Shown here in pieces: positions 1 to 64,000 of a DNA stretch of 64,000 nt. The notes beneath the pieces were generated by a model. That model did not search any database, was not told the DNA's origin, and saw only the letters and a list, made by a program, of their open reading frames with translations. Origin of the DNA: Candidatus Endomicrobium neocapritermitis (GTDB taxonomy: Bacteria; Elusimicrobiota; Endomicrobiia; Endomicrobiales; Endomicrobiaceae); contig WRJZ01000049.1 of NCBI GenBank assembly GCA_009778325.1, positions 1 through 64,000 of the forward strand, read 5' to 3'. Every line of letters starts with the position of its first letter. The first letter of the stretch is position 1. Made by a program: the position numbers and the translations under genes.

Positions 1-344
1 AATTGTTCTTCTTCCAAAAAATATTCAAAATCATTTAATATAAATATGACTAAATCATACTGCTCAAAAAATTCAAAATAAAATATACTATCATAAAAAG
101 CATCCCAATTATTTCCGAAATAAGAAGGCAGCAATTCTTTATTATCATACTCTTTCCATAAACTTTTAGAATTTCTACATTTTTTACAATCTATCTCAAT
201 AACTTTGATATTTTTCCCAAGCTTATTTAATTCTTTTTTGTCAAAATTTATCGCATAATAAACTTCATTAGCGCTTATTTGTTTTTCTTTATCAAAATCT
301 TTGATTTTCATGCTTATTTTTATTTCTTTATTAATTCCACACAT
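1..344 (-). CDS. Barstar-like immunity protein, partial at window edge
   Basis: This reading frame runs off the left edge; 114 residues are visible. The start is the ATG at 344-342, preceded by AGAGGAAAATT, a good ribosome binding site. Residues 72-86 contain the pattern LPSYFGNNWDAFYDS. This matches the barstar family signature (Y-F/Y-G-x-N-x-D-A-x-x-D), including the two aspartates (D81, D85) equivalent to those that plug the barnase active site. The rest, with a hydrophobic strand DLVIFIL after the helix, also fits the family. It starts 12 bp after the stop of a protein with a barnase-like C-terminal domain, so the natural reading is that it neutralises that toxin in the cytoplasm before export. 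The family call is from motif and context; the C-terminus was not seen. Confidence 0.82.
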   Translation of the reverse strand, partial: MCGINKEIKISMKIKDFDKEKQISANEVYYAINFDKKELNKLGKNIKVIEIDCKKCRNSKSLWKEYDNKELLPSYFGNNWDAFYDSIFYFEFFEQYDLVIFILNDFEYFLEEEQ

Positions 345-356
345 AATTTTCCTCTT

Positions 357-2159
357 TTATTTTTTCTTTGGGTTGAATATAATATCTAATTTCTCAAATG
401 ATTCGTAATGATTAGCTGTATACCAAACTTCGCCTGTTTGTGTATTTACTACTATTCTTTCGGTATCTCTGCCGCTAGGTCCAGGAACTGCCAAATCATA
501 TTTCAGATATACATCCTTATCAGCTTTTGGCAATAGATTATCTTTATTCTTATAAACACCTTTTCCTGATATATTTTTAGGCGTAGAACCATTATGTGCA
601 TTTAAATATGTAACCATATCCGCAGCTTTTTCTTTCCCTTGTAATTTAGTGACAGCTTGCGTCTGTCCAGCATTTTTAACATAATTTGTTTCAACTTTAG
701 ATACTGCCTGGCCGATCATTTTTTCGGCGTCTTTTACGCCGCGTTTTTCAAAAATCTTAATAAGTTCTTTTGATGTGTTTTTTATTGGCCCGGCTGTTCC
801 CAAAAAAGCAAAAGCAATATTAATCACTCTTTCATAAAAACTAAGTTCATTTCCTGTGATAACATTTCTTCCTACGGCAGCTTCATAAAAACCTATGATA
901 TCGGCGACATATGGAACTTTATGTATAAACCTGTCAAAGGCATCTACTATTTTTGAGACTTTTTCAATAATTTTATCTCTTATGTACGCGAATAAATCCG
1001 TGAACGGCTCATCCTGTACAATTGTTTCTTCCATGAAACTATTTTGATTAGAGCTTCTTTTTTTAATAATTTCTTGGACATCAATATCATACTTTTGACA
1101 AATTTTTATGGTTTCATCGAGAATGTCAAATATTTTTTCAATTGATACTTGTTTAGCGTCTTGAAGCCTGTCAATTTCTTCAATTATCTCATCCAACCGC
1201 TTTAAATCTCTTTTACCTTCTTCATCTATTTCTTTTTGAATTTTTTTATTTTCTTTTCCGCCTTCTCCTGTGCGTATGGCAAAAATTTCGCTCATTCCGT
1301 CCAAGTATTCCTGTCTGTTTCTTTTTCCCTCGCCTTCTTTATATCCTTTCTTTTTTAAGTATTCTCTTAAAGATTTTGCTCTGTCGTCCAATGCAGGATG
1401 GCTTCCGTCTATTTTTTGCAATCTGTACATCAAACCTAAATCTACCCTGCCGGCAAGCCTTTCAAACAAATCACAAAACGCGTACGGATCATATCCCGCT
1501 TTTGCCGCAAGTTCAGCTCCGTATTTGTCCGCAGCCTTTTCTTCTTCACGATTCCAATTCGTAGTCAATATTTCATTTTGCTGCTTTTTGACTATTCCCT
1601 TATATTTGCTGCCGTCCAAAACAACATCGGTGACGCTTCCCGCTGCTTTAGTCTTATCGCTTTTGGACATCAGCGGTTTTTCTTTTTCACGCTGACGATG
1701 CAGTACGTAATGTCCTATTTCATGTCCGATAAGGCTAGCTAATTCCGCTTCATCATAAATCATGTTGAACATTCCGCGCGTAATTTTTATCTCTGTATAT
1801 ATTGCATAGCCTCCCCATGAAGCCATACCCTGAACAAGCGCTGTTCTAACTACAAATATTCTGAATTCATCTTTATTCACTTTCGCATAAGAAGCCAGAT
1901 TGCCCAACATACCGTCTAAGTATGCATTAGTTTTAGGCACATTATTAACTACATCTTCCCTAATGCTTTTATCCCCGTCACCCCATTCCTTCTTTTTTGG
2001 AATAGCGGCTTTTTTAACCGTACCCGTAGCTCCGCCGATTTTAGAAACACCTGTGGCCTTGGCTGCATCGTCAATAGCGCCTGATGTCAGGTCGGTTAAA
2101 GTCGAACAGCTTGATAAGAATAATGAGAATACAATAATAAGGCTTAGAATTTTTTTCAT
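357..2159 (-). CDS. Lipoprotein M48 metalloprotease with pre-toxin segment and C-terminal barnase-like toxin domain
   Basis: 600 residues. Residues 1-18 are a lipoprotein signal ending LSSC (Cys18); Ser at +2 suggests outer-membrane sorting. Residues about 75-270 are an M48 peptidase: HEIGH at 146-150, third zinc ligand probably Glu207 in EKAAD, then SHPALDDR at 253-260, typical after this domain. Residues 300-380 are charged and helical. Residues about 415-455 (VPYVADIIGFYEA, GRNVITGNELSFYERV) resemble the PT-TG pre-toxin linker of polymorphic toxins. Residues about 512-596 align with barnase/RNase N1: LP at 543-544, ERIVVN with Arg568, YTANHYESFEKL with His584. The position of the catalytic Glu is Lys553, so activity is uncertain. 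The ATG at 2159 follows GGAGCGG. A barstar-like gene follows directly. Inference: a surface-tethered or shed effector whose tail is an RNase toxin. Confidence 0.85.
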   Translation of the reverse strand: MKKILSLIIVFSLFLSSCSTLTDLTSGAIDDAAKATGVSKIGGATGTVKKAAIPKKKEWGDGDKSIREDVVNNVPKTNAYLDGMLGNLASYAKVNKDEFRIFVVRTALVQGMASWGGYAIYTEIKITRGMFNMIYDEAELASLIGHEIGHYVLHRQREKEKPLMSKSDKTKAAGSVTDVVLDGSKYKGIVKKQQNEILTTNWNREEEKAADKYGAELAAKAGYDPYAFCDLFERLAGRVDLGLMYRLQKIDGSHPALDDRAKSLREYLKKKGYKEGEGKRNRQEYLDGMSEIFAIRTGEGGKENKKIQKEIDEEGKRDLKRLDEIIEEIDRLQDAKQVSIEKIFDILDETIKICQKYDIDVQEIIKKRSSNQNSFMEETIVQDEPFTDLFAYIRDKIIEKVSKIVDAFDRFIHKVPYVADIIGFYEAAVGRNVITGNELSFYERVINIAFAFLGTAGPIKNTSKELIKIFEKRGVKDAEKMIGQAVSKVETNYVKNAGQTQAVTKLQGKEKAADMVTYLNAHNGSTPKNISGKGVYKNKDNLLPKADKDVYLKYDLAVPGPSGRDTERIVVNTQTGEVWYTANHYESFEKLDIIFNPKKK

Positions 2160-2191
2160 ATCCGCTCCGTTTAATTTATCATTTAAATATT

Positions 2192-2197
2192 ATTATA
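2192..2197 (-). promoter_or_regulatory. Possible -10 box for the toxin-immunity pair
   Basis: A perfect TATAAT on the minus strand lies 33 bp before the toxin start, in the 42-bp gap after the flippase gene. No convincing -35 box is visible 17 bp upstream, so this is only a candidate for separate transcription of the toxin and immunity genes. Confidence 0.3.
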
Positions 2198-2201
2198 GAT
2201 T

Positions 2202-3497
2202 TTAACTATTTTTTGATTTATTTGTAAAGAATGTAAAGCCTTTGGCATGTATATATTTATATGCCATAACCGATATGTAAAGTTCGCCTATGACCATTAT
2301 GGAAGCCATGCCGATGTCCTGGTACTTAAAAGATATTAAAGGTATGAGCGCAAAACTTATGATCGCCGACCATGCAGTAATCTTTGCAAAGTTTACTTTC
2401 ATTCCGAAAGGATACATTATGTGCATGCAAAAAATCATATTCAAAGTGTATAGAAACGGCGCTATCGACATTATTTTCAAAATGACGGCAGAGTGTTCAT
2501 ATTGAGCGCCGAGAAAAAACCGCACAATAATATCCGAACCGAAAAATAACATCACTGACACGGCTAATGAAGCGGCCGCTACCGCAAAGCTGTAAGACCT
2601 TAAAAAATGTATCGCCCTTTCTTTTGACTCGCTTGCAACTTTGCTCATATATGGGTAGGCAGCCTGCACAACAGGTTCAAATAAAGCTTTCATAGGGAAA
2701 AGAATGCTCAGCGCCGCCCTGTAAAATCCCACAACCGCGTTTCCGGCAATAAAGCCTAAAATAAAAACGCTTGCCGAAGTGTAGGCGTTTGAAGCAAAAT
2801 CGGATATAAAATAATGCCAGCTGTTTTTAAAATGATATTTAATTCTCTCAAAAGGCTGGAGTCTGAATTTCACGCCGAACACTTTATGGATAATGATTAT
2901 GCTTATAATTCCTATGGCAAAAGAACTAATGGCTTCAATAAGCGGAACAAAAATATAATCCTCTTCTTTTCTTATAAAAATAAAAATAGCGGCTACATAT
3001 AAAACTTCCATTATCACGGTCAGATACGCTATGTACTTCATTTTTTCAATGCCCTGAAAAAACCACGTTGTAAAAAATATATCGGCAAAAACCATAAGAA
3101 ACGCGAAAGTAAAAACCGTGCTTTCTTCATTTATTCTAGGTATAAAATGCACAAGCGCGATAAACACGGCAGTCAGCGCCAATGATATTAACGCTTTTAT
3201 TATAAGAGCGCTTGAATAAATTTCAGTAATTTTTTCTTTATCATTTTTATGTATGGCAATGCGTTTAACCGCGGAATATGAAAAGCCGTATTCGACAAAA
3301 ACCGCAAAAAACTGCGACATGGCAATGGCAAACGCAACAAGCCCGAATTTTTCAGGAGATAAAACGCGCACAAGATAAGGTATTGGTATAAACGGCAGAA
3401 CATATTGAGCTATTTGTAAAACAGTGAGGTAGTACCAGTTTTTGAAGAGTTTTCTTTTTCTTTTGTCATATACCGTCTGAGGGTCTTTAATTTCCAT
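2202..3497 (-). CDS. Wzx-type polysaccharide flippase
   Basis: 431-residue polytopic membrane protein of the MATE/polysaccharide transporter (RfbX/Wzx) type. About twelve hydrophobic segments are visible, beginning with YLTVLQIAQYVLPFIPIPYLVRVL. The following SPEKFGLVAFA motif is the usual first loop of oligosaccharide flippases. Such proteins move undecaprenyl-linked O-antigen or capsule units across the inner membrane. The start codon touches the stop of the upstream DUF2779 gene with no gap, which suggests co-transcription, but no glycosyltransferases lie nearby, so the substrate cannot be inferred. rfbA, a possible partner in O-antigen synthesis, lies about 44 kb away. An alternative in the same superfamily would be a lipid or teichuronic acid exporter. 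Confidence 0.85.
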   Translation of the reverse strand: MEIKDPQTVYDKRKRKLFKNWYYLTVLQIAQYVLPFIPIPYLVRVLSPEKFGLVAFAIAMSQFFAVFVEYGFSYSAVKRIAIHKNDKEKITEIYSSALIIKALISLALTAVFIALVHFIPRINEESTVFTFAFLMVFADIFFTTWFFQGIEKMKYIAYLTVIMEVLYVAAIFIFIRKEEDYIFVPLIEAISSFAIGIISIIIIHKVFGVKFRLQPFERIKYHFKNSWHYFISDFASNAYTSASVFILGFIAGNAVVGFYRAALSILFPMKALFEPVVQAAYPYMSKVASESKERAIHFLRSYSFAVAAASLAVSVMLFFGSDIIVRFFLGAQYEHSAVILKIMSIAPFLYTLNMIFCMHIMYPFGMKVNFAKITAWSAIISFALIPLISFKYQDIGMASIMVIGELYISVMAYKYIHAKGFTFFTNKSKNS

Positions 3498-4949
3498 TTA
3501 TTTGTCGTTTACGATATCAAGAAGAAATTTATGTATTTTAACCATCGCCATAGTATCCTGCGCGCAATAAGCCAAAAGATTTTTCTTAGTCTCTTTTATT
3601 TTTTCTTCATCGTAAAGGCCCATTGCCATAAACGCGAAAGCCGCTGCCGCATTGCCGCCTTCGCCTATGGCAAGCTCGTCGTAATTCATTTCCGGAATCA
3701 TTACGGGCAAAACTTTTTTTATCGAAGAACGACCGTGAAAATTTATGTCATAATAATTTTTACGCACTATGGCTTCCAAATCAACAATTCTGTCGTTAAT
3801 ATTTCTTAAATCTTCGCACAAATCCGGAAACATTACGGACAATCTGCCTATAGCGATTTTCTCAAAGTTAGAATAAGTTATTATGCTGCCTTCTTTGCCC
3901 AAATATTCTATAAGCTTTTCGGCAATCTCTCTGCGGCAGTCTTTTGTATGGTCGGCAATATACTCAAAATGCCGCGATATTTCAGGAACATTTTCGCTTT
4001 TATCTATGGAAAATTGAGTTAAAAGCTGCGTGTGCGGAGCAATATCGTGATAAAGAGGCATTATTGTAGTGACTGATTCAAAATCCAGATAAAAAACAGG
4101 ATATTTTATATTGGCAAGTTCGGTCTTTAAGTTATCGCTTATGTAAGTTGTTCCGGACAAAACGCAGTTTTTAACTATCTGCTGCATTTCCGTAAGTTCA
4201 AAATCATCGGGAACTTTGTCAATTGTGTCAGCCGCAAGCGCGATAAGCTCTTCTATAGCAATGCCGGAAAGCCTTGGCAAATCAAATATGTGGTTTTTTA
4301 CGTCTTTTCCCATACACGTATTAAAAACAGGGCAGTTTTTACAGTTTCTTTTAAGATACGGCTCCGGCATTGTGTCTGATTCTATGTCTTCAAAAGCTTT
4401 TTGCGATATGCTTTCGTATTCCTGCATTTTCGCGGCAACTTTTTCCGTACAGTCTAATGAAGTGAAAAGATTTTCAATATTCATGCCCAAGCGGTAATCA
4501 TGAGACAAATGCATAAGCGTGGCATTTTCAATTTTAATTCCGGCTTTGGCAAGAACCATCGCGCTGAAAGCCATATCTTCAACATATTTAACTTTATATT
4601 TGCTTCCTGATTTGACTTCATACAAATGCCACAAACCGCTGTCATTTTTATGTAAACTATCCGTTCTCACGGAAAAACCGCCGGATACAAATGAAGCCTC
4701 AAGGATAATTTTATTATTTTCTTCGATAAGCTGTCCGGTATGCTGTTCTGATGTGATTATTTCTGATTTTTGGGCATTTACTCCGTCAGGAAAGAGAGCC
4801 CATGATAATTTATGAATATTTCTTCCTTCAAGCATAAGAAGTTTATCGTTAAGCTCTTTCAGCCTCGGAAGCATTCTTCTTTTTGTCATCCAGCCCAAAG
4901 TCGGACAATCAATGTAATTGATAAAAACCGTCTTATTTATATATCCCAT
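3498..4949 (-). CDS. DUF2779 protein: Cas4-like Fe-S nuclease fused to a DnaQ-like exonuclease
   Basis: 483 residues in two nuclease-like halves. The N-terminal half has the Cas4/AddB-type arrangement: a lone cysteine near the start (IDCPTLGW, about residue 15), an acidic-ExK core (VRTDS ... LYEVKSG, about 95-113), then CKNCPVFNTC near 203-212, giving four cysteines able to hold a 4Fe-4S cluster. The C-terminal half has RNase H-fold DEDD exonuclease signatures: FYLDFES (about 286-292), YSNFEK, and CAQDTMAMVKIH near the end. This matches the DUF2779 family, whose biological role is unknown; DNA or RNA processing is inferred. Its start lacks a Shine-Dalgarno sequence and lies about 12 bp from a TATAAT box, so translation may be almost leaderless. 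It is followed without a gap by the flippase. Confidence 0.8.
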   Translation of the reverse strand: MGYINKTVFINYIDCPTLGWMTKRRMLPRLKELNDKLLMLEGRNIHKLSWALFPDGVNAQKSEIITSEQHTGQLIEENNKIILEASFVSGGFSVRTDSLHKNDSGLWHLYEVKSGSKYKVKYVEDMAFSAMVLAKAGIKIENATLMHLSHDYRLGMNIENLFTSLDCTEKVAAKMQEYESISQKAFEDIESDTMPEPYLKRNCKNCPVFNTCMGKDVKNHIFDLPRLSGIAIEELIALAADTIDKVPDDFELTEMQQIVKNCVLSGTTYISDNLKTELANIKYPVFYLDFESVTTIMPLYHDIAPHTQLLTQFSIDKSENVPEISRHFEYIADHTKDCRREIAEKLIEYLGKEGSIITYSNFEKIAIGRLSVMFPDLCEDLRNINDRIVDLEAIVRKNYYDINFHGRSSIKKVLPVMIPEMNYDELAIGEGGNAAAAFAFMAMGLYDEEKIKETKKNLLAYCAQDTMAMVKIHKFLLDIVNDK

Positions 4950-4960
4950 AAAGTTTGGAT

Positions 4961-4966
4961 ATTATA
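4961..4966 (-). promoter_or_regulatory. Candidate -10 box of the DUF2779-flippase pair
   Basis: TATAAT on the minus strand lies 12 bp before the ATG at 4949. No ribosome binding site is seen between them (AAACTTT precedes the ATG), so a transcript starting here would be leaderless or nearly so. The -35 region is weak. Confidence 0.35.
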
Positions 4967-4983
4967 TCAATTTTCAATGTTTT

Positions 4984-5011
4984 TTGTATATTCTTTAAAA
5001 AATGATATTAT
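4984..5011 (+). promoter_or_regulatory. Candidate promoter of the CYTH gene
   Basis: TTGTAT at 4984-4989 and TATTAT at 5006-5011 with a 16-bp spacer, on the plus strand. It lies in the short divergent region between the DUF2779 gene and the CYTH gene, the only plus-strand gene of the window, which must have its own promoter. Confidence 0.4.
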
Positions 5012-5057
5012 ATATACGTCGGTGCTACGACAAAATTGTTGTTAAAAAAGGAAATTC

Positions 5058-5831
5058 ATGAATATTCAAACACAAATAAAAAAAATTTGCGACAGCCTTC
5101 AGATAAAAGACGACAGGTTTATTGAAATTGAACGTAAAAGAAAATTAAGATTAGAGGACTTTAAAGAGCTTCGCGGTTTTCTGATAAAACATAGCTCAAG
5201 TCACGAAAAAAAAGTGTCTTTTTTTGACCAATATTTAGACACAAAAGATATGTCCATAGCAAAAAAAGGAGCAAGCTTGCGCATACGTTATAAGCAGGAC
5301 GGCGCTAAAGTTTATATCCAGTATAAAGGCCCGGGATTTTTGCATAAAGGAATTTTGTTCAGATCGGAATTTAACAGCGGCAAGCTGCCTGATGTCGTGC
5401 TTAAAGCAAGCCATAAACGGTTTGTACATTTTAATGAAAAGAATCTCCGCGCAATAATGTTTAATCACTTGCCGCAAGAGATGTCCGAAGCTATGAAAAC
5501 GCATCTCGGACCTAAAATATTATCAAAAATATCCGTAGGCAATCTTATTTGTATTTATCAAAAAGAAAAATTTATAATAAACCGCAGCAAGATAATGCTT
5601 GAGCCTTCAATCGACAAGATATGTTCGTTTTACGTACGCGGCGAATGCATATATCCTATGGCAACGTTTAGCGAATATGAAAATGAAATAAAAGCTGAAA
5701 ATAATTCTTTGGAAAAAAAACTTAACAATTTAGATCATCTTGTTAAGTTTGATAAAGCGGTAATTTCAAAATTCGGTTTGCCTGCGGAATCCAAAGATAA
5801 GTATCAAAGATGTCTTTCGTTTTTTATATAA
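5058..5831 (+). CDS. CYTH/triphosphate tunnel metalloenzyme-like protein
   Basis: 257 residues. IEIERKRKL at about 22-30 is the ExExK motif of the CYTH superfamily (class IV adenylate cyclase, thiamine triphosphatase, VTC polyphosphate polymerase, inorganic triphosphatase). Further family-like strands follow: FFDQYLDT, SLRIRYKQDG, VYIQYKGPG, and an acidic strand TFSEYENEIKAE (about 205-216), as expected of a tunnel that binds triphosphate through basic residues and metal through acidic ones. The start ATG follows AAAAAAGGAAATTC. It faces ppk, with only 9 bp between the two stop codons. A role in polyphosphate or triphosphate metabolism is suggested by this neighbour, but whether it is a hydrolase or a VTC-like polymerase cannot be decided. 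Confidence 0.75.
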   Translation: MNIQTQIKKICDSLQIKDDRFIEIERKRKLRLEDFKELRGFLIKHSSSHEKKVSFFDQYLDTKDMSIAKKGASLRIRYKQDGAKVYIQYKGPGFLHKGILFRSEFNSGKLPDVVLKASHKRFVHFNEKNLRAIMFNHLPQEMSEAMKTHLGPKILSKISVGNLICIYQKEKFIINRSKIMLEPSIDKICSFYVRGECIYPMATFSEYENEIKAENNSLEKKLNNLDHLVKFDKAVISKFGLPAESKDKYQRCLSFFI

Positions 5832-5840
5832 TTTGTGTTT

Positions 5841-7991
5841 TCATTCAAAAATCTTTGACCTGCCGCATAAATGCGTATCTTTATAACATTTTCGCGCTAT
5901 CTCTTCAAAAACAAACTGTGAACGCACGGGAACGGCATTTTTAAGCGTTGAAACCTGCCTGTATGATCCGTTCGGCTGCAAAATAGTAGCTTTAATATTA
6001 TCTTTTAAACTATTATATAAAATCGTGTCCGTAATATAATGTTTAATATTTGAATCCAATACCGGAAAAGCTATTTCATAGCGTCTTATAAAATTCCTGG
6101 GGCGCCAGTCCGCGCTTGATAAATAAACTTTTTTTTCACCGCCGGCGTGAAAATAGTATATTCTGCTATGCTCAAGAAAACGGTCTATTATGCTTGTAAC
6201 TTTTATATTCTCGCTAAGTCCCGCGGCATGCGGTTTCAGGCAGCACGTTCCCCTTACAATTAAATCTATTTTTACTCCGGCTTTCGAAGCTTTATATAAA
6301 GTTTCTATAACTTTTATATCGGACAGCGCGTTCATTTTCGCGATAATATGCGCTTTTTTCCCGCTTTCTTTATTCTTGATTTCATTTTCAATCATAGAGA
6401 CTATTTTATTATGCAGGTTGACCGGCGAAACCAGCAGATAATCAAATTTTTGCTTGACATCGCGAGTCTGAAGCATTTCACAATATTTTAACGCGTCCGC
6501 TCCTATGCCTTCATGCGCGGTTAAAAGACCCAAATCGGTATATTGTTTTGCGGTTACCGCGTGATAATTACCTGTTCCCATATGAACATATCTTACTGAT
6601 TTTTCATTTTCCGTTCTTGTAATCATAGTCAGCTTGCTGTGAACTTTATATTTTCCTATCGGAGTTATCACTTCAACGCCAGCCTTTCTTAAATCTTTGG
6701 CGTGCATAACGTTATTCATCTCGTCAAACCGCGCTTTTAATTCTATGTAAACCATCACTTTTTTCCCGTTCTTTGCGGCTTTTTTAAGTATTTTTATAAT
6801 CGGCGATTCAATATTATTCGTACGGTATAAAGTATGGAAAATTTCGGTTACCGCGGGGTCTTTTGAAGCCTGATTTAAAAAATCTATGACTATGTCAAAA
6901 GAATCGTAAGGGTGATGTAATATTATGTCCTGATTGCGTATAACGGAAAAAATATCGGGATTTTTCTTAAGTATAAGAGGCACTTTCGGATTTACCGGAG
7001 GATAGATCAGCTTTTCGTGCGTTTTGGTAAATAATTGTTTAAATGAGGTCAGAAAGCGCAAATTTAAAGGTAAATCAAATCTGTATATTGAAGCGGAATC
7101 AAGCCTTAAGCTCGTCGCAAGAAGCAGAGCGCTGTCCGGATATTTTGACGAATCGATTTCAAGCCGCACAACGCGCGAAGAAGAACGTTTGCTCACCGCG
7201 CTTACAACTTTTCTTTCCATATCGTCTTCATTTTCTTCTACATTATATATAGGTATATCCGCGTTTCGCAGCAAACGGAACGCGAAAGTTCCCAAAACCT
7301 GTTTATTTTTAAATAGTTTTTGCGCTTTAAACATAATCCAGCGTTCAAGCAGCGCAAATCTGCGTACTCCGTCAACTGATGAAAGTTCCAAAAGTCTGTC
7401 TTGTATTTTTTTAAACCGTATTACCGCGTATTCGTCATGGAAATGTACGAATATATGGATGTCCGAACCGTATAAAGCCGGAATCGGCGTGCCGAGCTGT
7501 GAAAAACATATATCTATTTCCGGAAGTTTTTTTTCTATTTCTTTGTCAAACTCTTCATTTTCAAAAGAAGTTAATATCTGTATTCCGTTATTTGCAAGCT
7601 CTTTTAACAATACATTGAATGATTTTGCCTGTCTGGATTTCTGCTGCAATACGCGTTCCCTGACATGAAGCGCAAGAGCTTCGGGAGTAAGCGCGTCCGG
7701 ATATTGTTTTTTTGGAGAAACTCTCAGTAATCTCAACAGTTCCGACACGCGGACGGTAAAAAATTCATCTAGATTAGAACTGACGATGCCTACAAAGAAA
7801 AGCCTTTCAAGCAAAGGGACATTCTGATTTTCCGATTCCGCAAGCACGCGGTCGTTAAAAGAAAGCCAGCTTATATCTCTGTTGAAAAACCTGTCTCCGG
7901 CAAAATTATCATTCTCGCCGGCGTTTTCTTCACGAGCGGTTTTGGAAATTATTTTATTTAACGATAACCATTGGTATTTGATATTATTCAT
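5841..7991 (-). CDS. ppk: Polyphosphate kinase 1
   Basis: 716 residues, the usual length. It makes polyphosphate from ATP and, in reverse, ATP from polyphosphate. The N-domain signature FFNRDISWLSFNDRVLAE (about 33-50) and SSNLDEFFTVRV are present. The catalytic half contains VHSKLTMITR near residue 447, which carries the phosphorylated histidine, then YVHMGTGNYH. The second phospholipase D-like motif is EHSRIYYFHAGG with YLSSADW further on. An N-terminal extension of about 30 residues precedes the conserved start. It follows the 3150-residue giant gene by 33 bp and faces the CYTH gene. Confidence 0.96.
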   Translation of the reverse strand: MNNIKYQWLSLNKIISKTAREENAGENDNFAGDRFFNRDISWLSFNDRVLAESENQNVPLLERLFFVGIVSSNLDEFFTVRVSELLRLLRVSPKKQYPDALTPEALALHVRERVLQQKSRQAKSFNVLLKELANNGIQILTSFENEEFDKEIEKKLPEIDICFSQLGTPIPALYGSDIHIFVHFHDEYAVIRFKKIQDRLLELSSVDGVRRFALLERWIMFKAQKLFKNKQVLGTFAFRLLRNADIPIYNVEENEDDMERKVVSAVSKRSSSRVVRLEIDSSKYPDSALLLATSLRLDSASIYRFDLPLNLRFLTSFKQLFTKTHEKLIYPPVNPKVPLILKKNPDIFSVIRNQDIILHHPYDSFDIVIDFLNQASKDPAVTEIFHTLYRTNNIESPIIKILKKAAKNGKKVMVYIELKARFDEMNNVMHAKDLRKAGVEVITPIGKYKVHSKLTMITRTENEKSVRYVHMGTGNYHAVTAKQYTDLGLLTAHEGIGADALKYCEMLQTRDVKQKFDYLLVSPVNLHNKIVSMIENEIKNKESGKKAHIIAKMNALSDIKVIETLYKASKAGVKIDLIVRGTCCLKPHAAGLSENIKVTSIIDRFLEHSRIYYFHAGGEKKVYLSSADWRPRNFIRRYEIAFPVLDSNIKHYITDTILYNSLKDNIKATILQPNGSYRQVSTLKNAVPVRSQFVFEEIARKCYKDTHLCGRSKIFE

Positions 7992-8024
7992 GATGTTAAG
8001 TAATTATTAAGAATTTGAAAAAAA

Positions 8025-11000
8025 TTACGCCGCGATCAATATACTTTTTGCCGCAATCAGCGGTTTCTCAAATCTTTTTGCGTCTATTTTTATTTTGATT
8101 TTAGTATCATCGACTGCATTAAATATCATCGCAAAATAAGCGGCGGAAACCGAGTCTCTGTAATTTCCGCCCGAGGTAAACCCGCTTTTTCTTACGAAAT
8201 ATTCAGGCAGAGTTAAATTGTCTTCAAGATGCAAACTCAAATTTTCCAAGAGAGTTTTTCTTTCCGAATAAGGAGCAAGCATGAGATAATAATACAGGTA
8301 ATACGGATAAGCTTTTCCTGACTTCAACCCTCCGAAACCGCTGAGCGAATGCTCCTTAAATTTCTTAACCGTTTCTTTTTTATACCTGCCGAAATCGTCG
8401 GAATTAAGCATTGAGCTCAAAGAAAAAAACAGCAGTAAATCGGGAGTCTGAATTTTATCGTCGCCGGTTTCAAAATACTTTTTACTTATAAGCTCCTTCA
8501 TTCTTTTTATTTCAGATTCTATATACGACGAATGCCATGAATTTTCAGCCGATTTATTTACCGCGGCGCATATTTGCAGAGCATTCAGATAGAGCGCTTC
8601 ATATTCGGCAGAATCTATTGCGTTATTTTTACAGTGTTCTAAAATACCGTTCAAATAAGGAATTATTTTTTTAGCATAAGATAATCTCTCTTCCGCATGC
8701 AAATCTCCGTAAAACAAGCCAAACTGCTCAACAAGCCACAAAAGCATCGTCACATCGGTTTCTGCGCCGGATATTTCATTCCAGTTTTTGAAATATTTAT
8801 ACAGCTTTGAGGCAAATGATTTCTTATCTCTGCCGCCCAAATATAAGCCGTATAAAGACATAATTTCGCTTTTTTCGGGAGTATAATTTAGAAAATTATC
8901 TTTTACCGCAAAAGAATCGGCAAACGCGTATGACTTTGCCGTCAAATCAGATCCGGAAATATTATATTTGCCGTTTATAATCCCGTTCATAAACCCGATA
9001 AGCTGCATTGTGTAAAGCCTCTTGTCTTTCTCGGATACGGAATTGCTTTTTAGTTCAAGATTATTTATATAGCGCATAACGGCAGACTCATCTCCGAAAT
9101 TTTCCAAATATTTCTTAGCGATAGGAAAAAGAGTGTTATTCTGCGAAATATACGTTAAAAAATCTTCCGCGTCTTTGCCGTTTGTTTTTATATAAGAATA
9201 AAGCGCGTTAAAAACAAGCGCTCCTTTGGCTTTAATCTTATGTATTGAATTTTCTTCGTCATTTATAATAAGTTTTTCGGCTTCAGCCGCAAGTTTCGAA
9301 TTTTTTATGAATTCATTATAACCTTTCATATAATATTCCGACGGATTGGCATAAGCCTGCTTCAGCAGATCTTTTTTTCCGAGCCTTATGCTTTCAAGTT
9401 TTATTCCGGCGTCGGTGAAAAAAGAAAGCGGAAAATTTATACGTTCAGCCCCGCTGTTCTTTAAAAGATCAAGCGTTTCCCGTATTCCGTATGAGTCATT
9501 AATTCCGGACTTGTACAATACGTTCTCTCCTTTTTTAGCGGCAAGAACAAATACGTTTTCTTTAACGGGATATTTAGTATTATCGTCATCCTCAAATATC
9601 AAAACCATTTTTTTATCAAGCCCGTTTTGCAGCTTTGTTTGCAGGTGAGCGGCAATACGTTCTTTGCCGTGATAAGCGTCAATATTAGTTATAAGAAAGC
9701 CTCCTGTGCGCATATTTTTGGCAAGAAAAGACATTCTGCCGTCATAAGAAAAAGACGCGGGGTTTATTTCAAACTCAGGAAAAATGACGCTTTCCCCGTT
9801 GTTACGGCTTTCAAAATAACCTTTGCCAAAATCAACGGATTCCGCCAAAGTCATCAAATTTGTCTTAACGATGACTTTTATGCCTTTTGATTCCAGTATT
9901 ACCGACGCTTCCTTAAACCTGTTAAAAACAATATATTCCATGTATTTAATCTGCTCTACGGCCTCGTCCCATTTTCCGGCGTTAAGCGATTTTATTTCGG
10001 ATATTTCATCTCCGCTTAATTCTTTTTTTCCGCTGAGCACCATAGCCGCGAAATATTCAAACGTTTTTTCGGCGCCGGAGACAAAATCCGTTTTTTTAAA
10101 CTCTTCAAATCTGATGGCTTCATCATGCTTTGTCTTTAAATGCGACAGAAGAATGCCGGCGGCATAAAATCTTGAAGAGACCTTTTTCCATGTTTTAAGG
10201 TCTGCTTTTTCTTCAAGCATAAGCCCCAGAAAACTGCTGTCTTTATATCCGATTCTTGTCATTTCATGCCGCAGGTCGGCAAGCATAGGATTGAAAACAT
10301 TTCCTATTACGGAACCGTTTTCCGTTTCTGCATAAAGATTTGAAATGATCACCGTGTTTATTATTTTCGGATCAAGAAGCCTTTCCAGCTGTAAAATATC
10401 CGAAACCGTATTCAGCGTCAAAGAAGGAATTATTTTCTGAACGACATTATCCGCCTGAAGTTTAACTTTCGGAGCGTCGCGCTGTTTAAGCGAAGCCAAT
10501 GCTGTTAAATCGGATAAATTATTAATATACGCTTTCGGATCGGAATAAAATATATTTTTATCAAGTTTTTTAAGCTTATAATCTTCGGCGTCTATATCGC
10601 CTGTTATGCTGCGGTTAAAATTCAAAATGAAAGCCGCGTCGGAAAACAATGCCGAAATAAGGCCCGTATCAAGAAAATTATTTTCAAAAACATTGAAAGC
10701 GGAGGCTTCATCGGACAATGTGATAAAAGAATGTTCTTGCGGAGAAAGAGCTGTTTTATCAGAACTTATTTCTTTGTTTATATAAAGACTTCCGAAATTT
10801 ATCCCGTTAAGCATTTCATCATTCATAAAAGAATCATTCAATATCTGTGGATTGGCAAAAACACCGGCACCATCAATAGAAATCATGGACATCGAACCGT
10901 TTCCAAGGGAATATCCAAGTATTTTTTGAAGCTGTTTCAGTTCTTTTCTTCCGGATGCCGCATCCTTCAAAACTGCCAGCATTCCCCTTCCTAAAAATAT

Positions 11001-14000
11001 TTTCTTTATTAAAGCGTCTGAAGTATCTTCATAATCATCGGAAAGTATAGCGTTAATTATCCTGTATTCATTTTCCCCGATTGCTCCGCTGTATAGAGGA
11101 ACGAATTTCAAAACATAAGAATTTTTATACTCTTCGCTTATAATTACCTTTGCGGAAATGACGCTTGCGCCTATGGGAATATTGACGATTATATTTTCTT
11201 CCGCTTCCGAAACGTCTTCAATGTCGTTTTGTATAGCAGCGCTGACAGAGTTGAATCCTGCCTTAGACGCAGCTAAAACATGCCCCTTATAATCAGGATT
11301 CATGCTTGGCATTAAAAAAATAAATGTTTTTTCTTTTCCGCGATTATGTCCGGTTATCATATTTGAAAGCCTGCCGGAAAAAGAAACATTATTAGTTCCG
11401 TAATTTACGGCCTTTAAAGACGCTTTGGCGGAATGCCTCGCCGCGGATTTTATTTTTTGTCCTGCGGCATTGTTTTCCGGAAGACTTGTCAAAAATGACG
11501 TTATAGTATCATAATATTTGCTCCCGGGTTCCGCTTTGCTCAGCAGAGATTCGGGAGGTCTTACGATATTCACTTTAAGAGCGCTGTTATCACCTGCGTA
11601 AAAGTTTTTATGTATTTCAAATATGCCTGAAAAAAAATCATAATATTGTCTTCTTATTTCCCTGTCGCTTATTCCGGATATTATTTTTGAAAGATAAACG
11701 TCTATTGAGTCGCCGTTGTTCAGCATCGTGTAAGGTATCATGATATGGTTAAGGAAATCCAGTTTAAATTTAACGCCTTCATAACTTTCTATATAATCGT
11801 TTAACATCAGCATATACTTTGTAAACTCTTTCATCTTGCCGCTCTCCATTGTTATTGAAGAAAGGCCTGAAAATGCGGATATCTGCTCGCTGCTTCCGTT
11901 TTTTTGTTTTAAAAGATTTTCAAAAGCCGTTTTAAGTATATAATTCGAAATTTTTTCAATGTCAAAAGTTTTATATATTTTCCTCAAAAGACTTTCTCCT
12001 GGCTGCCGCTCTCCTATTTTCCCCGATACAAACAGCGGAAGATTCTGCGAACGTATCTGCTCATATCCGGAATCAGAGCTTAAAAGAGTTATATCTCCGG
12101 TCTGCTTCAAATCTCCGATATATATATAAGAAGGATCGGCAATAATAATGCTTCCTTTTTTAATGCTGTTTTGAAACAGCCCCACGGCATTGAGCACGGA
12201 TATTTCAAGAGGGGTTACGCTTGTTCCTCCTGAGGGAAAAGGTATCATATTTAATATATTTTTATGATTCAGACCGTCAATATTTAAAATTACCGCGTCA
12301 ATTTCCGAGATATCTTTCTTTGCAAGTTTTGGATATTTATATTTAAAGTCTTCAGAATTAATATACGCAAAAACATCGGTTAAGGCATTGCCGTCTCCGC
12401 GATTTTTATTTATGATAAATTCAATTTGCACGTGTTTTAAATTTCCGTTGAGCATAATCTCGGCGACCATATCTTTAATATCATTTATACCGTCATTATC
12501 ATAATTAACGGAAACAAACATAATATCCGGAACTTTTCCGCCCGGAACATCAAACAGCCGCAGCGCCTTGTTTTTAACTATTTCTTCCGTCAGAGAAGCA
12601 GGATATTCTTCATTTAGATTCCCGGCTGAAGTTATTTTGTGAAACTTTGTGTGTATTAATCCGAAAGTTATCGGAATCCAATGCATAAAAATCGCTATTC
12701 CTATTCCCGTTATAAAAACTATGAAAAGTTTATACGGGATAAGGTAAAGATTGTTTGCGATAACAGTCGTTGCAAAAAACAGCAGCGGAAATAATCTTGC
12801 AAGCACTTTTCTTAACTTCCAAAATTCGTTCATTCCTATATCAAATCTTTTCGGGTTTCTTTTTGAATGAAGATAATTTTCGGAAAACATCATCAGGCTG
12901 TCCCGGTCATACAGTCCGGGAACGAGCGAATTACCTATCATTGTCAAGTCGCGCATTGATTTTAAAAAACCTTTTTGCGAAGCGTAAATTCCGAAATTTA
13001 TGCCCATTATATATCTTACAACCGTAAGTATTTTAAACTTTTCAAGAAAAAACCAAGGACCGTTTTCTGATATTCTGTAACTGTTAAGGATATCGGCGTT
13101 TAATGCATAACTGAGAAGCTTATAATATGCTCTTGCGTAGCGCCCTGTTTCTTCAAAACTTCTTATTTCAAACAAGACTTTCTCTTTTTCGGAATCGGGC
13201 ATGGTTTTTACCCTGTCCATTGTCGCATTATATAAAAGACTGAAATCCTGTATTATTGAAATAATTTGCTCTTTATTTCCTGGCATAAAAGCACTTTCGG
13301 AAAACACGGTAATTCTTATCAGCTGCAAAGCGTATTTTCTTATTATTTCAAGCCTGTTAACCGTCAAATCTCCGGATTTTAAAACACTGTCCCATTTTTC
13401 TAAATATTCGCGGGAAGCTTCCGTAATATTTTTTTTGACGTCATCATACCATTCAATACGGATTTCATCTTTAAAAGGAATGCGTGCGCACTTTTCGCTT
13501 AGACCCGGATAAAAATCTTTAAACTCAGGTTCGGAATTTATCAAATCCAAAACGCTTTCAATATTTTTCTTTATTTCATATAAAGTATTTTCATTTCCGC
13601 CGTCATATAAACGGACGGATGCTTCCGCAAAACGTATCTTATCGCGCAGGGTTTGCGAACCGGAATTGCCGGACAAAGACTTTTTCAAATTCTCTAATTC
13701 TTTTTTTATTTCTCTAAGCAAAGTATCTTCATCCGACATGTAATACATATCTTCAAAGTGATTTTTTTCGGACAAAGAAAGCTTTTTTATTTTCTTGCCG
13801 TAAAAAGAATTGCGCTTCCCTAAAAAAATCAAAAATCTGTGCATAAAAACAGATAACCCGAGTCCGGTGCAGAGAGAAAAAATAATTGCGCCTGTCGCTC
13901 CGGTTTGACCTATAAGAGACAAGTCCCCGTTTACGCTCGTAAACGCTATTACTAAAGTTGAAACAATATACTGAAAAGCCAAAATCAGCGACAGAACTCT

Positions 14001-17000
14001 CTGTATCGCTTTTCTTTCAGCCCATCTTTTTTCAATACCGAGATAAGTTTTCTCGGATGGATTTTCCTTTTCGTCTATATAGGCGTTAAAGTCTCTCATA
14101 ATCGAGTCATAGTCATACATTGACCTGCTTACCGCGTTTCCAAGTGTATAAAGTCTGAAAACTTGTTTTTTGAGTTTTGCTTTTTCTTTTTGAAAATTCG
14201 AATGTATGCCGAATATTCTTCTGTTAACAGGCATGATTTTTAACCTTTCAAATATCGATGATTTCGGGTATATATATCCTCCGAGTATGGATATATTTTC
14301 AAAGCAGTCCAGCGTTTTAAGATATTCAAGCGAATAATATTCGACAAAAGCAAAAAGTTTTTTTAAATTTTCAAAATACCGTCTGTCATTAATATTTTCA
14401 ACTTTATTATTTTGCAAAAATTCATTTATCAAATCTATGTTTTCACCGCTTTTTTCCGCAATATTTTTATACAGGGAAACTAATTTTTTTCTTTCGGTAT
14501 CAAACTCTTTTTTTTGAAATCTCGTATTAACTATTACTCTTATAAGCCCGTTGTATTCCGACTGCATCAAATCAGCAAACCCGTTGTCATAGCTATTTAA
14601 AGATGCATCTTCGGAAACAGTTTGATTTATTTTGGAATTATAATATTTAATCAAACCGGCAAACAGCTCATTTTCATATCCGAAAGAATAAAACGAATGC
14701 GGCTGATTGTAAGACGTTATTGTTATTTTCTTAATAACGTCATGCAGGTTTTCATTTTGCGAAACGTCAAAAAAAGAAGAGTACTCTTCGTAAAAATTGC
14801 CAAAATCTTTGTCTACTCCTGTTTTTGTAAAATAAGATAAAGAATCCTCGCCGTTTTTCATTCTCAGCAGCGGAATGAGTATATGCTGTATAAAATCGAT
14901 CCCGGGAGATGTTTTTGCGGTGTCCTTATTACGGTATATATTTTTATATAGCAGTGAAATTTGCTCCCAAAATGAAGAGTATACCGAAGGGTCGTCAAAA
15001 CTGAACAGAATATTTCCGGTGGTAGTTTCAAACTGTTCCGCAAGACGGTTATCGAGATTGTAAGTTTTTTCCAATATGCCTTTTTTTTCAAGTTTATTGC
15101 TTATTTGTTCCAATTCGAAGTTATAATATATTTTTCTTGCGATATTTACCTTTGGGTCTCCGCCGTTGTTTATTATCCACGGCAGCCCGTAGCCCGTAAT
15201 ATCGTTATAGCTTACCATAGAAGAAATTATCGTTATTTCGCTTCTAGGTTTCATTTCCCCGATATATATTTTTGACGGGTCCATCATGGCAAGCCCGCCC
15301 TTTGCGCCGAATGACCGGCATGCTCTTATCCCGTTTAATATGCCGAGTTCAAGCGCCGTTATTTTTGTTCCGTTAAAATGAAAAGGCAACTCTCTGCAGA
15401 CTTCAGATTTATCAAGTCCGTCTACATTAACAGCACAAATTTTAAGCTCGGAAAATTTTTTATCCTTGATATTCTTAAACTCTACGCCTTTTTTTAATGT
15501 TTCAAGATACTCTGCTATTCCTATAAAAGATGCACCCGTGCCGTCGTCTGAAGCATGGATAAATTTAAAGTTAACTTTAGACAAAGGCGTTGACAAACGC
15601 ATTCTTTGTAAAGCATTTTCATAAAATTCTATATCTTCTTTATTTTTAAGGCTGATAAGCACAATATCCGGCATAGCGCCGTTCAGAGAGTCCAGAGTTC
15701 TGAGATACTCGTTTAAAATAACCGATTCCCTTGTTTTATCGTCATGAATAACTTTTACTCTTTTATTTTGCAGAAATATTTTTCTGAAAATATTTTTAAT
15801 TTTCGCGGAAATATTTATTTTTTCGGGCTCAATTATTAAGCGTTTGTTTTTACCTATTTTAACAGTCAGGGGTATATTTCTTTCCGAAAGCAGTTTATTA
15901 ACGGCGTTAACAGCCTGAACGGAATAAATGTCGTCAAACGAAGACCAAAAATCAACTATATTTTTGAGCTCATATCCTTTCCCGACGCTCAGCAAAGGCG
16001 GAGCCAAAGCCTCTGCCTTTGTGGCGGCTGACATACGGATCAAATTTCTATAGATATTTTCTTCATGATTGTCCGTAGCGGGAAGAAGTGAAATATATGA
16101 TATATTTTCGTTTTTCAGCATTGATGTCAATGATCCGTGAAATCCGCCTATTACCGCAACGCTGACACTTTTATAAGCGTTTCCGCAGAAAGCAATATCT
16201 CTGCCAGGATCATTTGAATCAATCACTTTTCTGATATTTTCACAAAAAATACCGTTTCTGAGAATATTATTTTCATAATACTCTTTTATCTCCGCGTCGG
16301 ATAACACTTTTGATACCGTTAAAAAATCTTCTTTTATAAGATATTTGAAACAGGTTTTCAAAATAAGTTCTTTATTTTCAATGATATACTTAAACTCGTC
16401 TTCCGAAATTTCAAGTTTGCGGTATTTATCCAAAATATCCGCAAAAAAATACAACTTTATGTATTCTTTTCTTCCTGACGACAGTTCAATATTGCCGAGT
16501 ATGTTATTTTTAAACATTTCCGTCTGTTCTATCAGTTCGTAAGGCTTAAGAGAATGCTTAAGTTCCTGCAAATACAGCATTTCCGATAAATCGGGATAAT
16601 CGGCAAGAATTTTTACAAAACGGCCTTTCAGTATTGCGTATAAATCGGATAAAAATATATCGCCTTGGGATTGCGTTAATTTCTCGGTTAGCTGAAGATA
16701 TTCTCCGTACGGAATATTTTTCTGAAGAAAATTCATAACATGATATATATCTTTTTCCGCGTTTTTTTTGTTCAGATTTCGATTTATGAAATTAATCTTT
16801 AAGTATTTGTTTATTTCATCGTAATTTTTTAAATCTATAAAAAAATTGCCGCTTATTATTCCTATTTCGGATATGACTGTTTCCATATCTCCGTTAAGAT
16901 TTTTTATTTTTTCAATATTTTTTATAATGCCGCATATCTCATTTTCGGCATTATCATATATTTCTTTTTTAATACGTGAAAAAATATTGTAATCAGATTC

Positions 17001-17477
17001 ATACTTTAAAGCCGCTATTTTCAGATTTCTGATATAAATATCCCAATCTTCTATCCCGTAAAAATTTTGAAAATCATTCTTAACGCTGAAAACTTCGCTT
17101 CCGCTTACGAGGCCTGAAAGCAAAAATATATTCATAATTTCTTTCTTTTTGGCCGTAGAAATGCCTAAACTGTCTATTTTGCCGAACGGCGCACCTTCGG
17201 CAAAAATATAGTCCAGCGTATCGGATGAGTGAAGTTTTCCAAGTAAATTAAATATTGATTTTTGAACCGCGGGATTTGTGTGAAGATCCTGTATAAATAT
17301 TATAAGAGGGGTATCGGGTTTATATGATGATTCAATTACATTAAATTCAGAAAAGATATCGGCCTGAGCTGCGACGGAAGAATCTTTCTTTATAGAAGAA
17401 TGGGTGAAATCCGAAAATAAAGAAATTAAAACGCACGAAGAAACCAGAAGAGATATGATTTTCTTTACTGCAAACAT
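8025..17477 (-). CDS. Giant exported protein 1 (3150 aa) with TraB/ChaN-like N-terminal domain
   Basis: Residues 1-25 are hydrophobic and look like an export signal; the ATG at 17477 follows AGAGGTGTTAAG. Residues about 55-475 match the N-terminus of the 3635-residue giant in this window: IFIQDLHTNPAVQKSI, FAEGAPFGKID and AVIGGFHGSLTSML, an arrangement resembling the TraB/EreA/ChaN (Tiki) superfamily. The centre is a mirrored duplication: module A (about 600-900; NVDGLD, MMDPSKIYIGEM), membrane module B (about 1080-1230, paired hydrophobic segments around FMHRFLIFLG), then B' (1484-1616, FMHWIPITFG) and A' (1650-1956; NIDGLN, IADPSYIYIGDL). The last 1100 residues are helix-rich and unrecognised. 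The protein ends KSILIAA, close to the other giant's RSILSAA. The function is unknown; a periplasmic or envelope location is inferred. Confidence 0.8.
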   Translation of the reverse strand: MFAVKKIISLLVSSCVLISLFSDFTHSSIKKDSSVAAQADIFSEFNVIESSYKPDTPLIIFIQDLHTNPAVQKSIFNLLGKLHSSDTLDYIFAEGAPFGKIDSLGISTAKKKEIMNIFLLSGLVSGSEVFSVKNDFQNFYGIEDWDIYIRNLKIAALKYESDYNIFSRIKKEIYDNAENEICGIIKNIEKIKNLNGDMETVISEIGIISGNFFIDLKNYDEINKYLKINFINRNLNKKNAEKDIYHVMNFLQKNIPYGEYLQLTEKLTQSQGDIFLSDLYAILKGRFVKILADYPDLSEMLYLQELKHSLKPYELIEQTEMFKNNILGNIELSSGRKEYIKLYFFADILDKYRKLEISEDEFKYIIENKELILKTCFKYLIKEDFLTVSKVLSDAEIKEYYENNILRNGIFCENIRKVIDSNDPGRDIAFCGNAYKSVSVAVIGGFHGSLTSMLKNENISYISLLPATDNHEENIYRNLIRMSAATKAEALAPPLLSVGKGYELKNIVDFWSSFDDIYSVQAVNAVNKLLSERNIPLTVKIGKNKRLIIEPEKINISAKIKNIFRKIFLQNKRVKVIHDDKTRESVILNEYLRTLDSLNGAMPDIVLISLKNKEDIEFYENALQRMRLSTPLSKVNFKFIHASDDGTGASFIGIAEYLETLKKGVEFKNIKDKKFSELKICAVNVDGLDKSEVCRELPFHFNGTKITALELGILNGIRACRSFGAKGGLAMMDPSKIYIGEMKPRSEITIISSMVSYNDITGYGLPWIINNGGDPKVNIARKIYYNFELEQISNKLEKKGILEKTYNLDNRLAEQFETTTGNILFSFDDPSVYSSFWEQISLLYKNIYRNKDTAKTSPGIDFIQHILIPLLRMKNGEDSLSYFTKTGVDKDFGNFYEEYSSFFDVSQNENLHDVIKKITITSYNQPHSFYSFGYENELFAGLIKYYNSKINQTVSEDASLNSYDNGFADLMQSEYNGLIRVIVNTRFQKKEFDTERKKLVSLYKNIAEKSGENIDLINEFLQNNKVENINDRRYFENLKKLFAFVEYYSLEYLKTLDCFENISILGGYIYPKSSIFERLKIMPVNRRIFGIHSNFQKEKAKLKKQVFRLYTLGNAVSRSMYDYDSIMRDFNAYIDEKENPSEKTYLGIEKRWAERKAIQRVLSLILAFQYIVSTLVIAFTSVNGDLSLIGQTGATGAIIFSLCTGLGLSVFMHRFLIFLGKRNSFYGKKIKKLSLSEKNHFEDMYYMSDEDTLLREIKKELENLKKSLSGNSGSQTLRDKIRFAEASVRLYDGGNENTLYEIKKNIESVLDLINSEPEFKDFYPGLSEKCARIPFKDEIRIEWYDDVKKNITEASREYLEKWDSVLKSGDLTVNRLEIIRKYALQLIRITVFSESAFMPGNKEQIISIIQDFSLLYNATMDRVKTMPDSEKEKVLFEIRSFEETGRYARAYYKLLSYALNADILNSYRISENGPWFFLEKFKILTVVRYIMGINFGIYASQKGFLKSMRDLTMIGNSLVPGLYDRDSLMMFSENYLHSKRNPKRFDIGMNEFWKLRKVLARLFPLLFFATTVIANNLYLIPYKLFIVFITGIGIAIFMHWIPITFGLIHTKFHKITSAGNLNEEYPASLTEEIVKNKALRLFDVPGGKVPDIMFVSVNYDNDGINDIKDMVAEIMLNGNLKHVQIEFIINKNRGDGNALTDVFAYINSEDFKYKYPKLAKKDISEIDAVILNIDGLNHKNILNMIPFPSGGTSVTPLEISVLNAVGLFQNSIKKGSIIIADPSYIYIGDLKQTGDITLLSSDSGYEQIRSQNLPLFVSGKIGERQPGESLLRKIYKTFDIEKISNYILKTAFENLLKQKNGSSEQISAFSGLSSITMESGKMKEFTKYMLMLNDYIESYEGVKFKLDFLNHIMIPYTMLNNGDSIDVYLSKIISGISDREIRRQYYDFFSGIFEIHKNFYAGDNSALKVNIVRPPESLLSKAEPGSKYYDTITSFLTSLPENNAAGQKIKSAARHSAKASLKAVNYGTNNVSFSGRLSNMITGHNRGKEKTFIFLMPSMNPDYKGHVLAASKAGFNSVSAAIQNDIEDVSEAEENIIVNIPIGASVISAKVIISEEYKNSYVLKFVPLYSGAIGENEYRIINAILSDDYEDTSDALIKKIFLGRGMLAVLKDAASGRKELKQLQKILGYSLGNGSMSMISIDGAGVFANPQILNDSFMNDEMLNGINFGSLYINKEISSDKTALSPQEHSFITLSDEASAFNVFENNFLDTGLISALFSDAAFILNFNRSITGDIDAEDYKLKKLDKNIFYSDPKAYINNLSDLTALASLKQRDAPKVKLQADNVVQKIIPSLTLNTVSDILQLERLLDPKIINTVIISNLYAETENGSVIGNVFNPMLADLRHEMTRIGYKDSSFLGLMLEEKADLKTWKKVSSRFYAAGILLSHLKTKHDEAIRFEEFKKTDFVSGAEKTFEYFAAMVLSGKKELSGDEISEIKSLNAGKWDEAVEQIKYMEYIVFNRFKEASVILESKGIKVIVKTNLMTLAESVDFGKGYFESRNNGESVIFPEFEINPASFSYDGRMSFLAKNMRTGGFLITNIDAYHGKERIAAHLQTKLQNGLDKKMVLIFEDDDNTKYPVKENVFVLAAKKGENVLYKSGINDSYGIRETLDLLKNSGAERINFPLSFFTDAGIKLESIRLGKKDLLKQAYANPSEYYMKGYNEFIKNSKLAAEAEKLIINDEENSIHKIKAKGALVFNALYSYIKTNGKDAEDFLTYISQNNTLFPIAKKYLENFGDESAVMRYINNLELKSNSVSEKDKRLYTMQLIGFMNGIINGKYNISGSDLTAKSYAFADSFAVKDNFLNYTPEKSEIMSLYGLYLGGRDKKSFASKLYKYFKNWNEISGAETDVTMLLWLVEQFGLFYGDLHAEERLSYAKKIIPYLNGILEHCKNNAIDSAEYEALYLNALQICAAVNKSAENSWHSSYIESEIKRMKELISKKYFETGDDKIQTPDLLLFFSLSSMLNSDDFGRYKKETVKKFKEHSLSGFGGLKSGKAYPYYLYYYLMLAPYSERKTLLENLSLHLEDNLTLPEYFVRKSGFTSGGNYRDSVSAAYFAMIFNAVDDTKIKIKIDAKRFEKPLIAAKSILIAA

Positions 17478-17520
17478 CTTAACACCTCTTTTTTTACAAT
17501 ATGATAAAAAAAAGGTATTA

Positions 17521-17531
17521 AGATACTATAA
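17521..17531 (-). promoter_or_regulatory. 11-bp motif shared upstream of both giant genes
   Basis: TTATAGTATCT on the minus strand, 44-54 bp before the start of giant 1, is identical to the motif 26-36 bp before giant 2. It contains TATAGT, a possible -10 box; TTAACT lies 18 bp upstream. It may be a shared promoter element or operator. Confidence 0.4.
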
Positions 17532-17574
17532 GCATTCTGTTAAAAATAAGTTAAGATTATTTTTTTAGATTAGG

Positions 17575-17599
17575 GCATACTATGTGTTAACACGTCCTA
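17575..17599 (-). repeat. Solo terminal inverted repeat of the MITE-like element
   Basis: These 25 bp match, at 21 positions by eye, one terminal repeat of the 273-bp element at 59849-60121 (core CTATGTGTTAA). The match overlaps the end of the PHP gene, whose last residues (GRVNT) and stop codon TAG are read from it. No second end is seen nearby, so this is a remnant or a solo end. Confidence 0.6.
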
Positions 17600-18446
17600 G
17601 TTGTTTCGCGGCCTCTAATTTTTCTACGACATAATACGGAACGCGCACGCTTCCGATTATCGGTGGCTCATCTTTATAGGGACCGTGGCAGTCCGAACCG
17701 CCTGTCACAATCAAATCAAATTCATCGGCAAGGCTTAAAAATTTTTTCACCGCGCTGTCGGGATGTTTTATATGCCATGCTTCAATCCCCATAAGACCTG
17801 CTTTAACGAGAGAACCCAGCATTGCCTTATCATTATAGTGCGTATAGTAAGGGTGAGCCATTACCGGAACGCCGCCGGATTTTCTGATAAGTTTGATAGC
17901 GTCGGCAGCCGATATTGCGCATTTCGGTACATATGCCGGTTTGCCGACCGCCAAATATCTTTGAAAAGCTTCGGATATGCTGTTGACATAACCTTCTTCA
18001 ATAAGAGATTTCGCAAAATGCAAACGCCCGATGGCTTTATGCACGGATTCATCAATAAAACTTTTATCTTTTATATCAACGCCGTTTTTCTTAAGTTTTT
18101 CCAAAATTTCTTTAGCTCTTTTGAATCTCGCTTTTTTAAACACGTCAATAACTTCTTTAAGTTCTATTGATTTATAGTCAATGTGATAGCCGAGAATATG
18201 CATCTCGTTTTTAGCGCAATCGCCTATTTCCGAAGATAATTCTATTCCCGGTATGACTTCAAGCCCGTATTTAGAAGCCGCGTCAAGCGCCTCTTCTATA
18301 CCGTCAACGGAATCATGATCCGTTATGCTGATAGCAGTAAGCTTCATTTTAGACGCGTATTCAACAACTTCAGACGGAGAAAAGGTTCCGTCCGAATAGT
18401 TAGTATGAATATGCAAATCCACATAAAAATCATTTTTGGAACTCAT
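17580..18446 (-). CDS. PHP-domain metal-dependent phosphoesterase (TrpH/RNase AM-like)
   Basis: 288 residues, usual length. PHP metal-binding motifs: DLHIHTNYSDG at about 10-20, ITDHDSVDG near 42-50, a PGIELSSE strand, MAHPYY near 195, and GGSDCHGP near 250. This is the TrpH/YciV branch; the E. coli member (RNase AM) is a 5'-3' exoribonuclease that also hydrolyses 3',5'-nucleotide bisphosphate, so an RNA-end or nucleotide phosphoesterase is expected. The start overlaps the end of phoH2 by 4 bp (ATGA), so the two are translationally coupled. The final residues and the stop lie inside a solo end of a mobile element, so the original C-terminus may have been altered. Confidence 0.9.
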   Translation of the reverse strand: MSSKNDFYVDLHIHTNYSDGTFSPSEVVEYASKMKLTAISITDHDSVDGIEEALDAASKYGLEVIPGIELSSEIGDCAKNEMHILGYHIDYKSIELKEVIDVFKKARFKRAKEILEKLKKNGVDIKDKSFIDESVHKAIGRLHFAKSLIEEGYVNSISEAFQRYLAVGKPAYVPKCAISAADAIKLIRKSGGVPVMAHPYYTHYNDKAMLGSLVKAGLMGIEAWHIKHPDSAVKKFLSLADEFDLIVTGGSDCHGPYKDEPPIIGSVRVPYYVVEKLEAAKQLGRVNT

Positions 18447-19747
18447 AGCAGTTCTGAAGACAATGCAGCCAAAGCGCTTCTTTCGCTCTTTGAAAAAGTT
18501 ATGTGCCCGAAAATTTCCTGGCCTTTAAACCTTTCGACAAGATATGTCAATCCGTTTGAAGAAGCGTCAAGGTAAGGATTATCTATCTGATACGGGTCGC
18601 CGGTAAGGACTATTTTCGTATTATGTCCGGCTCTTGAGATAATTGTTTTGACTTCATGAGGCGTCAAATTCTGCGCGTCATCGATAATAATATATTGCTG
18701 CGGCAAAGAACGTCCTCTTATGTATGTAAGCGAATCAACTTCAATCTGTCCCGAACTGAACAAATAATCAATTTTCTCTTCCGTTTTGGAATCAGGATGG
18801 CCTTTGTCCATCAAAAATTCAAGATTGTCGTTTATCGCGCCCATCCAGGCGCCGAGCTTCTCTTCTTTTGAGCCCGGCAAAAATCCGATATCTCTTCCCA
18901 TCGGAATAATAGGCCTTGCTATGTAAACTTTTCTGAAAAATCTTTCTTCAACGGTTTTCTGCAAGCCGCATGCCAAAGCAAGAATTGTTTTGCCGGCTCC
19001 CGGAAGACCTATAAGAGTTACCAGTTTAATTTCATTGCAAAGCAAAAGTTCAACGGCAAATTTTTGTTCAATATTAAGAGGTTTTAATCCCCACGGAACG
19101 GCGTTTTGGTGAAAAATCGGGGCAAGAGCGTTTTCTTTTTTCGAAAATTTAGTCAATGCGCTTTTTGAAGAGCCGGCTTCGTCTTTCAAAGCTATGCATT
19201 CGTTTGCGTAGAATTCATGCTTTATGCTTACTTTGCCTTCTTTATAAAACTGGTCAATTTTAGAAGCGGGAACTTTTAATTCCCTCCATCCGGAATACAG
19301 CTCGTCTATTTTTACTTTTGATTTTTCATAATCCTGAGTAGGGATGTCTAAAATCTCGGCTTTAATTCTTAAATTTACGTCTTTTGTTATAAATATTACT
19401 CTCTCGCCTTTTTTCTTAAGCGTTAAAGCAATGGAAAGAATCTGATTATCGGACTTTTGCCCTGAAAAATCTTTAGGCAGATCCGCGGTGCTGTTGTCGC
19501 TCATTTCAATTTTAATAATCCCGCCGGATTTAAGTTTAACTCCTTCGGAAAGTTTGCCTACCATTCTTAATTCGTCAAAACTTCTGATAACAAGCCTGGC
19601 GCTTCTTCCTCTTTCATCATTCAATTTTTTGAATGCGTCCAACTCTTCAATAACCGTCATCGGGATAACAACCTTGTTGTCTTTAAAAGAAAAAAGCGAA
19701 TCCGGATCGTGCAGAATCACATTGGTATCAAGGACAAATGTTTTCAT
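18443..19747 (-). CDS. phoH2: PIN-PhoH ATPase (PhoH2/YlaK type)
   Basis: 434 residues. The N-terminal PIN nuclease domain begins MKTFVLDTNVILHDPDSL, with acidic residues DTN and the later VIEELD. From about residue 225 comes a PhoH ATPase domain with Walker A GLPGAGKT (about 246-253), ARPIIPMGRDIGFLPG, Walker B YIIIDDAQNLTPHEVK and the arginine-containing LTGDPYQIDNPYLD. PhoH2 proteins are described as RNA helicase/RNases, sometimes as the toxin of a PhoAT pair. No small antitoxin gene precedes it: the 259 bp upstream hold two hairpin repeats only. The start is preceded by GAAAGGAGATTCC, a strong ribosome binding site. It is coupled to the PHP gene and sits between the two giant genes. Confidence 0.93.
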   Translation of the reverse strand: MKTFVLDTNVILHDPDSLFSFKDNKVVIPMTVIEELDAFKKLNDERGRSARLVIRSFDELRMVGKLSEGVKLKSGGIIKIEMSDNSTADLPKDFSGQKSDNQILSIALTLKKKGERVIFITKDVNLRIKAEILDIPTQDYEKSKVKIDELYSGWRELKVPASKIDQFYKEGKVSIKHEFYANECIALKDEAGSSKSALTKFSKKENALAPIFHQNAVPWGLKPLNIEQKFAVELLLCNEIKLVTLIGLPGAGKTILALACGLQKTVEERFFRKVYIARPIIPMGRDIGFLPGSKEEKLGAWMGAINDNLEFLMDKGHPDSKTEEKIDYLFSSGQIEVDSLTYIRGRSLPQQYIIIDDAQNLTPHEVKTIISRAGHNTKIVLTGDPYQIDNPYLDASSNGLTYLVERFKGQEIFGHITFSKSERSALAALSSELL

Positions 19748-19759
19748 GGAATCTCCTTT

Positions 19760-19847
19760 CAGAAGCTTAGATGCATGGATGCGTAGAGGCGTAGAGCAGC
19801 TATGGTCGTTTTGTCTTTGCCGTTGCCTCCGCGCGTCTATGCATCAT
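19760..19847. repeat. Hairpin repeat element (GATGCGTA arms, common core)
   Basis: Imperfect inverted repeat between giant 2 and phoH2. The arms are built from 8-bp words (GATGCATG, GATGCGTA, GAGGCGTA) and their complements. On the minus strand the loop carries the core AACGGCAAAGACAAAACGAC shared with other elements in the window. Its downstream edge lies just before the phoH2 ribosome binding site. Confidence 0.75.
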
Positions 19848-19901
19848 ATTTTTATTTATGATATTATAAACTAATTCAAATTAAAAAACAATTGATACAT
19901 A

Positions 19902-20000
19902 AACTGCAGAAGCCGGAAGCTAAGAAGTTGAGAAGCTGAGTAACGACAAAAAAATTTTGCCTTTATTCAGCTTCTCAGCTGCCCAACTTCCCGGCTTCTG
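19902..20000. repeat. Hairpin repeat element (AAGCTGAG arms) after giant 2
   Basis: It begins a few bases after the stop of giant 2. The arms are tandem words such as AAGTTGAG, AAGCTGAG and their inverted complement CTCAGCTTCTCAGCT; the loop contains TAACGACAAAAAAA, a variant of the common core. It may act as a 3' stabiliser or terminator of the giant transcript. Confidence 0.75.
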
Positions 20001-20006
20001 ATTTGT

Positions 20007-23000
20007 TTACGCGGCGCTCAATATGCTTCTTACGGCAAGAGATGTCGAAACCTTCAATTGTTTTGCTGTTTCTATAATCCTAAATCTATCCTGAAAAAGC
20101 GCATTAAAATTCTTAAATATATCAATTGCCGCCGCAGTTTCTTCCGCTTTTAGCGGCTTTACGGCATATTCGTTTTCCGCCAATATATCTTCTATCGCTC
20201 TATTTATCATCGCAGTCATCAAATTCAAATACTCCGCTGCATTCATATCCGTAAGAGCACTGCTGTCTTCTTTTAATAACTCTTTAATATCCTGCCCTTG
20301 AAGCTTTAATTGAATAGCAATCGTCAAAAATGCCTGACGGAACTTATCGTCTTTCCGGAATTTTTCCATATCCATGACAGCGCCGTATTTTTCCGATGTT
20401 TCAAATATTTCTTTTCTTACGCTGTTTGCGGCTATTCCTCTTATAAAACCTATGGCTTCAACATATTGTCCTTTGCTTTTCAGATAATTCAAATAAGACA
20501 TTGAATCTCCGCTCAATCCTTTTTCAGTCATATTTTCTACGGCCGCTTTTGCTTTGTCATTATCGGTTAAATCTTCAGTCAGCAATTCTTTAAGGGATAT
20601 AATATCGCCCGCCGTGTAATCAAACTTACTGTTTAACGACGCCGCATATCCTTTCTTGTACAGTTGCTTTGAACTTCTCGCTTTTTTAGTTTCTATTATA
20701 ACTTCTCTTATCTCGGCAAATATCATAGTATCTTCAACGCTTACTGCCGCCGTGTTTTCTTTTCTCAAAGCTTCCGATACCTTTTTTGCCGAATCCGCAT
20801 CCTTTAAAAAACTTATCTGCGCGTACGATTTATATCCTGAATTATGATTTACAACCGGAAGCATAGAATATTTTTTCCATATGTCTATATTTACTTTAGC
20901 AAGCTCGTTAATTAAATCATCGTTAAAACGAACCGTTATTCTTGAATATATTCCGTCTTTTGCGCTAAGCCTTGCTTTTTGTATTCTCTGTAACAGATTT
21001 TCAGCTTCAGAAACTGTTTTTATCTCGGATGCGTTTATTTGGCATCCGTCAATGCCTGTAAGCAAATTCATATCAAAATTCTGCGATCCGGTTTTAATCT
21101 CAAATCTCATTCCTTCTTCTCTTAATTTCGCTATAGACGCTTCGTTTTGTTTTATCTGAGACTCGTTCAATATAAATATTCCCACATAATTACTTCTGAA
21201 CTCCTTTCTGCACACAGTCTCAAAATTACCGACAGTTCCTTTGTCGGACATATCATAAACCCTTTCATTCGTATTTTCTTCAACGGAATAAGTGTGGTTG
21301 TTTTTCATCAAATCTATAACACTTACTGCAGTTATATCGTTTGTAACAATAACCTGTTTTATATTTTTAAAAGCATCGTCTATAATACCTTCGGCAATAA
21401 GTTTTTCCAGCTGCTCTTTCGCGGCTTCTAAATTTATTTGCATACCTTGCTTTGAATAAAATGATATTTCTCTTATCCCGTATTTGTTTTTTCTCACATA
21501 AGTACTTATTTTTATTTCTTTATCGTCAGCAGTTTCCTGAGTAAACGTGGCTTGAACTTTCCGCCAGCCTTCGCCTTTCGGTTTTCTTGTTACAACGCTT
21601 GCCACGCCCGCGTTAAATCCCTGCTTCTGCAGTATTTGCGCCTCTTCATAATCATTTACCAAAACCATATTTTTTTCTATATCCAAATCTTTATGTTCGA
21701 GATATTTTATATCGCTCTCTGAAGAAACTATTTCAACGGCAATTTTCTGAGAGACAACGGCAGGAGTTGCAGGATTAGCGGCGGTTAGGGCATTGCTTTC
21801 CGCAACTTTCAATTTTTTAAACAGATTCTCTTTCTTTTTAATGAAAAGCCAAAAAATAGCCGTATGACCTATAAAATTTAACATCGCGCCCATAGTAATA
21901 AATATTGGAACTGAAAAAACTGCTAAAAAAGGGTTCCACTCCAAAACAATACCTACGGCGATTTTGACGCCTATCGTTGTATGGAAACGAAGCGGATGTA
22001 ATTCTTTGTCTGCAATAAACTCTGCAATTTTTAGCGGGCTTACGCCGTTTTCAAGCATATCTGCAATAGTTTGAAGGTTTTTATCAAGAATTGCGTTAAT
22101 GCTTTCCGATCTTTTAACGGCTGCCGGAGTTGTAGGTTGGGCGCTCGCAGCTTCAAAGTTCCGTAAACTTACTTCGATTTGTTTATCCGGAATAGATTTT
22201 ATTATTTCATCTAAACCGTCAGGTTGAATTTGGATAAATCCGAATTTGTTTGATAATTCCTGATCTCTTACAGGCGTTAAACCCCGCGTATCAACAAATG
22301 CCAAAGATGCTTTATACGACTTTTCCTTTAACGGGTTTAAGTTTACAGGCATTCTTAGTGTTTTCAAATCTCCGTTTTCATCGCGGTATTGCGCCAGTAC
22401 AAAAGGCTCAAGCGCGCCGTGGTCATGTCTTTCCGCATAAAATTTGGCTTGAATGTTGTTTATTGCAAATATCTCTTTAAGTTTATTTTTTGCCGCATCG
22501 TCAACAGGCAACGACTCAATACCTTGATGCTCTTTTTCGCCGCTTTGCTTAAACAATAAAATGCCCGTAAGTTTTTTACGCAAGATTTCATTGGTGATTT
22601 CTTCATAATGAAGATTATTTGATAAATCCGCATTTTCTTCAAAGCTTATCTTTTCTCTTAAATATATTTTGTTGTTAGTTACAGTTTCAACAATTTTAAC
22701 GCAAAGCGTTTTTCCGGCATATGCTTCTCCCGATAAAGCAAAATATTCTCCGTATTTGTTTTGCCAAAGCTCGTTATAATTTATAAACTGCGCCAGTGCA
22801 TTGAGCTTTCGCATTGTATCTGACTTATCTTCCAAGTTAAAGTCGAAATATAAATTTATTTGACTAATGTCTTTTAACAATTCCCGCGAAGCGTCAATGT
22901 CTATTGCCGCAATGTCTAAAGATTTTAAGATTTTTTCATCTATTTGCGAAAATATTATTGGTTGTATTTTATCAATGTCAACATTACTGATTTTGACAAG

Positions 23001-26000
23001 TTTCCACTCTATTTCATTTTCTTCATCTTCATTTTTACCTATCGATATTGCCGTGTCTTTTGAAATAGGCAGTATTATTCTGCCGTTATCTAACTGATAT
23101 GCCGTATTAAAATAACCTTTTAGCAAAAGCGATTTTATTAAAGACAACTTTTTTCCTACAACATCTGATTCTCCAAGCCGTTGCTGCTCAATTTTTAACT
23201 CTTCAAGTATTGCCGCGTTATCAAATAAACCGCCGTCTTTTTGCATTGTTTTCATCGGATAAATAATGGTTGCGTTTACGTCCTGTGCTCTGTATTCTTT
23301 TTGAATAGATTCAATCCAATCGGAGTTAGTAGGACTGCCGTACATTAACTCATATCCGTTCTTTGAGGCAAAACTCATTAAGCTTTCCATTGATTTAAGA
23401 TACAAATAATTTTTAACTGCCGCATGTTTGCTTGTTCCGTTTTGCAATGACGGAATACTTTCATGTCCGTTTATAATTATTACTTTTTTATTTCCGGCGG
23501 AACCGACAACATAATCTATATAGCCTATAAAATCGCCGTTATAATATAATTTCATCACCTCATAGTCAGGATGCATAAGCCATATATTTCTAAACGAATT
23601 GCGGCATTGGCCGTCATAAGTACAGTCGCCGGTTAATTTTCCGATATTATATATATCTATACTGCGGCCGCTGAGTTCAACCTCAAAACCCTGACCTCTG
23701 ACATAGCGATACTTGTCAAGCATTTTCGTCATTTCTTCTTTTACATTTTGCTCTTTGCTTGGCAAATCATTTCTAATATCAACTATTGCTTTCACCGCTT
23801 CGTCACAATAAAGTTTAATAATATTGTTATTCTCTAACAGTTGCTGCAACGTATAATTTGTCTTAAATACAAAATATTCATCTTTCGTATTGCCAAAAAG
23901 TTTCATTAAATTTGCTAAATCTTTCTTTAATGCTTCTATATTTGAATCCGACACATCATTTAAGTTATGCTCTTGCGGATTGAATATATTACCCTGCTCT
24001 TTGGCTTTTTTTTCAATGATCTCCTTAAAATTTCCATTTCCTTCATATATTGAATTTAACACTTCATCAGGGGTATTGGTAAAAACATTTTCTAAATCCA
24101 GTCCATATCGTTTGCTAAGCAAAAATAATTTCTTCAATTGATTGAAATCTATTTCTTTATCAGAAAAACTTATTTTACCGCAGATATCTTCGATGTTTAG
24201 CGATTTATTTAAATCAATGATTCTGAAAATATTGCCTTTCAGATCTCCGCCGATTCTCTTCAATCTTCCAAACGAAGTGAGGGTTTGCCTGAGGTCTGTA
24301 CTATCAACACCGGTAATATGAGTGAAAATCATATCATCATCCATAAGCTCCATATCACCTTCAATTTCCCAATCTTCCGTAATTAAATCTAACACATCTA
24401 ATATTAATATTTCTCTATCCACCGGAATCTTTTCTACGACAAGTTTTCCGTTTTCATTACGACGGGCATTTATGCCTAACAATCTAAATTTGTTAATGTT
24501 ATTTTTTTCGTTCTTAATTGCTTCTATGTTAAATTTGTTGATTCTTTTTAAGTTCTTACCTAAGGAAGTAATTTTAGAACCCACAAAATACATATTTTTG
24601 CCTATAATTTCCAAATTGCCAAGCGAAGTGATTGCGGCCTTGCTAAAATCAGCATTCCCGCCTATAGTTTTCAAATTGCCAAGCGAGACGACTTTAGAAT
24701 ATGTAAAAACCACACTCCCTCCGATACTTTCCAAATTTCCCAGCGAGGTAATTGTGGAATTCCTAAAATCCGCACCGCTCTCAATTTCCCAAGGCAGCGT
24801 AATAGCATCTATATCTTCCTGGCTTAATTTTTTTATTTGTTCGGATGTGATTTCTGTGACAATAAGCCTGCCTTTTTCATAGCGGTATTCTATGCCAAGC
24901 TCATCAAATTTTTGCATAACTTTACTTACGCTCTCGGGCGGCTGCGAATCCGAATCTGATTCCGGCTTTGCATTCGGATTTATTATCTTCACTTCGGAAA
25001 CAGGAAATAGGAAAGCTAAAGGGTTTGTATTTTCATCTGCTTTTACTAAATGACGATTTGTTATAAAATAGTCTATTCCTTTTTCGGTTTTTATGTCGAA
25101 TGTTTCTTTTGAGAAATCTAACTTTTCGCCGGATATGTTCGTGATTTTATACATGCCGTTTTCTTTTGTTATAAATAAAACCGGAGTATAGCTAAAATCT
25201 TCATAATACGCTCTCTCCCCTTCATTTAAAACAGGGATAACAAAAACGCTATCGGCAATATCAAGTTTGTAAGGCGTTTCAAATTCTGCTTGACCGTTTA
25301 ATTTGCGTATTATTGCATCTCTGTCAGAAATGTCATTCTTATTATTTAAAATACTCGCGGCAAATATCTCTACTTTTTCACCTGAGATTTGAACATCCGT
25401 TCTTGAAAACGCATAACCGTTCTTAACGGCCTTTTCTACTCCAACGCTGCGGCCATACCATCCCTTGTTATATATCGATGCTTTCAATGCCAAACTTGGT
25501 TCATCCGAAATTTCATTGATAACAAAAAAATCATTTTTTCCGTTAAAGTATATAAGTATAGGTTTTGAGGCGTCGGCATTATTCCCGTGAGAAAAAGCAT
25601 TTTTAATAACTTCATATAATGTATCAGCCGAAATCGCCGTTGCGCTTATCATCGTTATTTCGTTTGTAATTTCTAGCAGCATTTTTGCTGGGCTATCGGT
25701 TATAAAACTTTGACTGTCCGCATCAAATATGTTTGGGGTTATCGATATTAAATAAGGTTTATTAAAACCTATTCTATTAATATTTTTTCCGACTTGAAAT
25801 TCCTTTGAAAATTCGGAAACAAGATTTTTAGTCTTTTGCATTCTAGACTTAGCCGTTTTTAAATTGCCGGGTGAAGGAATTTTGGAATCATTAACAAAGA
25901 CATTTCCGCCTATATTTTCCAGCTTATCAAGCAGTGTAAGCCTGGTAAAGATAAAATGGTTAAAATATGCATTGCCTTTTATGTTTTTCAAATTTCCAAA

Positions 26001-29000
26001 CGAGGTAACTTGGGAGTTGTAAAAATCAGCCTCGCCTTCAATTTCCCAATCTTCCGTAATTAAATCCAGCACATCTAATACTAATTTATGATTGTATCTC
26101 GTAATCTTTTTTACGATAAGTTTACCGTTTTCATCGCGTTCTGCGTCTATGTCTAATAATTTGAATTTCTTAATGTTATCCGGTTCATTTCTAATCGCTT
26201 CTATATTTAATTCTCCGATTTTTTTTATCTTATCGCCTAAAAAAGTTATTTGAAAATTCCAAAAATACACTTTTCCGCCTATAGTTTCCAAATTTCCAAA
26301 CGAGGTGATTTGGGAATTCTCAAAAAATACGCTTCCGCCTATAGTTTCCAAGCTGCCAAGCGAGGTAATTTTGGAACTATAAAAATCCGCATTGCCTTCA
26401 ATTTCCCACGGCGCTGTAATAGCGTCTATATCTTCTTGAGTTAATTGCCGGCTGTGGTCCGCCGTAATTTCTTTAACAATAAGCATGCCTTTTTCATAGC
26501 GGTATTCGATACCCAGCTTTCTAAATTTTTCCATAACTTTTCTTACACCGCTTTCTCCGGAATAAATTTTTAAAGAAATCAAATAACCGACTAAAACAAA
26601 CGCTGTGGGAACGCCTATCATCAACGGCAATAAACTTATTCCGAATAAGGCTGATATCAAAAATGCCGCAATGCCGCCCGATACCGGAAATCCGAATTGT
26701 ACCGAATAAGCGTAATCTTCACCTTTTCCTGAAAGATGTATTAATTCGTGCGATAGTGCGCCTGTAATTATCAATAAAAATTTCTTTACTGCAGCAGGTA
26801 AAGGCAGGGCATTGTAAATATCGAATATTTGTTTATTTGCTTTGATTTGATTATTTTGGACATCGGCAAGAAAATACTGCCCTTTTCCAAGGGTTTCATC
26901 AAAAACTATTTTTAAATCTTTGCCAAAATCTACTTGCGTGTCATATGCCGGAGGAGCGCGAAGATTAAATGCCGTTTTAAATTTATCTGAAATTACCGCA
27001 AGCGCTTTTGCCGTCAGATAAATTACGACCGGAACAAACGGAATTGCCGCCCCTGCCGTCACCGCGGCTATACCGGCAAAAAATACGGGAGACACGAAAG
27101 AATTCAGCATCAGAAAAACAAACCCTGATATCCCTCCGGCAACAAACGCCGGTTCTATGAAATTTTCTGAGCTTATCCATAAATTATTGTAGTTTATAAG
27201 CCGCGGAGGTATTTTATTAACCGAATGCCGTTCAAATTGCGATATAAGATAATAGCTGGATAAGTTATTGTACGTTTCTTCTTTGTCGAAATTAAAATTA
27301 TCTTTCGGAACAAAAAGCCGCCATCTCGACATAAATTTGCCGAAATACATTTCGCCGTAACCGTTAATTCTGGTGTCATACATTTTACTATGAATTTTAA
27401 TCAAGTCGCCCCAAGTAATAACATTGCCGTTATTTGAATTTGTTTTATAATAGTCATACATAGTTTTTAAACTTAAATCCCATCCTCCGCTTCCGATACT
27501 ATGATTAAAAATTGCAATTTCATCGGCAGCTCCGAACATTTTAGGCGGAGTTAAACCGTTTTTCGCCAATTCGTAAGCCACGCCTTTCATTCCATGCACG
27601 GAATAACATGAGGCAAAATACAAAGTTATATCGTCAAGGTTCACTCCTTTTTCCGAAAGCTTTTTTAACGCTTTAGCTATTTCTGTATAATGTATTTTAT
27701 TTTCGTTTTCATCAATGTCTTTATCGCCTTCGCCGAGCCAAAAATTATAATCTCCGCCGTATCCGCGGCCATGTCCTTTAAAAAGAAACAGCCATTTTTC
27801 TCCAGGATTTACTTTTAACATTGCATCAATCATCTCTTGTTTATTGCTGCCGTTAAATTTAATGTCAGTTATATTTTTTTCGGGAATTTCAATATTCGCG
27901 GTATTCAGGACTTTTTCTAAAGCATCGCCGTAAAATCTGTCTTTATTGCCCCACCCGAAATGCCCGCTCGTCCACACTGCATTATTGCTGATTTTAAGAA
28001 TATGCGTGTTTTTATCAATAAACGGAACATCTTTATATTTTTTATACAATTTTATCCAATCTTGTATAGCCGCGCCGATATTTTCATCTGTCAAATCCAT
28101 AAAATTATTTTCAATAGTTCTTTGTATTGCCACGGCAAGATAATACTTTATAAGCGGAATTCTAAAAAATTCATTATCCGGACTTTCTTCAATAAACTCT
28201 CTTAAATATTCATTGAAAGTTTTGCTTTCGTAAATTATTATTTCATCATTTATCTTTTCGGGATCAAAAGCAGTTCGCGACAATTTAAATTGTTTGGCAA
28301 GCTCTTGCGGAACAATCGGATCAATACCTTTCCTTATTTCCAAAGCAAACAGCACGGCAATTGCCAGCGTTATAAAAATTGAATAAGAAAACAAGACAGC
28401 TGTCAGTTGAAGTGAAATCGGACTTGACAATGCGAACCATGTCATCGCCAATAAAGGCGAGTATTTTACAAACTGGAAAAATCCGTCGCGAACTTTCCCG
28501 CCTATTGTGTCCTCCTTAAAAACAAACGAAAAAGGAATCAATGATTCCCAAAAATTTTTATTAAATATTTTTTTGTCTGCTGCAGGGACTGCCGGACTTA
28601 CGGTTGCGCTTTCCTTAGAGCCAATATCAAATTTCAATTGTTTGTCTTTGGATGTTACCGTGACGGCTTTGCCTTCTTCAGAGCTGAGGTCTAAAATTTT
28701 TATATATGACTTAAAGTTTTCGGCTAATAAAGCTAACTGCCGTACTATCGGGCTTGAAATATTTTGACGGATTTCGGCTGTTTTCAATAAACTTTCAAGG
28801 CTATTTATGTTCCCGTCAAGCGCTTTTCGCACTTTTTCCAAATCAAGATTTTCAATCAGCTCTGTCGTTATCTTGTCTTTATAGGAACTGTTTTCAGGCA
28901 GGTTTTCATTTATTACCGCTATAACTCTTTCTATTATTTCTTCATTATCGTCGGATTCAAGCAGTTTCGCTCCGCGGACAAGTTTTATTATTTTCTGCGC

Positions 29001-30914
29001 CTTTTTTGCCGCATCGGAAGGTTCGGTTTCCGGCGGCAATTTTATATCGCCGTATAATTCTTTTATTCTTTCGTCGGAAACATTCATGAATTTAAAGATT
29101 TGTATTTGCTCCGGTATAGACAGGGATGCTATCATATTGGCTAAAGCAGACGAAGACAGTTTGGAGTTTGAAGAGCGGAGTATGGCGTTATCGGCGGCAA
29201 CACTTGATTGCTTCGCGGAATTTTCAATTCCGTTCGCAATGACAGACATGACTTCATTTCCGCTGTTTGTTAATTTACGTGATTGCAGTTTTGCTATTTT
29301 GTGATATACTTCCTCCGCTTCTTTTACGCCTTCCGTCACATTAGGGGTTATTACTATATACGAAATACCGTTGTCTTTTAATATCTTAGACACGCCCTCG
29401 GTGTGGAATCCGCCTGTTATTACTATGTCGACTTGTTTACTGTTCAAATTATTGATTAGTTCGCTCAAAGACAGCGTGGGGTGCGAGGTATGGAGAATAG
29501 AATTAGTGTACCCCCCCCCCTGTTGATTTTCCAGATTGCAAATATCGTCGGGAACAGGATTCATTTGCAATTGCCGTACAAAGTATTTATTTCTGTCCGT
29601 ATTTATATCGTAAAATCTGTCGGACTCTTTTATATGTTCGTCGAGTAAACTTAACACTCTGTTATCAACGTATTTTACCCAAAGTTTTCTGTACTTTTCT
29701 ATATTTTCTTTATAATACTCATGATCTCTTGAAGTTATTTTTGACGTCAAATAATCTTTCAAATATTTTTCAAAATCGATTAAAAATACCGCTTCTCTTT
29801 GAGCTTTCGTATCCGAAAATCTTGAATTAATTTCGTTTCTTAATCTCTGCTCTTCATTTACCAATTCTATCGGGTTAATTATTTGGCTGATTTCTACATA
29901 TGCAAAAAATTTGTTAAGTTCGGGAAAGCCTGCCGTTAAATCAATTTTAAGTTCTTTTGACAAACTTACTAAATACCCGTAAAGCTTTTCCGTATTGTTG
30001 AAATTATTCGTCGCTTCTAAAATCATTTTGTAAGTGTTGTACGGCAGTTTTTCTTTCAGCAGATATACGTATCTTTCCAGTTCTTTGCTTATATTTTTAT
30101 AGTTGAGTTCTTTTTCTTTTTGTATCAGGTTTATATATAAACTTGTATTTTCGTATTTATCTATATCTATGCCTAATCTGTCAATGTGTTTTAACAATAA
30201 CGCGTAATATTTCCTGGCGTTTATTTCATGTTTCGAATAGCTCTCGAAAAGATTTTCTATTTTTATTTGCTTTTTATTGTAATATCTTTTTTTTAATCCC
30301 TGTGTGGACTCTTCTATTCCTTTGAGCGTCAGCAGAATTTCATCCTGACTTTCCAATATATTTCCGAAACGTTTTAAATTCTCCAGATATTCTTCTTTGC
30401 TTTCCAGCCCTTTGATTATATTCTTTCCGCTCAATGCTGAATAATATTCAGCTCCCGTTAAACGCCCGGTTTTCAGAATTTTGTCTAGCAATTCGTTAAA
30501 ATTGTCTTTGCCGTTAATTCGTAATTCGTCATTCGTAATTCGTAATTGACTGAGCCAGCTTGTGTCAATATCTCCGTACGCGCCTTCAAGATATATCGCG
30601 TTTAAACCGCCGTCAAGCTTTTTATCTATAAGTTCTATGATATTTGATATGTTTTTTTGTACCTGCGGATGGCAGTGCAAATCCTGTATTTGTATGACTA
30701 CTCTTGATGAGTTTGCTATATTTGTTTCGGTTATTTTTCCGTAAGAATACGGCAATATGAAATCATTAAATATCTGAGTATGCTGTTTTCCTGCCTGAAG
30801 ATTGGCAGATACTTCCGCTATTACATTTCCATATACAAATGAAAACAAAAAGCAATTGATTACAAAAATTGCCGTTGTTTTTGTGTAATTGATTTTATGT
30901 AATAATTTTAACAT
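20007..30914 (-). CDS. Giant exported multidomain protein 2 (3635 aa)
   Basis: Residues 1-34 are an export signal. About 70-540 is a TraB/ChaN (Tiki)-like domain: IQIQDLHCHPQVQKNI, YLEGAYGDID, ITGGFHTEGVSKIL. Paired hydrophobic segments follow (about 820-862). About 985-1150 looks like a caspase-fold (clan CD) peptidase: LFKGHGRG (His about 1047) and YFASCYS (Cys about 1102). More hydrophobic segments precede SHELIHLSGKGEDYAY (about 1390), a HExxH zinc motif. Two SLGNLETIGG repeat blocks (about 1455-1690 and 1998-2250) flank a GHKL ATPase-like segment with LYEVIKNAFSHGN (about 1770). The remainder is unassigned, with a hydrophobic pair at about 2965-3025. It ends RSILSAA, like giant 1. A G10 tract lies at codons 465-468, and a repeat fragment is inserted near residue 125. 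Role unknown; a self-processing surface or periplasmic protein is inferred. Confidence 0.8.
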   Translation of the reverse strand: MLKLLHKINYTKTTAIFVINCFLFSFVYGNVIAEVSANLQAGKQHTQIFNDFILPYSYGKITETNIANSSRVVIQIQDLHCHPQVQKNISNIIELIDKKLDGGLNAIYLEGAYGDIDTSWLSQLRITNDELRINGKDNFNELLDKILKTGRLTGAEYYSALSGKNIIKGLESKEEYLENLKRFGNILESQDEILLTLKGIEESTQGLKKRYYNKKQIKIENLFESYSKHEINARKYYALLLKHIDRLGIDIDKYENTSLYINLIQKEKELNYKNISKELERYVYLLKEKLPYNTYKMILEATNNFNNTEKLYGYLVSLSKELKIDLTAGFPELNKFFAYVEISQIINPIELVNEEQRLRNEINSRFSDTKAQREAVFLIDFEKYLKDYLTSKITSRDHEYYKENIEKYRKLWVKYVDNRVLSLLDEHIKESDRFYDINTDRNKYFVRQLQMNPVPDDICNLENQQGGGYTNSILHTSHPTLSLSELINNLNSKQVDIVITGGFHTEGVSKILKDNGISYIVITPNVTEGVKEAEEVYHKIAKLQSRKLTNSGNEVMSVIANGIENSAKQSSVAADNAILRSSNSKLSSSALANMIASLSIPEQIQIFKFMNVSDERIKELYGDIKLPPETEPSDAAKKAQKIIKLVRGAKLLESDDNEEIIERVIAVINENLPENSSYKDKITTELIENLDLEKVRKALDGNINSLESLLKTAEIRQNISSPIVRQLALLAENFKSYIKILDLSSEEGKAVTVTSKDKQLKFDIGSKESATVSPAVPAADKKIFNKNFWESLIPFSFVFKEDTIGGKVRDGFFQFVKYSPLLAMTWFALSSPISLQLTAVLFSYSIFITLAIAVLFALEIRKGIDPIVPQELAKQFKLSRTAFDPEKINDEIIIYESKTFNEYLREFIEESPDNEFFRIPLIKYYLAVAIQRTIENNFMDLTDENIGAAIQDWIKLYKKYKDVPFIDKNTHILKISNNAVWTSGHFGWGNKDRFYGDALEKVLNTANIEIPEKNITDIKFNGSNKQEMIDAMLKVNPGEKWLFLFKGHGRGYGGDYNFWLGEGDKDIDENENKIHYTEIAKALKKLSEKGVNLDDITLYFASCYSVHGMKGVAYELAKNGLTPPKMFGAADEIAIFNHSIGSGGWDLSLKTMYDYYKTNSNNGNVITWGDLIKIHSKMYDTRINGYGEMYFGKFMSRWRLFVPKDNFNFDKEETYNNLSSYYLISQFERHSVNKIPPRLINYNNLWISSENFIEPAFVAGGISGFVFLMLNSFVSPVFFAGIAAVTAGAAIPFVPVVIYLTAKALAVISDKFKTAFNLRAPPAYDTQVDFGKDLKIVFDETLGKGQYFLADVQNNQIKANKQIFDIYNALPLPAAVKKFLLIITGALSHELIHLSGKGEDYAYSVQFGFPVSGGIAAFLISALFGISLLPLMIGVPTAFVLVGYLISLKIYSGESGVRKVMEKFRKLGIEYRYEKGMLIVKEITADHSRQLTQEDIDAITAPWEIEGNADFYSSKITSLGSLETIGGSVFFENSQITSFGNLETIGGKVYFWNFQITFLGDKIKKIGELNIEAIRNEPDNIKKFKLLDIDAERDENGKLIVKKITRYNHKLVLDVLDLITEDWEIEGEADFYNSQVTSFGNLKNIKGNAYFNHFIFTRLTLLDKLENIGGNVFVNDSKIPSPGNLKTAKSRMQKTKNLVSEFSKEFQVGKNINRIGFNKPYLISITPNIFDADSQSFITDSPAKMLLEITNEITMISATAISADTLYEVIKNAFSHGNNADASKPILIYFNGKNDFFVINEISDEPSLALKASIYNKGWYGRSVGVEKAVKNGYAFSRTDVQISGEKVEIFAASILNNKNDISDRDAIIRKLNGQAEFETPYKLDIADSVFVIPVLNEGERAYYEDFSYTPVLFITKENGMYKITNISGEKLDFSKETFDIKTEKGIDYFITNRHLVKADENTNPLAFLFPVSEVKIINPNAKPESDSDSQPPESVSKVMQKFDELGIEYRYEKGRLIVTEITSEQIKKLSQEDIDAITLPWEIESGADFRNSTITSLGNLESIGGSVVFTYSKVVSLGNLKTIGGNADFSKAAITSLGNLEIIGKNMYFVGSKITSLGKNLKRINKFNIEAIKNEKNNINKFRLLGINARRNENGKLVVEKIPVDREILILDVLDLITEDWEIEGDMELMDDDMIFTHITGVDSTDLRQTLTSFGRLKRIGGDLKGNIFRIIDLNKSLNIEDICGKISFSDKEIDFNQLKKLFLLSKRYGLDLENVFTNTPDEVLNSIYEGNGNFKEIIEKKAKEQGNIFNPQEHNLNDVSDSNIEALKKDLANLMKLFGNTKDEYFVFKTNYTLQQLLENNNIIKLYCDEAVKAIVDIRNDLPSKEQNVKEEMTKMLDKYRYVRGQGFEVELSGRSIDIYNIGKLTGDCTYDGQCRNSFRNIWLMHPDYEVMKLYYNGDFIGYIDYVVGSAGNKKVIIINGHESIPSLQNGTSKHAAVKNYLYLKSMESLMSFASKNGYELMYGSPTNSDWIESIQKEYRAQDVNATIIYPMKTMQKDGGLFDNAAILEELKIEQQRLGESDVVGKKLSLIKSLLLKGYFNTAYQLDNGRIILPISKDTAISIGKNEDEENEIEWKLVKISNVDIDKIQPIIFSQIDEKILKSLDIAAIDIDASRELLKDISQINLYFDFNLEDKSDTMRKLNALAQFINYNELWQNKYGEYFALSGEAYAGKTLCVKIVETVTNNKIYLREKISFEENADLSNNLHYEEITNEILRKKLTGILLFKQSGEKEHQGIESLPVDDAAKNKLKEIFAINNIQAKFYAERHDHGALEPFVLAQYRDENGDLKTLRMPVNLNPLKEKSYKASLAFVDTRGLTPVRDQELSNKFGFIQIQPDGLDEIIKSIPDKQIEVSLRNFEAASAQPTTPAAVKRSESINAILDKNLQTIADMLENGVSPLKIAEFIADKELHPLRFHTTIGVKIAVGIVLEWNPFLAVFSVPIFITMGAMLNFIGHTAIFWLFIKKKENLFKKLKVAESNALTAANPATPAVVSQKIAVEIVSSESDIKYLEHKDLDIEKNMVLVNDYEEAQILQKQGFNAGVASVVTRKPKGEGWRKVQATFTQETADDKEIKISTYVRKNKYGIREISFYSKQGMQINLEAAKEQLEKLIAEGIIDDAFKNIKQVIVTNDITAVSVIDLMKNNHTYSVEENTNERVYDMSDKGTVGNFETVCRKEFRSNYVGIFILNESQIKQNEASIAKLREEGMRFEIKTGSQNFDMNLLTGIDGCQINASEIKTVSEAENLLQRIQKARLSAKDGIYSRITVRFNDDLINELAKVNIDIWKKYSMLPVVNHNSGYKSYAQISFLKDADSAKKVSEALRKENTAAVSVEDTMIFAEIREVIIETKKARSSKQLYKKGYAASLNSKFDYTAGDIISLKELLTEDLTDNDKAKAAVENMTEKGLSGDSMSYLNYLKSKGQYVEAIGFIRGIAANSVRKEIFETSEKYGAVMDMEKFRKDDKFRQAFLTIAIQLKLQGQDIKELLKEDSSALTDMNAAEYLNLMTAMINRAIEDILAENEYAVKPLKAEETAAAIDIFKNFNALFQDRFRIIETAKQLKVSTSLAVRSILSAA
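24230..24925 (-). repeat. SLGNLETIGG repeat block 2 inside giant 2
   Basis: Second copy of an internal duplication. It starts KVMQKFDELGIEYRYEKG, then WEIESGADF and several repeats of about 20 residues of the form adFxxSxITSLGNLexIGG, followed by a second header (KFRLLGINARRNENGKLVV ... ITEDWEIEG). These resemble leucine-rich or receptor-L-type solenoid repeats and may bind ligands or partners. It closely matches block 1. Confidence 0.8.
25845..26550 (-). repeat. SLGNLETIGG repeat block 1 inside giant 2
   Basis: First copy of the duplication, starting KVMEKFRKLGIEYRYEKG, with APWEIEGNADF and repeats such as ITSLGSLETIGGSVFF and ITSFGNLETIGGKVYF. A second header follows (KFKLLDIDAERDENGKLIV ... 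ITEDWEIEGEADF). The header unit therefore occurs four times across both blocks. Confidence 0.8.
29206..29243. repeat. Imperfect palindrome embedded in giant 2 coding sequence
   Basis: GATTGCTTCGCGGAATT and AATTCCGTTCGCAATGAC form an imperfect dyad, read in frame as part of a linker (about residues 558-569, IANGIENSAKQS). The outer words (GTCATTGC, GAAGCAATC) resemble palindromic repeats that are intergenic in many bacteria and the GTCATTCTGCG element at 55781. Confidence 0.5.
29511..29520. repeat. Homopolymer of ten C (G10 in giant 2 sense strand)
   Basis: Ten consecutive C on the plus strand, read on the coding strand as G10 within CAG-GGG-GGG-GGG (Q-G-G-G, codons about 465-468). In an AT-rich genome this is a typical slipped-strand site; loss or gain of one base would truncate the protein before the GGFHTEG motif. 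Confidence 0.85.
30504..30548 (-). repeat. Hairpin-element fragment inserted in frame in giant 2
   Basis: 45 bp combining five AATTACG-type 7-bp words with the loop core AACGGCAAAGACAA, read in frame as LRITNDELRINGKD. Compared with giant 1, giant 2 is about 13 residues longer at this point, so the piece appears to be an insertion that kept the frame. The same words form the arms of the intergenic elements at 61838 and 62484. Confidence 0.8.
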
Positions 30915-30939
30915 GGCTTTTTTTATACTATTTAAATTT

Positions 30940-30950
30940 AGATACTATAA
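30940..30950 (-). promoter_or_regulatory. 11-bp motif shared upstream of both giant genes
   Basis: TTATAGTATCT on the minus strand, 26-36 bp before the start of giant 2, identical to the motif before giant 1. Here it forms one half of a dyad: ATACTATAA near 30942 is mirrored by TTATAGTAT near 30975, with an AT-rich spacer, which suggests an operator or a promoter region. Confidence 0.4.
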
Positions 30951-31030
30951 TATAAATATAATAATACTTATTGTTATAGTATTAGCGTGGGTTTTTTTGT
31001 AAAACTTTTGTGAATTTTATTTGATGTGAA

Positions 31031-31180
31031 AACGGCAGAAGCTGGGAGGCTGGGAAGTTGGGAAGCTGGGCAACAACAAGAAAAACTGCAGAAGTCGGGA
31101 GATTAAATAGCGACAAGAAGAATGTCTTTGTCTTTACTCAGCTTCCCAACTTCTCAGCTTCCCAGCTTCTAATCGTTGTC
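31031..31180. repeat. Hairpin repeat element (GAAGCTGG arms) overlapping the uvrB 3' end
   Basis: The left arm has tandem 8-bp words GAAGCTGG, GAGGCTGG, GAAGTTGG; the right arm is their inverted complement. Between them are CAACAACAAGAAAAACTGCAG and GCGACAAGAAGAATGTC, so two elements may be nested. The right arm encodes the last residues of UvrB. Confidence 0.75.
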
Positions 31181-33197
31181 GTTTCTTGGATGGTTTTTTT
31201 CCTGATTTCATAGATTTGATTTCAAGCATTTTATCGCGCAGCATGGCGGCAGTTTCAAAGTCAAGGTTGTCAGCAGCTTTTTTCATTCTTTCTTCAATGT
31301 CGCTTATAATGCCGTCAATATTAGCCGCTGTTATATACTCTGCCTGTGTTTCCGCAACTACGCTTGTAACGCCTTCCGCTCTTGAAAGATTTTGAAACTC
31401 GTCTAAATCGTGCACGGCTTTTATAATTGACTTCGGAGTTATGCTGTTTGTTTCATTATATTCAATCTGTTTATTTCTTCTTCTGCTCATCTCTTTAAGA
31501 GCTCTCTGCATTGAACCTGTCATATTATCCGCGTAAAAAATTACTCTTCCGTCTACATTTCTCGCGGCTCTTCCGCATATCTGGATAAGCGTAGGCTCGG
31601 AACGCAAAAAGCCTTCTTTATCGGCGTCCAAAACCACAACAAGCGAAACTTCCGGCAAATCCAAACCTTCTCTTAAAAGATTTATGCCGACAAGAACGTC
31701 AAATTTCCCGAGTCTCAGATTTTTCAATATTTCGATTCTTTCCAAAGTTTCAATTTCAGAATGCAGATATTCGACTTTAAAGCCTTTTTCTTTCAGGTAA
31801 ACCGCAAGGTCTTCCGACATCTTTTTAGTAAGTGTAGTTACAAGCGTTCTCTGTTTTTTTTCTACGGTTTTTTGTATCTCCAGCATCATATCCTGAATCT
31901 GCCCGTCAATCCTGCGGATTATTACTTCAGGGTCAACAAGCCCCGTAGGACGTATCACCAGGTCGACTATATGTTTTTTACTTCTTTCAAGTTCGTAAAC
32001 TCCAGGCGTGGCGGAAACCATCATAAACTTTTTTATAAGTTTTTCAAACTCCTGAAATTTTAAAGGCCTGTTGTCCAGCGCCGAAGGAAGCCTGAATCCG
32101 AAATCAACAAGAGTCTGCTTTCTGCTTCTGTCGCCTTCATACATTCCGCGTATCTGCGGCAAAGATATATGCGATTCGTCGGCAATCATTAAAAAATCAT
32201 CATTTCCTTCATAAAAATAATCGATTAAAGTTGACGGCCTTGCACCAGAAGGATTTCCTGCAAGATGCCTTGAATAATTTTCAACCCCGTGGGTAAAGCC
32301 CGTCTCCGCGAGCATTTCCATATCGTACCTTGTTCTTTGTTCAAGTCTTTGCGCTTCAAGAAACAATTTTTTCGAGTTTAGCTCGGCAAGTCTTTCATCA
32401 AGTTCTGTTTTTATGGTTTTTAAAGCGGCTTCAAGCTTTGGCCCTGTTGTAACAAAGTGTTTTGCGGGATAAATGTACGTCCTGTCTTTTTTGCGCAAAA
32501 CTTCGCCTGTTAAAGGATTGAACTCTTTTATGCTTTCAATAAAATCTCCGTAGAATTCTATTCTGACGGCCGTCTCAAGATAAGCAGGAAAAATTTCAAC
32601 CGTATCGCCTTTAACTCTGAATTTGCCTCTTATAAACTCAATTTCATTTCTTTCATAATGTATCGCGACAAGCTCGTTCAAAAGCTGATGGCGCGGCTTT
32701 TCGACTCCGGCTATAATTTCAACGCACATATTGCGGTAATCGGAAGGCGAACCTAAATTGTATATGCATGAAACCGAAGCGACTACGATAACGTCTTTTC
32801 TTTCAAGAAGAGAAGTCGTAGCTTTAAGACGCAGCCTGTCTATGTGGTCGTTTACCGAAGAATCTTTTTCTATGTAAGTGTCGCTGGAAGGAATATACGC
32901 TTCCGGCTGGTAATAATCATAATATGAAATAAAATATTCGACGGCATTGTCAGGAAAAAAAGATTTGAACTCGGCATATGTCTGCGCGGCAAGAATTTTG
33001 TTTGGCGAAATTATAAGCGTCGGCTTTTGCAGCTTTTCTATGACGTTCGCCATAACAAAAGTTTTTCCAGATCCGGTTACGCCGAGCAAAACCTGCGAAT
33101 CAATGCCGTTGTTATAGTTGCGGCATAATTCATCTATCGCATACGGCTGGTCGCCGGAAGGCTTAAATTTTGATACAAGCTGGAATTTATTGTTCAT
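31134..33197 (-). CDS. uvrB: UvrABC system protein B
   Basis: 687 residues. The damage-verification helicase of nucleotide excision repair, which loads with UvrA and recruits UvrC. Walker A GVTGSGKT at 39-46, beta-hairpin region [33 protein letters not shown], helicase motifs [18 protein letters not shown] and [12 protein letters not shown], and a C-terminal UVR domain ([20 protein letters not shown]). The last thirteen residues ([13 protein letters not shown]) are unlike UvrB tails: they are translated from the arm of a hairpin repeat that also supplies the stop codon TAA. The UVR domain itself is intact, so function is probably kept. It follows surE with another hairpin element between them. 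Confidence 0.97.
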
Positions 33198-33210
33198 ATA
33201 TATTCCTTAA

Positions 33211-33308
33211 AAGAGGCGATGCAGAGATGCGGAGATGCAGAGCAACGGCATGAGACAAAAAATATAAGAGTCTTTACACTGCCTCTCCGCATCCCTGCAT
33301 CGCCTTTT
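33211..33308. repeat. Hairpin repeat element (GATGCAGA arms) between surE and uvrB
   Basis: Arms of 8-bp words GATGCAGA, GATGCGGA and the inverted complement CTCCGCATCCCTGCATCGCC. It starts directly after the surE stop codon (TAAAAAAGGCGATGC). The core AACGGCATGAGACAAAA reads on the plus strand, opposite in orientation to most other elements here. Confidence 0.75.
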
Positions 33309-34043
33309 TTACAGTTTCACTTTTTTAATCAGGCTGAAATCAGTCTGATTTAGCATTAAAGGAGTTACCGATATATATCCGTTTTCAACAGCGTCGATAT
33401 CGCTTCCTTTATTCTTTCCGCCGGAAACGTAACGCCCTGAAAGTTTATATGAAAAATTCCCTTTCTTATCTACTACGGTTTCAACATTTTCGTCATAAGC
33501 TCTTAAGCCGAGCGGGACGATTTTCATTCCTTTATAATTCCTCGGGATATTTATGTTAAGGCAGACATTTTTAAAATGCTTTTTTCTCTTTAATACTTTT
33601 TCGGCTATTTCCCTTGTTGCCGCCGCGGAATGTTCATAGTCCTGCGCATACATTTCAGCCGCTGAAACGGCAAGCGACGGAATGCCTTTAAGAGCTCCCT
33701 CTCTGGCAGCGCCGACAGTTCCTGAGTATATGACATCCTGACCGAGATTAGGGCATGTGTTAATACCTGAAACAACCAAATCGACTTTATTTTTCAAAAA
33801 AGAATAAAGAGCGTATTTTACGCAATCTGCCGGAGTGCCGCCTTTTATGGCATAGAAATCTTTTTCTATCTTTTCTGTTTTTTTGAATTTCGCTAAAGTT
33901 ATTCCGTGCCCCGTGCCCGACATCTGCTTTTTTGGCACAACTACATAAACTTTTCCGATTTTTGACAGCTCTTTTATTAACGGCCTGAGTCCCGGCCCTT
34001 TAACTCCGTCGTCATTAGAAATTAAAATAGTATTCATTTTCAT
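33309..34043 (-). CDS. surE: 5'/3'-nucleotidase SurE
   Basis: 244 residues, usual length. A metal-dependent phosphatase of nucleoside monophosphates and short polyphosphates. The N-terminal metal motif ILISNDDGVKGPGL contains the two adjacent aspartates; AVVPK-type strand VYVVVPKKQMSGTGHG, GTPADCVKYAL, VSGINTCPNLGQDVIYSGTVGAAREG and NINIPRN are all SurE signatures. Its start shares one base with the murG stop (TAATG), making it the last cistron of the dcw cluster. An ATG two codons later is an equally possible start. Confidence 0.96.
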   Translation of the reverse strand: MKMNTILISNDDGVKGPGLRPLIKELSKIGKVYVVVPKKQMSGTGHGITLAKFKKTEKIEKDFYAIKGGTPADCVKYALYSFLKNKVDLVVSGINTCPNLGQDVIYSGTVGAAREGALKGIPSLAVSAAEMYAQDYEHSAAATREIAEKVLKRKKHFKNVCLNINIPRNYKGMKIVPLGLRAYDENVETVVDKKGNFSYKLSGRYVSGGKNKGSDIDAVENGYISVTPLMLNQTDFSLIKKVKL

Positions 34044-35116
34044 TATCCTATACTTCTTATTATTTCTTCCGCCATCTTTTCCTGAGGAAACGTTAATACG
34101 GCATTATTTTCATTAATTTTTATATTTTTCTTTATGTTTTCAACGGCGTCCGCAAGATTTTCAGGCGTCATATGCTCTTCTTCAATAATGATCCTTTTAG
34201 CGTCTTGAAAAACTTCTTTCGCATTATGATACTGATGATTATCCGTAGCATGCGGATACGGAACTAAAACCGCGGATTTGCCTAAAAGCAAAAGCTCGGA
34301 CACTGCTCCGGCTCCGGCTCTGCATATAACGACATCCGAAGCGGCATACGCGCTTGAAATATTATGCATATAATCAAAAACCTTGTAGCTGCTTTCATTT
34401 TTTGGTTTTTGATTTATTTCGTCAAACCCTTTTTTCCCCGTTATATGTATTACCTGAAGCTTCATCTTTTCAGATAATCTTACTGTGGCTTCAAAAGCTG
34501 TGGCATTGAGTTTTACGGCTCCGAGACTGCCTCCGAAAATCATAATCGTAAATGTGTTTTTATCAAGTTTAAGCGCGTCGCATCCTTCTTCTTTGCATAC
34601 GGCAAGTATTTCCTTTCTTACGGGATATCCGGTAAAAACAATATCTTTTTTATTTTTAAAATATTTTTCGGAACCTTTAAAGCTTACTAAAGTTTTATCG
34701 GCAAAACGGTTCAAAAGTTTATTGGCAATACCAGGAATAGTATTCTGCTCATGGATAAAAGTTTTTTTACCCAATACTTTAGCCGCTATTACGGCAGGCA
34801 CGGAAATATACCCTCCGACTCCGATAACGGCAGCCGGCTTGTACTTCATTATATTTTTTAACGCTTTTAAAAAAGCAAAATCCAGTTTTATTAAAAATAC
34901 TAAAAATGAAAACGAAAATTTTCTCGGCATTCCGGAAAGATTAAAAGGAATATATTCAAACCCGCTGTTTTTTATTATTTCGCCCGAAGCTTCATTATTG
35001 CTGACAAAAAAAACGGGATTAAATCCCCTTTCTTTCATTTCATGCGCTAAAGCTATGCCTGGATAAATGTGCCCGCCTGTGCCGCTCGACGCAATAATTA
35101 TATTTGTATTTTTCAT
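34043..35116 (-). CDS. murG: UDP-GlcNAc:lipid I N-acetylglucosaminyltransferase MurG
   Basis: 357 residues. Adds N-acetylglucosamine to lipid I to give lipid II on the inner face of the membrane. GT-B fold signatures: IIASSGTGGHIYPGIALA near the N-terminus, GVGGYISVPAVIAA, HEQNTIPGIANK, GGSLGAVKLN, and the donor-site segment VICRAGAGAVSELLLLGKSAVLVPYPHATDNHQ, shown here in parts. It overlaps ftsW upstream by 4 bp and surE downstream by 1 bp, which indicates coupled translation. Confidence 0.97.
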   Translation of the reverse strand: MKNTNIIIASSGTGGHIYPGIALAHEMKERGFNPVFFVSNNEASGEIIKNSGFEYIPFNLSGMPRKFSFSFLVFLIKLDFAFLKALKNIMKYKPAAVIGVGGYISVPAVIAAKVLGKKTFIHEQNTIPGIANKLLNRFADKTLVSFKGSEKYFKNKKDIVFTGYPVRKEILAVCKEEGCDALKLDKNTFTIMIFGGSLGAVKLNATAFEATVRLSEKMKLQVIHITGKKGFDEINQKPKNESSYKVFDYMHNISSAYAASDVVICRAGAGAVSELLLLGKSAVLVPYPHATDNHQYHNAKEVFQDAKRIIIEEEHMTPENLADAVENIKKNIKINENNAVLTFPQEKMAEEIIRSIG

Positions 35117-36231
35117 TTCCTATCCTTTTTATATTGCGATAAATTAATAAGTATTCCTATGGCAGCCATATTTATGACAAGCGAAGTGCCTCCGAATGAT
35201 ATAAAAGGAAGAGGCAGTCCCTTTGCCGGAAAAACGCCTGTAGCGACGGATAAATTTATCAATGCCTGAAATACTATTAAAAAAGTTATTCCAAGGGCAA
35301 GATACTCGGCAAATGTATCCGGCGCATGCTTGCTTATATTTATCCCTTTGAAAAAAATATAAATAAAAAACGCGATAACAAAGGCTGCCCCTATAAAACC
35401 GAGTTCTTCGCCGATTATCGGAAATATAAAATCGGTGTGAGCCTCAGGGAGATACATAAGTTTCATCTCGCTTTTTCCAAGCCCTTTTCCGAAAAATCCT
35501 CCGGAACCCAATGCGTAAAGAGACTGTTTTACCTGATAAGACGCCGCGTCAATATTAATTATCGAATCAAAATAATCCCGCATTCTCGCAAGCCTGTAAG
35601 GTTTTCTCGCAATTTCCGCTATAATTAAAAGAGCGCCTGCACCTGCACCTGCCAAAACAGCCTTTAACCTTAAGCCTGCGCAAAGCAGCAGCGCGAAACA
35701 TACGCTGGAAATCAAAATAGGAGTGCCTAAATCCGGTTCAAGCGCTATCGGAACTATAATTAGAAGTAAAAAAACAACAGGCGCTACGAGCCCTTGCCAC
35801 TCGCCTATTAAATCTTTTTTTCTTTCAACAAAATCCGCCATTATTATAACCATCGCGATTTTCGCGATTTCCGAAGGCTGAAACGTAAAAAAGCCGAAAT
35901 AAAACCATCTTTTTGCTCCGCCCCTTGTAACGCCGAATATTAAAACGGCGACTACGGCTATCAGTGCGATTATATAGATAATTTTCGCGTATTTACGGTA
36001 AAATTTATAATCTATAAAAAAAGTCGTTATTGCCATGGCGACAAAGCCTACGGCAACCCAAATCATCTGCTTCAAAAAGAACATATACGGGCTTGACCAT
36101 CTTACGTCAGCCATAATAACGCTTGAAGAAAAAACCATCATCGCGCCGAAAACTACCGCAAGCGCAACAATAAAAATTAATGAATAATCATATTTTTTGA
36201 AATCTATGTTGAACATGTTAGTTCCATACAA
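35113..36231 (-). CDS. ftsW: Lipid II polymerase/division protein FtsW (SEDS family)
   Basis: 372 residues with about ten membrane segments. SEDS signatures: WVAVGFVAMA, RWFYFGFFTFQPSEIAKIA, LEPDLGTPI, LPEAHTDFIFPIIGEELGFIG and GLPLPFISFGGTS. It polymerises lipid II at the septum together with a class b penicillin-binding protein (FtsI in the same cluster). FtsW rather than RodA is chosen from its place between murD and murG. The first ATG (36231) abuts a hairpin repeat; the ATG five codons later (36216) is preceded by GGAACTAAC and may be the true start. Confidence 0.95.
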   Translation of the reverse strand: MYGTNMFNIDFKKYDYSLIFIVALAVVFGAMMVFSSSVIMADVRWSSPYMFFLKQMIWVAVGFVAMAITTFFIDYKFYRKYAKIIYIIALIAVVAVLIFGVTRGGAKRWFYFGFFTFQPSEIAKIAMVIIMADFVERKKDLIGEWQGLVAPVVFLLLIIVPIALEPDLGTPILISSVCFALLLCAGLRLKAVLAGAGAGALLIIAEIARKPYRLARMRDYFDSIINIDAASYQVKQSLYALGSGGFFGKGLGKSEMKLMYLPEAHTDFIFPIIGEELGFIGAAFVIAFFIYIFFKGINISKHAPDTFAEYLALGITFLIVFQALINLSVATGVFPAKGLPLPFISFGGTSLVINMAAIGILINLSQYKKDRK

Positions 36232-36239
36232 AAGAGCGA

Positions 36240-36355
36240 AAAGTTAAGAGTGAAGAGTTGAGATATTGAATTTCGGCGAAGCCGAAATCTAATTAATAAG
36301 TTTTCGCAAAGCGAAAACACTATATCTTCACTCTTCACTTTTCACTCTCCACTCT
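36240..36355. repeat. Hairpin repeat element (GTGAAGA arms) between ftsW and murD
   Basis: The arms are tandem 7-bp words (GTGAAGA, GTGAAAA, GTGGAGA on the minus strand) and their complement. The loop contains two small hairpins, TTTCGGCGAAGCCGAAA and GTTTTCGCAAAGCGAAAAC, separated by TCTAATTAATAA; a similar double-hairpin loop is seen at 45536-45664. The murD stop codon lies in one arm. Confidence 0.75.
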
Positions 36356-37669
36356 GATGTTCATTACAAGCTCTTTAAACGTTTTACCGCGTTCTTCAAA
36401 ATTATTAAACTGATCAAAAGAAGCGCACGCCGGAGAAAGCAAAATTATGTCTCCGGGCATTGCGTTCGCGTAAGCCTGTTTGACGGCATTTTCCATATTC
36501 ACACAATCGGCATAAGAAGCTTCCGGCAAATCTTTCTTTATTATTTTCGCGTCTTCGCCGATTAAAAATATTTTTTTCACCTTTTCTTTTACAAGTTTTT
36601 TAAGAGGCGTGTACGGAGCGCCTTTATCCAATCCGCCCATTATAAGCAGAATATTGCCCTTAAAAGCTTCAAGAGCTACCCTTGTCGAATCCACGTTAGT
36701 TGATTTCGAATCATTATAATAACACGCTCCGCTGATTTCTTTTACGAATTCAATCCTGTGCTCAACGCCTTTATAAGAAGAAATTACTTTTTCTATAATA
36801 CCCGGCTTTACGCCGCAACAGTAAGCCGCGGCAGTCGCGGCAAGAATATTTTCAACATTATGCATGCCAGGAATTTTTACAGCGGGTTTTATAATAGATT
36901 TTTTGCCTGAAATATTAATGACTATTCTGCCGTTATCAAAATAAACTCCGTTTTTAAGACGTCGTTTGCTGAAAAATACTCTTTTGGCTTTTGTTTTAGA
37001 AGATATTCTCCTGCATATTTTGTCGTCAAAATTAATCACCGCGAAATCTTTTTTTGTCTGATTTTTAAAAATAATTTCTTTTGCGGCAATGTATTTTTTC
37101 ATGGTTTTATGATGTTCTATATGGTCCGGCGTGATATTAAGGAGAACTGAAATATCAGGTCTGAAATCCGGAGTATCCTCAAGCTGATAACTCGACAGTT
37201 CCATTGTTATAATCGTATTGCGTGTTGTTTTCAGAGCTTTGTCTGCAAGAGGAAAGCCGATATTGCCGGTTACGATTGAGTCTTTATGAGAAGTTTTTAT
37301 TATCTTTGCGGTTAAATCGGTAGTAGTAGTTTTTCCGTTTGTGCCTGTTATAGCTATAATTTTTTTATGTTTTGAATTCTTAAGCGAAAATTCCAGCTCG
37401 CTTATAACCTGAATTTTATTTTTTTTCGCTTTTTCCAATATTTCTATATCGGAATGAATTCCCGGACTCTTTACAATAATATCCGAAGCGAGTATTTTAT
37501 CCGAATGTCTTCCGAATTCTCTTGCGACTTTTTTGCTCAGCGTTTTTATTTCTCTTTTTTTACCGCTGTCGCTGCCGAATGTCTCGTATCCGAGTTTTAC
37601 GGCAAGATTCGCGGCGGAAACTCCGCTTTTTCCGAGGCCAAGAACGCCGACAGTTCTTATTTTCTTCAC
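36335..37669 (-). CDS. murD: UDP-N-acetylmuramoyl-L-alanine--D-glutamate ligase MurD
   Basis: 444 residues. ATP-dependent cytoplasmic ligase adding D-glutamate to UDP-MurNAc-L-Ala. Signatures: VLGLGKSGVSAANLAVKLG, the ATP loop ITGTNGKTTTTDL (about 107-119), LNITPDHIEHHKTM, and YNDSKSTNVDSTRVALEAF. The final residues RVESEK and the stop TGA are read from the arm of the hairpin element at 36240-36355, so the tail is repeat-derived, although the enzyme core is complete. It lies 3 bp after mraY. Confidence 0.97.
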   Translation of the reverse strand: MKKIRTVGVLGLGKSGVSAANLAVKLGYETFGSDSGKKREIKTLSKKVAREFGRHSDKILASDIIVKSPGIHSDIEILEKAKKNKIQVISELEFSLKNSKHKKIIAITGTNGKTTTTDLTAKIIKTSHKDSIVTGNIGFPLADKALKTTRNTIITMELSSYQLEDTPDFRPDISVLLNITPDHIEHHKTMKKYIAAKEIIFKNQTKKDFAVINFDDKICRRISSKTKAKRVFFSKRRLKNGVYFDNGRIVINISGKKSIIKPAVKIPGMHNVENILAATAAAYCCGVKPGIIEKVISSYKGVEHRIEFVKEISGACYYNDSKSTNVDSTRVALEAFKGNILLIMGGLDKGAPYTPLKKLVKEKVKKIFLIGEDAKIIKKDLPEASYADCVNMENAVKQAYANAMPGDIILLSPACASFDQFNNFEERGKTFKELVMNIRVESEK

Positions 37670-37672
37670 CGC

Positions 37673-38758
37673 TTACCTCAACTTAAGCGACGCAAAAGAA
37701 AGAATCGCAAGTATTATCGCAATTATCCAAAATCTTATCGTAACTTTTGTTTCCGACAGCCCGAGCATTTCAAAGTGATGATGAAGCGGCGCCATTTTAA
37801 AAACCCTTTTCTTAGTTCTTTTATAAACGGAAACTTGTATAAGCACTGAAAGAGCCTCAAGCACAAATACTCCGCCGATAAGAACTAAAATCAATTCCTG
37901 TTTTATGGAAACCGCAGTCATTCCCAGCACGCCCCCTAAAAACAAACTTCCGGTATCTCCCATAAAAACTTCCGCAGGATGCGCATTGTACCATAAAAAG
38001 CCAAGACCGGCTCCGACAACGGCAAGAAGAAAAACGGCTATTTCTCCGGAACCTGATACGGGTATAATCCTTAAATAATTCGCAATTTGAAAATGTCCCG
38101 CGAAATACGCGAACAAAGCAAGCGTAAAAGCGGCAATCACTATACATCCGACGGCAAGCCCGTCCAACCCGTCCGTCAAATTGACGGCATTCGAACTTCC
38201 TACGACAATTATCATCACAAAAACAAAATAAAAAAACGAAAAATCAACAAAAACACCTTTAAGAAAAGGTATATTTACCAAAGTAACGTATTCGGGATTA
38301 GCCGGAAAAAAAGTTAAATAAGCCGCGAAAGAAGCGGCGAAAACAGTCTGCCCGAAAAGTTTCCCTTTGGCAGACAGTCCGTTCGGGTCTTTTTTCTTTA
38401 ACTTGATATAATCATCCAAAAACCCTATAAATCCTAGCCACAGAGTGCCGGTAAGAAGCCAAATTATAAATCTGTTATCCAGCCTTGCCCAAAGAAGAGC
38501 GGAGACCAGTATTGATATTAAAATTATTATCCCGCCCATAGTCGGCGTTCCGGTTTTGGAATAATGCGTTGAGGGACCGTCAGGCCTCACAGTCTGGCCG
38601 ATTTTCATGCTTTTTAATTTTTTTATTATATAAGGACCGGCCAAAAAACAAATAAGCAGACTTGTCAAAACAGCTCCGCCTGCCCTGAAAGTGATATACT
38701 GGAAAACATTGAAAGGACTAAAGTAACCGCTGAGATTGTAAAAGATATGGTATAGCAC
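37673..38758 (-). CDS. mraY: Phospho-N-acetylmuramoyl-pentapeptide transferase MraY
   Basis: 361 residues with about ten membrane segments. Transfers phospho-MurNAc-pentapeptide to undecaprenyl phosphate to form lipid I. Family motifs: SKTGTPTMGGIIIL, the catalytic LDDYIKLKKKDPNGLSAKGK, NAVNLTDGLDGLAVG, and NAHPAEVFMGDTGSLFLGG, ending with the FKMAPLHHHFEMLG motif, all in the usual order. The start shares one base with the murF stop. Confidence 0.97.
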   Translation of the reverse strand: MLYHIFYNLSGYFSPFNVFQYITFRAGGAVLTSLLICFLAGPYIIKKLKSMKIGQTVRPDGPSTHYSKTGTPTMGGIIILISILVSALLWARLDNRFIIWLLTGTLWLGFIGFLDDYIKLKKKDPNGLSAKGKLFGQTVFAASFAAYLTFFPANPEYVTLVNIPFLKGVFVDFSFFYFVFVMIIVVGSSNAVNLTDGLDGLAVGCIVIAAFTLALFAYFAGHFQIANYLRIIPVSGSGEIAVFLLAVVGAGLGFLWYNAHPAEVFMGDTGSLFLGGVLGMTAVSIKQELILVLIGGVFVLEALSVLIQVSVYKRTKKRVFKMAPLHHHFEMLGLSETKVTIRFWIIAIILAILSFASLKLR

Positions 38759-40161
38759 TATTTTTCCTTTTTGGTTAATATTTTTTGGAAAGAATTGTAA
38801 ATCTCTTCAAGTTTCATGCCGCGCGAACCTTTAAATAAATAAACCGTTTTGGACGTATTGCTCGATTTTTTCAAAAATTCCAATAACTCTTCGGCATTAT
38901 CCGCCGCATACACGGGTTTTTTATTTATCGGATCTTTCGTAATTTTGCTTAGCTCCCCTATCAGATAAACATTTCGTATTCTTTGCTGTTCATTTATAAA
39001 TTTCCCGAGCTCTTTATGGTAAAGCGGAGCTTTTTCGCCGAGCTCCATCATATCTCCGAGCACTAAATTTATATCGCTGTCAAGATAAGATTCGCACACG
39101 CCTTGTATCGATTCCCTGACCGACGACGGATTCGCGTTATACGCGTCATTTATCAAAACTATTCCGGAAGCCGTCTTTACCGTATCCATACGCATCTCCG
39201 GAGGAGTAAACGATTCGATTCCGCTTTTAATATCATCAAGGCTTAATCCGAATCCGCTTGCAGCCGCGGCAGCGGCCAACGCGTTAACGACGTTAAATTT
39301 GCCTTTTACCGGCATCATAACTTCTATGCTCTTACCGTGAACGTAAAGTTCAAATTTAGGTTTGTCCGACCATAAAGTAATATTGCGCGCGTAAACGTCA
39401 GCTCCTCCGTAAAGCCCGAAAGTTATGGTTTTAAAATACGCTTTCTGCGAAACGCCTTTTAAAATTTCATCGTCGGCGTTCAGCACTATGAACCCGTACT
39501 GAGAAACGCTGTCGAATAAAGCGCGTTTTTCTTTAAAAACGCCTTCAGGAGAGCCGAAGGTCTCAAGATGGGAGCATCCTATATTGGTAATTATTCCCGC
39601 GTCCGGAATTATTATATCCGAAAGAATTTTTATTTCGCCGTGAAGAGACGTCCCTAATTCAAATACGGCGTACTCGGTGTTCATCTGAAGATTTAAAACG
39701 GAAAGAGGGAGCCCTATCCTGTTATTAAAATTTCCTTTATTCCAAATTGTTTTCCCTTTTTTGCTTAGTATTGAAGCCAGTATTTCTTTAGTCGTGGTTT
39801 TGCCGTTTGAGCCTGTTATTCCTATAACTTTAACTTTTTCACAGCGCTTTCTGTAGGCTTTCGCAAGGTCTCCGAGGGCAGTAAGCGTGTCATTAACTTT
39901 TATAATCGACGGAAAATGAGAAAAAGGCTTTGCCAAATCAATATCGTCGCGCGAGTATACGATTCCTCCTGCGTCTCTTTCAATGCATTCCTTTACAAAA
40001 TCATGCCCGTCAAAATTGCGGCCTTTTAAAGCGAAATAGAACTGTCCTTTTTTGACAGTTCTTGAATCAATCGAAATGCTTTTAACAAGAAGGTTCGGGT
40101 CGCCGAGCAAAAATTTTCCGTTAACGGCTTTAATCAGATCTTTAAGATAAAATGATTCCAT
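38758..40161 (-). CDS. murF: UDP-N-acetylmuramoyl-tripeptide--D-Ala-D-Ala ligase MurF
   Basis: 467 residues. Adds D-Ala-D-Ala to complete the UDP-MurNAc-pentapeptide. N-domain SISIDSRTVKKGQFYFALKG, ATP loop ITGSNGKTTTKEILASIL, NIGCSHLETFGSPEGVFKEK and the C-domain motif INDAYNANPSSVRESI with VLGDMMELGEKAPLYHKELG identify MurF rather than MurE. It overlaps murE by one base and mraY by one base, so the three are probably translated as a coupled unit. Confidence 0.97.
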   Translation of the reverse strand: MESFYLKDLIKAVNGKFLLGDPNLLVKSISIDSRTVKKGQFYFALKGRNFDGHDFVKECIERDAGGIVYSRDDIDLAKPFSHFPSIIKVNDTLTALGDLAKAYRKRCEKVKVIGITGSNGKTTTKEILASILSKKGKTIWNKGNFNNRIGLPLSVLNLQMNTEYAVFELGTSLHGEIKILSDIIIPDAGIITNIGCSHLETFGSPEGVFKEKRALFDSVSQYGFIVLNADDEILKGVSQKAYFKTITFGLYGGADVYARNITLWSDKPKFELYVHGKSIEVMMPVKGKFNVVNALAAAAAASGFGLSLDDIKSGIESFTPPEMRMDTVKTASGIVLINDAYNANPSSVRESIQGVCESYLDSDINLVLGDMMELGEKAPLYHKELGKFINEQQRIRNVYLIGELSKITKDPINKKPVYAADNAEELLEFLKKSSNTSKTVYLFKGSRGMKLEEIYNSFQKILTKKEK

Positions 40162-41687
40162 CAGAAATCAAACTCCTTTTGTTCTGCCTGTTTAGAAGAT
40201 AATATTTTTTCTCTCAATTCCAAATATTTTTTCGCGACTTCCATATCGTTAAAATGTACTTTCTGCGTTCCTATAATCTGGTAAGTTTCATGCCCTTTTC
40301 CCGCCAAAAGAATTATATCGCCCTTTTGCGCCATCACAACAGCCTCTTTTATTGCCTCTTCGCGGTCGACGACAACTTTATAATTGCTTTTTTCGGCGCG
40401 CTTAATGCCCACCTCTATATCCAAAATAATCTGAGACGGATTTTCCGACCGCGGATTATCCGAAGTCACAAAAACAAAATCGCTCATCTCGGCGGCAACC
40501 TTTCCCATAACCGGCCTTTTTGTCCTGTCTCTGTCTCCGCCGCATCCGAAAACGGTAATTACTCTTTTAGGCTTTAAATCTCTCAATGCCGAAAGAACAT
40601 TTTTTAGCGCGTCGTCTGTATGCGCGTAATCAACCGCGATTTCAAATCCGGAATTTTTTGTGTCGATTTTTTCAAGCCTTCCCGGAGCCTGCACCGATTT
40701 ATTTAGACCCATGACAGCATTTTTAAAATCAATGCCGCAACATAAACATGAAGCCAGCGAAGCCAAAGCATTATAAACGTTGTGCAGGCCGATGTGTTTT
40801 ATTTCGATTTTTTCAGTAATGCCGCCGTATGTCAAATCAAAACCGCTGCCGCTTCCCGACACCGATATATTTTCCGCTTTAAAAGAGGCATCATCTTTTG
40901 ATTTGGCGCCGTACATTATTTTTTCTGCATTAATGCTTATTTTTGAAAGTTTTTTGCCGTATTTATCGTCAGCGTTAATTATAGCATACTTCGTATTGTT
41001 TTTTGTACCTTTTCCAAGACCCGTAAACAGCATGCTTTTTGTATCGAAGTAACTTTCCATGTTTTTATGAAGATCAAGATGATCCTGCGTTAAATTTGTG
41101 AAAACAGCTATATCAAAATCTATTCCGTCAACTCTTCCCAAAGCCAGCGCGTGAGAAGAAACTTCCATTACAAGATATTTAATACCCGAATCAGCCATTT
41201 CTCTCATCATTCTGTATACATCCGCGGATTGCGGCGTCGTATTCGGAGCGTCAAAAACTTTGCCGGCATATCTGTAATTAACAGTCCCGATAACTCCGCA
41301 TTGTATGCCGCAGTATTCCAAAATACTTTCAATCATATAAGTAATGGTAGTTTTTCCGTTGGTCCCTGTTATTGCGACTACGGTCATCTCTCTGTCGGGA
41401 TGATTGTAAAATTCAGCGCAAAATTCCGGCATAAATTTAAAAATATCGCCGGTTACTATCTGAACAACGGAAATATTATCATCCTTTTTTTCGGTTACAA
41501 CCGCGACGGCTCCTTTTGAAATCGCGTCTTGAATAAACTTTTTACCGTCAGTCTGATGTCCGGGAAGAGCAAAAAAAATATCGCCCTTTTTTACGCTTCT
41601 GCTGTCATATGAAACGCCGTGAATTTCAGTATTTTCGTCGCCGTAAATCACCGCGTTTTGCAATGCCGGAATATCTTTTAATTTCAT
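40161..41687 (-). CDS. murE: UDP-MurNAc-tripeptide synthetase MurE (meso-DAP type)
   Basis: 508 residues. Adds the third amino acid to UDP-MurNAc-L-Ala-D-Glu. N-terminal GVSYDSRSVKKGDIFFALPG, ATP loop ITGTNGKTTITYMIESIL, APNTTPQSADVYRMM, NLTQDHLDLHKNMESYFDTK, and TSDNPRSENPSQIILDI. The DNPR motif marks enzymes that use meso-diaminopimelate rather than lysine, so the cell wall is expected to be of the meso-DAP type. The upstream 171 bp to ftsI hold only an inverted repeat. It ends TGATGG, sharing a base with the murF start. Confidence 0.97.
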   Translation of the reverse strand: MKLKDIPALQNAVIYGDENTEIHGVSYDSRSVKKGDIFFALPGHQTDGKKFIQDAISKGAVAVVTEKKDDNISVVQIVTGDIFKFMPEFCAEFYNHPDREMTVVAITGTNGKTTITYMIESILEYCGIQCGVIGTVNYRYAGKVFDAPNTTPQSADVYRMMREMADSGIKYLVMEVSSHALALGRVDGIDFDIAVFTNLTQDHLDLHKNMESYFDTKSMLFTGLGKGTKNNTKYAIINADDKYGKKLSKISINAEKIMYGAKSKDDASFKAENISVSGSGSGFDLTYGGITEKIEIKHIGLHNVYNALASLASCLCCGIDFKNAVMGLNKSVQAPGRLEKIDTKNSGFEIAVDYAHTDDALKNVLSALRDLKPKRVITVFGCGGDRDRTKRPVMGKVAAEMSDFVFVTSDNPRSENPSQIILDIEVGIKRAEKSNYKVVVDREEAIKEAVVMAQKGDIILLAGKGHETYQIIGTQKVHFNDMEVAKKYLELREKILSSKQAEQKEFDF

Positions 41688-41709
41688 ATTTTTTTACCTT
41701 TTCCAATCT

Positions 41710-41860
41710 AATTGGGTTTCTTGAAAAACCTCAAAATATAGCATTACTCAAATGGTGTCATCCTGAACTTGTTTCAGGATCTCGTCGTTAAAAATATAAA
41801 CTACTAGACCCTGAAACAAGTTCAGGGTGACACGACTAGGATTTTTCGAGACATCCAATT
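41710..41860. repeat. Nested inverted repeat between ftsI and murE
   Basis: The inner dyad pairs TGTCATCCTGAACTTGTTTC with GAAACAAGTTCAGGGTGACA around a short AT-rich loop. The outer dyad pairs AATTGGGTTTCTTGAAAAAC (from 41710) with the segment ending ACATCCAATT at 41860. It begins at the ftsI stop codon. The TGTCATCCTGAAC word is a common intergenic palindrome in many bacteria. Confidence 0.75.
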
Positions 41861-43571
41861 ATTTTATTTTATCATTTTTAATAATTTCAGGCTCATCTTT
41901 CGGAATATTAAGATATTGAACAGCCCTTTCGGCTATGAGCGCGAAAACCGGAGCAGTCACCGAAGACGCGTAATAACTGCCTTTAGGCTCGTCAATAACA
42001 ACAAGAACGACAAGTTCCGGATTCATGGCGGGAATCATCCCGCAAAACGAAGTGACATAATGCTTTGTGGAGTATTTGCCCGTCGCTGGATCAATTTTCT
42101 GAGCCGTGCCGGTTTTTCCTCCTACGGAATATCCTGGAATTTTTGCGGTTCTGCCTGTGCCTTTATCAACGACATTTTTCAAAAGCGTTTTTACTTTGTC
42201 AGCGGTCTCTTCGCTTACGACTCTTCTTATCTCCTTAGATTCAAAAAAAGACATATTTTCGGGACGAGTATTTTCAATATTTTTTATTATTATAGGCTTC
42301 ATAAGAACGCCGCCGTTCGCGATTGAAGAAAAAGAGTTGATAAGCTGAATCGCCGTAACGCCTATTCCCTGTCCGAACGATACCGTCGGAAGAGTCATGG
42401 AATTCCAATTTTTTTCGTCAAGAAGCAGCCCTTTTGCTTCACCCGGAATATCAATGCCGCTGACAGAATAAAAACCGAATCTTCTTATGTAATCATAAAA
42501 ATCTTTACTGCCTAATTTCTGCGCGATTTTGACCATTCCGATATTTGAAGACTGCTCCATAGCTTTGCTCAATGAAGCGTAACCGATAATTTTATGATCG
42601 TCTCTGATCGTATGATTTCCTATTTTCATCCTGCCGTTTTCAAGATAAAAATTATCTGACATTGTAATTTTGCCGTCGTCAATAGCGGCCGCGACGGTAA
42701 CAATTTTAAAAGTTGACCCCGGTTCAAAAATATCGCTTATGGCCGTATTTCTCAACGCGCTGATATTTTTTATTTTATCTTCAAAATCAAAATCCGGAAG
42801 AGAAACCATCGCCAAAATTTCGCCGTTTTTAGGGTTTTGCACTATGCAAATCGCCTTTTTGGCTTTATATTCCGAAAATGCCTTTCTAAGCTCCTGTTCC
42901 GCTATAAACTGTATATTTTTATCTATCGTAAGAGTTATATCTAGCCCGCGTATTTTAGACGTATCGGTAAGCCTGTCATATATTACTCTGCCTCTTCCGT
43001 CTCTGGACTGCATTGTTTTAACTTGTTCTCCGGACAAATATGAATTGCATACTTTTTCTATTCCTTCAAGGCCGCTTCCGTCCTTTCCCGTTATTCCCAA
43101 AATATGGGCTAAAAGCCTTCCTTCTGGATACTGCCTTATAAATTTATTTTCAAAACCTATCCCTGAGATTTTTTCCGATTTAATTTTTCTGACGGCACTT
43201 TCATCAAGATTAAACGCCGCGGGCACATAAGAAGTATCTCCGAATTCCTGAAGAGATTTTTGCTTAATTACAATACCGTGCGGAGCAAGTTTTTGTTTAA
43301 CTTCATTTAAATCTGACATTATTTTCGGATCTAAAAAAAGATTATATCTTCTCACGCTTGTAGCAAGAACTCTGCCTTTCGCGTCAAGTATATCCCCTCT
43401 CTTCGGCATTTCGACATTTTCGCGCCTTACCATCTTTTCAACTTTTTTGTTTATCCTGGCAGACATAAAAACCTGGACGTAGGCAAGTTTTACAAACAAC
43501 GCAAAAAAAATGAAAAGTACCGCTATTACCAATACTTTTCTTCTGTTTGCCGGCTTATTATTATTTTTCAT
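41859..43571 (-). CDS. ftsI: Division transpeptidase FtsI (class b penicillin-binding protein)
   Basis: About 570 residues from the ATG at 43571; that ATG follows the ftsL stop by one base, whereas a TTG three codons earlier would overlap ftsL. One N-terminal membrane anchor (VLVIAVLFIFFALFVKLAYV), a PBP dimerisation domain (PKRGDILDAKGRVLATS), then the transpeptidase domain with the SxxK nucleophile in EPGSTFKIVT (about 285), SxN in EQSSNIGMV, and the KTG triad in SVGGKTGTAQK (about 486). It crosslinks septal peptidoglycan and works with FtsW, encoded downstream. No PASTA domain is seen. Confidence 0.96.
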   Translation of the reverse strand: MKNNNKPANRRKVLVIAVLFIFFALFVKLAYVQVFMSARINKKVEKMVRRENVEMPKRGDILDAKGRVLATSVRRYNLFLDPKIMSDLNEVKQKLAPHGIVIKQKSLQEFGDTSYVPAAFNLDESAVRKIKSEKISGIGFENKFIRQYPEGRLLAHILGITGKDGSGLEGIEKVCNSYLSGEQVKTMQSRDGRGRVIYDRLTDTSKIRGLDITLTIDKNIQFIAEQELRKAFSEYKAKKAICIVQNPKNGEILAMVSLPDFDFEDKIKNISALRNTAISDIFEPGSTFKIVTVAAAIDDGKITMSDNFYLENGRMKIGNHTIRDDHKIIGYASLSKAMEQSSNIGMVKIAQKLGSKDFYDYIRRFGFYSVSGIDIPGEAKGLLLDEKNWNSMTLPTVSFGQGIGVTAIQLINSFSSIANGGVLMKPIIIKNIENTRPENMSFFESKEIRRVVSEETADKVKTLLKNVVDKGTGRTAKIPGYSVGGKTGTAQKIDPATGKYSTKHYVTSFCGMIPAMNPELVVLVVIDEPKGSYYASSVTAPVFALIAERAVQYLNIPKDEPEIIKNDKIK

Positions 43572-43572
43572 A

Positions 43573-43824
43573 TTAATCAATATATACGATATCTTTTTCC
43601 GCGGGTTTGTAAAGATTTTTTTCCCGGGAAATTCTGTCCATTTTTTCCAAAGCCAATATTGAGTTTATTTTAAGGCGCAGACTGTCATTTTCAGCGTTTA
43701 TTCTTTCATATTCATTTTTAAGTTCGCTTACCTTATAGCCAAGCCTCACGGCGGTTGTCTGCTGCCAAAGATATGCAAAAACTCCGAATATTATACAGAT
43801 AACAGCCAGTAAAGGCTTATACAT
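43573..43824 (-). CDS. ftsL: FtsL-like small division protein
   Basis: 83 residues: an N-terminal membrane segment (PLLAVICIIFGVFAYLWQQTTAV), then a short coiled coil (VSELKNEYERINAENDSLRLKINSI in part) with leucine/isoleucine heptads, as in FtsL/DivIC proteins of the divisome. Sequence conservation in this family is very low; the call rests on topology and on its fixed place between rsmH and ftsI. It overlaps rsmH by 8 bp. Confidence 0.8.
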   Translation of the reverse strand: MYKPLLAVICIIFGVFAYLWQQTTAVRLGYKVSELKNEYERINAENDSLRLKINSILALEKMDRISREKNLYKPAEKDIVYID

Positions 43825-44692
43825 AAACTCTCTCCGCAGCCCTGATTTTCGCGCTTCTGCTGCGCGGGTTATTTCTCATTTCTTCTTCCGACGCGGTTAT
43901 AACTTTTTTTGTAAGTATGTTGTATATACCGTCCGAAGCTTTTTGCCTGAAATCCTGTTTTACCATTCTGTCTTCCAGCGAGTGAAAACTTATTATTACC
44001 ATACGTCCTTTACTATTTAGCAAATCCGGGGCTGAATTCAAAAGCCCTTCAAGATTATCGAGTTCTCCGTTAATAAAAATTCTTAAAGCCTGAAAAACTT
44101 TTGTCGCGGGATTTATCCTGCCTTCCGGCCTTTTGACGGAACACACTATACCCTGCAATTCAACAGACGTATTTATTATTCCTCTTTTTCTGCGTTCTGT
44201 CACGGCTTTTGCAATCTGTCTGGAAAGATGTTCTTCCCCGTATTTATAAAATATGTCCGCAAGTTCTTCCTGGCTGTATTTATTTATTATGTCTTTTGCG
44301 GTCAGCGTATTTCTTAAATCCATACGCATGTCCAAAGTTTTGGAATTAAAAGAAAATCCCCGCTCCAAATCGTCAAATTGCCTGGAAGAAACGCCGATAT
44401 CAGCCAAAATTCCGTCAACTTTTTCTATCCCGACGTTTACCAAAGCAGGCTTTATATTTTTAAAATTATCTCTGACAAATGTCACGCGGTTATTAAATTC
44501 TGCCGAACGCTCTTTAAATCTTTCAAAAGCGTCTCCGTCCCAGTCAAAGGCGATTATTTTTATATTTTTAAATTTTTCAAGCAAATAAGCGGTATGCCCG
44601 CCGCCGCCGAAAGTACAGTCAACGTATAATCCGCCGGGATTGTTTACAAGATATTCAGCTGTCTCTGAAGGCATTACCGAAATGTGATACAT
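43817..44692 (-). CDS. rsmH: 16S rRNA (cytosine-1402-N4)-methyltransferase RsmH
   Basis: About 291 residues from the ATG at 44692 (MYHISVMPSE, the usual start of the family); ten extra upstream codons are open but would overlap the TauE gene by 29 bp. SAM-binding segment YVDCTFGGGGHTAYLL, VDGILADIGVSSRQFDDLERGFSF, the ATKVFQALRIFINGEL motif, and ISFHSLEDRMVKQDF. It methylates C1402 of 16S rRNA and classically heads the dcw cluster. The start is one base after the preceding stop, without a clear ribosome binding site, which suggests coupling to the TauE-like gene. Confidence 0.96.
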   Translation of the reverse strand: MYHISVMPSETAEYLVNNPGGLYVDCTFGGGGHTAYLLEKFKNIKIIAFDWDGDAFERFKERSAEFNNRVTFVRDNFKNIKPALVNVGIEKVDGILADIGVSSRQFDDLERGFSFNSKTLDMRMDLRNTLTAKDIINKYSQEELADIFYKYGEEHLSRQIAKAVTERRKRGIINTSVELQGIVCSVKRPEGRINPATKVFQALRIFINGELDNLEGLLNSAPDLLNSKGRMVIISFHSLEDRMVKQDFRQKASDGIYNILTKKVITASEEEMRNNPRSRSAKIRAAERVYV

Positions 44693-44693
44693 C

Positions 44694-45047
44694 TTATTTA
44701 AAAAATAACATTTTACAGGCAATGATTATCATTAACACCGCAAAACATTTCCTTAATATATTTTCAGACATGGAAGTCGCAAAATAAGCGCCTATAAATC
44801 CGCCCGCTATAAAGCCAATTCCTATAAGCGCTGCAATACCGAGATTTACATGGCCTTTTTTATAATACACAAGCATCGAAAATAAACTGAGAGTAATAAT
44901 AGCAAGAGAAGTGCCCTGAGCCTGATGCTGGTTCATTTTAAGAAATATTATCATAAGCGGTATCAAAATAATACCGCCGCCCACTCCCATAAGGCCGCTC
45001 AGAATTCCGCCTGCCACGCCGATAAATAAACAAGTTAAAATATCCAT
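44694..45047 (-). CDS. TauE/SafE family membrane protein, half-size
   Basis: 117 residues with about four membrane segments, equal to one of the two halves of a full TauE/SafE (TSUP) transporter. The signature GGILSGLMGVGGGIILIPLM is at the N-terminus. Half-size members exist and may work as dimers; the family exports sulfite, sulfonates or organic acids, and the substrate here is unknown. It precedes rsmH by one base, an unusual partner for the dcw cluster, and is preceded by a hairpin repeat and the RNase P RNA gene. Confidence 0.85.
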   Translation of the reverse strand: MDILTCLFIGVAGGILSGLMGVGGGIILIPLMIIFLKMNQHQAQGTSLAIITLSLFSMLVYYKKGHVNLGIAALIGIGFIAGGFIGAYFATSMSENILRKCFAVLMIIIACKMLFFK

Positions 45048-45049
45048 AA

Positions 45050-45170
45050 TAATTAGAAGAATAGAAGTTTGGTAGCTCAGAAGCTCGGAGAAGCTCTGGT
45101 CGCTTTGTCTTTATTTTTTGCTGTTGCCGAGCTTCTGAGCTGCCGAGCTTCAAAACTTCTGCCTTTGTTG
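45050..45170. repeat. Hairpin repeat element between rnpB and the TauE-like gene
   Basis: The arms combine AGAAGCTCGG words (left, GCTCAGAAGCTCGGAGAAGC) and the complement CCGAGCTTCTGAGCTGCCG. On the minus strand the loop contains AAAGACAAAGCGACC, a variant of the common core. It starts right after the 3' end of the RNase P RNA and could end that transcript. Confidence 0.75.
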
Positions 45171-45177
45171 TTAATTG

Positions 45178-45535
45178 CCGTTAAACAGACGGACTATACA
45201 CCGAATTCTGTCTTTCAAAAAGAAAACTTTTTGAAAGCGCGATCATTTCTCTGCCGCCGGAATTGCTTCCGACGATCAAGCGGCCATACTTCAGCCTTGC
45301 TTTCCGGTAAGGATTTAGCCGTTTCACCTTTTGCATTACTGCAAAAGCTTATCCTTTTTCAAGGATACTCCGTCATTTCTGACTGAAGCGTCTCTGCTCG
45401 CACCTCTGTGCTCGCGCACGACAGGGATTACCTGCTACCGTTTTCAGCATACAGAAAACTATATGCTGTTAAAGTTCGGACTTTCCTCTCCACAAGAATA
45501 AAAAGTGAAGCGATCGCGTGTCCGCCTGCTTAACG
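45178..45535 (-). ncRNA. rnpB: RNase P RNA, bacterial type A
   Basis: The catalytic RNA that matures tRNA 5' ends. On the minus strand the universally conserved segment GAGGAAAGTCCGAAC lies at 45476-45490. Near the 3' end AGAATTCGGTGTATAGTCCG (45191-45210) matches the conserved 3' block. The two ends pair as helix P1 (GCAGGCGGAC near the 5' end with GTCCGTCTGT near the 3' end). The length, about 350 nt, is normal. Exact ends are estimated from P1. It is flanked on both sides by hairpin repeats and lies downstream of the zinc-ribbon gene. Confidence 0.95.
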
Positions 45536-45664
45536 GCAATTAACAATTAACAAATAATAATTAATAATTGTTGTGTTTTCGCATAGCAAAAACTTATTAA
45601 TCGGTTTCGCTTTCGCGAAACTCATACATTGTTCATTGTTATTTGTTAATTGTTAATTGCTTTT
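45536..45664. repeat. Hairpin repeat element (CAATTAA arms) upstream of rnpB
   Basis: The arms are 7-bp words CAATTAA, CAAATAA and the inverse TTGTTAATTGTTAATTG. The loop holds two smaller hairpins (GTTTTCGCATAGCAAAAAC and GGTTTCGCTTTCGCGAAAC) separated by TTATTAAT, the same design as the element at 36240-36355. It starts at the stop of the zinc-ribbon gene (TAAAAAAGC) and ends at the 5' side of rnpB. Confidence 0.75.
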
Positions 45665-46381
45665 TTAATTGTCTTTTTTTAACAGTATTCTCGAACAATT
45701 ATCGCAAAATACCAATTCACTGCATTTATGAGCTTGATTTATAAGCTGCGGCCTTAAAACCATTCCGCATCCTCCGCAGCTCTCGGCGTCAACAATGCAT
45801 ATTCCCTGACCGTTGCGACCTTCGCGTATTCTTTCATATTGATCAAGAATATTTTTACTTACTTTATTTTTGTGCTGTTCTCTTTCTTCTTCAATCTTTT
45901 TTATTTCATCCGAAAACTGCCTGACTGAACTTTCTATTTCCGATATTTCACTTGCAGTTTTTTGTTCATAAACTTTTAATTCGGCTTCGGATTCTTTTAC
46001 TATTTTACTTTCATTGTCAATTTTATCCATCAACTCCAATATTTCATCTTCTATAACGCTTTTATCGGCTTTCGCTTTTTCAATTTCAAGCAGCAAAGCT
46101 TTATAAGTATCATTCGATTTCACGGAGTTAAGCTCTAAAGAATGTTTTCCTATGGTTTTCTCTTTTGCATCTAAAATCGCTTCTTTTTCTTTTTTCAGCG
46201 AATTCAACGTGACAAAATTCTTCTTTTTTTCCTCTGTTTCCTGCTTTTTTGCCTCTAACTCTTTTTTCTTTTCCTCAATAAGCGCAGGCGCGCCTTCAAT
46301 ACGGTTTTTAATATTTTCTATTTTTATATCATAATCCTGCAATTCATACAAAAGCTCCAGATCCTGTTTCAAATTTTCCAT
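45665..46381 (-). CDS. Coiled-coil protein with C-terminal zinc ribbon (DUF164/C4-type)
   Basis: 238 residues. Residues about 1-170 form a long antiparallel-type coiled coil rich in Glu and Lys. The C-terminus carries a four-cysteine zinc ribbon: SCGGCGMVLRP ... CSELVFCDNCSRIL. This matches the widespread DUF164/zf-RING_7 family (CT398-like). Its role is not firmly known; links to secretion, flagella or nucleic acids have been proposed in other bacteria. It is followed by a hairpin repeat and rnpB and preceded by tRNA-Val. Confidence 0.88.
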   Translation of the reverse strand: MENLKQDLELLYELQDYDIKIENIKNRIEGAPALIEEKKKELEAKKQETEEKKKNFVTLNSLKKEKEAILDAKEKTIGKHSLELNSVKSNDTYKALLLEIEKAKADKSVIEDEILELMDKIDNESKIVKESEAELKVYEQKTASEISEIESSVRQFSDEIKKIEEEREQHKNKVSKNILDQYERIREGRNGQGICIVDAESCGGCGMVLRPQLINQAHKCSELVFCDNCSRILLKKDN

Positions 46382-46389
46382 TTAAACTC

Positions 46390-46497
46390 CCTTTATCAGA
46401 AGCTCAGACGCATGGATGCGGGGATGCGTAGAGCAGGTCGTTTTGTCTTTGCCGTTACCATGCATCTATGCCTCCTTGCGTCTATGCATCATATTCT
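46390..46497. repeat. Hairpin repeat element (GATGCGGG arms) upstream of the zinc-ribbon gene
   Basis: Arms of GATGCGGG/GATGCGTA-type words and the inverse GCCTCCTTGCGTCTATGC. On the minus strand the core is GGTAACGGCAAAGACAAAAC, almost identical to the core at 19760-19847, with matching GATGCATAGACGC arm ends. These are the two most similar copies in the window. Confidence 0.78.
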
Positions 46498-46512
46498 CTT
46501 ATTAATTAAATT

Positions 46513-46584
46513 TGGGTATGACAGGGTTTGAACCTGTGACCCTTCGCGTGTGAGGCGAATGCTCTTCCGCTGAGCTACATACCC
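46513..46584 (-). tRNA. tRNA-Val (anticodon CAC)
   Basis: 72 nt including the discriminator A. The acceptor stem is GGGTATG/CATACCC. The D-arm is AGCTCAGCGGAAGAGC, the anticodon stem-loop TTCGC-CTCACAC-GCGAA has anticodon CAC (valine, GTG), and the T-arm has GGTTCAAACC. CCA is not encoded. It has its own promoter at 46684-46712. Confidence 0.95.
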
Positions 46585-46683
46585 TAAATACCTTACCAAA
46601 TATTTTTCAAGCATCTTAAACGGCAAACCGGATACTCTTTCGCCAAGCCGGTCACCCGTAACAAATATCGATTATTATTGTTT

Positions 46684-46712
46684 ATTATAGCAAGTTTTAC
46701 AACGCTCATCAA
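46684..46712 (-). promoter_or_regulatory. Promoter of tRNA-Val
   Basis: TTGATG (46707-46712) and TATAAT (46684-46689) on the minus strand with a 17-bp spacer, almost consensus. Predicted transcription start near 46677, giving a leader of about 90 nt before the tRNA. It lies immediately after a terminator, and its -35 box touches the T-run of that terminator. Confidence 0.7.
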
Positions 46713-46740
46713 ATAAAAAAACTCTTGATTTCTCAAGAGT
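46711..46740 (-). terminator. Rho-independent terminator after the CAT tRNA
   Basis: On the minus strand a perfect hairpin ACTCTTGA-GAAA-TCAAGAGT (46721-46740) is followed by TTTTTTATTT. It lies 25 bp downstream of the CAT-anticodon tRNA and separates its transcript from that of tRNA-Val. Confidence 0.85.
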
Positions 46741-46764
46741 ATCTTAACTTTTATTTCTATTATT

Positions 46765-46838
46765 TGGGCCTGGTAGGACTTGAACCTACGACCATTCGAT
46801 TATGAGTCGAGTGCTCTAACCAACTGAGCTACAGGCCC
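46765..46838 (-). tRNA. tRNA with CAT anticodon (Ile2 or elongator Met)
   Basis: 74 nt including the discriminator A. The acceptor stem is GGGCCTG/CAGGCCC with a paired first base, so it is not an initiator tRNA. The D-arm is AGCTCAGTTGGTTAGAGC, the anticodon loop CTCATAA and the T-arm GGTTCAAGTCC. The anticodon stem and variable loop (CGACTCATAATCG, TGGTCG) resemble tRNA-Ile2, whose C34 is changed to lysidine by TilS, more than elongator Met. The identity is not certain from sequence alone. Confidence 0.9.
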
Positions 46839-46855
46839 GCTGAAAATGTTTGAAA

Positions 46856-46884
46856 ATTATATCTAAAAATCCGCTTCAAGTCAA
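46856..46884 (-). promoter_or_regulatory. Promoter of the CAT-anticodon tRNA
   Basis: TTGACT (46879-46884) and TATAAT (46856-46861) on the minus strand with a 17-bp spacer, 18 bp before the tRNA 5' end. This is the best sigma-70-type promoter seen in the window. Confidence 0.8.
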
Positions 46885-46940
46885 ATAAAATTTATCCATT
46901 TTATGACTACCGTCATTTTTATTAAAAAAGTTTATTATGA

Positions 46941-47540
46941 TTACTTTCTTGCATTTCTAGAGTTTTCTGTCAACCGCGAACCAGGACTTCCTGTATCAGC
47001 TAAAACTGATGAATATGCTTTTAGTTTTATATTTTCTTGACGCAACAACCTCATAATAGGTGGCGCTTTATATTCATAAGTAATCTTAACAGATGATTTA
47101 TTATCCTCAATAGTTATAAGCTTCTTGGGATTTAAAACTTCCCATACGTTTTCTACTTTGCTAGTTAACTCCCCTATTAGTTTAAAAGGATTTTTAATTA
47201 TCTCCATGGTTATAAAATTATCTAAAGTAAAATCTATCGGTTCTTTTAAATCTTTGATGCTAACTGTTACCGTTAACTTCTCTCTATCTAAGGTACGTCC
47301 TATTGTAAAATTATTGCAAAGATAATTTTTTATTTCAGTTTCTATGTATTGTTTGCTAAAATCCGTATATGCAATCATATCCGTGCCATATCTTGCTGCT
47401 CCGGAAATCTGCTGCCATGTAAGCATCATGCGCCCAAACCAAATTACAGTAAAAAGAAAAAATACCATCAATGGAGCAATCAATGCCGCTTCTACAAGAG
47501 CCTGCCCATTTTTGTTTTTCAAAAAAATTTTATCAAACAT
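46941..47540 (-). CDS. TadE-like pseudopilin
   Basis: 199 residues. The N-terminus KNGQALVEAALIAPLMVFFLF is a TadE signature: a short basic leader, a G|Q cleavage site with Glu at +5, then a hydrophobic helix. The remainder is a periplasmic domain with no recognised motif (segments such as YGTDMIAYTDFSKQ). TadE-type minor pseudopilins belong to Flp/Tad pilus systems. It is the last member of a run of four such genes, split from the others by rfbA. Confidence 0.8.
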   Translation of the reverse strand: MFDKIFLKNKNGQALVEAALIAPLMVFFLFTVIWFGRMMLTWQQISGAARYGTDMIAYTDFSKQYIETEIKNYLCNNFTIGRTLDREKLTVTVSIKDLKEPIDFTLDNFITMEIIKNPFKLIGELTSKVENVWEVLNPKKLITIEDNKSSVKITYEYKAPPIMRLLRQENIKLKAYSSVLADTGSPGSRLTENSRNARK

Positions 47541-47601
47541 ATTCGCATACCATTGTCAAAATTTTAAAATAATTATAGTTTTATAAAATTTACTTTTACA
47601 A

Positions 47602-48492
47602 TCAAAGTAATTCAGATTCACTGTCTCTTGCTATCCTACTTAAATAATCAGCATAATCTTTAGGCAGTCCGGCAGCTAATTTTTGCAGTTGTTCTTTACC
47701 GATATATTTTTTTCTGTACGCAATCTCTTCAAGGCATGAAATCATTGAATTCTGTCTCTCTTCTATTGTTTTAATAAAAAAAGACGAATCTAACAAAGAG
47801 TCACATGTTCCTGCGTCAAGCCAGGCAAACCCTCTGCCAAGCAGTTCCACCTTTAATTTTCCGGCTTTTAAATAATGCTCGTTTATATCCGTAATCTCAA
47901 TCTCTCCGCGTTTTGAAGGCTTTATATTTTTGGCAATTTTGACAACTTCGTTGTCATAAAAATATAATCCGGTTACAGCCCAGTTTGATTTAGGATTTGC
48001 CGGCTTTTCTTCTATAGAAACGGGATTATTATTTTTGTCCAGCTCAACGATTCCGTATCTGTTCGGATCTTTTACATAATAAGCGAATACCGTTGCTCCG
48101 GATTCTTTTGAAACGGCATTAACTAGCGCTTTTGAAAATCCGTGACCATAAAAAATGTTATCACCCAAAATTAAAGCGGCATTATCCTCACCGATAAATT
48201 TTTCGCCTATTATAAATGCTTCCGCAATACCTCTCGGCTGCTCCTGTAAAGCATAACTTATACTGATTCCGTATTTACTGCCATCGCCAAACAATCTTTC
48301 CAACAAAGGAAGCGTTTCATTGTTTGAAATTATCAAAATATCTTTAATCCCGGCAAGCATCAATGCCGACATCGGATAATAAATCATCGGTTTATTGTAA
48401 ACCGGTAAAAGCTGCTTGCTTACAACGCTTGTGATAGGATAAAGTCTTGTAGCTTTTCCGCCCGCTAAAATAATACCTTTAGTTTTTTTCAT
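47602..48492 (-). CDS. rfbA: Glucose-1-phosphate thymidylyltransferase RfbA/RmlA
   Basis: 296 residues, usual length. Makes dTDP-glucose from dTTP and glucose-1-phosphate, the first step of dTDP-L-rhamnose synthesis. Nucleotidyltransferase loop [20 protein letters not shown], which has Ala where most members have Gly, then [33 protein letters not shown]-type motif [19 protein letters not shown], and [17 protein letters not shown]. No rfbB, rfbC or rfbD lies beside it. It is embedded in the pseudopilin gene run with 25 and 61 bp gaps, so it may be co-transcribed with it. Confidence 0.93.
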
Positions 48493-48517
48493 TCATAAAT
48501 TCCTTATATTCATATAT

Positions 48518-49822
48518 TTATCCGCCATCTCTCTCATCGACAGCCTGATCCGGTGTATTTTCTTCTTCACCCTCCGAAGTATGATAAGGCACTAAATGCG
48601 CCGCCCACCCGCCTTTTTTGGCTTTTAAATAATTATTCATAGGGGAATCTTCGCGACCTTCTTTACATGCATGCCACATTCTCCAATATGCAGCTTTGCA
48701 ATATGCGGTCATGGCAGCGGCAGCAACTGTTCCAATCGGATGACCAAGTTCTTCTACTATTTGCGCATCAAGTAATATAATTTGAGCCCCCGTCACACCA
48801 AATAAAATTAATTCTATGCCAGTAGGCCAAACGCCATTTTCAGTGAATGTTCCAAGCTTGTTACTTTCATTTTTAGGAAACATTGTACCTTTTGTATTAT
48901 AAATTGCCGCTGCCGAAAAAGATGTCAATGATGGATATGATATGCCTAACCATCTCGAAAAAATAGGAATATTTTTATTATTTTCTCTTTTACTGATTAT
49001 AACAGACGTTTTCTGATTGTAAAATTTTTCTTCATCAATTATATACCATGAATATGGAACTGTTGAGTGAGTAGAAGACTCTGTATAGTCTGCTGTATTA
49101 ATTCCCAGTTTCTCCACAATTTTATCAAAAGCCGAATCTATCGAGTCAGCAAATAGTCCTAAAATCCAACCTAGCCAAGGATGTTTTTTTATCTCTTCAA
49201 ACATGAATCTTTTAAACTCCAGAAACGGTATCGTTGTGTAAACATAATGAACCTCTCCTGCTGTAACATTTTCTGTACTCTTATATCTTATCTCCTTCAT
49301 ATTCCGTTTAAGCCCAAAATGCTCTTCCGCAGTTTTAACGCTTGGTTTTTTTACCGGAGTCGGAAGTATTATGGGTGTATACCCTTTACTTACAAGATCT
49401 GCATAAGTTGAATACACATACACAAGATGTTCTACCATTGCTATTTCTTGTACTTCCTGAATTTTTTTTACAATACTTTTTAGTGTAGCAACATCACCTG
49501 AACGAGATCCGTTTATGCCTTTTTTGCTATCTCCGTAATAATAAGCCGCAACCATATCCGTGTCATATGTGCGCATTTGCACAAACTCGCCTCTGGTTCC
49601 CAACGAAAGAGTTGCTCCTATAAGATAATTACATGTTCCTACGAAGTTCATTATTCTGGCTTTATGAGTCGCAATAGAAAGAGCTGTATTATCTGCCAAA
49701 CTTTGCATATTCATTCTGTCTCTTATAAGTTTTGCAATGTTCAGCATCATTGCCCAACTTATAACAAGAATCGTTGTAAATATTAGAAAATAATATAATG
49801 TCTGCCCTTTATTATTTTTCAT
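48518..49822 (-). CDS. TadG-like pilus assembly protein
   Basis: 434 residues. The N-terminus MKNNKGQTLYYFLIFTTILV resembles the TadE/TadG-type leader, but Tyr replaces the +5 Glu. Then comes QSLADNTALSIATHKARIMNF, typical of the TadG-like N-terminal domain in which secreted repeats of small residues follow the membrane helix. The periplasmic part is long and unrecognised, ending with an acidic, glutamate-rich tail. No von Willebrand A domain (present in full TadG) is seen. It is preceded by a TadE-like gene with a 2-bp gap. Confidence 0.72.
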   Translation of the reverse strand: MKNNKGQTLYYFLIFTTILVISWAMMLNIAKLIRDRMNMQSLADNTALSIATHKARIMNFVGTCNYLIGATLSLGTRGEFVQMRTYDTDMVAAYYYGDSKKGINGSRSGDVATLKSIVKKIQEVQEIAMVEHLVYVYSTYADLVSKGYTPIILPTPVKKPSVKTAEEHFGLKRNMKEIRYKSTENVTAGEVHYVYTTIPFLEFKRFMFEEIKKHPWLGWILGLFADSIDSAFDKIVEKLGINTADYTESSTHSTVPYSWYIIDEEKFYNQKTSVIISKRENNKNIPIFSRWLGISYPSLTSFSAAAIYNTKGTMFPKNESNKLGTFTENGVWPTGIELILFGVTGAQIILLDAQIVEELGHPIGTVAAAAMTAYCKAAYWRMWHACKEGREDSPMNNYLKAKKGGWAAHLVPYHTSEGEEENTPDQAVDERDGG

Positions 49823-49824
49823 TT

Positions 49825-50589
49825 TTAACTTCCAAAAAATTTATTCATAAGACTTTTCGCATCGTAATTTTTAAATTTTTTTGCTTCCGGATATGCCTTT
49901 TCATAATATGTCTGATCAGGAGAAACCATCATTCTGCCTCTGGCTGACTGATATCTCCTATTGCCACCTATCTTCCATATTTTTCTATCCATAAATAATG
50001 TATTTTTATCATTCTCGGAAGTTCCTCTAGCATTAGAAGTCCTCCTTGCAACCAATGTTCCGAACATAACTCGCGTGTAATAGTAGATTTTTACGGTTCT
50101 TTTTGATACGGCGCTGCCTGATGCGTTGCCTGAATAGTCATAAGTATGTTTTTGCACTTGAGAAGAATATTTAGGCCATATTGTAACACTCTTGTCTTTT
50201 TCTTCTCCTGTTGACTCAGCTTCTTCTTCAGAGTCTCGATTCTGGTTATTTGAATTATTATTACTCCATCTTAGATAATACTCTTCAACTGTTTTTTTAT
50301 TTGAAAAATTAAAACTTCTACTTGTGATTTCCTCAGACCAACCGCTTGTTTTTGAAAATCCATAATAATAATACTCAAAATAATGTTTGACTCTTTCTGT
50401 AGCTTCTTCCAAGCGTTTTGTATTCTCTGTCACAACCGCGGAACGAACTGCGACAAAAGCCGCTTCATTCGCAGTCATATCATCAACAACCATTATACAT
50501 ATCTGTAAAAAAGCAAACATAATTATAGTTGTAAAAAAAACTACAAATAATGCTTCTACCATTGTTTGCCCTTTACTATTTTTTTTCAT
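49825..50589 (-). CDS. TadE-like pseudopilin
   Basis: 254 residues. The leader KKNSKGQTMVEALFVVFFTT has the G|QTMVE cleavage pattern with Glu at +5, then a membrane helix. The periplasmic part contains a Ser/Glu-rich low-complexity linker (about 115-140) and a C-terminal basic segment rich in Arg and Tyr. The start overlaps the upstream small prepilin gene by 4 bp (ATGA), so the two are translationally coupled. Confidence 0.8.
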   Translation of the reverse strand: MKKNSKGQTMVEALFVVFFTTIIMFAFLQICIMVVDDMTANEAAFVAVRSAVVTENTKRLEEATERVKHYFEYYYYGFSKTSGWSEEITSRSFNFSNKKTVEEYYLRWSNNNSNNQNRDSEEEAESTGEEKDKSVTIWPKYSSQVQKHTYDYSGNASGSAVSKRTVKIYYYTRVMFGTLVARRTSNARGTSENDKNTLFMDRKIWKIGGNRRYQSARGRMMVSPDQTYYEKAYPEAKKFKNYDAKSLMNKFFGS

Positions 50590-50804
50590 TTTACATAACC
50601 GCCGTATCCGCTAGCTTTGGCATCTGCTTTCGCAGCTAAGCCTTTTGCACTTCCTACAATCAATATAGCAGAAACATCTGATGTATTTATATATCTGTTT
50701 TTCCAAACCTTTTTATACATAGCAAAAACGCCGGTTGTCGCTACAAGCAAAACGACAAAAACCAGCAGAAACTCCACAAAAGTCTGTCCTTTTGACTTTT
50801 TCAA
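50586..50804 (-). CDS. Small Flp/TadE-like prepilin
   Basis: 72 residues if translation starts at the TTG at 50804, which is preceded by ACGAGGTTTAAT; this gives LKKSKGQTFVEFLLVFVVLL, parallel to the neighbouring proteins. A GTG start nine codons earlier is possible but has no ribosome binding site and overlaps the edge of a repeat. G|QTFVE again has Glu at +5, as in type IV pilins. The short size and single helix suggest a pilin-like subunit. It lies just upstream of a TadE-like gene and after the secretin gene. Confidence 0.75.
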   Translation of the reverse strand: MKKSKGQTFVEFLLVFVVLLVATTGVFAMYKKVWKNRYINTSDVSAILIVGSAKGLAAKADAKASGYGGYVK

Positions 50805-50850
50805 ATTAAACCTCGTGAAAATGCGTGTCACGCAGAAAGAAATTGCATAT

Positions 50851-50896
50851 TATGCCGTTACCATGCCTCTGCACATTACCGCATCTGTGCATCACA
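50851..50896. repeat. Half copy of a hairpin repeat element
   Basis: On the minus strand this reads GATGCACAGATGCGG, then GCAGAGGCATGGTAACGGCA: one arm and the beginning of the core seen at 46390-46497. The other arm is missing, so it is a truncated element. It separates the secretin gene from the prepilin gene. Confidence 0.6.
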
Positions 50897-50900
50897 GTTT

Positions 50901-51626
50901 TCATTCCATTATTTTTGTCGTTACAAAAATTAGTACATTGATTTTATCTTCATGTTTTTTTTGCACGCTGAACAATACGCCTAAAATCGGAATATCGCTG
51001 AGAATCGGAATACCTTCCCTTGTATTCCCTTTGGTTGTCTCGATGAGACCGGCCAAAACCATAGTTTCGCCGTCTTTTATTTGTATGTGTGAAGAAGCCT
51101 GTCTTTTTGCAATTGAATAATATCCTCCTGACATTGGCGCATTGTAGTCAATTCTTGAAAGTTCGGTTTGGAGTTTCATGTCAATCTTGCCGTCCTGCAT
51201 AATTATCGGAGTTATATCCATTATTATCCCGTATTCTTTCCATTCGACTGAATTCCCGTTTAACGAAGTCGAGACAATGGGAATCTCTCCGCCTACCATA
51301 AATTTTGCCGTACTGCCGGACTTTGTTACAAGTTTCGGCTTGGACAGAACTTTTGCCGCGCCGGCTGTTTCCAAAGCTTTTAAAGTCGCCGTATAATTCG
51401 TAATTCTTGCCCATTCGCCGGATTCAATAATAGCCGGAATAGTCATTTCGCTTACTGACACTTCATTCGGCCACTTGATTCCGAGCTCTATGGATTTATT
51501 TTCATTTATTTCCGTTATTTCTACGGATATTTCTACCATCTTTTCAGCTTTTTCCGGTACAGCCGCTTTTTGCGCGTATGCCAAAGCCGCAACAAATAAA
51601 ATAGGGATAAAAATTAATTTTTTCAT
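50901..51626 (-). CDS. Short secretin-domain protein (GspD/CpaC-like)
   Basis: 241 residues. Residues 1-18 are a signal peptide ending AYA|Q. The rest is the C-terminal secretin core: VEISVEITEINENKS, VLSKPKLVTKSGSTAKFMVG, GGEIPIV, YGIIMDITPII, IQIKDGETMVLAGLIE and the C-terminal DIPILGVLFS. Secretins form outer-membrane gates for type II secretion, type IV pili and Tad pili. The N0/N1 ring domains usually found before this core are missing, so it is a minimal form. Its start overlaps the gcvT stop by 4 bp. With the adjacent TadE-like genes it suggests a small secretion or pilus system whose ATPase and inner-membrane parts are elsewhere. Confidence 0.88.
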   Translation of the reverse strand: MKKLIFIPILFVAALAYAQKAAVPEKAEKMVEISVEITEINENKSIELGIKWPNEVSVSEMTIPAIIESGEWARITNYTATLKALETAGAAKVLSKPKLVTKSGSTAKFMVGGEIPIVSTSLNGNSVEWKEYGIIMDITPIIMQDGKIDMKLQTELSRIDYNAPMSGGYYSIAKRQASSHIQIKDGETMVLAGLIETTKGNTREGIPILSDIPILGVLFSVQKKHEDKINVLIFVTTKIME

Positions 51627-52687
51627 TTCGCTCTCTTATAAAACGGTTTATTTACAACTGCCGCTTTTCTCCTGTTATTATGAATTTCAATTTCAACTTC
51701 ATTGTTATTTACGTTAAAATCAATTAACGCTAATCCTATTGCTTTTCTTAAAGTAGGAGAAAATGTTCCGCTTGTAACATATCCTGCTTCTTTACCGCCG
51801 AAAAACACTTTATTTCCGTTTCTTGCTATACCGCCAACGCACTCAAAAGCAATTATTTTTTTTGAAGGAGCATTTTTTATCGCTAAAAGTTTCTCTTTGC
51901 CTGTGAAATTGTTTTCCCAGTATATAATTTTTTCAAAGCCTGCGTCAATAGGATTAATATTTTCATCTATCTCATGGCCGTGCAAAGGCATACAGGCTTC
52001 AAGCCTTAGCGTATCGCGGCAGCCCAAACCGCACGGTTTTACTCCGGCAGATATCAGCTTTTCCCACAAAACAACTGCCTGATTTTTAGAAATAAAAATT
52101 TCAAAACCGTCCTCTCCCGTATAACCTGTTCTTGCAACACGGCAAAAATCAGCCGGAATATCTTTTAATTTAAGCTGTGAACAAGTAAAATATTTCATGC
52201 TTTTAACATCAGTTTCTGCCATATTCTGTAGCATATCCGCAGCTTTTGGTCCCTGCAAAGCTAAAAGACATATATCTGCACTTATATTTTTAAGCTGCGT
52301 ATCGCCTGTTTTGCATCTGTTAAGCCATTCCCAGTCTTTATCAAGATTTCCTGCGTTTACAACCATCATATATTCATTTTCAAACTTATAAACTATGATA
52401 TCGTCTTTAACTCCGCCGTTTTCGTTTAATATCATTGAATATTTTGCTTTTTTATCAGCCAAATTTTTCATATCGCCGACAGTAACTTTATTTAAAAAGT
52501 CGCCGCTGTCTTTATCTGAAATAATAAAAGTCCCCATGTGAGACGTATCAAAAATACCGCAGCTTGTTCTTACGGCATTATGCTCATCAATGATTGAAGA
52601 ATACTGTACTGGCATTTCCCACCCGCCGAATTCAGTCATTTTTGCGCCTAGTTTCAGATGTTCGTCATATAAATAAGTTCTTTTCAT
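51623..52687 (-). CDS. gcvT: Aminomethyltransferase GcvT (glycine cleavage T protein)
   Basis: 354 residues, usual length. Transfers the aminomethyl group from the H protein to tetrahydrofolate in glycine cleavage. Signatures: KMTEFGGWEMPVQYSSIIDEH, GIFDTSHMG, MILNENGGVKDDIIVYKF, VARTGYTGEDGFEIF, LGCRDTLRLEACMPLHGHEI and FTGKEKL. It follows lpdA by one base; lpdA encodes the L protein of the same complex. gcvH and gcvP are not in the window. No glycine riboswitch is seen upstream, since proS and lpdA precede it almost without gaps. Confidence 0.96.
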   Translation of the reverse strand: MKRTYLYDEHLKLGAKMTEFGGWEMPVQYSSIIDEHNAVRTSCGIFDTSHMGTFIISDKDSGDFLNKVTVGDMKNLADKKAKYSMILNENGGVKDDIIVYKFENEYMMVVNAGNLDKDWEWLNRCKTGDTQLKNISADICLLALQGPKAADMLQNMAETDVKSMKYFTCSQLKLKDIPADFCRVARTGYTGEDGFEIFISKNQAVVLWEKLISAGVKPCGLGCRDTLRLEACMPLHGHEIDENINPIDAGFEKIIYWENNFTGKEKLLAIKNAPSKKIIAFECVGGIARNGNKVFFGGKEAGYVTSGTFSPTLRKAIGLALIDFNVNNNEVEIEIHNNRRKAAVVNKPFYKRAK

Positions 52688-52688
52688 T

Positions 52689-54032
52689 TTATTTCCTTTT
52701 CATTATCTCGGTACATTTCCCAAAAGCATCTTCATACGCATTTAATAACCCTTCAGAAAACGAAGGATGAAACATACTTTCTCTTGCAGGCGCTTCGCCT
52801 ATTTTCAATATTTGCGCTGCCGTGTTTATTAATTCGTCGGCATGAACGCCTATTATCCAAAATGCCAACGGCTTTCCAGTATTTTTATCAGCAGCGCATT
52901 TTATAAATCCAGAGCGTTCATTTTCAATAAAAGCTCTTCCGCTTGCCGTAAAAGGAAACTTCCCTGAAACGAAGTTTCCATAATTAGAAAAATCCTTTAG
53001 CTTTACCGACGCTGCTGGAGGATTTGAAAAAACGGCAAGAGGAATAATCAAATCATCAATTTTTGATTTGTTTTCGTTAACGGCATTTTCCGCGGCAATC
53101 ACGCCTTCATTCTGCGCTGTGTATGCCAAAAGATTTTTACCGGCAATATCTCCGACAGCATAAATATTTTCAATATTTGTTTTACAGTAATCATCGGTTT
53201 TAATAAAACCCTTTTTATCGGTTTCAATTCCAATGCTTTCAAGGCTTAATTCTTTTGCAGGAACTCTGCCGGTAACAATCAAAACTTTTTCATAAGCATT
53301 AATACTATTCAAAGCATTCATACATGACGTAAGCACTTCAACGCCCTGTCTTTGTAAATTTTTAATTATTTCGGCAGAAACTTCCGCATCTTCACCTGGT
53401 AAAAGCTGTTGTTCGCACTCTGCTATAGTTACTTGACTTCCAAAACCAGAAAAAATCGTGGCCATCTCAATTCCGATTGCTCCGCCGCCTATTACTAAAA
53501 CATTTTTTGGCAATTCTCTTAGGTTTAAAACATCAGTAGAGCTTATTATATTCTGCCCGTTAAACTCAAATCCTTTTATTACGGCAGGTTTCGTACCGGA
53601 AGCTATTATAATCTTTTCGGCAGATATTTCTAAAATTTCTGTTTCGCTTTTAATCGCCAATAAGTTTACAGATTTAAATGAAGCTGCACCCTTTATAACA
53701 GTTATATTGTCGTATGAAGCAAGAATCATATCCATACCTTTTCTTATATTGGATATTGATTTATCTTTTTTGTCTATAATATCGGAAAAAGAAAACGGCT
53801 CTAAGTTTGCCTTAAAGCCGTACTCGTAAGATTTCTGTATTTTTTGTTTTGTTTTAAGAGCCTGCCACAAAAACTTTGTAGGTATGCAGCCGCAATTCAG
53901 ACATGTTCCGCCGGTTAAATCTTTTTCTATTAAAACAACTTTTTTGCCAAGCTGTGCAGCTCTTACAGCAGCAGAAAAACCTCCCGGACCCGAACCTATA
54001 ACAGCAATATCGTATTTTTTTGCTGTATTCAT
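52689..54032 (-). CDS. lpdA: Dihydrolipoyl dehydrogenase
   Basis: 447 residues. FAD-dependent disulfide reductase that re-oxidises dihydrolipoamide of 2-oxoacid dehydrogenases or the glycine cleavage H protein. FAD loop VIGSGPGGFSAAVRAAQLG, redox-active disulfide GGTCLNCGCIPTK, NAD loop VIGGGAIGIEMATIFSGFG, YAVGDIAGKNLLAYTA, and the C-terminal dimer interface with the His/Glu pair in MFHPSFSEGLLNAYE. Adjacent gcvT suggests service in glycine cleavage. Confidence 0.96.
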   Translation of the reverse strand: MNTAKKYDIAVIGSGPGGFSAAVRAAQLGKKVVLIEKDLTGGTCLNCGCIPTKFLWQALKTKQKIQKSYEYGFKANLEPFSFSDIIDKKDKSISNIRKGMDMILASYDNITVIKGAASFKSVNLLAIKSETEILEISAEKIIIASGTKPAVIKGFEFNGQNIISSTDVLNLRELPKNVLVIGGGAIGIEMATIFSGFGSQVTIAECEQQLLPGEDAEVSAEIIKNLQRQGVEVLTSCMNALNSINAYEKVLIVTGRVPAKELSLESIGIETDKKGFIKTDDYCKTNIENIYAVGDIAGKNLLAYTAQNEGVIAAENAVNENKSKIDDLIIPLAVFSNPPAASVKLKDFSNYGNFVSGKFPFTASGRAFIENERSGFIKCAADKNTGKPLAFWIIGVHADELINTAAQILKIGEAPARESMFHPSFSEGLLNAYEDAFGKCTEIMKRK

Positions 54033-54040
54033 ATCAATCC

Positions 54041-55750
54041 TTATTTTTTATATATCTTCAAAATTTCCGCAACAGCTTCTTCCGGTTTCATCAGCTTAAT
54101 GCCTTCTTTGCCGTCTTTTCTTGCCTTAAATTCAACATTGCCGTTTGCAAGATTCTTTTCGCCTATGACTATTCTGTACGGTATTCCCATTAAATCAGCG
54201 TCTTTAAATTTTATTCCGGCTCTTTCATCTCTGTCATCGATCAAAACGTCTAATCCTTTTGCCGAAAGGTCTTTATAAATTTTCTCGGTAACTTCTTTTG
54301 TTTTCTCATCGGCAAAATTAACCGGAATAATAATCACTTCAAACGGCGCGATATTGTCAGGCCAGATTATGCCGTTTTCATCATTAGATTGTTCGATTGT
54401 AGCTGCAAGAATCCTTGTTACGCCTATACCGTAGCAGCCCATAACAATAAGATTCTCTTTGCCATTAGTATCAAGATATGTCGCGTTCATTGACTCTGAA
54501 TATTTTGTGCCAAGCTTAAAAGTATGTCCTATTTCTATACCTCTTGCGAAATCTATCTTTCCGTTTTTGCATTTAGGGCAGGCGTCGTCTTTCAATATTT
54601 TTCTCAAATCGGCAGCCGTATCATATTTAAAATCCCTGTTTATGTTCACATTTTTCAAATGATAATCTTTTTTATTTGCCCCGGTAACGGCATTAGCAAT
54701 ATTTAGAGCCGACAAATCGGCAATAACTTTAATTTTCTTTTTCATGCTTACAGGCCCTGCAAAACCTAAAGGCGCTCCCGTAATTTCGCTTATCGTTTTT
54801 TCGTCTGCCAAAACAAGTTCTATACATCCGAGAAAAGATTGAAGTTTTATTTCATTGACTTCAAAATCCCCTCTTATTAAAACAGCCATAGGCTGTCCGT
54901 CGGCAAGATAAATCATTGTTTTTATAAATTTTTTCGGACTTATATCCAAAAACTTTGCCACTTCTTCAACAGTGCCTATATTCGGCGTTAAAACTTCTTC
55001 CATTTCAAGTTTTTCGGAAGTATCAGGCTCGCAAGTCATGCATTCCGCTTTTTCGGTGTTAGCTCCGTAACCGCATTCGCAATGCGCTATTTCTTCTTCT
55101 CCCGTATCGGCAAGAACCATAAATTCGTGTGAAAAAGAACCGCCTATAGCACCGGCAGCAGCTTCAACAGCACGGAATTTAAAACCGCATCTTTCGCATA
55201 TATTTGTGTACGCCTGAAACATTTTTTTGTAATATCTTTCCAAGTCAGCTTCATCAACGTGAAATGAATAACCGTCTTTCATCAAAAATTCCCGCGCACG
55301 CATTATACCGAAACGCGGGCGTATTTCATCCCTGAATTTTGTGCCGAACTGGTACAGCATAATCGGAAGGTGTTTGTAAGATTTTATGTCTTTTCTAACT
55401 AAATCAGTCACGCCTTCTTCAGCTGTGGGAGCAAGACAAAATTCCGCGTCTTTTCTGTCTTTCAGCCTGAAAAGTTCTTTACCGTAAACATTCCAGCGGC
55501 CTGTCTCTATCCAAAGTTCTTTAGGAAAAATCAAAGGCAGAACAACTTCCTGACCATCTGCAGCATTCATTTCTTCGCGTATAATATTTTCAACTTTTCT
55601 CAAAGCCCGCAAACCTAAAGGCAAAAACTCATAAAGCCCGGAAGCTACTTTGCGTATCATTCCTGAACGTATCATCAATTTCGCCGAAATTATATCGGCG
55701 TCAGAAGGAGCTTCTCTTAATGTCGGCGCGTATAGTTTTGAAAAAAACAT
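54041..55750 (-). CDS. proS: Prolyl-tRNA synthetase, bacterial type
   Basis: About 569 residues from the ATG at 55750 (MFFSKLYAPTLREAP), which follows GGAGGCCAAATCAA; an upstream in-frame ATG would add 12 residues read from the edge of a repeat. Class II motifs: RSGMIRKVASGLYEFLPLGLRAL, motif 2 RPRFGIMRAREFLMKDGYSFH and motif 3 GCYGIGVTRILAATIEQ. Between motifs 2 and 3, residues about 220-400 form the INS editing domain, which removes mischarged alanine. The C-terminal anticodon-binding domain is present (VLIDDRDERAGIKFKDADLMG). Confidence 0.97.
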   Translation of the reverse strand: MFFSKLYAPTLREAPSDADIISAKLMIRSGMIRKVASGLYEFLPLGLRALRKVENIIREEMNAADGQEVVLPLIFPKELWIETGRWNVYGKELFRLKDRKDAEFCLAPTAEEGVTDLVRKDIKSYKHLPIMLYQFGTKFRDEIRPRFGIMRAREFLMKDGYSFHVDEADLERYYKKMFQAYTNICERCGFKFRAVEAAAGAIGGSFSHEFMVLADTGEEEIAHCECGYGANTEKAECMTCEPDTSEKLEMEEVLTPNIGTVEEVAKFLDISPKKFIKTMIYLADGQPMAVLIRGDFEVNEIKLQSFLGCIELVLADEKTISEITGAPLGFAGPVSMKKKIKVIADLSALNIANAVTGANKKDYHLKNVNINRDFKYDTAADLRKILKDDACPKCKNGKIDFARGIEIGHTFKLGTKYSESMNATYLDTNGKENLIVMGCYGIGVTRILAATIEQSNDENGIIWPDNIAPFEVIIIPVNFADEKTKEVTEKIYKDLSAKGLDVLIDDRDERAGIKFKDADLMGIPYRIVIGEKNLANGNVEFKARKDGKEGIKLMKPEEAVAEILKIYKK

Positions 55751-55780
55751 TTGATTTGGCCTCCAAAAAAATCTTTGGCT

Positions 55781-55864
55781 TGTCATTCTGCGCGAAGTCG
55801 CAGAATCTATTCATTTATAGACCCTGCGACTTCGGAACAAAGTTCCTTCGCGCAGGGTGACAAA
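55781..55864. repeat. Inverted repeat (GTCATTCTGCGCGAAG type) between greA and proS
   Basis: TGTCATTCTGCGCGAAGTCG pairs with the segment CTTCGCGCAGGGTGACA at the right, with a smaller inner hairpin TTCGGAACAAAGTTCC. The greA stop codon lies three bases beyond its right edge. It may serve as a greA terminator. Confidence 0.72.
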
Positions 55865-55881
55865 TGTTAAAAAAACATTTG

Positions 55882-56346
55882 TCATCTTGTAATTTTTAAA
55901 ATTTTAAATTTAGTTTTGCCTGCGGGAAGTTCAACTTCAACCGTTTCTCCGACTTTATGTTCTAAAAGACCCTGAATAAGCGGAGACTGTACGGAAATTT
56001 TATTCGCCGACGGGTCGGCTTCTTCAAGATCAACTATCATATACTCATAATCATCGCCGTCTTCGTCCTGTATCGTAATGGTAGCGCCCATTAAAACTTT
56101 ATCCGGGTCTATATTCAAATTTTCTATAGTTTTCGCCCGCGATATTTTTGAATCGATTTCCGCTATTCGCCTCATCAAATTAGTAAGAGTTTCTTTTGCC
56201 GCGTGATATTCGGCATTTTCTTTTAAATCGCCGTGTTCTCTCGCTCTTGCAATTTCATCCTGAATAAGCGGCTTTCTTTTCAGCAAAGCGTCTAGCTCTT
56301 TTATAAGTTTTTCTTTTCCTTCTCTTGTTAAATAAATGTCTGCCAT
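55882..56346 (-). CDS. greA: Transcription elongation factor GreA
   Basis: 154 residues. Binds the secondary channel of RNA polymerase and stimulates cleavage of backtracked RNA. The N-terminal coiled coil carries IYLTREGKEKLIKELDAL, ARAREHGDLKENAEYHAAKE with the acidic tip residues, and the C-terminal domain has GATITIQDEDGD, ISVQSPLIQGLLEHKVGE and AGKTKFKILKI. It follows ispG by 18 bp. Confidence 0.97.
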   Translation of the reverse strand: MADIYLTREGKEKLIKELDALLKRKPLIQDEIARAREHGDLKENAEYHAAKETLTNLMRRIAEIDSKISRAKTIENLNIDPDKVLMGATITIQDEDGDDYEYMIVDLEEADPSANKISVQSPLIQGLLEHKVGETVEVELPAGKTKFKILKITR

Positions 56347-56364
56347 TTTCTTACCCTCTTAACT

Positions 56365-57441
56365 TTACTTCTTTTGAAAATCTTTAAGCATTGAAACAAG
56401 CGTTTTAACCCATTTCTCAGGCTTAACTTTTCCGGCTATTTCGCCGTTTTTAAATAGTATTCCTATATTTTTTCCTCCGGCTATTCCAAAATCAGCGTCT
56501 TTGGCTTCCCCCGGACCGTTTACTACGCAGCCCATAAGCGCAACCTTAACGGGCTTTTTTATATTTTTAATCTTTGCGGTTTCTTTTTCCATATCTGAAA
56601 CAATTTTTATCAAATCAACTTCGCATCTGGAGCATGTCGGACATGAAATTATTTCTATTCCCGATTTTCTTAATTCTAAAGCCCGCAAAAGCGAATAAGC
56701 GGCTTTCACTTCTTCAACAGGGTCAGCCGTTAAAGAAACTCTGACGGTATCTCCCATACCGTCATAAAGCATTATGCCAAGCCCTGCGGAAGACTTTATT
56801 GTTCCGCTAAAAAGCGAACCTGCTTCGGTAATGCCCAAATGAAGAGGATAATTTCTTTTTGAAGCAAATATTTTATAAGCTTCAACCGTAGTCGCAATAT
56901 TTGACGCCTTCAAAGAAACAGCTATATCGTAGAAGCTAAGCTTCTCTAAAATGCGGACATGCTCAATTGCGGATTTGGCAAGCTCTTTCGCGCGCGATAA
57001 ATTGTCGTCAAAATTATGCACTGACTTTAAAGAGCCGGCATTCACGCCGATTCTTATAGGTATGCGCGCGGCTTTTGCCTCTTTAACCAAAGTTTCTACT
57101 TTATCTTTAGAACCGATATTGCCGGGGTTTATTCTAAGCTTGTCAACGCCCTGCTTTATTGCTTCCAAAGCTATTCTGTAATCAAAATGAATATCGGCAA
57201 CCAACGGAATTTTTATATTTTTTTTAATTTTACTTACATTCTGCGCGGATTCCATATCAGGCAGAGAAACTCGTATAATTTCGCATCCGGCGTCTTCAAG
57301 ATTTTTAATTTGTTTTACCGTAGCGCGCCAGTCTCTTGTGTCGGTATTAGTCATAGACTGCACGGCAACCGGAGCTCCGCCGCCTATAACAACGCCGCCG
57401 ATATTGATTTTTCTGGTTTGGGTTCTTTTAAAATATTTCAT
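56365..57441 (-). CDS. ispG: 4-hydroxy-3-methylbut-2-enyl diphosphate synthase IspG
   Basis: 358 residues. Converts MEcPP to HMBPP in the non-mevalonate pathway, using a 4Fe-4S cluster. Signatures: GGGAPVAVQSMTNTDT, VADIHFDYRIALEAI, RINPGNIG, GVNAGSLK, and the cluster cysteines in ISCPTCSRCEVDL and MGCVVNGPGEAKDADFGIAG. The ferredoxin encoded at 61644 could supply electrons, though this is inference. Dxr of the same pathway is encoded two genes upstream, with rseP between. Confidence 0.97.
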   Translation of the reverse strand: MKYFKRTQTRKINIGGVVIGGGAPVAVQSMTNTDTRDWRATVKQIKNLEDAGCEIIRVSLPDMESAQNVSKIKKNIKIPLVADIHFDYRIALEAIKQGVDKLRINPGNIGSKDKVETLVKEAKAARIPIRIGVNAGSLKSVHNFDDNLSRAKELAKSAIEHVRILEKLSFYDIAVSLKASNIATTVEAYKIFASKRNYPLHLGITEAGSLFSGTIKSSAGLGIMLYDGMGDTVRVSLTADPVEEVKAAYSLLRALELRKSGIEIISCPTCSRCEVDLIKIVSDMEKETAKIKNIKKPVKVALMGCVVNGPGEAKDADFGIAGGKNIGILFKNGEIAGKVKPEKWVKTLVSMLKDFQKK

Positions 57442-57443
57442 AG

Positions 57444-57500
57444 TTCCTTAATGTCCTTAAAGACTTTAAGGACATTAAAGTCTTTTAAGGTCTTTAACAA
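57444..57500. repeat. Inverted repeat of TTAAAGAC words between rseP and ispG
   Basis: AATGTCCTTAAAGACTTTAA and GGACATTAAAGTCTTTTAAG form overlapping dyads made of short TTAAAGAC/GTCTTTAA words, continuing the pattern of word-built arms. It directly follows the rseP 3' end and reaches the ispG start. Confidence 0.6.
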
Positions 57501-57506
57501 TGCGCG

Positions 57507-58559
57507 TTAATTGCCAAAAAGCTTTCCTATACCCAGCCTCAAAAGGTCGCTGTATGTCGCGAAAATAAAGATTATTCCGATTAAAACCAGCCCTATTGTA
57601 TTGTATACGCTTATAACTTTAGTGCTTATTTTTTTGCGCGTAATACCTTCAACCGTAAACAAAATTATCATACCGCCGTCAACCAAAGGAATAGGAAAAA
57701 GATTAAAAAGGCCGAGAGCAACGGATATAATAGCCAAAAGCCTTATATAATCTTCCATTCCTGATTTTGCCGCTTTTGCCATAACCTGCATAACTCCTAC
57801 AGGTCCGGCAATATCCGGTTTTTCCCATGATACGATTTTATCCGCCAAATACAAAACCGTCAGAACAGTTTGCGAAATAACGGCATTAACGCCAAGCGCT
57901 GCGGATTTGAAAAATCCGGCTTCAGACTTTTCAACATAAGGAACCACTCCAAGTGCGCCAACTCCGGTAACAGGATGTTTTGCTACTTTTATCGTTGTAT
58001 CAAAAGTATTAGTCCCTCTTGTAATCACAAAAGAAATTTCTTTTTCGGCTTTATCCTTCAAAACCTCTGTCATTTGCGCCCACGTGTTTACGGCGATACC
58101 GTCAATTGAATTTATGATATCCCCCGGCTGCAAACCCGCCTGCGCCGCAGGAAAGTTTTCAACTGTTCCGCCTATTCTGGAAGTGTTGGAAACAGTTGAT
58201 ACGCCCCAAACATTAAATAAAAACGCAAACAGAAATATCGCTAAAAGATAATTGCTGAAAGGCCCTGCAAAAGCTATCCATATTTTTTTATACCACGGAA
58301 GAGACAAGTATTCGCCTTCTTTTCCTTTAGCTTCGTCGGGATTTTCCCCTTCCATTGCGCAAAAACCGCCGAGAGGTATGGCTTTAAGCGCATATTTTGT
58401 GCCTTTATATTCATACTTAACAATATCCGGGCCAAAACCCAAAGCAAAAGTTAAAACCCTTACTTTACACATTTTAGCCGCGATAAAATGCCCGAGCTCA
58501 TGAATAAAAATTAAAAATCCAAGCCCTGCGATAATTCCGAGTATTTGTAAAATAATCAT
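57507..58559 (-). CDS. rseP: Site-2 intramembrane metalloprotease RseP
   Basis: 350 residues. Zinc motif HELGH at 20-24 in the first membrane segment; one PDZ domain (VENFPAAQAGLQPGDIINSI and following) at about 130-190; the second active-site segment NLFPIPLVDGGMIILFTVE near residue 285, with Val in place of the usual Leu before the Asp. S2P proteases cut membrane anchors of anti-sigma factors and remnant signal peptides. One PDZ domain rather than two is seen. Its place beside dxr and cdsA is common in many bacteria. Confidence 0.95.
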   Translation of the reverse strand: MIILQILGIIAGLGFLIFIHELGHFIAAKMCKVRVLTFALGFGPDIVKYEYKGTKYALKAIPLGGFCAMEGENPDEAKGKEGEYLSLPWYKKIWIAFAGPFSNYLLAIFLFAFLFNVWGVSTVSNTSRIGGTVENFPAAQAGLQPGDIINSIDGIAVNTWAQMTEVLKDKAEKEISFVITRGTNTFDTTIKVAKHPVTGVGALGVVPYVEKSEAGFFKSAALGVNAVISQTVLTVLYLADKIVSWEKPDIAGPVGVMQVMAKAAKSGMEDYIRLLAIISVALGLFNLFPIPLVDGGMIILFTVEGITRKKISTKVISVYNTIGLVLIGIIFIFATYSDLLRLGIGKLFGN

Positions 58560-58562
58560 TTA

Positions 58563-58686
58563 TTTTTCCTTTGTTGGAAGTTGAGAAGTTAAGAAGCTTG
58601 GAAGTTGAGAGGAGCTGTGGTCGTTTTGTCTTTGACATTACCTTTGTCTTTGCTAGACTTCCAAACATCCAAACTTCTAAGCTTCC
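58563..58686. repeat. Hairpin repeat element (AAGTTGAG arms) overlapping the dxr 3' end
   Basis: The left arm has tandem words AAGTTGAG, AAGTTAAG, AAGCTTGG, AAGTTGAG; the right arm is the complement ending CTAAGCTTCCGCC. On the minus strand the loop contains GTCAAAGACAAAACGACC, a variant of the common core. The dxr stop codon and its last residues (KKAEA) lie in the right arm. Confidence 0.75.
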
Positions 58687-59840
58687 GCCTTTTTTATTAA
58701 ACTCTTTGCGTATATCCGCGCCCATGCGTCCGCTTCAACATAATCGTCAATTTTTTGCGTTTTTTTAACTTTATGCGCTTTCATTGTCTTTTCAACTATG
58801 GCGGCTATATCGGTAAATTTAATGTCTTTGTTTAAAAAAGCTGCAACTGCCGCTTCATTGGCGGCGCTCATAACTGCAGGGAATGTTCCGCCCTTTTTTG
58901 CGGCGCCGTATGCCAAAGATAAGCAGGGAAATCTTTTAAAATCAGGTTCATAAAATTCAAGTTTGCCGGCTTTAGCAAGGTTAAGAGGCTTTATGTTACC
59001 TTTTGTTCTTTCGGGATATGTTAAAGCATACTGTATCGGAAGTTTCATATCGGGATTAGAAAGCTGGGCTATAACGGAACCGTCGACATATTCCACCATT
59101 GAATGAACTATCGATTGAGGATGTATGACTATTTCAATTTTATCAATCGGCATATCAAACAAAACCGAAGCTTCTATGGCTTCCAGACCTTTATTCATAA
59201 GAGTCGCGCTGTCTATGGTAATTTTTTTTCCCATCTTCCATGTCGGGTGATCAAGCGCCTGTTCCACGGTAATATCGGCAAAATTTTTATCATATTTATA
59301 GAAAGGGCCGCCTGAAGCGGTAAGAATTATCTTTTTTATTTGCGATTTTTTTTCGCCCGCGCAGCACTGAAAAATCGCGGAATGCTCGCTGTCTACGGGC
59401 AAAACAACAACTTTCTTTTTTGCGGCAAGCCTCATAATTTCTCTGCCTGCCATCACCAAAGCTTCTTTATTCGCGATTGCTATATCTTTTCCGCACTCTA
59501 TGGCTTTTATAACAGGCTTTAAGCCTGCAGCGCCGACAACCGCGGATATTACCATATCGGCTTGCGGCATTTCAACTAATCTTTTTAAACCACTGTGACC
59601 GCTGTAAACCTCGGTTTTAATATTATTTAATTTGCACCATTTTTTCAGAGTTTCGGCGTCAGACGGATCCTGCACGGAAACAGCTTTGGGATTAAAGCGT
59701 TTAATCTGTTTTTTTAATATTTCCAGATTGTTATAAACAGAAAGCCCCTCTACGGATATAGTATTTTTCATCTTAGATACTAAATCCAAAGTCTGCGTGC
59801 CTATTGAGCCAGATGAACCTAAAATAACAATTTTTTTCAT
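58677..59840 (-). CDS. dxr: 1-deoxy-D-xylulose 5-phosphate reductoisomerase Dxr
   Basis: About 387 residues from the ATG at 59840 (MKKIVILGSSGSIG); an ATG eight codons earlier lies inside the end of the MITE-like element and is less likely. Converts DXP to MEP with NADPH. NADPH loop GSSGSIGTQTLDLV, AIANKEALVMAG, the metal and substrate segment LPVDSEHSAIFQC, TASGGPFYK, and HPTWKMGKKITIDSATLMNKG (in parts) near the active site. The last residues (KKAEA) come from a hairpin repeat arm that holds the stop codon. Confidence 0.97.
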   Translation of the reverse strand: MKKIVILGSSGSIGTQTLDLVSKMKNTISVEGLSVYNNLEILKKQIKRFNPKAVSVQDPSDAETLKKWCKLNNIKTEVYSGHSGLKRLVEMPQADMVISAVVGAAGLKPVIKAIECGKDIAIANKEALVMAGREIMRLAAKKKVVVLPVDSEHSAIFQCCAGEKKSQIKKIILTASGGPFYKYDKNFADITVEQALDHPTWKMGKKITIDSATLMNKGLEAIEASVLFDMPIDKIEIVIHPQSIVHSMVEYVDGSVIAQLSNPDMKLPIQYALTYPERTKGNIKPLNLAKAGKLEFYEPDFKRFPCLSLAYGAAKKGGTFPAVMSAANEAAVAAFLNKDIKFTDIAAIVEKTMKAHKVKKTQKIDDYVEADAWARIYAKSLIKKAEA

Positions 59841-59848
59841 GATTATAT

Positions 59849-60121
59849 TAGAGCGTGTTAACACATATTACGCACATGTGCTGCTAGGATTTTTGAGAAA
59901 ATTTTAGTTTTTTTGCGCCAAAGATACAGAGACGTATCTGCGAAGCAAAAAAAGAAAAATTTACCAAAAAGCTGCCGCAGCCCTTCGGGTTTGGCCAAAA
60001 CAAGCCCAACTGCGTTGTTGCGGCTCCTATCAATAGGTTCCGCTATTGCTTCATCGCCGCGCTTAGCATTTGGACTTGTTTTGACCAAACGCATACGCGT
60101 ACTATGTGTTAATACGCTCTA
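59849..60121. mobile_element. MITE-like element with 25-bp terminal inverted repeats
   Basis: 273 bp between cdsA and dxr. The ends at 59849-59873 and 60097-60121 are inverted repeats with 23 of 25 positions equal by eye (core GTTAACACATA). A second, inner dyad is GGCCAAAACAAG near 59991 and CTTGTTTTGACC near 60074. The interior is richer in GC than its surroundings and codes for no recognisable protein, so transposition would need a transposase from elsewhere. The right end supplies the last residues (RAY) and stop codon TAA of cdsA. A solo end lies at 17575. Confidence 0.7.
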
Positions 60122-60912
60122 GAAATAAGATGCAGCGTATAATACATAGCCGGAGCGGCAAACAGATACGAGTCAAATCTGTCGAATACTCCACCATGCC
60201 CGGGTATAATTTTTCCGGAATCTTTTATATTTCCGTCTCTCTTTATCAAAGACTCTGCCAAGTCCGAAAACTGACCGATAATAGAAATAACAAAACCGAG
60301 TATCAATGCCTGCCGCAAATTAATAATGTCATGCATAAAAATATATCTGCATGCAACAGCCGCGGCAACTCCGAAAACAATGCCTGCTATCGCGCCTTCT
60401 ATGGTTTTTTTCGGGCTCACACTTTTTGCAAGCTTATGCTTGCCAAGCATCCTGCCGAAAGCATATGCCGCGGTATCTAAAACCCACACCACAATAAACA
60501 TAAAAAGCATCAGCTGCATGCCGCCTTTCATATCGCGCAAATAAACCATATGCATCATAGCCAGAGGAATAAAAAAAACTCCCAGGAAAGATATTGATAT
60601 CCTTCCTACCGAATGTTCGGTATTTTCGCCGAAAACTTCCACGGCAAACAATATTAAAAGCATTATGACTGCCGAAACCGCAACCATATTCAAAGACGAA
60701 GCGCAGTATTGTAACGCAACAAAAAAAGCAGACGCCATAAGCAGAGATAATATTACATGAGGCTTGTATTTATTACAAATGGTTAAATATTCCTGAACGC
60801 AAAAAAACATCACCGCAAACATAAATATATAAAATGGCAAACCGCCGAAATAAATGCATATAAAAATCAAAGGTATTCCGACAAAAGCCGTGAGCATTCT
60901 TGTTAATAACAT
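60109..60912 (-). CDS. cdsA: Phosphatidate cytidylyltransferase CdsA
   Basis: 267 residues with about eight membrane segments. Makes CDP-diacylglycerol, the precursor of phosphatidylglycerol and phosphatidylethanolamine. Signature SVSPKKTIEGAIAGIVFG in the centre and the C-terminal motif GKIIPGHGGVFDRFDSYLFA with metal-binding aspartates. Usual neighbours (uppS, dxr, rseP) are present. The last three residues and the stop codon are read from the terminal repeat of a MITE-like element, so the C-terminus was altered on insertion. Confidence 0.96.
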   Translation of the reverse strand: MLLTRMLTAFVGIPLIFICIYFGGLPFYIFMFAVMFFCVQEYLTICNKYKPHVILSLLMASAFFVALQYCASSLNMVAVSAVIMLLILFAVEVFGENTEHSVGRISISFLGVFFIPLAMMHMVYLRDMKGGMQLMLFMFIVVWVLDTAAYAFGRMLGKHKLAKSVSPKKTIEGAIAGIVFGVAAAVACRYIFMHDIINLRQALILGFVISIIGQFSDLAESLIKRDGNIKDSGKIIPGHGGVFDRFDSYLFAAPAMYYTLHLISRAY

Positions 60913-60922
60913 GGTCTTCCTC

Positions 60923-61630
60923 TTAAGTTTTTCGCAAAGCGCCGAAGCGTCTTTCTCTTTTTTGATATTCTATAACAGCTGCGTGTAAATCCTTTCCTGT
61001 AAAATCAGGCCAAAGCTTTTCAATAACATATATTTCGGAATAAGCTATCTGCCAAAGCAAAAAGTTTGATACTCTCATCTCACCGGAAGTACGTATGAGC
61101 AAATCAGGGTCTGGCTGCTCTGCGGTATACAAAAATTTTGAGAACTCTTCTTCCGTCAGATTTTTTATACCGGCTTCGGTAATTTTCTCAAAAGCGTGCA
61201 AAATTTCCTGACGAGCCCCGTAATTTAATGCGATATTAAGCTGCAACCCTGTATTATTTTCCGTAAGTTCGCATGCCATATCAAGCTCTTTTTGCACATT
61301 ATCCGGAAGTTTCGACACATCGCCTAGTATTCTGAGCTTGACATTATTTTCGTGAAACTCTTGTAATTCTTTTTTCAAAAACTGCAGCATCAAAGTGAAC
61401 AGACCTTTTATCTCTGTCTTTGGTCTTTTCCAATTTTCCGTAGAAAAAGCGTACAGGGTCAAAACCCGAATGCCAAGGCTGCTTGAAGCCTTAACAATTT
61501 CTTTTACGGTTTTGACCCCCTGCTTATGTCCTAATATTCTGGGCAGTTTTCTTTTTTTTGCCCACCTGCCGTTGCCGTCCATTATTATCGCGACGTGTTT
61601 AGGCAGATTTGATAAGTCAATTTCGCTCAA
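60923..61630 (-). CDS. uppS: Isoprenyl transferase (undecaprenyl diphosphate synthase) UppS
   Basis: 235 residues. cis-Prenyltransferase making the C55 carrier lipid used by MraY, MurG and Wzx systems. Signatures: HVAIIMDGNGRWAKKRKLPR with catalytic Asp18, GHKQGVKTVKEIV, LTLYAFSTENWKRP, LNIALNYGARQEI, and the metal-site motif DPDLLIRTSGEMRVSNFLLWQ (in parts) with YSEIYVIEKLWPDF. The ferredoxin gene precedes it by 13 bp and cdsA follows 10 bp after. Confidence 0.97.
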   Translation of the reverse strand: MSEIDLSNLPKHVAIIMDGNGRWAKKRKLPRILGHKQGVKTVKEIVKASSSLGIRVLTLYAFSTENWKRPKTEIKGLFTLMLQFLKKELQEFHENNVKLRILGDVSKLPDNVQKELDMACELTENNTGLQLNIALNYGARQEILHAFEKITEAGIKNLTEEEFSKFLYTAEQPDPDLLIRTSGEMRVSNFLLWQIAYSEIYVIEKLWPDFTGKDLHAAVIEYQKRERRFGALRKT

Positions 61631-61643
61631 ACTTAAATTCCTT

Positions 61644-61817
61644 TTATCCCTGCGAAATAGCGCTTACGGGGCATGTTCCTTCACAAGCTCCGCAATCTAT
61701 GCATTTTTCGGCATCAATTACATATTTGTCATCTTTAGGAGATATAGCTGAAACAGGGCAGCTACCTTCGCAAGCTCCGCATCCTACACATGTGTCCGCA
61801 TCAATTTTATAAGCCAT
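61644..61817 (-). CDS. Two-cluster 4Fe-4S ferredoxin
   Basis: 57 residues starting MAYKIDADTCVGCGACEGSC and ending AISQG. Two CxxCxxCxxxCP motifs (Cys10/13/16/20 and Cys39/42/45/49), so two 4Fe-4S clusters of the clostridial type. The ATG at 61817 follows GGAGGTTTAAA, an excellent ribosome binding site. It is a soluble low-potential electron carrier; its position between frr and uppS suggests it could feed IspG (or IspH elsewhere), but this is inference. Such ferredoxins are common in fermentative anaerobes, which hints at the lifestyle. Confidence 0.96.
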   Translation of the reverse strand: MAYKIDADTCVGCGACEGSCPVSAISPKDDKYVIDAEKCIDCGACEGTCPVSAISQG

Positions 61818-61837
61818 TTTAAACCTCCGATTATTTT

Positions 61838-61905
61838 AACTGCAATTATGAGTCAACTGCAAACGGCCTTTTTTGTCGTTTATTCGTAATTCGTAATTGC
61901 CGTTT
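61838..61905. repeat. Hairpin repeat element (AATTACG arms) after frr
   Basis: On the minus strand, directly after the frr stop codon: AACGGCAATTACGAATTACG, then the core AAACGACAAAAAAGGCCGTT, then GCAGTT and a degenerate arm with CATAATTGCAG. It is the same word family as the piece inserted in giant 2. The second arm is poorly conserved. Confidence 0.68.
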
Positions 61906-62465
61906 TAAATTTGCATAATCTCTTTTTCTTTCAGAGCTATGCATTCATCTATTTTTTTAATATAAGTATCGGTAACTTTCTGAGCTTCATTCTCGGCTTT
62001 TTTTCTGTCATCTTCGGTTATAAGTTTATCTTTTTCCGCTTTTTTTATTCCGTCTACAATATTTCTTCTTTCATTTCTTATAGCGACCCTGTAATCTTCG
62101 GCCGTTTTGTTAATAGCTTTGACTATTTCTTTTCTTCTTTCCTCGGTAAGCTGAGGAACGGAAATTCTTATAAGTTTGCCGTCATTTATCGGCGTCATTC
62201 CGATGTCGGCTTTTTGTATCGCTTTCTCAATAGCCCCGAGCTGGGAAGAATCCCACGGTTTTATTTCAATTGTTTTCGCATCAGGAACGCTTATGCTTGC
62301 AATCTGATTTATCGGCATCAAAGAACCGTAACTTTCAACTTTTATACCTTCAATAACGGCAGTACCGGCTCTTCCCGTACGCACAGCAGCCAAATCGGCC
62401 TTAACTTTCTCTATAGTTTTTTTCATCGATTCTTCCGCTGCTGAAAAAAGATTTTGTAATTGCAT
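61905..62465 (-). CDS. frr: Ribosome recycling factor
   Basis: 186 residues, usual length. Splits post-termination ribosomes with EF-G. Signatures: MKKTIEKVKADLAAVRTGRA, YGSLMPINQIASISVPDAKT, IEIKPWDSSQLGAIEKAIQK, GMTPINDGKLIRISVPQLTEERRKE (in parts) and VAIRNERRN. It lies in the conserved rpsB-tsf-pyrH-frr order, separated from pyrH by a hairpin element. Confidence 0.98.
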   Translation of the reverse strand: MQLQNLFSAAEESMKKTIEKVKADLAAVRTGRAGTAVIEGIKVESYGSLMPINQIASISVPDAKTIEIKPWDSSQLGAIEKAIQKADIGMTPINDGKLIRISVPQLTEERRKEIVKAINKTAEDYRVAIRNERRNIVDGIKKAEKDKLITEDDRKKAENEAQKVTDTYIKKIDECIALKEKEIMQI

Positions 62466-62483
62466 TTATACCCCCGTTTTAAC

Positions 62484-62563
62484 AACAATTACAAATTACT
62501 AATTACGAATAAACTGCAAACGACTTTTTTGTCTTTGATTCGTAATTTGTAATTTGTAATTGC
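62484..62563. repeat. Hairpin repeat element (GTAATTT arms) between pyrH and frr
   Basis: A clear long hairpin: CAATTACAAATTACTAATTA with ATTCGTAATTTGTAATTTGT and flanks. The arms are 7-bp words (GTAATTT, GTAATTG, ATTACGA). On the minus strand the loop is CAAAGACAAAAAAGTCGTTT followed by GCAGTTT. It begins a few bases after the pyrH stop codon (TAAAAAGGCAATTAC). Confidence 0.8.
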
Positions 62564-62567
62564 CTTT

Positions 62568-63260
62568 TTATGATACTGCCGTGCCTATTTTTTCGCCGTT
62601 AAGAATTTTTCTGAAATTACCGTCTTTATAAAAATCAAAAACCGAAATGCTAATGCCCGTCTGCATGCAAAGCGAGAAAGCTTCCGCGTCCATTATTTTA
62701 AGATTTTTTTCAATCGCTTCTTTAAACGTAAGCTTATCAAACTTTACGGCGTCTTTATTTTTTTTCGGATCGTCGTCATATATCCCGTCAACCTGCGTCG
62801 CTTTCAGCAGCACGTCGGCTTTTATTTCAGCCGCTCTGAGAGCCGCCGTAGTATCCGTAGTAAAAAAAGGATTTCCGGTGCCGCCGGCAAAAATAATTAT
62901 ATATCCTTTGTTAATACATCTGATAACTTCGTCCCTGTCAAAATCTTTCGCAAAACCGCTTACGCCGCGCGCGCAAAATACCTTAGCTTTCAAACCGATA
63001 TTTTTTAAAGCGTCACCGAGAGCCAAAGCGTTCATTACCGTAGCTGTCATGCCCATTTTATCGGCGGTAACTCTTTCAACCGTCTTTCCAGCTCCGCGCC
63101 ATATATTGCCTGCTCCTATAACTATCGCAAGCTCTATAACGCTTGCGGCAAAGGCCGCTTTTATTTCCGCAGCGGTTCTGTTGAGGCTTTTTTCGTTAAT
63201 TGACTGCCCTTCGCCGGACAAACTCTCTCCGGATAATTTTAAAAGGACTCTTTTAGACAT
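62568..63260 (-). CDS. pyrH: UMP kinase PyrH
   Basis: 230 residues. Hexameric kinase converting UMP to UDP. Signatures: RVLLKLSGESLSGEGQ, IVIGAGNIWRGAGK, ADKMGMTATVMNALALGDAL, FAGGTGNPFFTTDTTAALRA, LLKATQVDGIYDDDPKKNKDA and DAEAFSLCMQTGI. The start shares a base with the tsf stop (TAATG). Confidence 0.98.
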   Translation of the reverse strand: MSKRVLLKLSGESLSGEGQSINEKSLNRTAAEIKAAFAASVIELAIVIGAGNIWRGAGKTVERVTADKMGMTATVMNALALGDALKNIGLKAKVFCARGVSGFAKDFDRDEVIRCINKGYIIIFAGGTGNPFFTTDTTAALRAAEIKADVLLKATQVDGIYDDDPKKNKDAVKFDKLTFKEAIEKNLKIMDAEAFSLCMQTGISISVFDFYKDGNFRKILNGEKIGTAVS

Positions 63261-63856
63261 TATTCCTCGCCTAGTTTAAATCTTGCGAATCTTTTAATGA
63301 CCATATTTTCGCCGGTTTTCGCGATTGCGTTCGTTACCAAATCTTTTATCGTTTCTTTACCTGTCGTATCTCTCATATACGGCTGGTCATAAAGGCAAAC
63401 CTGCGAATAGTATTTTTCTATTTTGCCTTCTATGATTTTATCCCATGCTTTCTCTGGTTTTCCTTCTTCTTTAAGCTGGGCTTTGTAAATTTCTTTTTCC
63501 GCTTCCACTACGCTTGCCGGAACCTGTTCGCGCGTTACGTAAAGTGGAGAAACAGCGGCAACCTGCATGGCTATTTCTTTCACAAGATTCTGAAAGTCCG
63601 CTGTTTTGGCTACAAAGTCTGTTTCGCAATTAACTTCAACCAAAACTCCGAGGGTTCCGTTTCCGTGAATATATGAATGAACTAATCCCTGTTTCGCGCT
63701 TCTGCCTGCTCTTTTTACCGCTGTAGCAATGCCTTTTTCTCTCAGCCACTGGCATGCTTTATCTATATCATTCGTATTTTCTTTAAGCGCGTTTCTGCAG
63801 TCCATTATTCCCGCGCCCGTCATTTCTCTTAATTTCGTGATTAACTCAGTTGACAT
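63260..63856 (-). CDS. tsf: Elongation factor Ts, short form
   Basis: 198 residues from the ATG at 63856, which follows GAAGGAGTTTCAA; upstream codons in this frame belong to the end of rpsB. Nucleotide exchange factor for EF-Tu. Signatures: LITKLREMTGAGIMDCRNAL, VHSYIHGNGTLGVLVEVNCE, TDFVAKT and the C-terminal YDQPYMRD with IAKTGENMVIKRFARFKLGE. The length matches the short EF-Ts forms that lack the second large core subdomain of E. coli. The first codons overlap the end of rpsB by 11 bp. Confidence 0.97.
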   Translation of the reverse strand: MSTELITKLREMTGAGIMDCRNALKENTNDIDKACQWLREKGIATAVKRAGRSAKQGLVHSYIHGNGTLGVLVEVNCETDFVAKTADFQNLVKEIAMQVAAVSPLYVTREQVPASVVEAEKEIYKAQLKEEGKPEKAWDKIIEGKIEKYYSQVCLYDQPYMRDTTGKETIKDLVTNAIAKTGENMVIKRFARFKLGEE

Positions 63857-64000
63857 TTGAAACTCCTTCTTCAGCGTTTTCAACGGCAGATTCCGTTGCT
63901 TCGGATTTTGGCTCTTCTGATTCTTCAGCGGAATCCGTGTCGGTTTTTTCAACAACGCCTTTGCCTTCCAAAACAGCGTCTGCTACTATTGAACAGAAAA
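63846..64000 (-). CDS. rpsB: 30S ribosomal protein S2, C-terminal part
   Basis: About 50 residues visible, cut by the right window edge. The segment SIVADAVLEGKG matches the conserved end of S2 (ADAVLEG). It is followed by an acidic, Glu/Ser-rich tail (SAEESEEPKSEATESAVE) seen in several phyla. The stop codon TGA is at 63846-63848, inside the beginning of tsf, and the rpsB-tsf order is near universal. Confidence 0.88.
   Translation of the reverse strand, partial: FCSIVADAVLEGKGVVEKTDTDSAEESEEPKSEATESAVENAEEGVSNVN

Follow-up and report, generated by a model that had tools for sequence, protein, structure and literature searches.

The 64-kb stretch of DNA analysed here (the window, part of contig C49 of an Endomicrobiaceae genome of 2.38 Mb in 54 contigs) contains an uninterrupted run of ten G within the coding frame of a giant gene. 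This raises the question whether the run is a switch, at which gain or loss of single bases turns the giant protein on and off, or a run that has grown there and serves no selected role. To answer it, the tract has to be seen in its gene, in its genome and in the family Endomicrobiaceae.

The tract and its gene

The features of the window that bear on the question are listed below.

20007..30914, minus strand: giant ORF of 3635 aa with a hydrophobic, signal-like N-terminus
29274..30914, minus strand: N-domain (QDLH...GGFH), common to about 17 giant ORFs of the genome
29478..29555, minus strand: variable linker (residues 454-479) which carries the tract and is predicted to be disordered; its tract-bearing insertion is missing in 40 aligned homologues
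29511..29520, minus strand: the homopolymer tract itself (G10), spanning codons 465-468; ON frame
29503..29505, minus strand: TAA stop reached when the tract gains one base (+1) or loses two (-2), by frame translation and direct reading
29465..29467, minus strand: TGA stop reached when the tract loses one base (-1) or gains two (+2), by frame translation and direct reading
29403..29414, minus strand: GGFH motif, residues 501-504, missing in the OFF frames
8025..17477, minus strand: a second giant ORF, of 3150 aa, which is a paralogue with the N-domain and without a tract

The run, which is C10 on the plus strand and G10 on the minus (coding) strand, occupies nucleotides 1395-1404 of the gene and is read in frame within the codons CAG GGG GGG GGG, just as a sequence-only reading of this AT-rich gene had described it. 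The next-longest C run in the window has 5 bases and the longest G run 4, and A/T runs reach at most 8 despite the AT-rich sequence. When the giant gene was shuffled among synonymous codons, a G/C run of 10 was reached in 5 of 20,000 shuffles. The tract also exceeds the cut-off of 7 or more G/C by which PhasomeIt defines hypermutable tracts (PMC6321876).

In silico, a slip by one unit leads to a stop in both other frames, at residues 469-470 or 482-483, so that about 3165 residues are lost; the early stop and the loss of about 3170 residues claimed from the sequence were thus borne out. The GGFH motif, said to follow closely, begins about 33 residues downstream of the tract. The product can be described as a giant repeat protein with a signal-like N-terminus. 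The protease domains which the same reading had assigned to it were not recovered, as Pfam gives only a weak, sub-threshold Recep_L repeat.

The tract is missing from both of the nearest homologues (71-72% identity), and among 41 aligned N-domains the tract-bearing insertion occurs in the window protein only. Conservation of the tract in orthologues was therefore rejected. In the AlphaFold2 model of the N-domain (mean pLDDT 85.5), residues 454-479 are the sole internal segment below 50. As such close homologues do without the tract and the loop is predicted to be disordered, the tract seems dispensable for the protein. None of 80 retrieved N-domain loci, which were picked by an intact conserved motif and are skewed to one subfamily, has a tract inside the giant ORF. 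One orthologue (G003:C186, L070) carries a different long insertion (ATTGCGAGGAAAGACGAAGTCTTGCCGAAGCAATC...) in the same linker before GGFH, and the linker thus seems to be a recurrent insertion site.

That the tract belongs to a dispersed repeat was considered and rejected, since the surrounding 173 bp are single-copy apart from short weak matches. Elsewhere, AATTCGTAATTCGTAATT-type repeats adjoin two tracts (in L041 and L042, immediately 5′ of the tract), and a related NYELRMTNYE-like stretch occurs inside a giant ORF (in the N-domain of L059); both look like dispersed repeats of the lineage.

Tract excess in the genome and in the giant-protein family

Long G/C runs are in excess throughout the genome. 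Compared with a geometric model, there are 17 runs of at least 8 bases (lengths 8-13) versus 9.9 expected, 14 of at least 9 versus 2.0, and 5 of at least 10 versus 0.4. Background statistics were taken from 297 kb, largely picked around tracts, together with exact genome-wide pattern counts. In the 297 kb, 395, 34, 3 and 1 G/C runs were counted at lengths 4, 5, 6 and 7, a drop that is faster than the geometric model has it, and A/T runs reach at most 9. Tract lengths in the genome peak at 9-10. Six contigs end exactly inside tracts (three with a left half and three with a right half) versus 0.007 expected, which fits length heterogeneity among reads or, equally, trouble in sequencing poly-G.

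The N-domain of the tract protein is shared by about 17 ORFs of the genome, with lengths up to about 9000 codons (loci L047-L069), and it recurs across Endomicrobiaceae and other Elusimicrobia; the relatives recovered with an N-domain alignment belong to Endomicrobium and other Endomicrobiaceae (Elusimicrobiota). Searches by Pfam, PDB sequence and Foldseek gave no convincing match for it, and a likeness of its motifs to the ChaN/Tiki superfamily was supported by none of the searches. Of the genome, 7.8% is taken up by the giant ORFs and about 1.2% by their N-domains. Given this share, six tract loci inside N-domains of giant paralogues correspond to a P of about 1e-8. The tracts are found at non-homologous sites within the N-domain, at 10-19% of the ORF length. 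Judged by flanks and domain content, contigs C19/C43 and C14/C26 each appear to represent two halves of one giant gene. The intact giant genes that carry tracts are in the ON frame in four of four cases. In relatives, a poly-C is present in the same linker before GGFH (G002:C238), and another tract is found in a different conserved stretch (G003:C36).

Tract genes of relatives and the origin of the tracts

In relatives, several tract genes are found in a state that can be read as switched off, with the two parts of one Pfam domain in different frames on either side of the tract. This holds for a Dam-type D12 adenine methylase (G004:C20, G9; domain positions 1-30 and 34-250), for AbiEii (G009:C59, C10; 1-112 and 120-235), for YrbL-PhoP_reg (G006:C13, G10; 1-88 and 87-183) and for the SpoVG-like regulator gene of Endomicrobium proavitum (G014, L130:9371-9381, G11; SpoVG 1-38 and 44-81). 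Two HsdS genes have one specificity domain on either side of the tract, again in different frames (G004:C37, G14, and G008:C203, C14), and FkbM methyltransferases and a Type ISP enzyme of relatives likewise read as frame-shifted. The wider frame analysis left out tracts at contig ends, because poly-G at such places can be an artefact (as in G004:C24, G33 and more). Other tract genes of relatives are in frame: DegT aminotransferases, sugar epimerases, UDP-glucose dehydrogenase, a sulfatase-fold enzyme and a family 2 glycosyltransferase.

DNA methylase, HsdS and Type ISP genes are split at tracts of G9, G17, G14, C14 and C13 (L136, L138 and L140 in G004, L297 in G008, L335 in G016). As read from sequence, these genes of Endomicrobiaceae relatives are candidate phasevarions in Elusimicrobiota. 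A methyltransferase or HsdS with a switchable tract, by which a phasevarion is recognized, was found only in the relatives G004 and G008; the window gene is not of this kind.

In the genome studied here, an FkbM-like reading frame follows a C10 at C38:45580. Homology to a relative begins at the edge of the tract, and the relative reaches about 90 residues beyond it on the upstream side. On this side of the tract, an ORF of 50 codons with a start codon is present in another frame. The C10 thus probably puts the FkbM-like gene out of frame, a case of moderate strength because the upstream piece has no BLAST match. Judged by these reading frames, the lineage contains OFF as well as ON alleles of genes with tracts, in other genes of relatives and probably in this one FkbM-like gene.

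The most serious rival to a switch is that the tracts are passive, i.e. that the mutational tendency of the family lets poly-G grow, with some slippage and switching as a consequence and no selected role. In the genome studied here, tracts are also found between genes, ahead of ruvX-, hypA- and pstC-like ones (names from sequence reading), which is what passive growth would give. A reduced endosymbiont genome of the family (G052, a contig of 1.11 Mb, L343-L360) has at least 26 G/C runs of 10 or more, mostly in non-coding DNA outside intact ORFs, with one in frame in a yidC-like gene. The window tract itself, missing from close homologues, is young. A G/C run of at least 10 is present in 42 of 80 genomes from the phylum, with an uneven spread. 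MutS and MutL are present in the genome studied here, MutS in all relatives checked, and MutL is partial in one incomplete genome. Loss of mismatch repair was therefore rejected as the cause of the tracts, and slippage would be slowed. Because of the tracts in or near housekeeping genes and in non-coding DNA, the presence of MutS and MutL and the runs in 42 of 80 genomes, unselected growth has to be taken seriously for any single tract. However, tracts are enriched in three places, namely N-domains of the giant paralogues, envelope genes and restriction-modification genes, and in a relative the same linker carries a tract made of the other base. On balance we consider the passive explanation rather unlikely.

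Four G8-G9 tracts of the genome studied here (L041:9289, L042:9471, L045:8942, L039:9880) lie 1-19 bases 5′ of start codons; the genes behind them are hypA-, pstC- and ruvX-like or code for small secreted proteins. These tracts could act as, or alter, the ribosome-binding site. The form cG(n)TA is common among the tracts of the family.

It is very unlikely that the presence or length of the window tract is an artefact of sequencing or assembly. Such artefacts do occur, as the contig-end poly-G of a relative mentioned above illustrates, and contigs that end at tracts point to assembly trouble there. The window tract, however, is internal to its contig and keeps a frame of 3635 codons open. In addition, similar tracts occur in the chromosome of Endomicrobium proavitum Rsa215, which was sequenced with PacBio (PMC4505116). 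This genome (G014), a single contig of 1,588,979 bp, has 11 tracts of at least 9 bases, and the tracts are therefore not only an Illumina artefact. PacBio sequencing of that date could miscount homopolymers. Three of the tracts in this genome, G9, G13 and G9 (L124:9625, L126:9168, L129:9645), belong to similar intergenic elements, in which the G tract is followed by TATAA and a terminator-like hairpin.

Equally improbable is slippage of RNA polymerase or the ribosome on a constant G run, resulting in a fixed mix of complete and shortened protein: RNA polymerase is known to slip on long homopolymers (PMC3711429), but the protein does not need such slippage since the tract is already in frame, and the tracts of the paralogues are at different sites with no common flanking recoding signal.

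The proposed switch and its meaning

We therefore favour reading the G10 tract as a slipped-strand contingency site, which we regard as probable although length change at the window tract itself is something we infer. DNA polymerase would add or drop G's within the run. Tract lengths of 7, 10 or 13 would keep the protein of 3635 residues in frame (ON), and other lengths would give a fragment of about 470-483 residues, devoid of GGFH and everything downstream (OFF). Tract length would change in the population, reversibly, and this would be kept by selection. The phase-variation switch proposed from sequence thus gains from the comparison where it concerns a slippage-prone tract, given the tract lengths, the 5′ placement, the contig breaks and the frame-shifted genes, and loses the protease domains.

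Known phase-variable systems offer several likenesses. The Campylobacter phasome (PMC6321876) is also that of an AT-rich genome with poly-G/C tracts that peak at 9-10 (53% at 9 and 26% at 10), mostly in ORFs and with some genes out of frame. It differs in that there are fewer tracts per genome here, in another phylum, Elusimicrobiota, within giant multi-paralogue genes and in the presence of MutS and MutL. For HsdS, the known poly-G case is NgoAV, a type I system of Neisseria gonorrhoeae (PMC5149525). Relatives of the present genome similarly carry G14, G17 or C14 between two HsdS specificity domains; unlike NgoAV, these cases are read from sequence, and they concern relatives rather than the window gene. 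In the survey of Orsi et al. 2010 (PMC2831843), poly-A/T tracts are overrepresented and biased to the 5′ ends of genes, and poly-G/C tracts are generally underrepresented. The window tract resembles the tracts of that survey in its 5′ position, where a slip removes most of the protein, but is poly-G/C. It is thus probable that the window locus represents a known kind of contingency locus in a new phylum.

Full-text searches gave no paper that deals with phase variation in Endomicrobium, which is weak evidence as most subscription journals lie outside such searches. Papers that name both Elusimicrobia and phase variation are few and, by title and abstract, none of them treats phase variation within the phylum.

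As several tracts are found in N-domains of giant paralogues, cells would differ randomly in the giant proteins that they make. Tentatively, we extend this to a full poly-G phasome of Endomicrobiaceae, in which giant proteins might be switched singly via tracts in their shared N-domain, leading to combinatorial variation from cell to cell, and in which HsdS and Dam-type enzymes might also be switchable (phasevarions).

Elusimicrobiota are gut and environmental bacteria and include intracellular symbionts of termite flagellates. If the tract is a switch, poly-G phase variation would be extended to this phylum, and some frame-shifted genes of such genomes would not be dead but in the OFF state. 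With its 11 tracts, the cultured Endomicrobium proavitum would make the idea directly testable.
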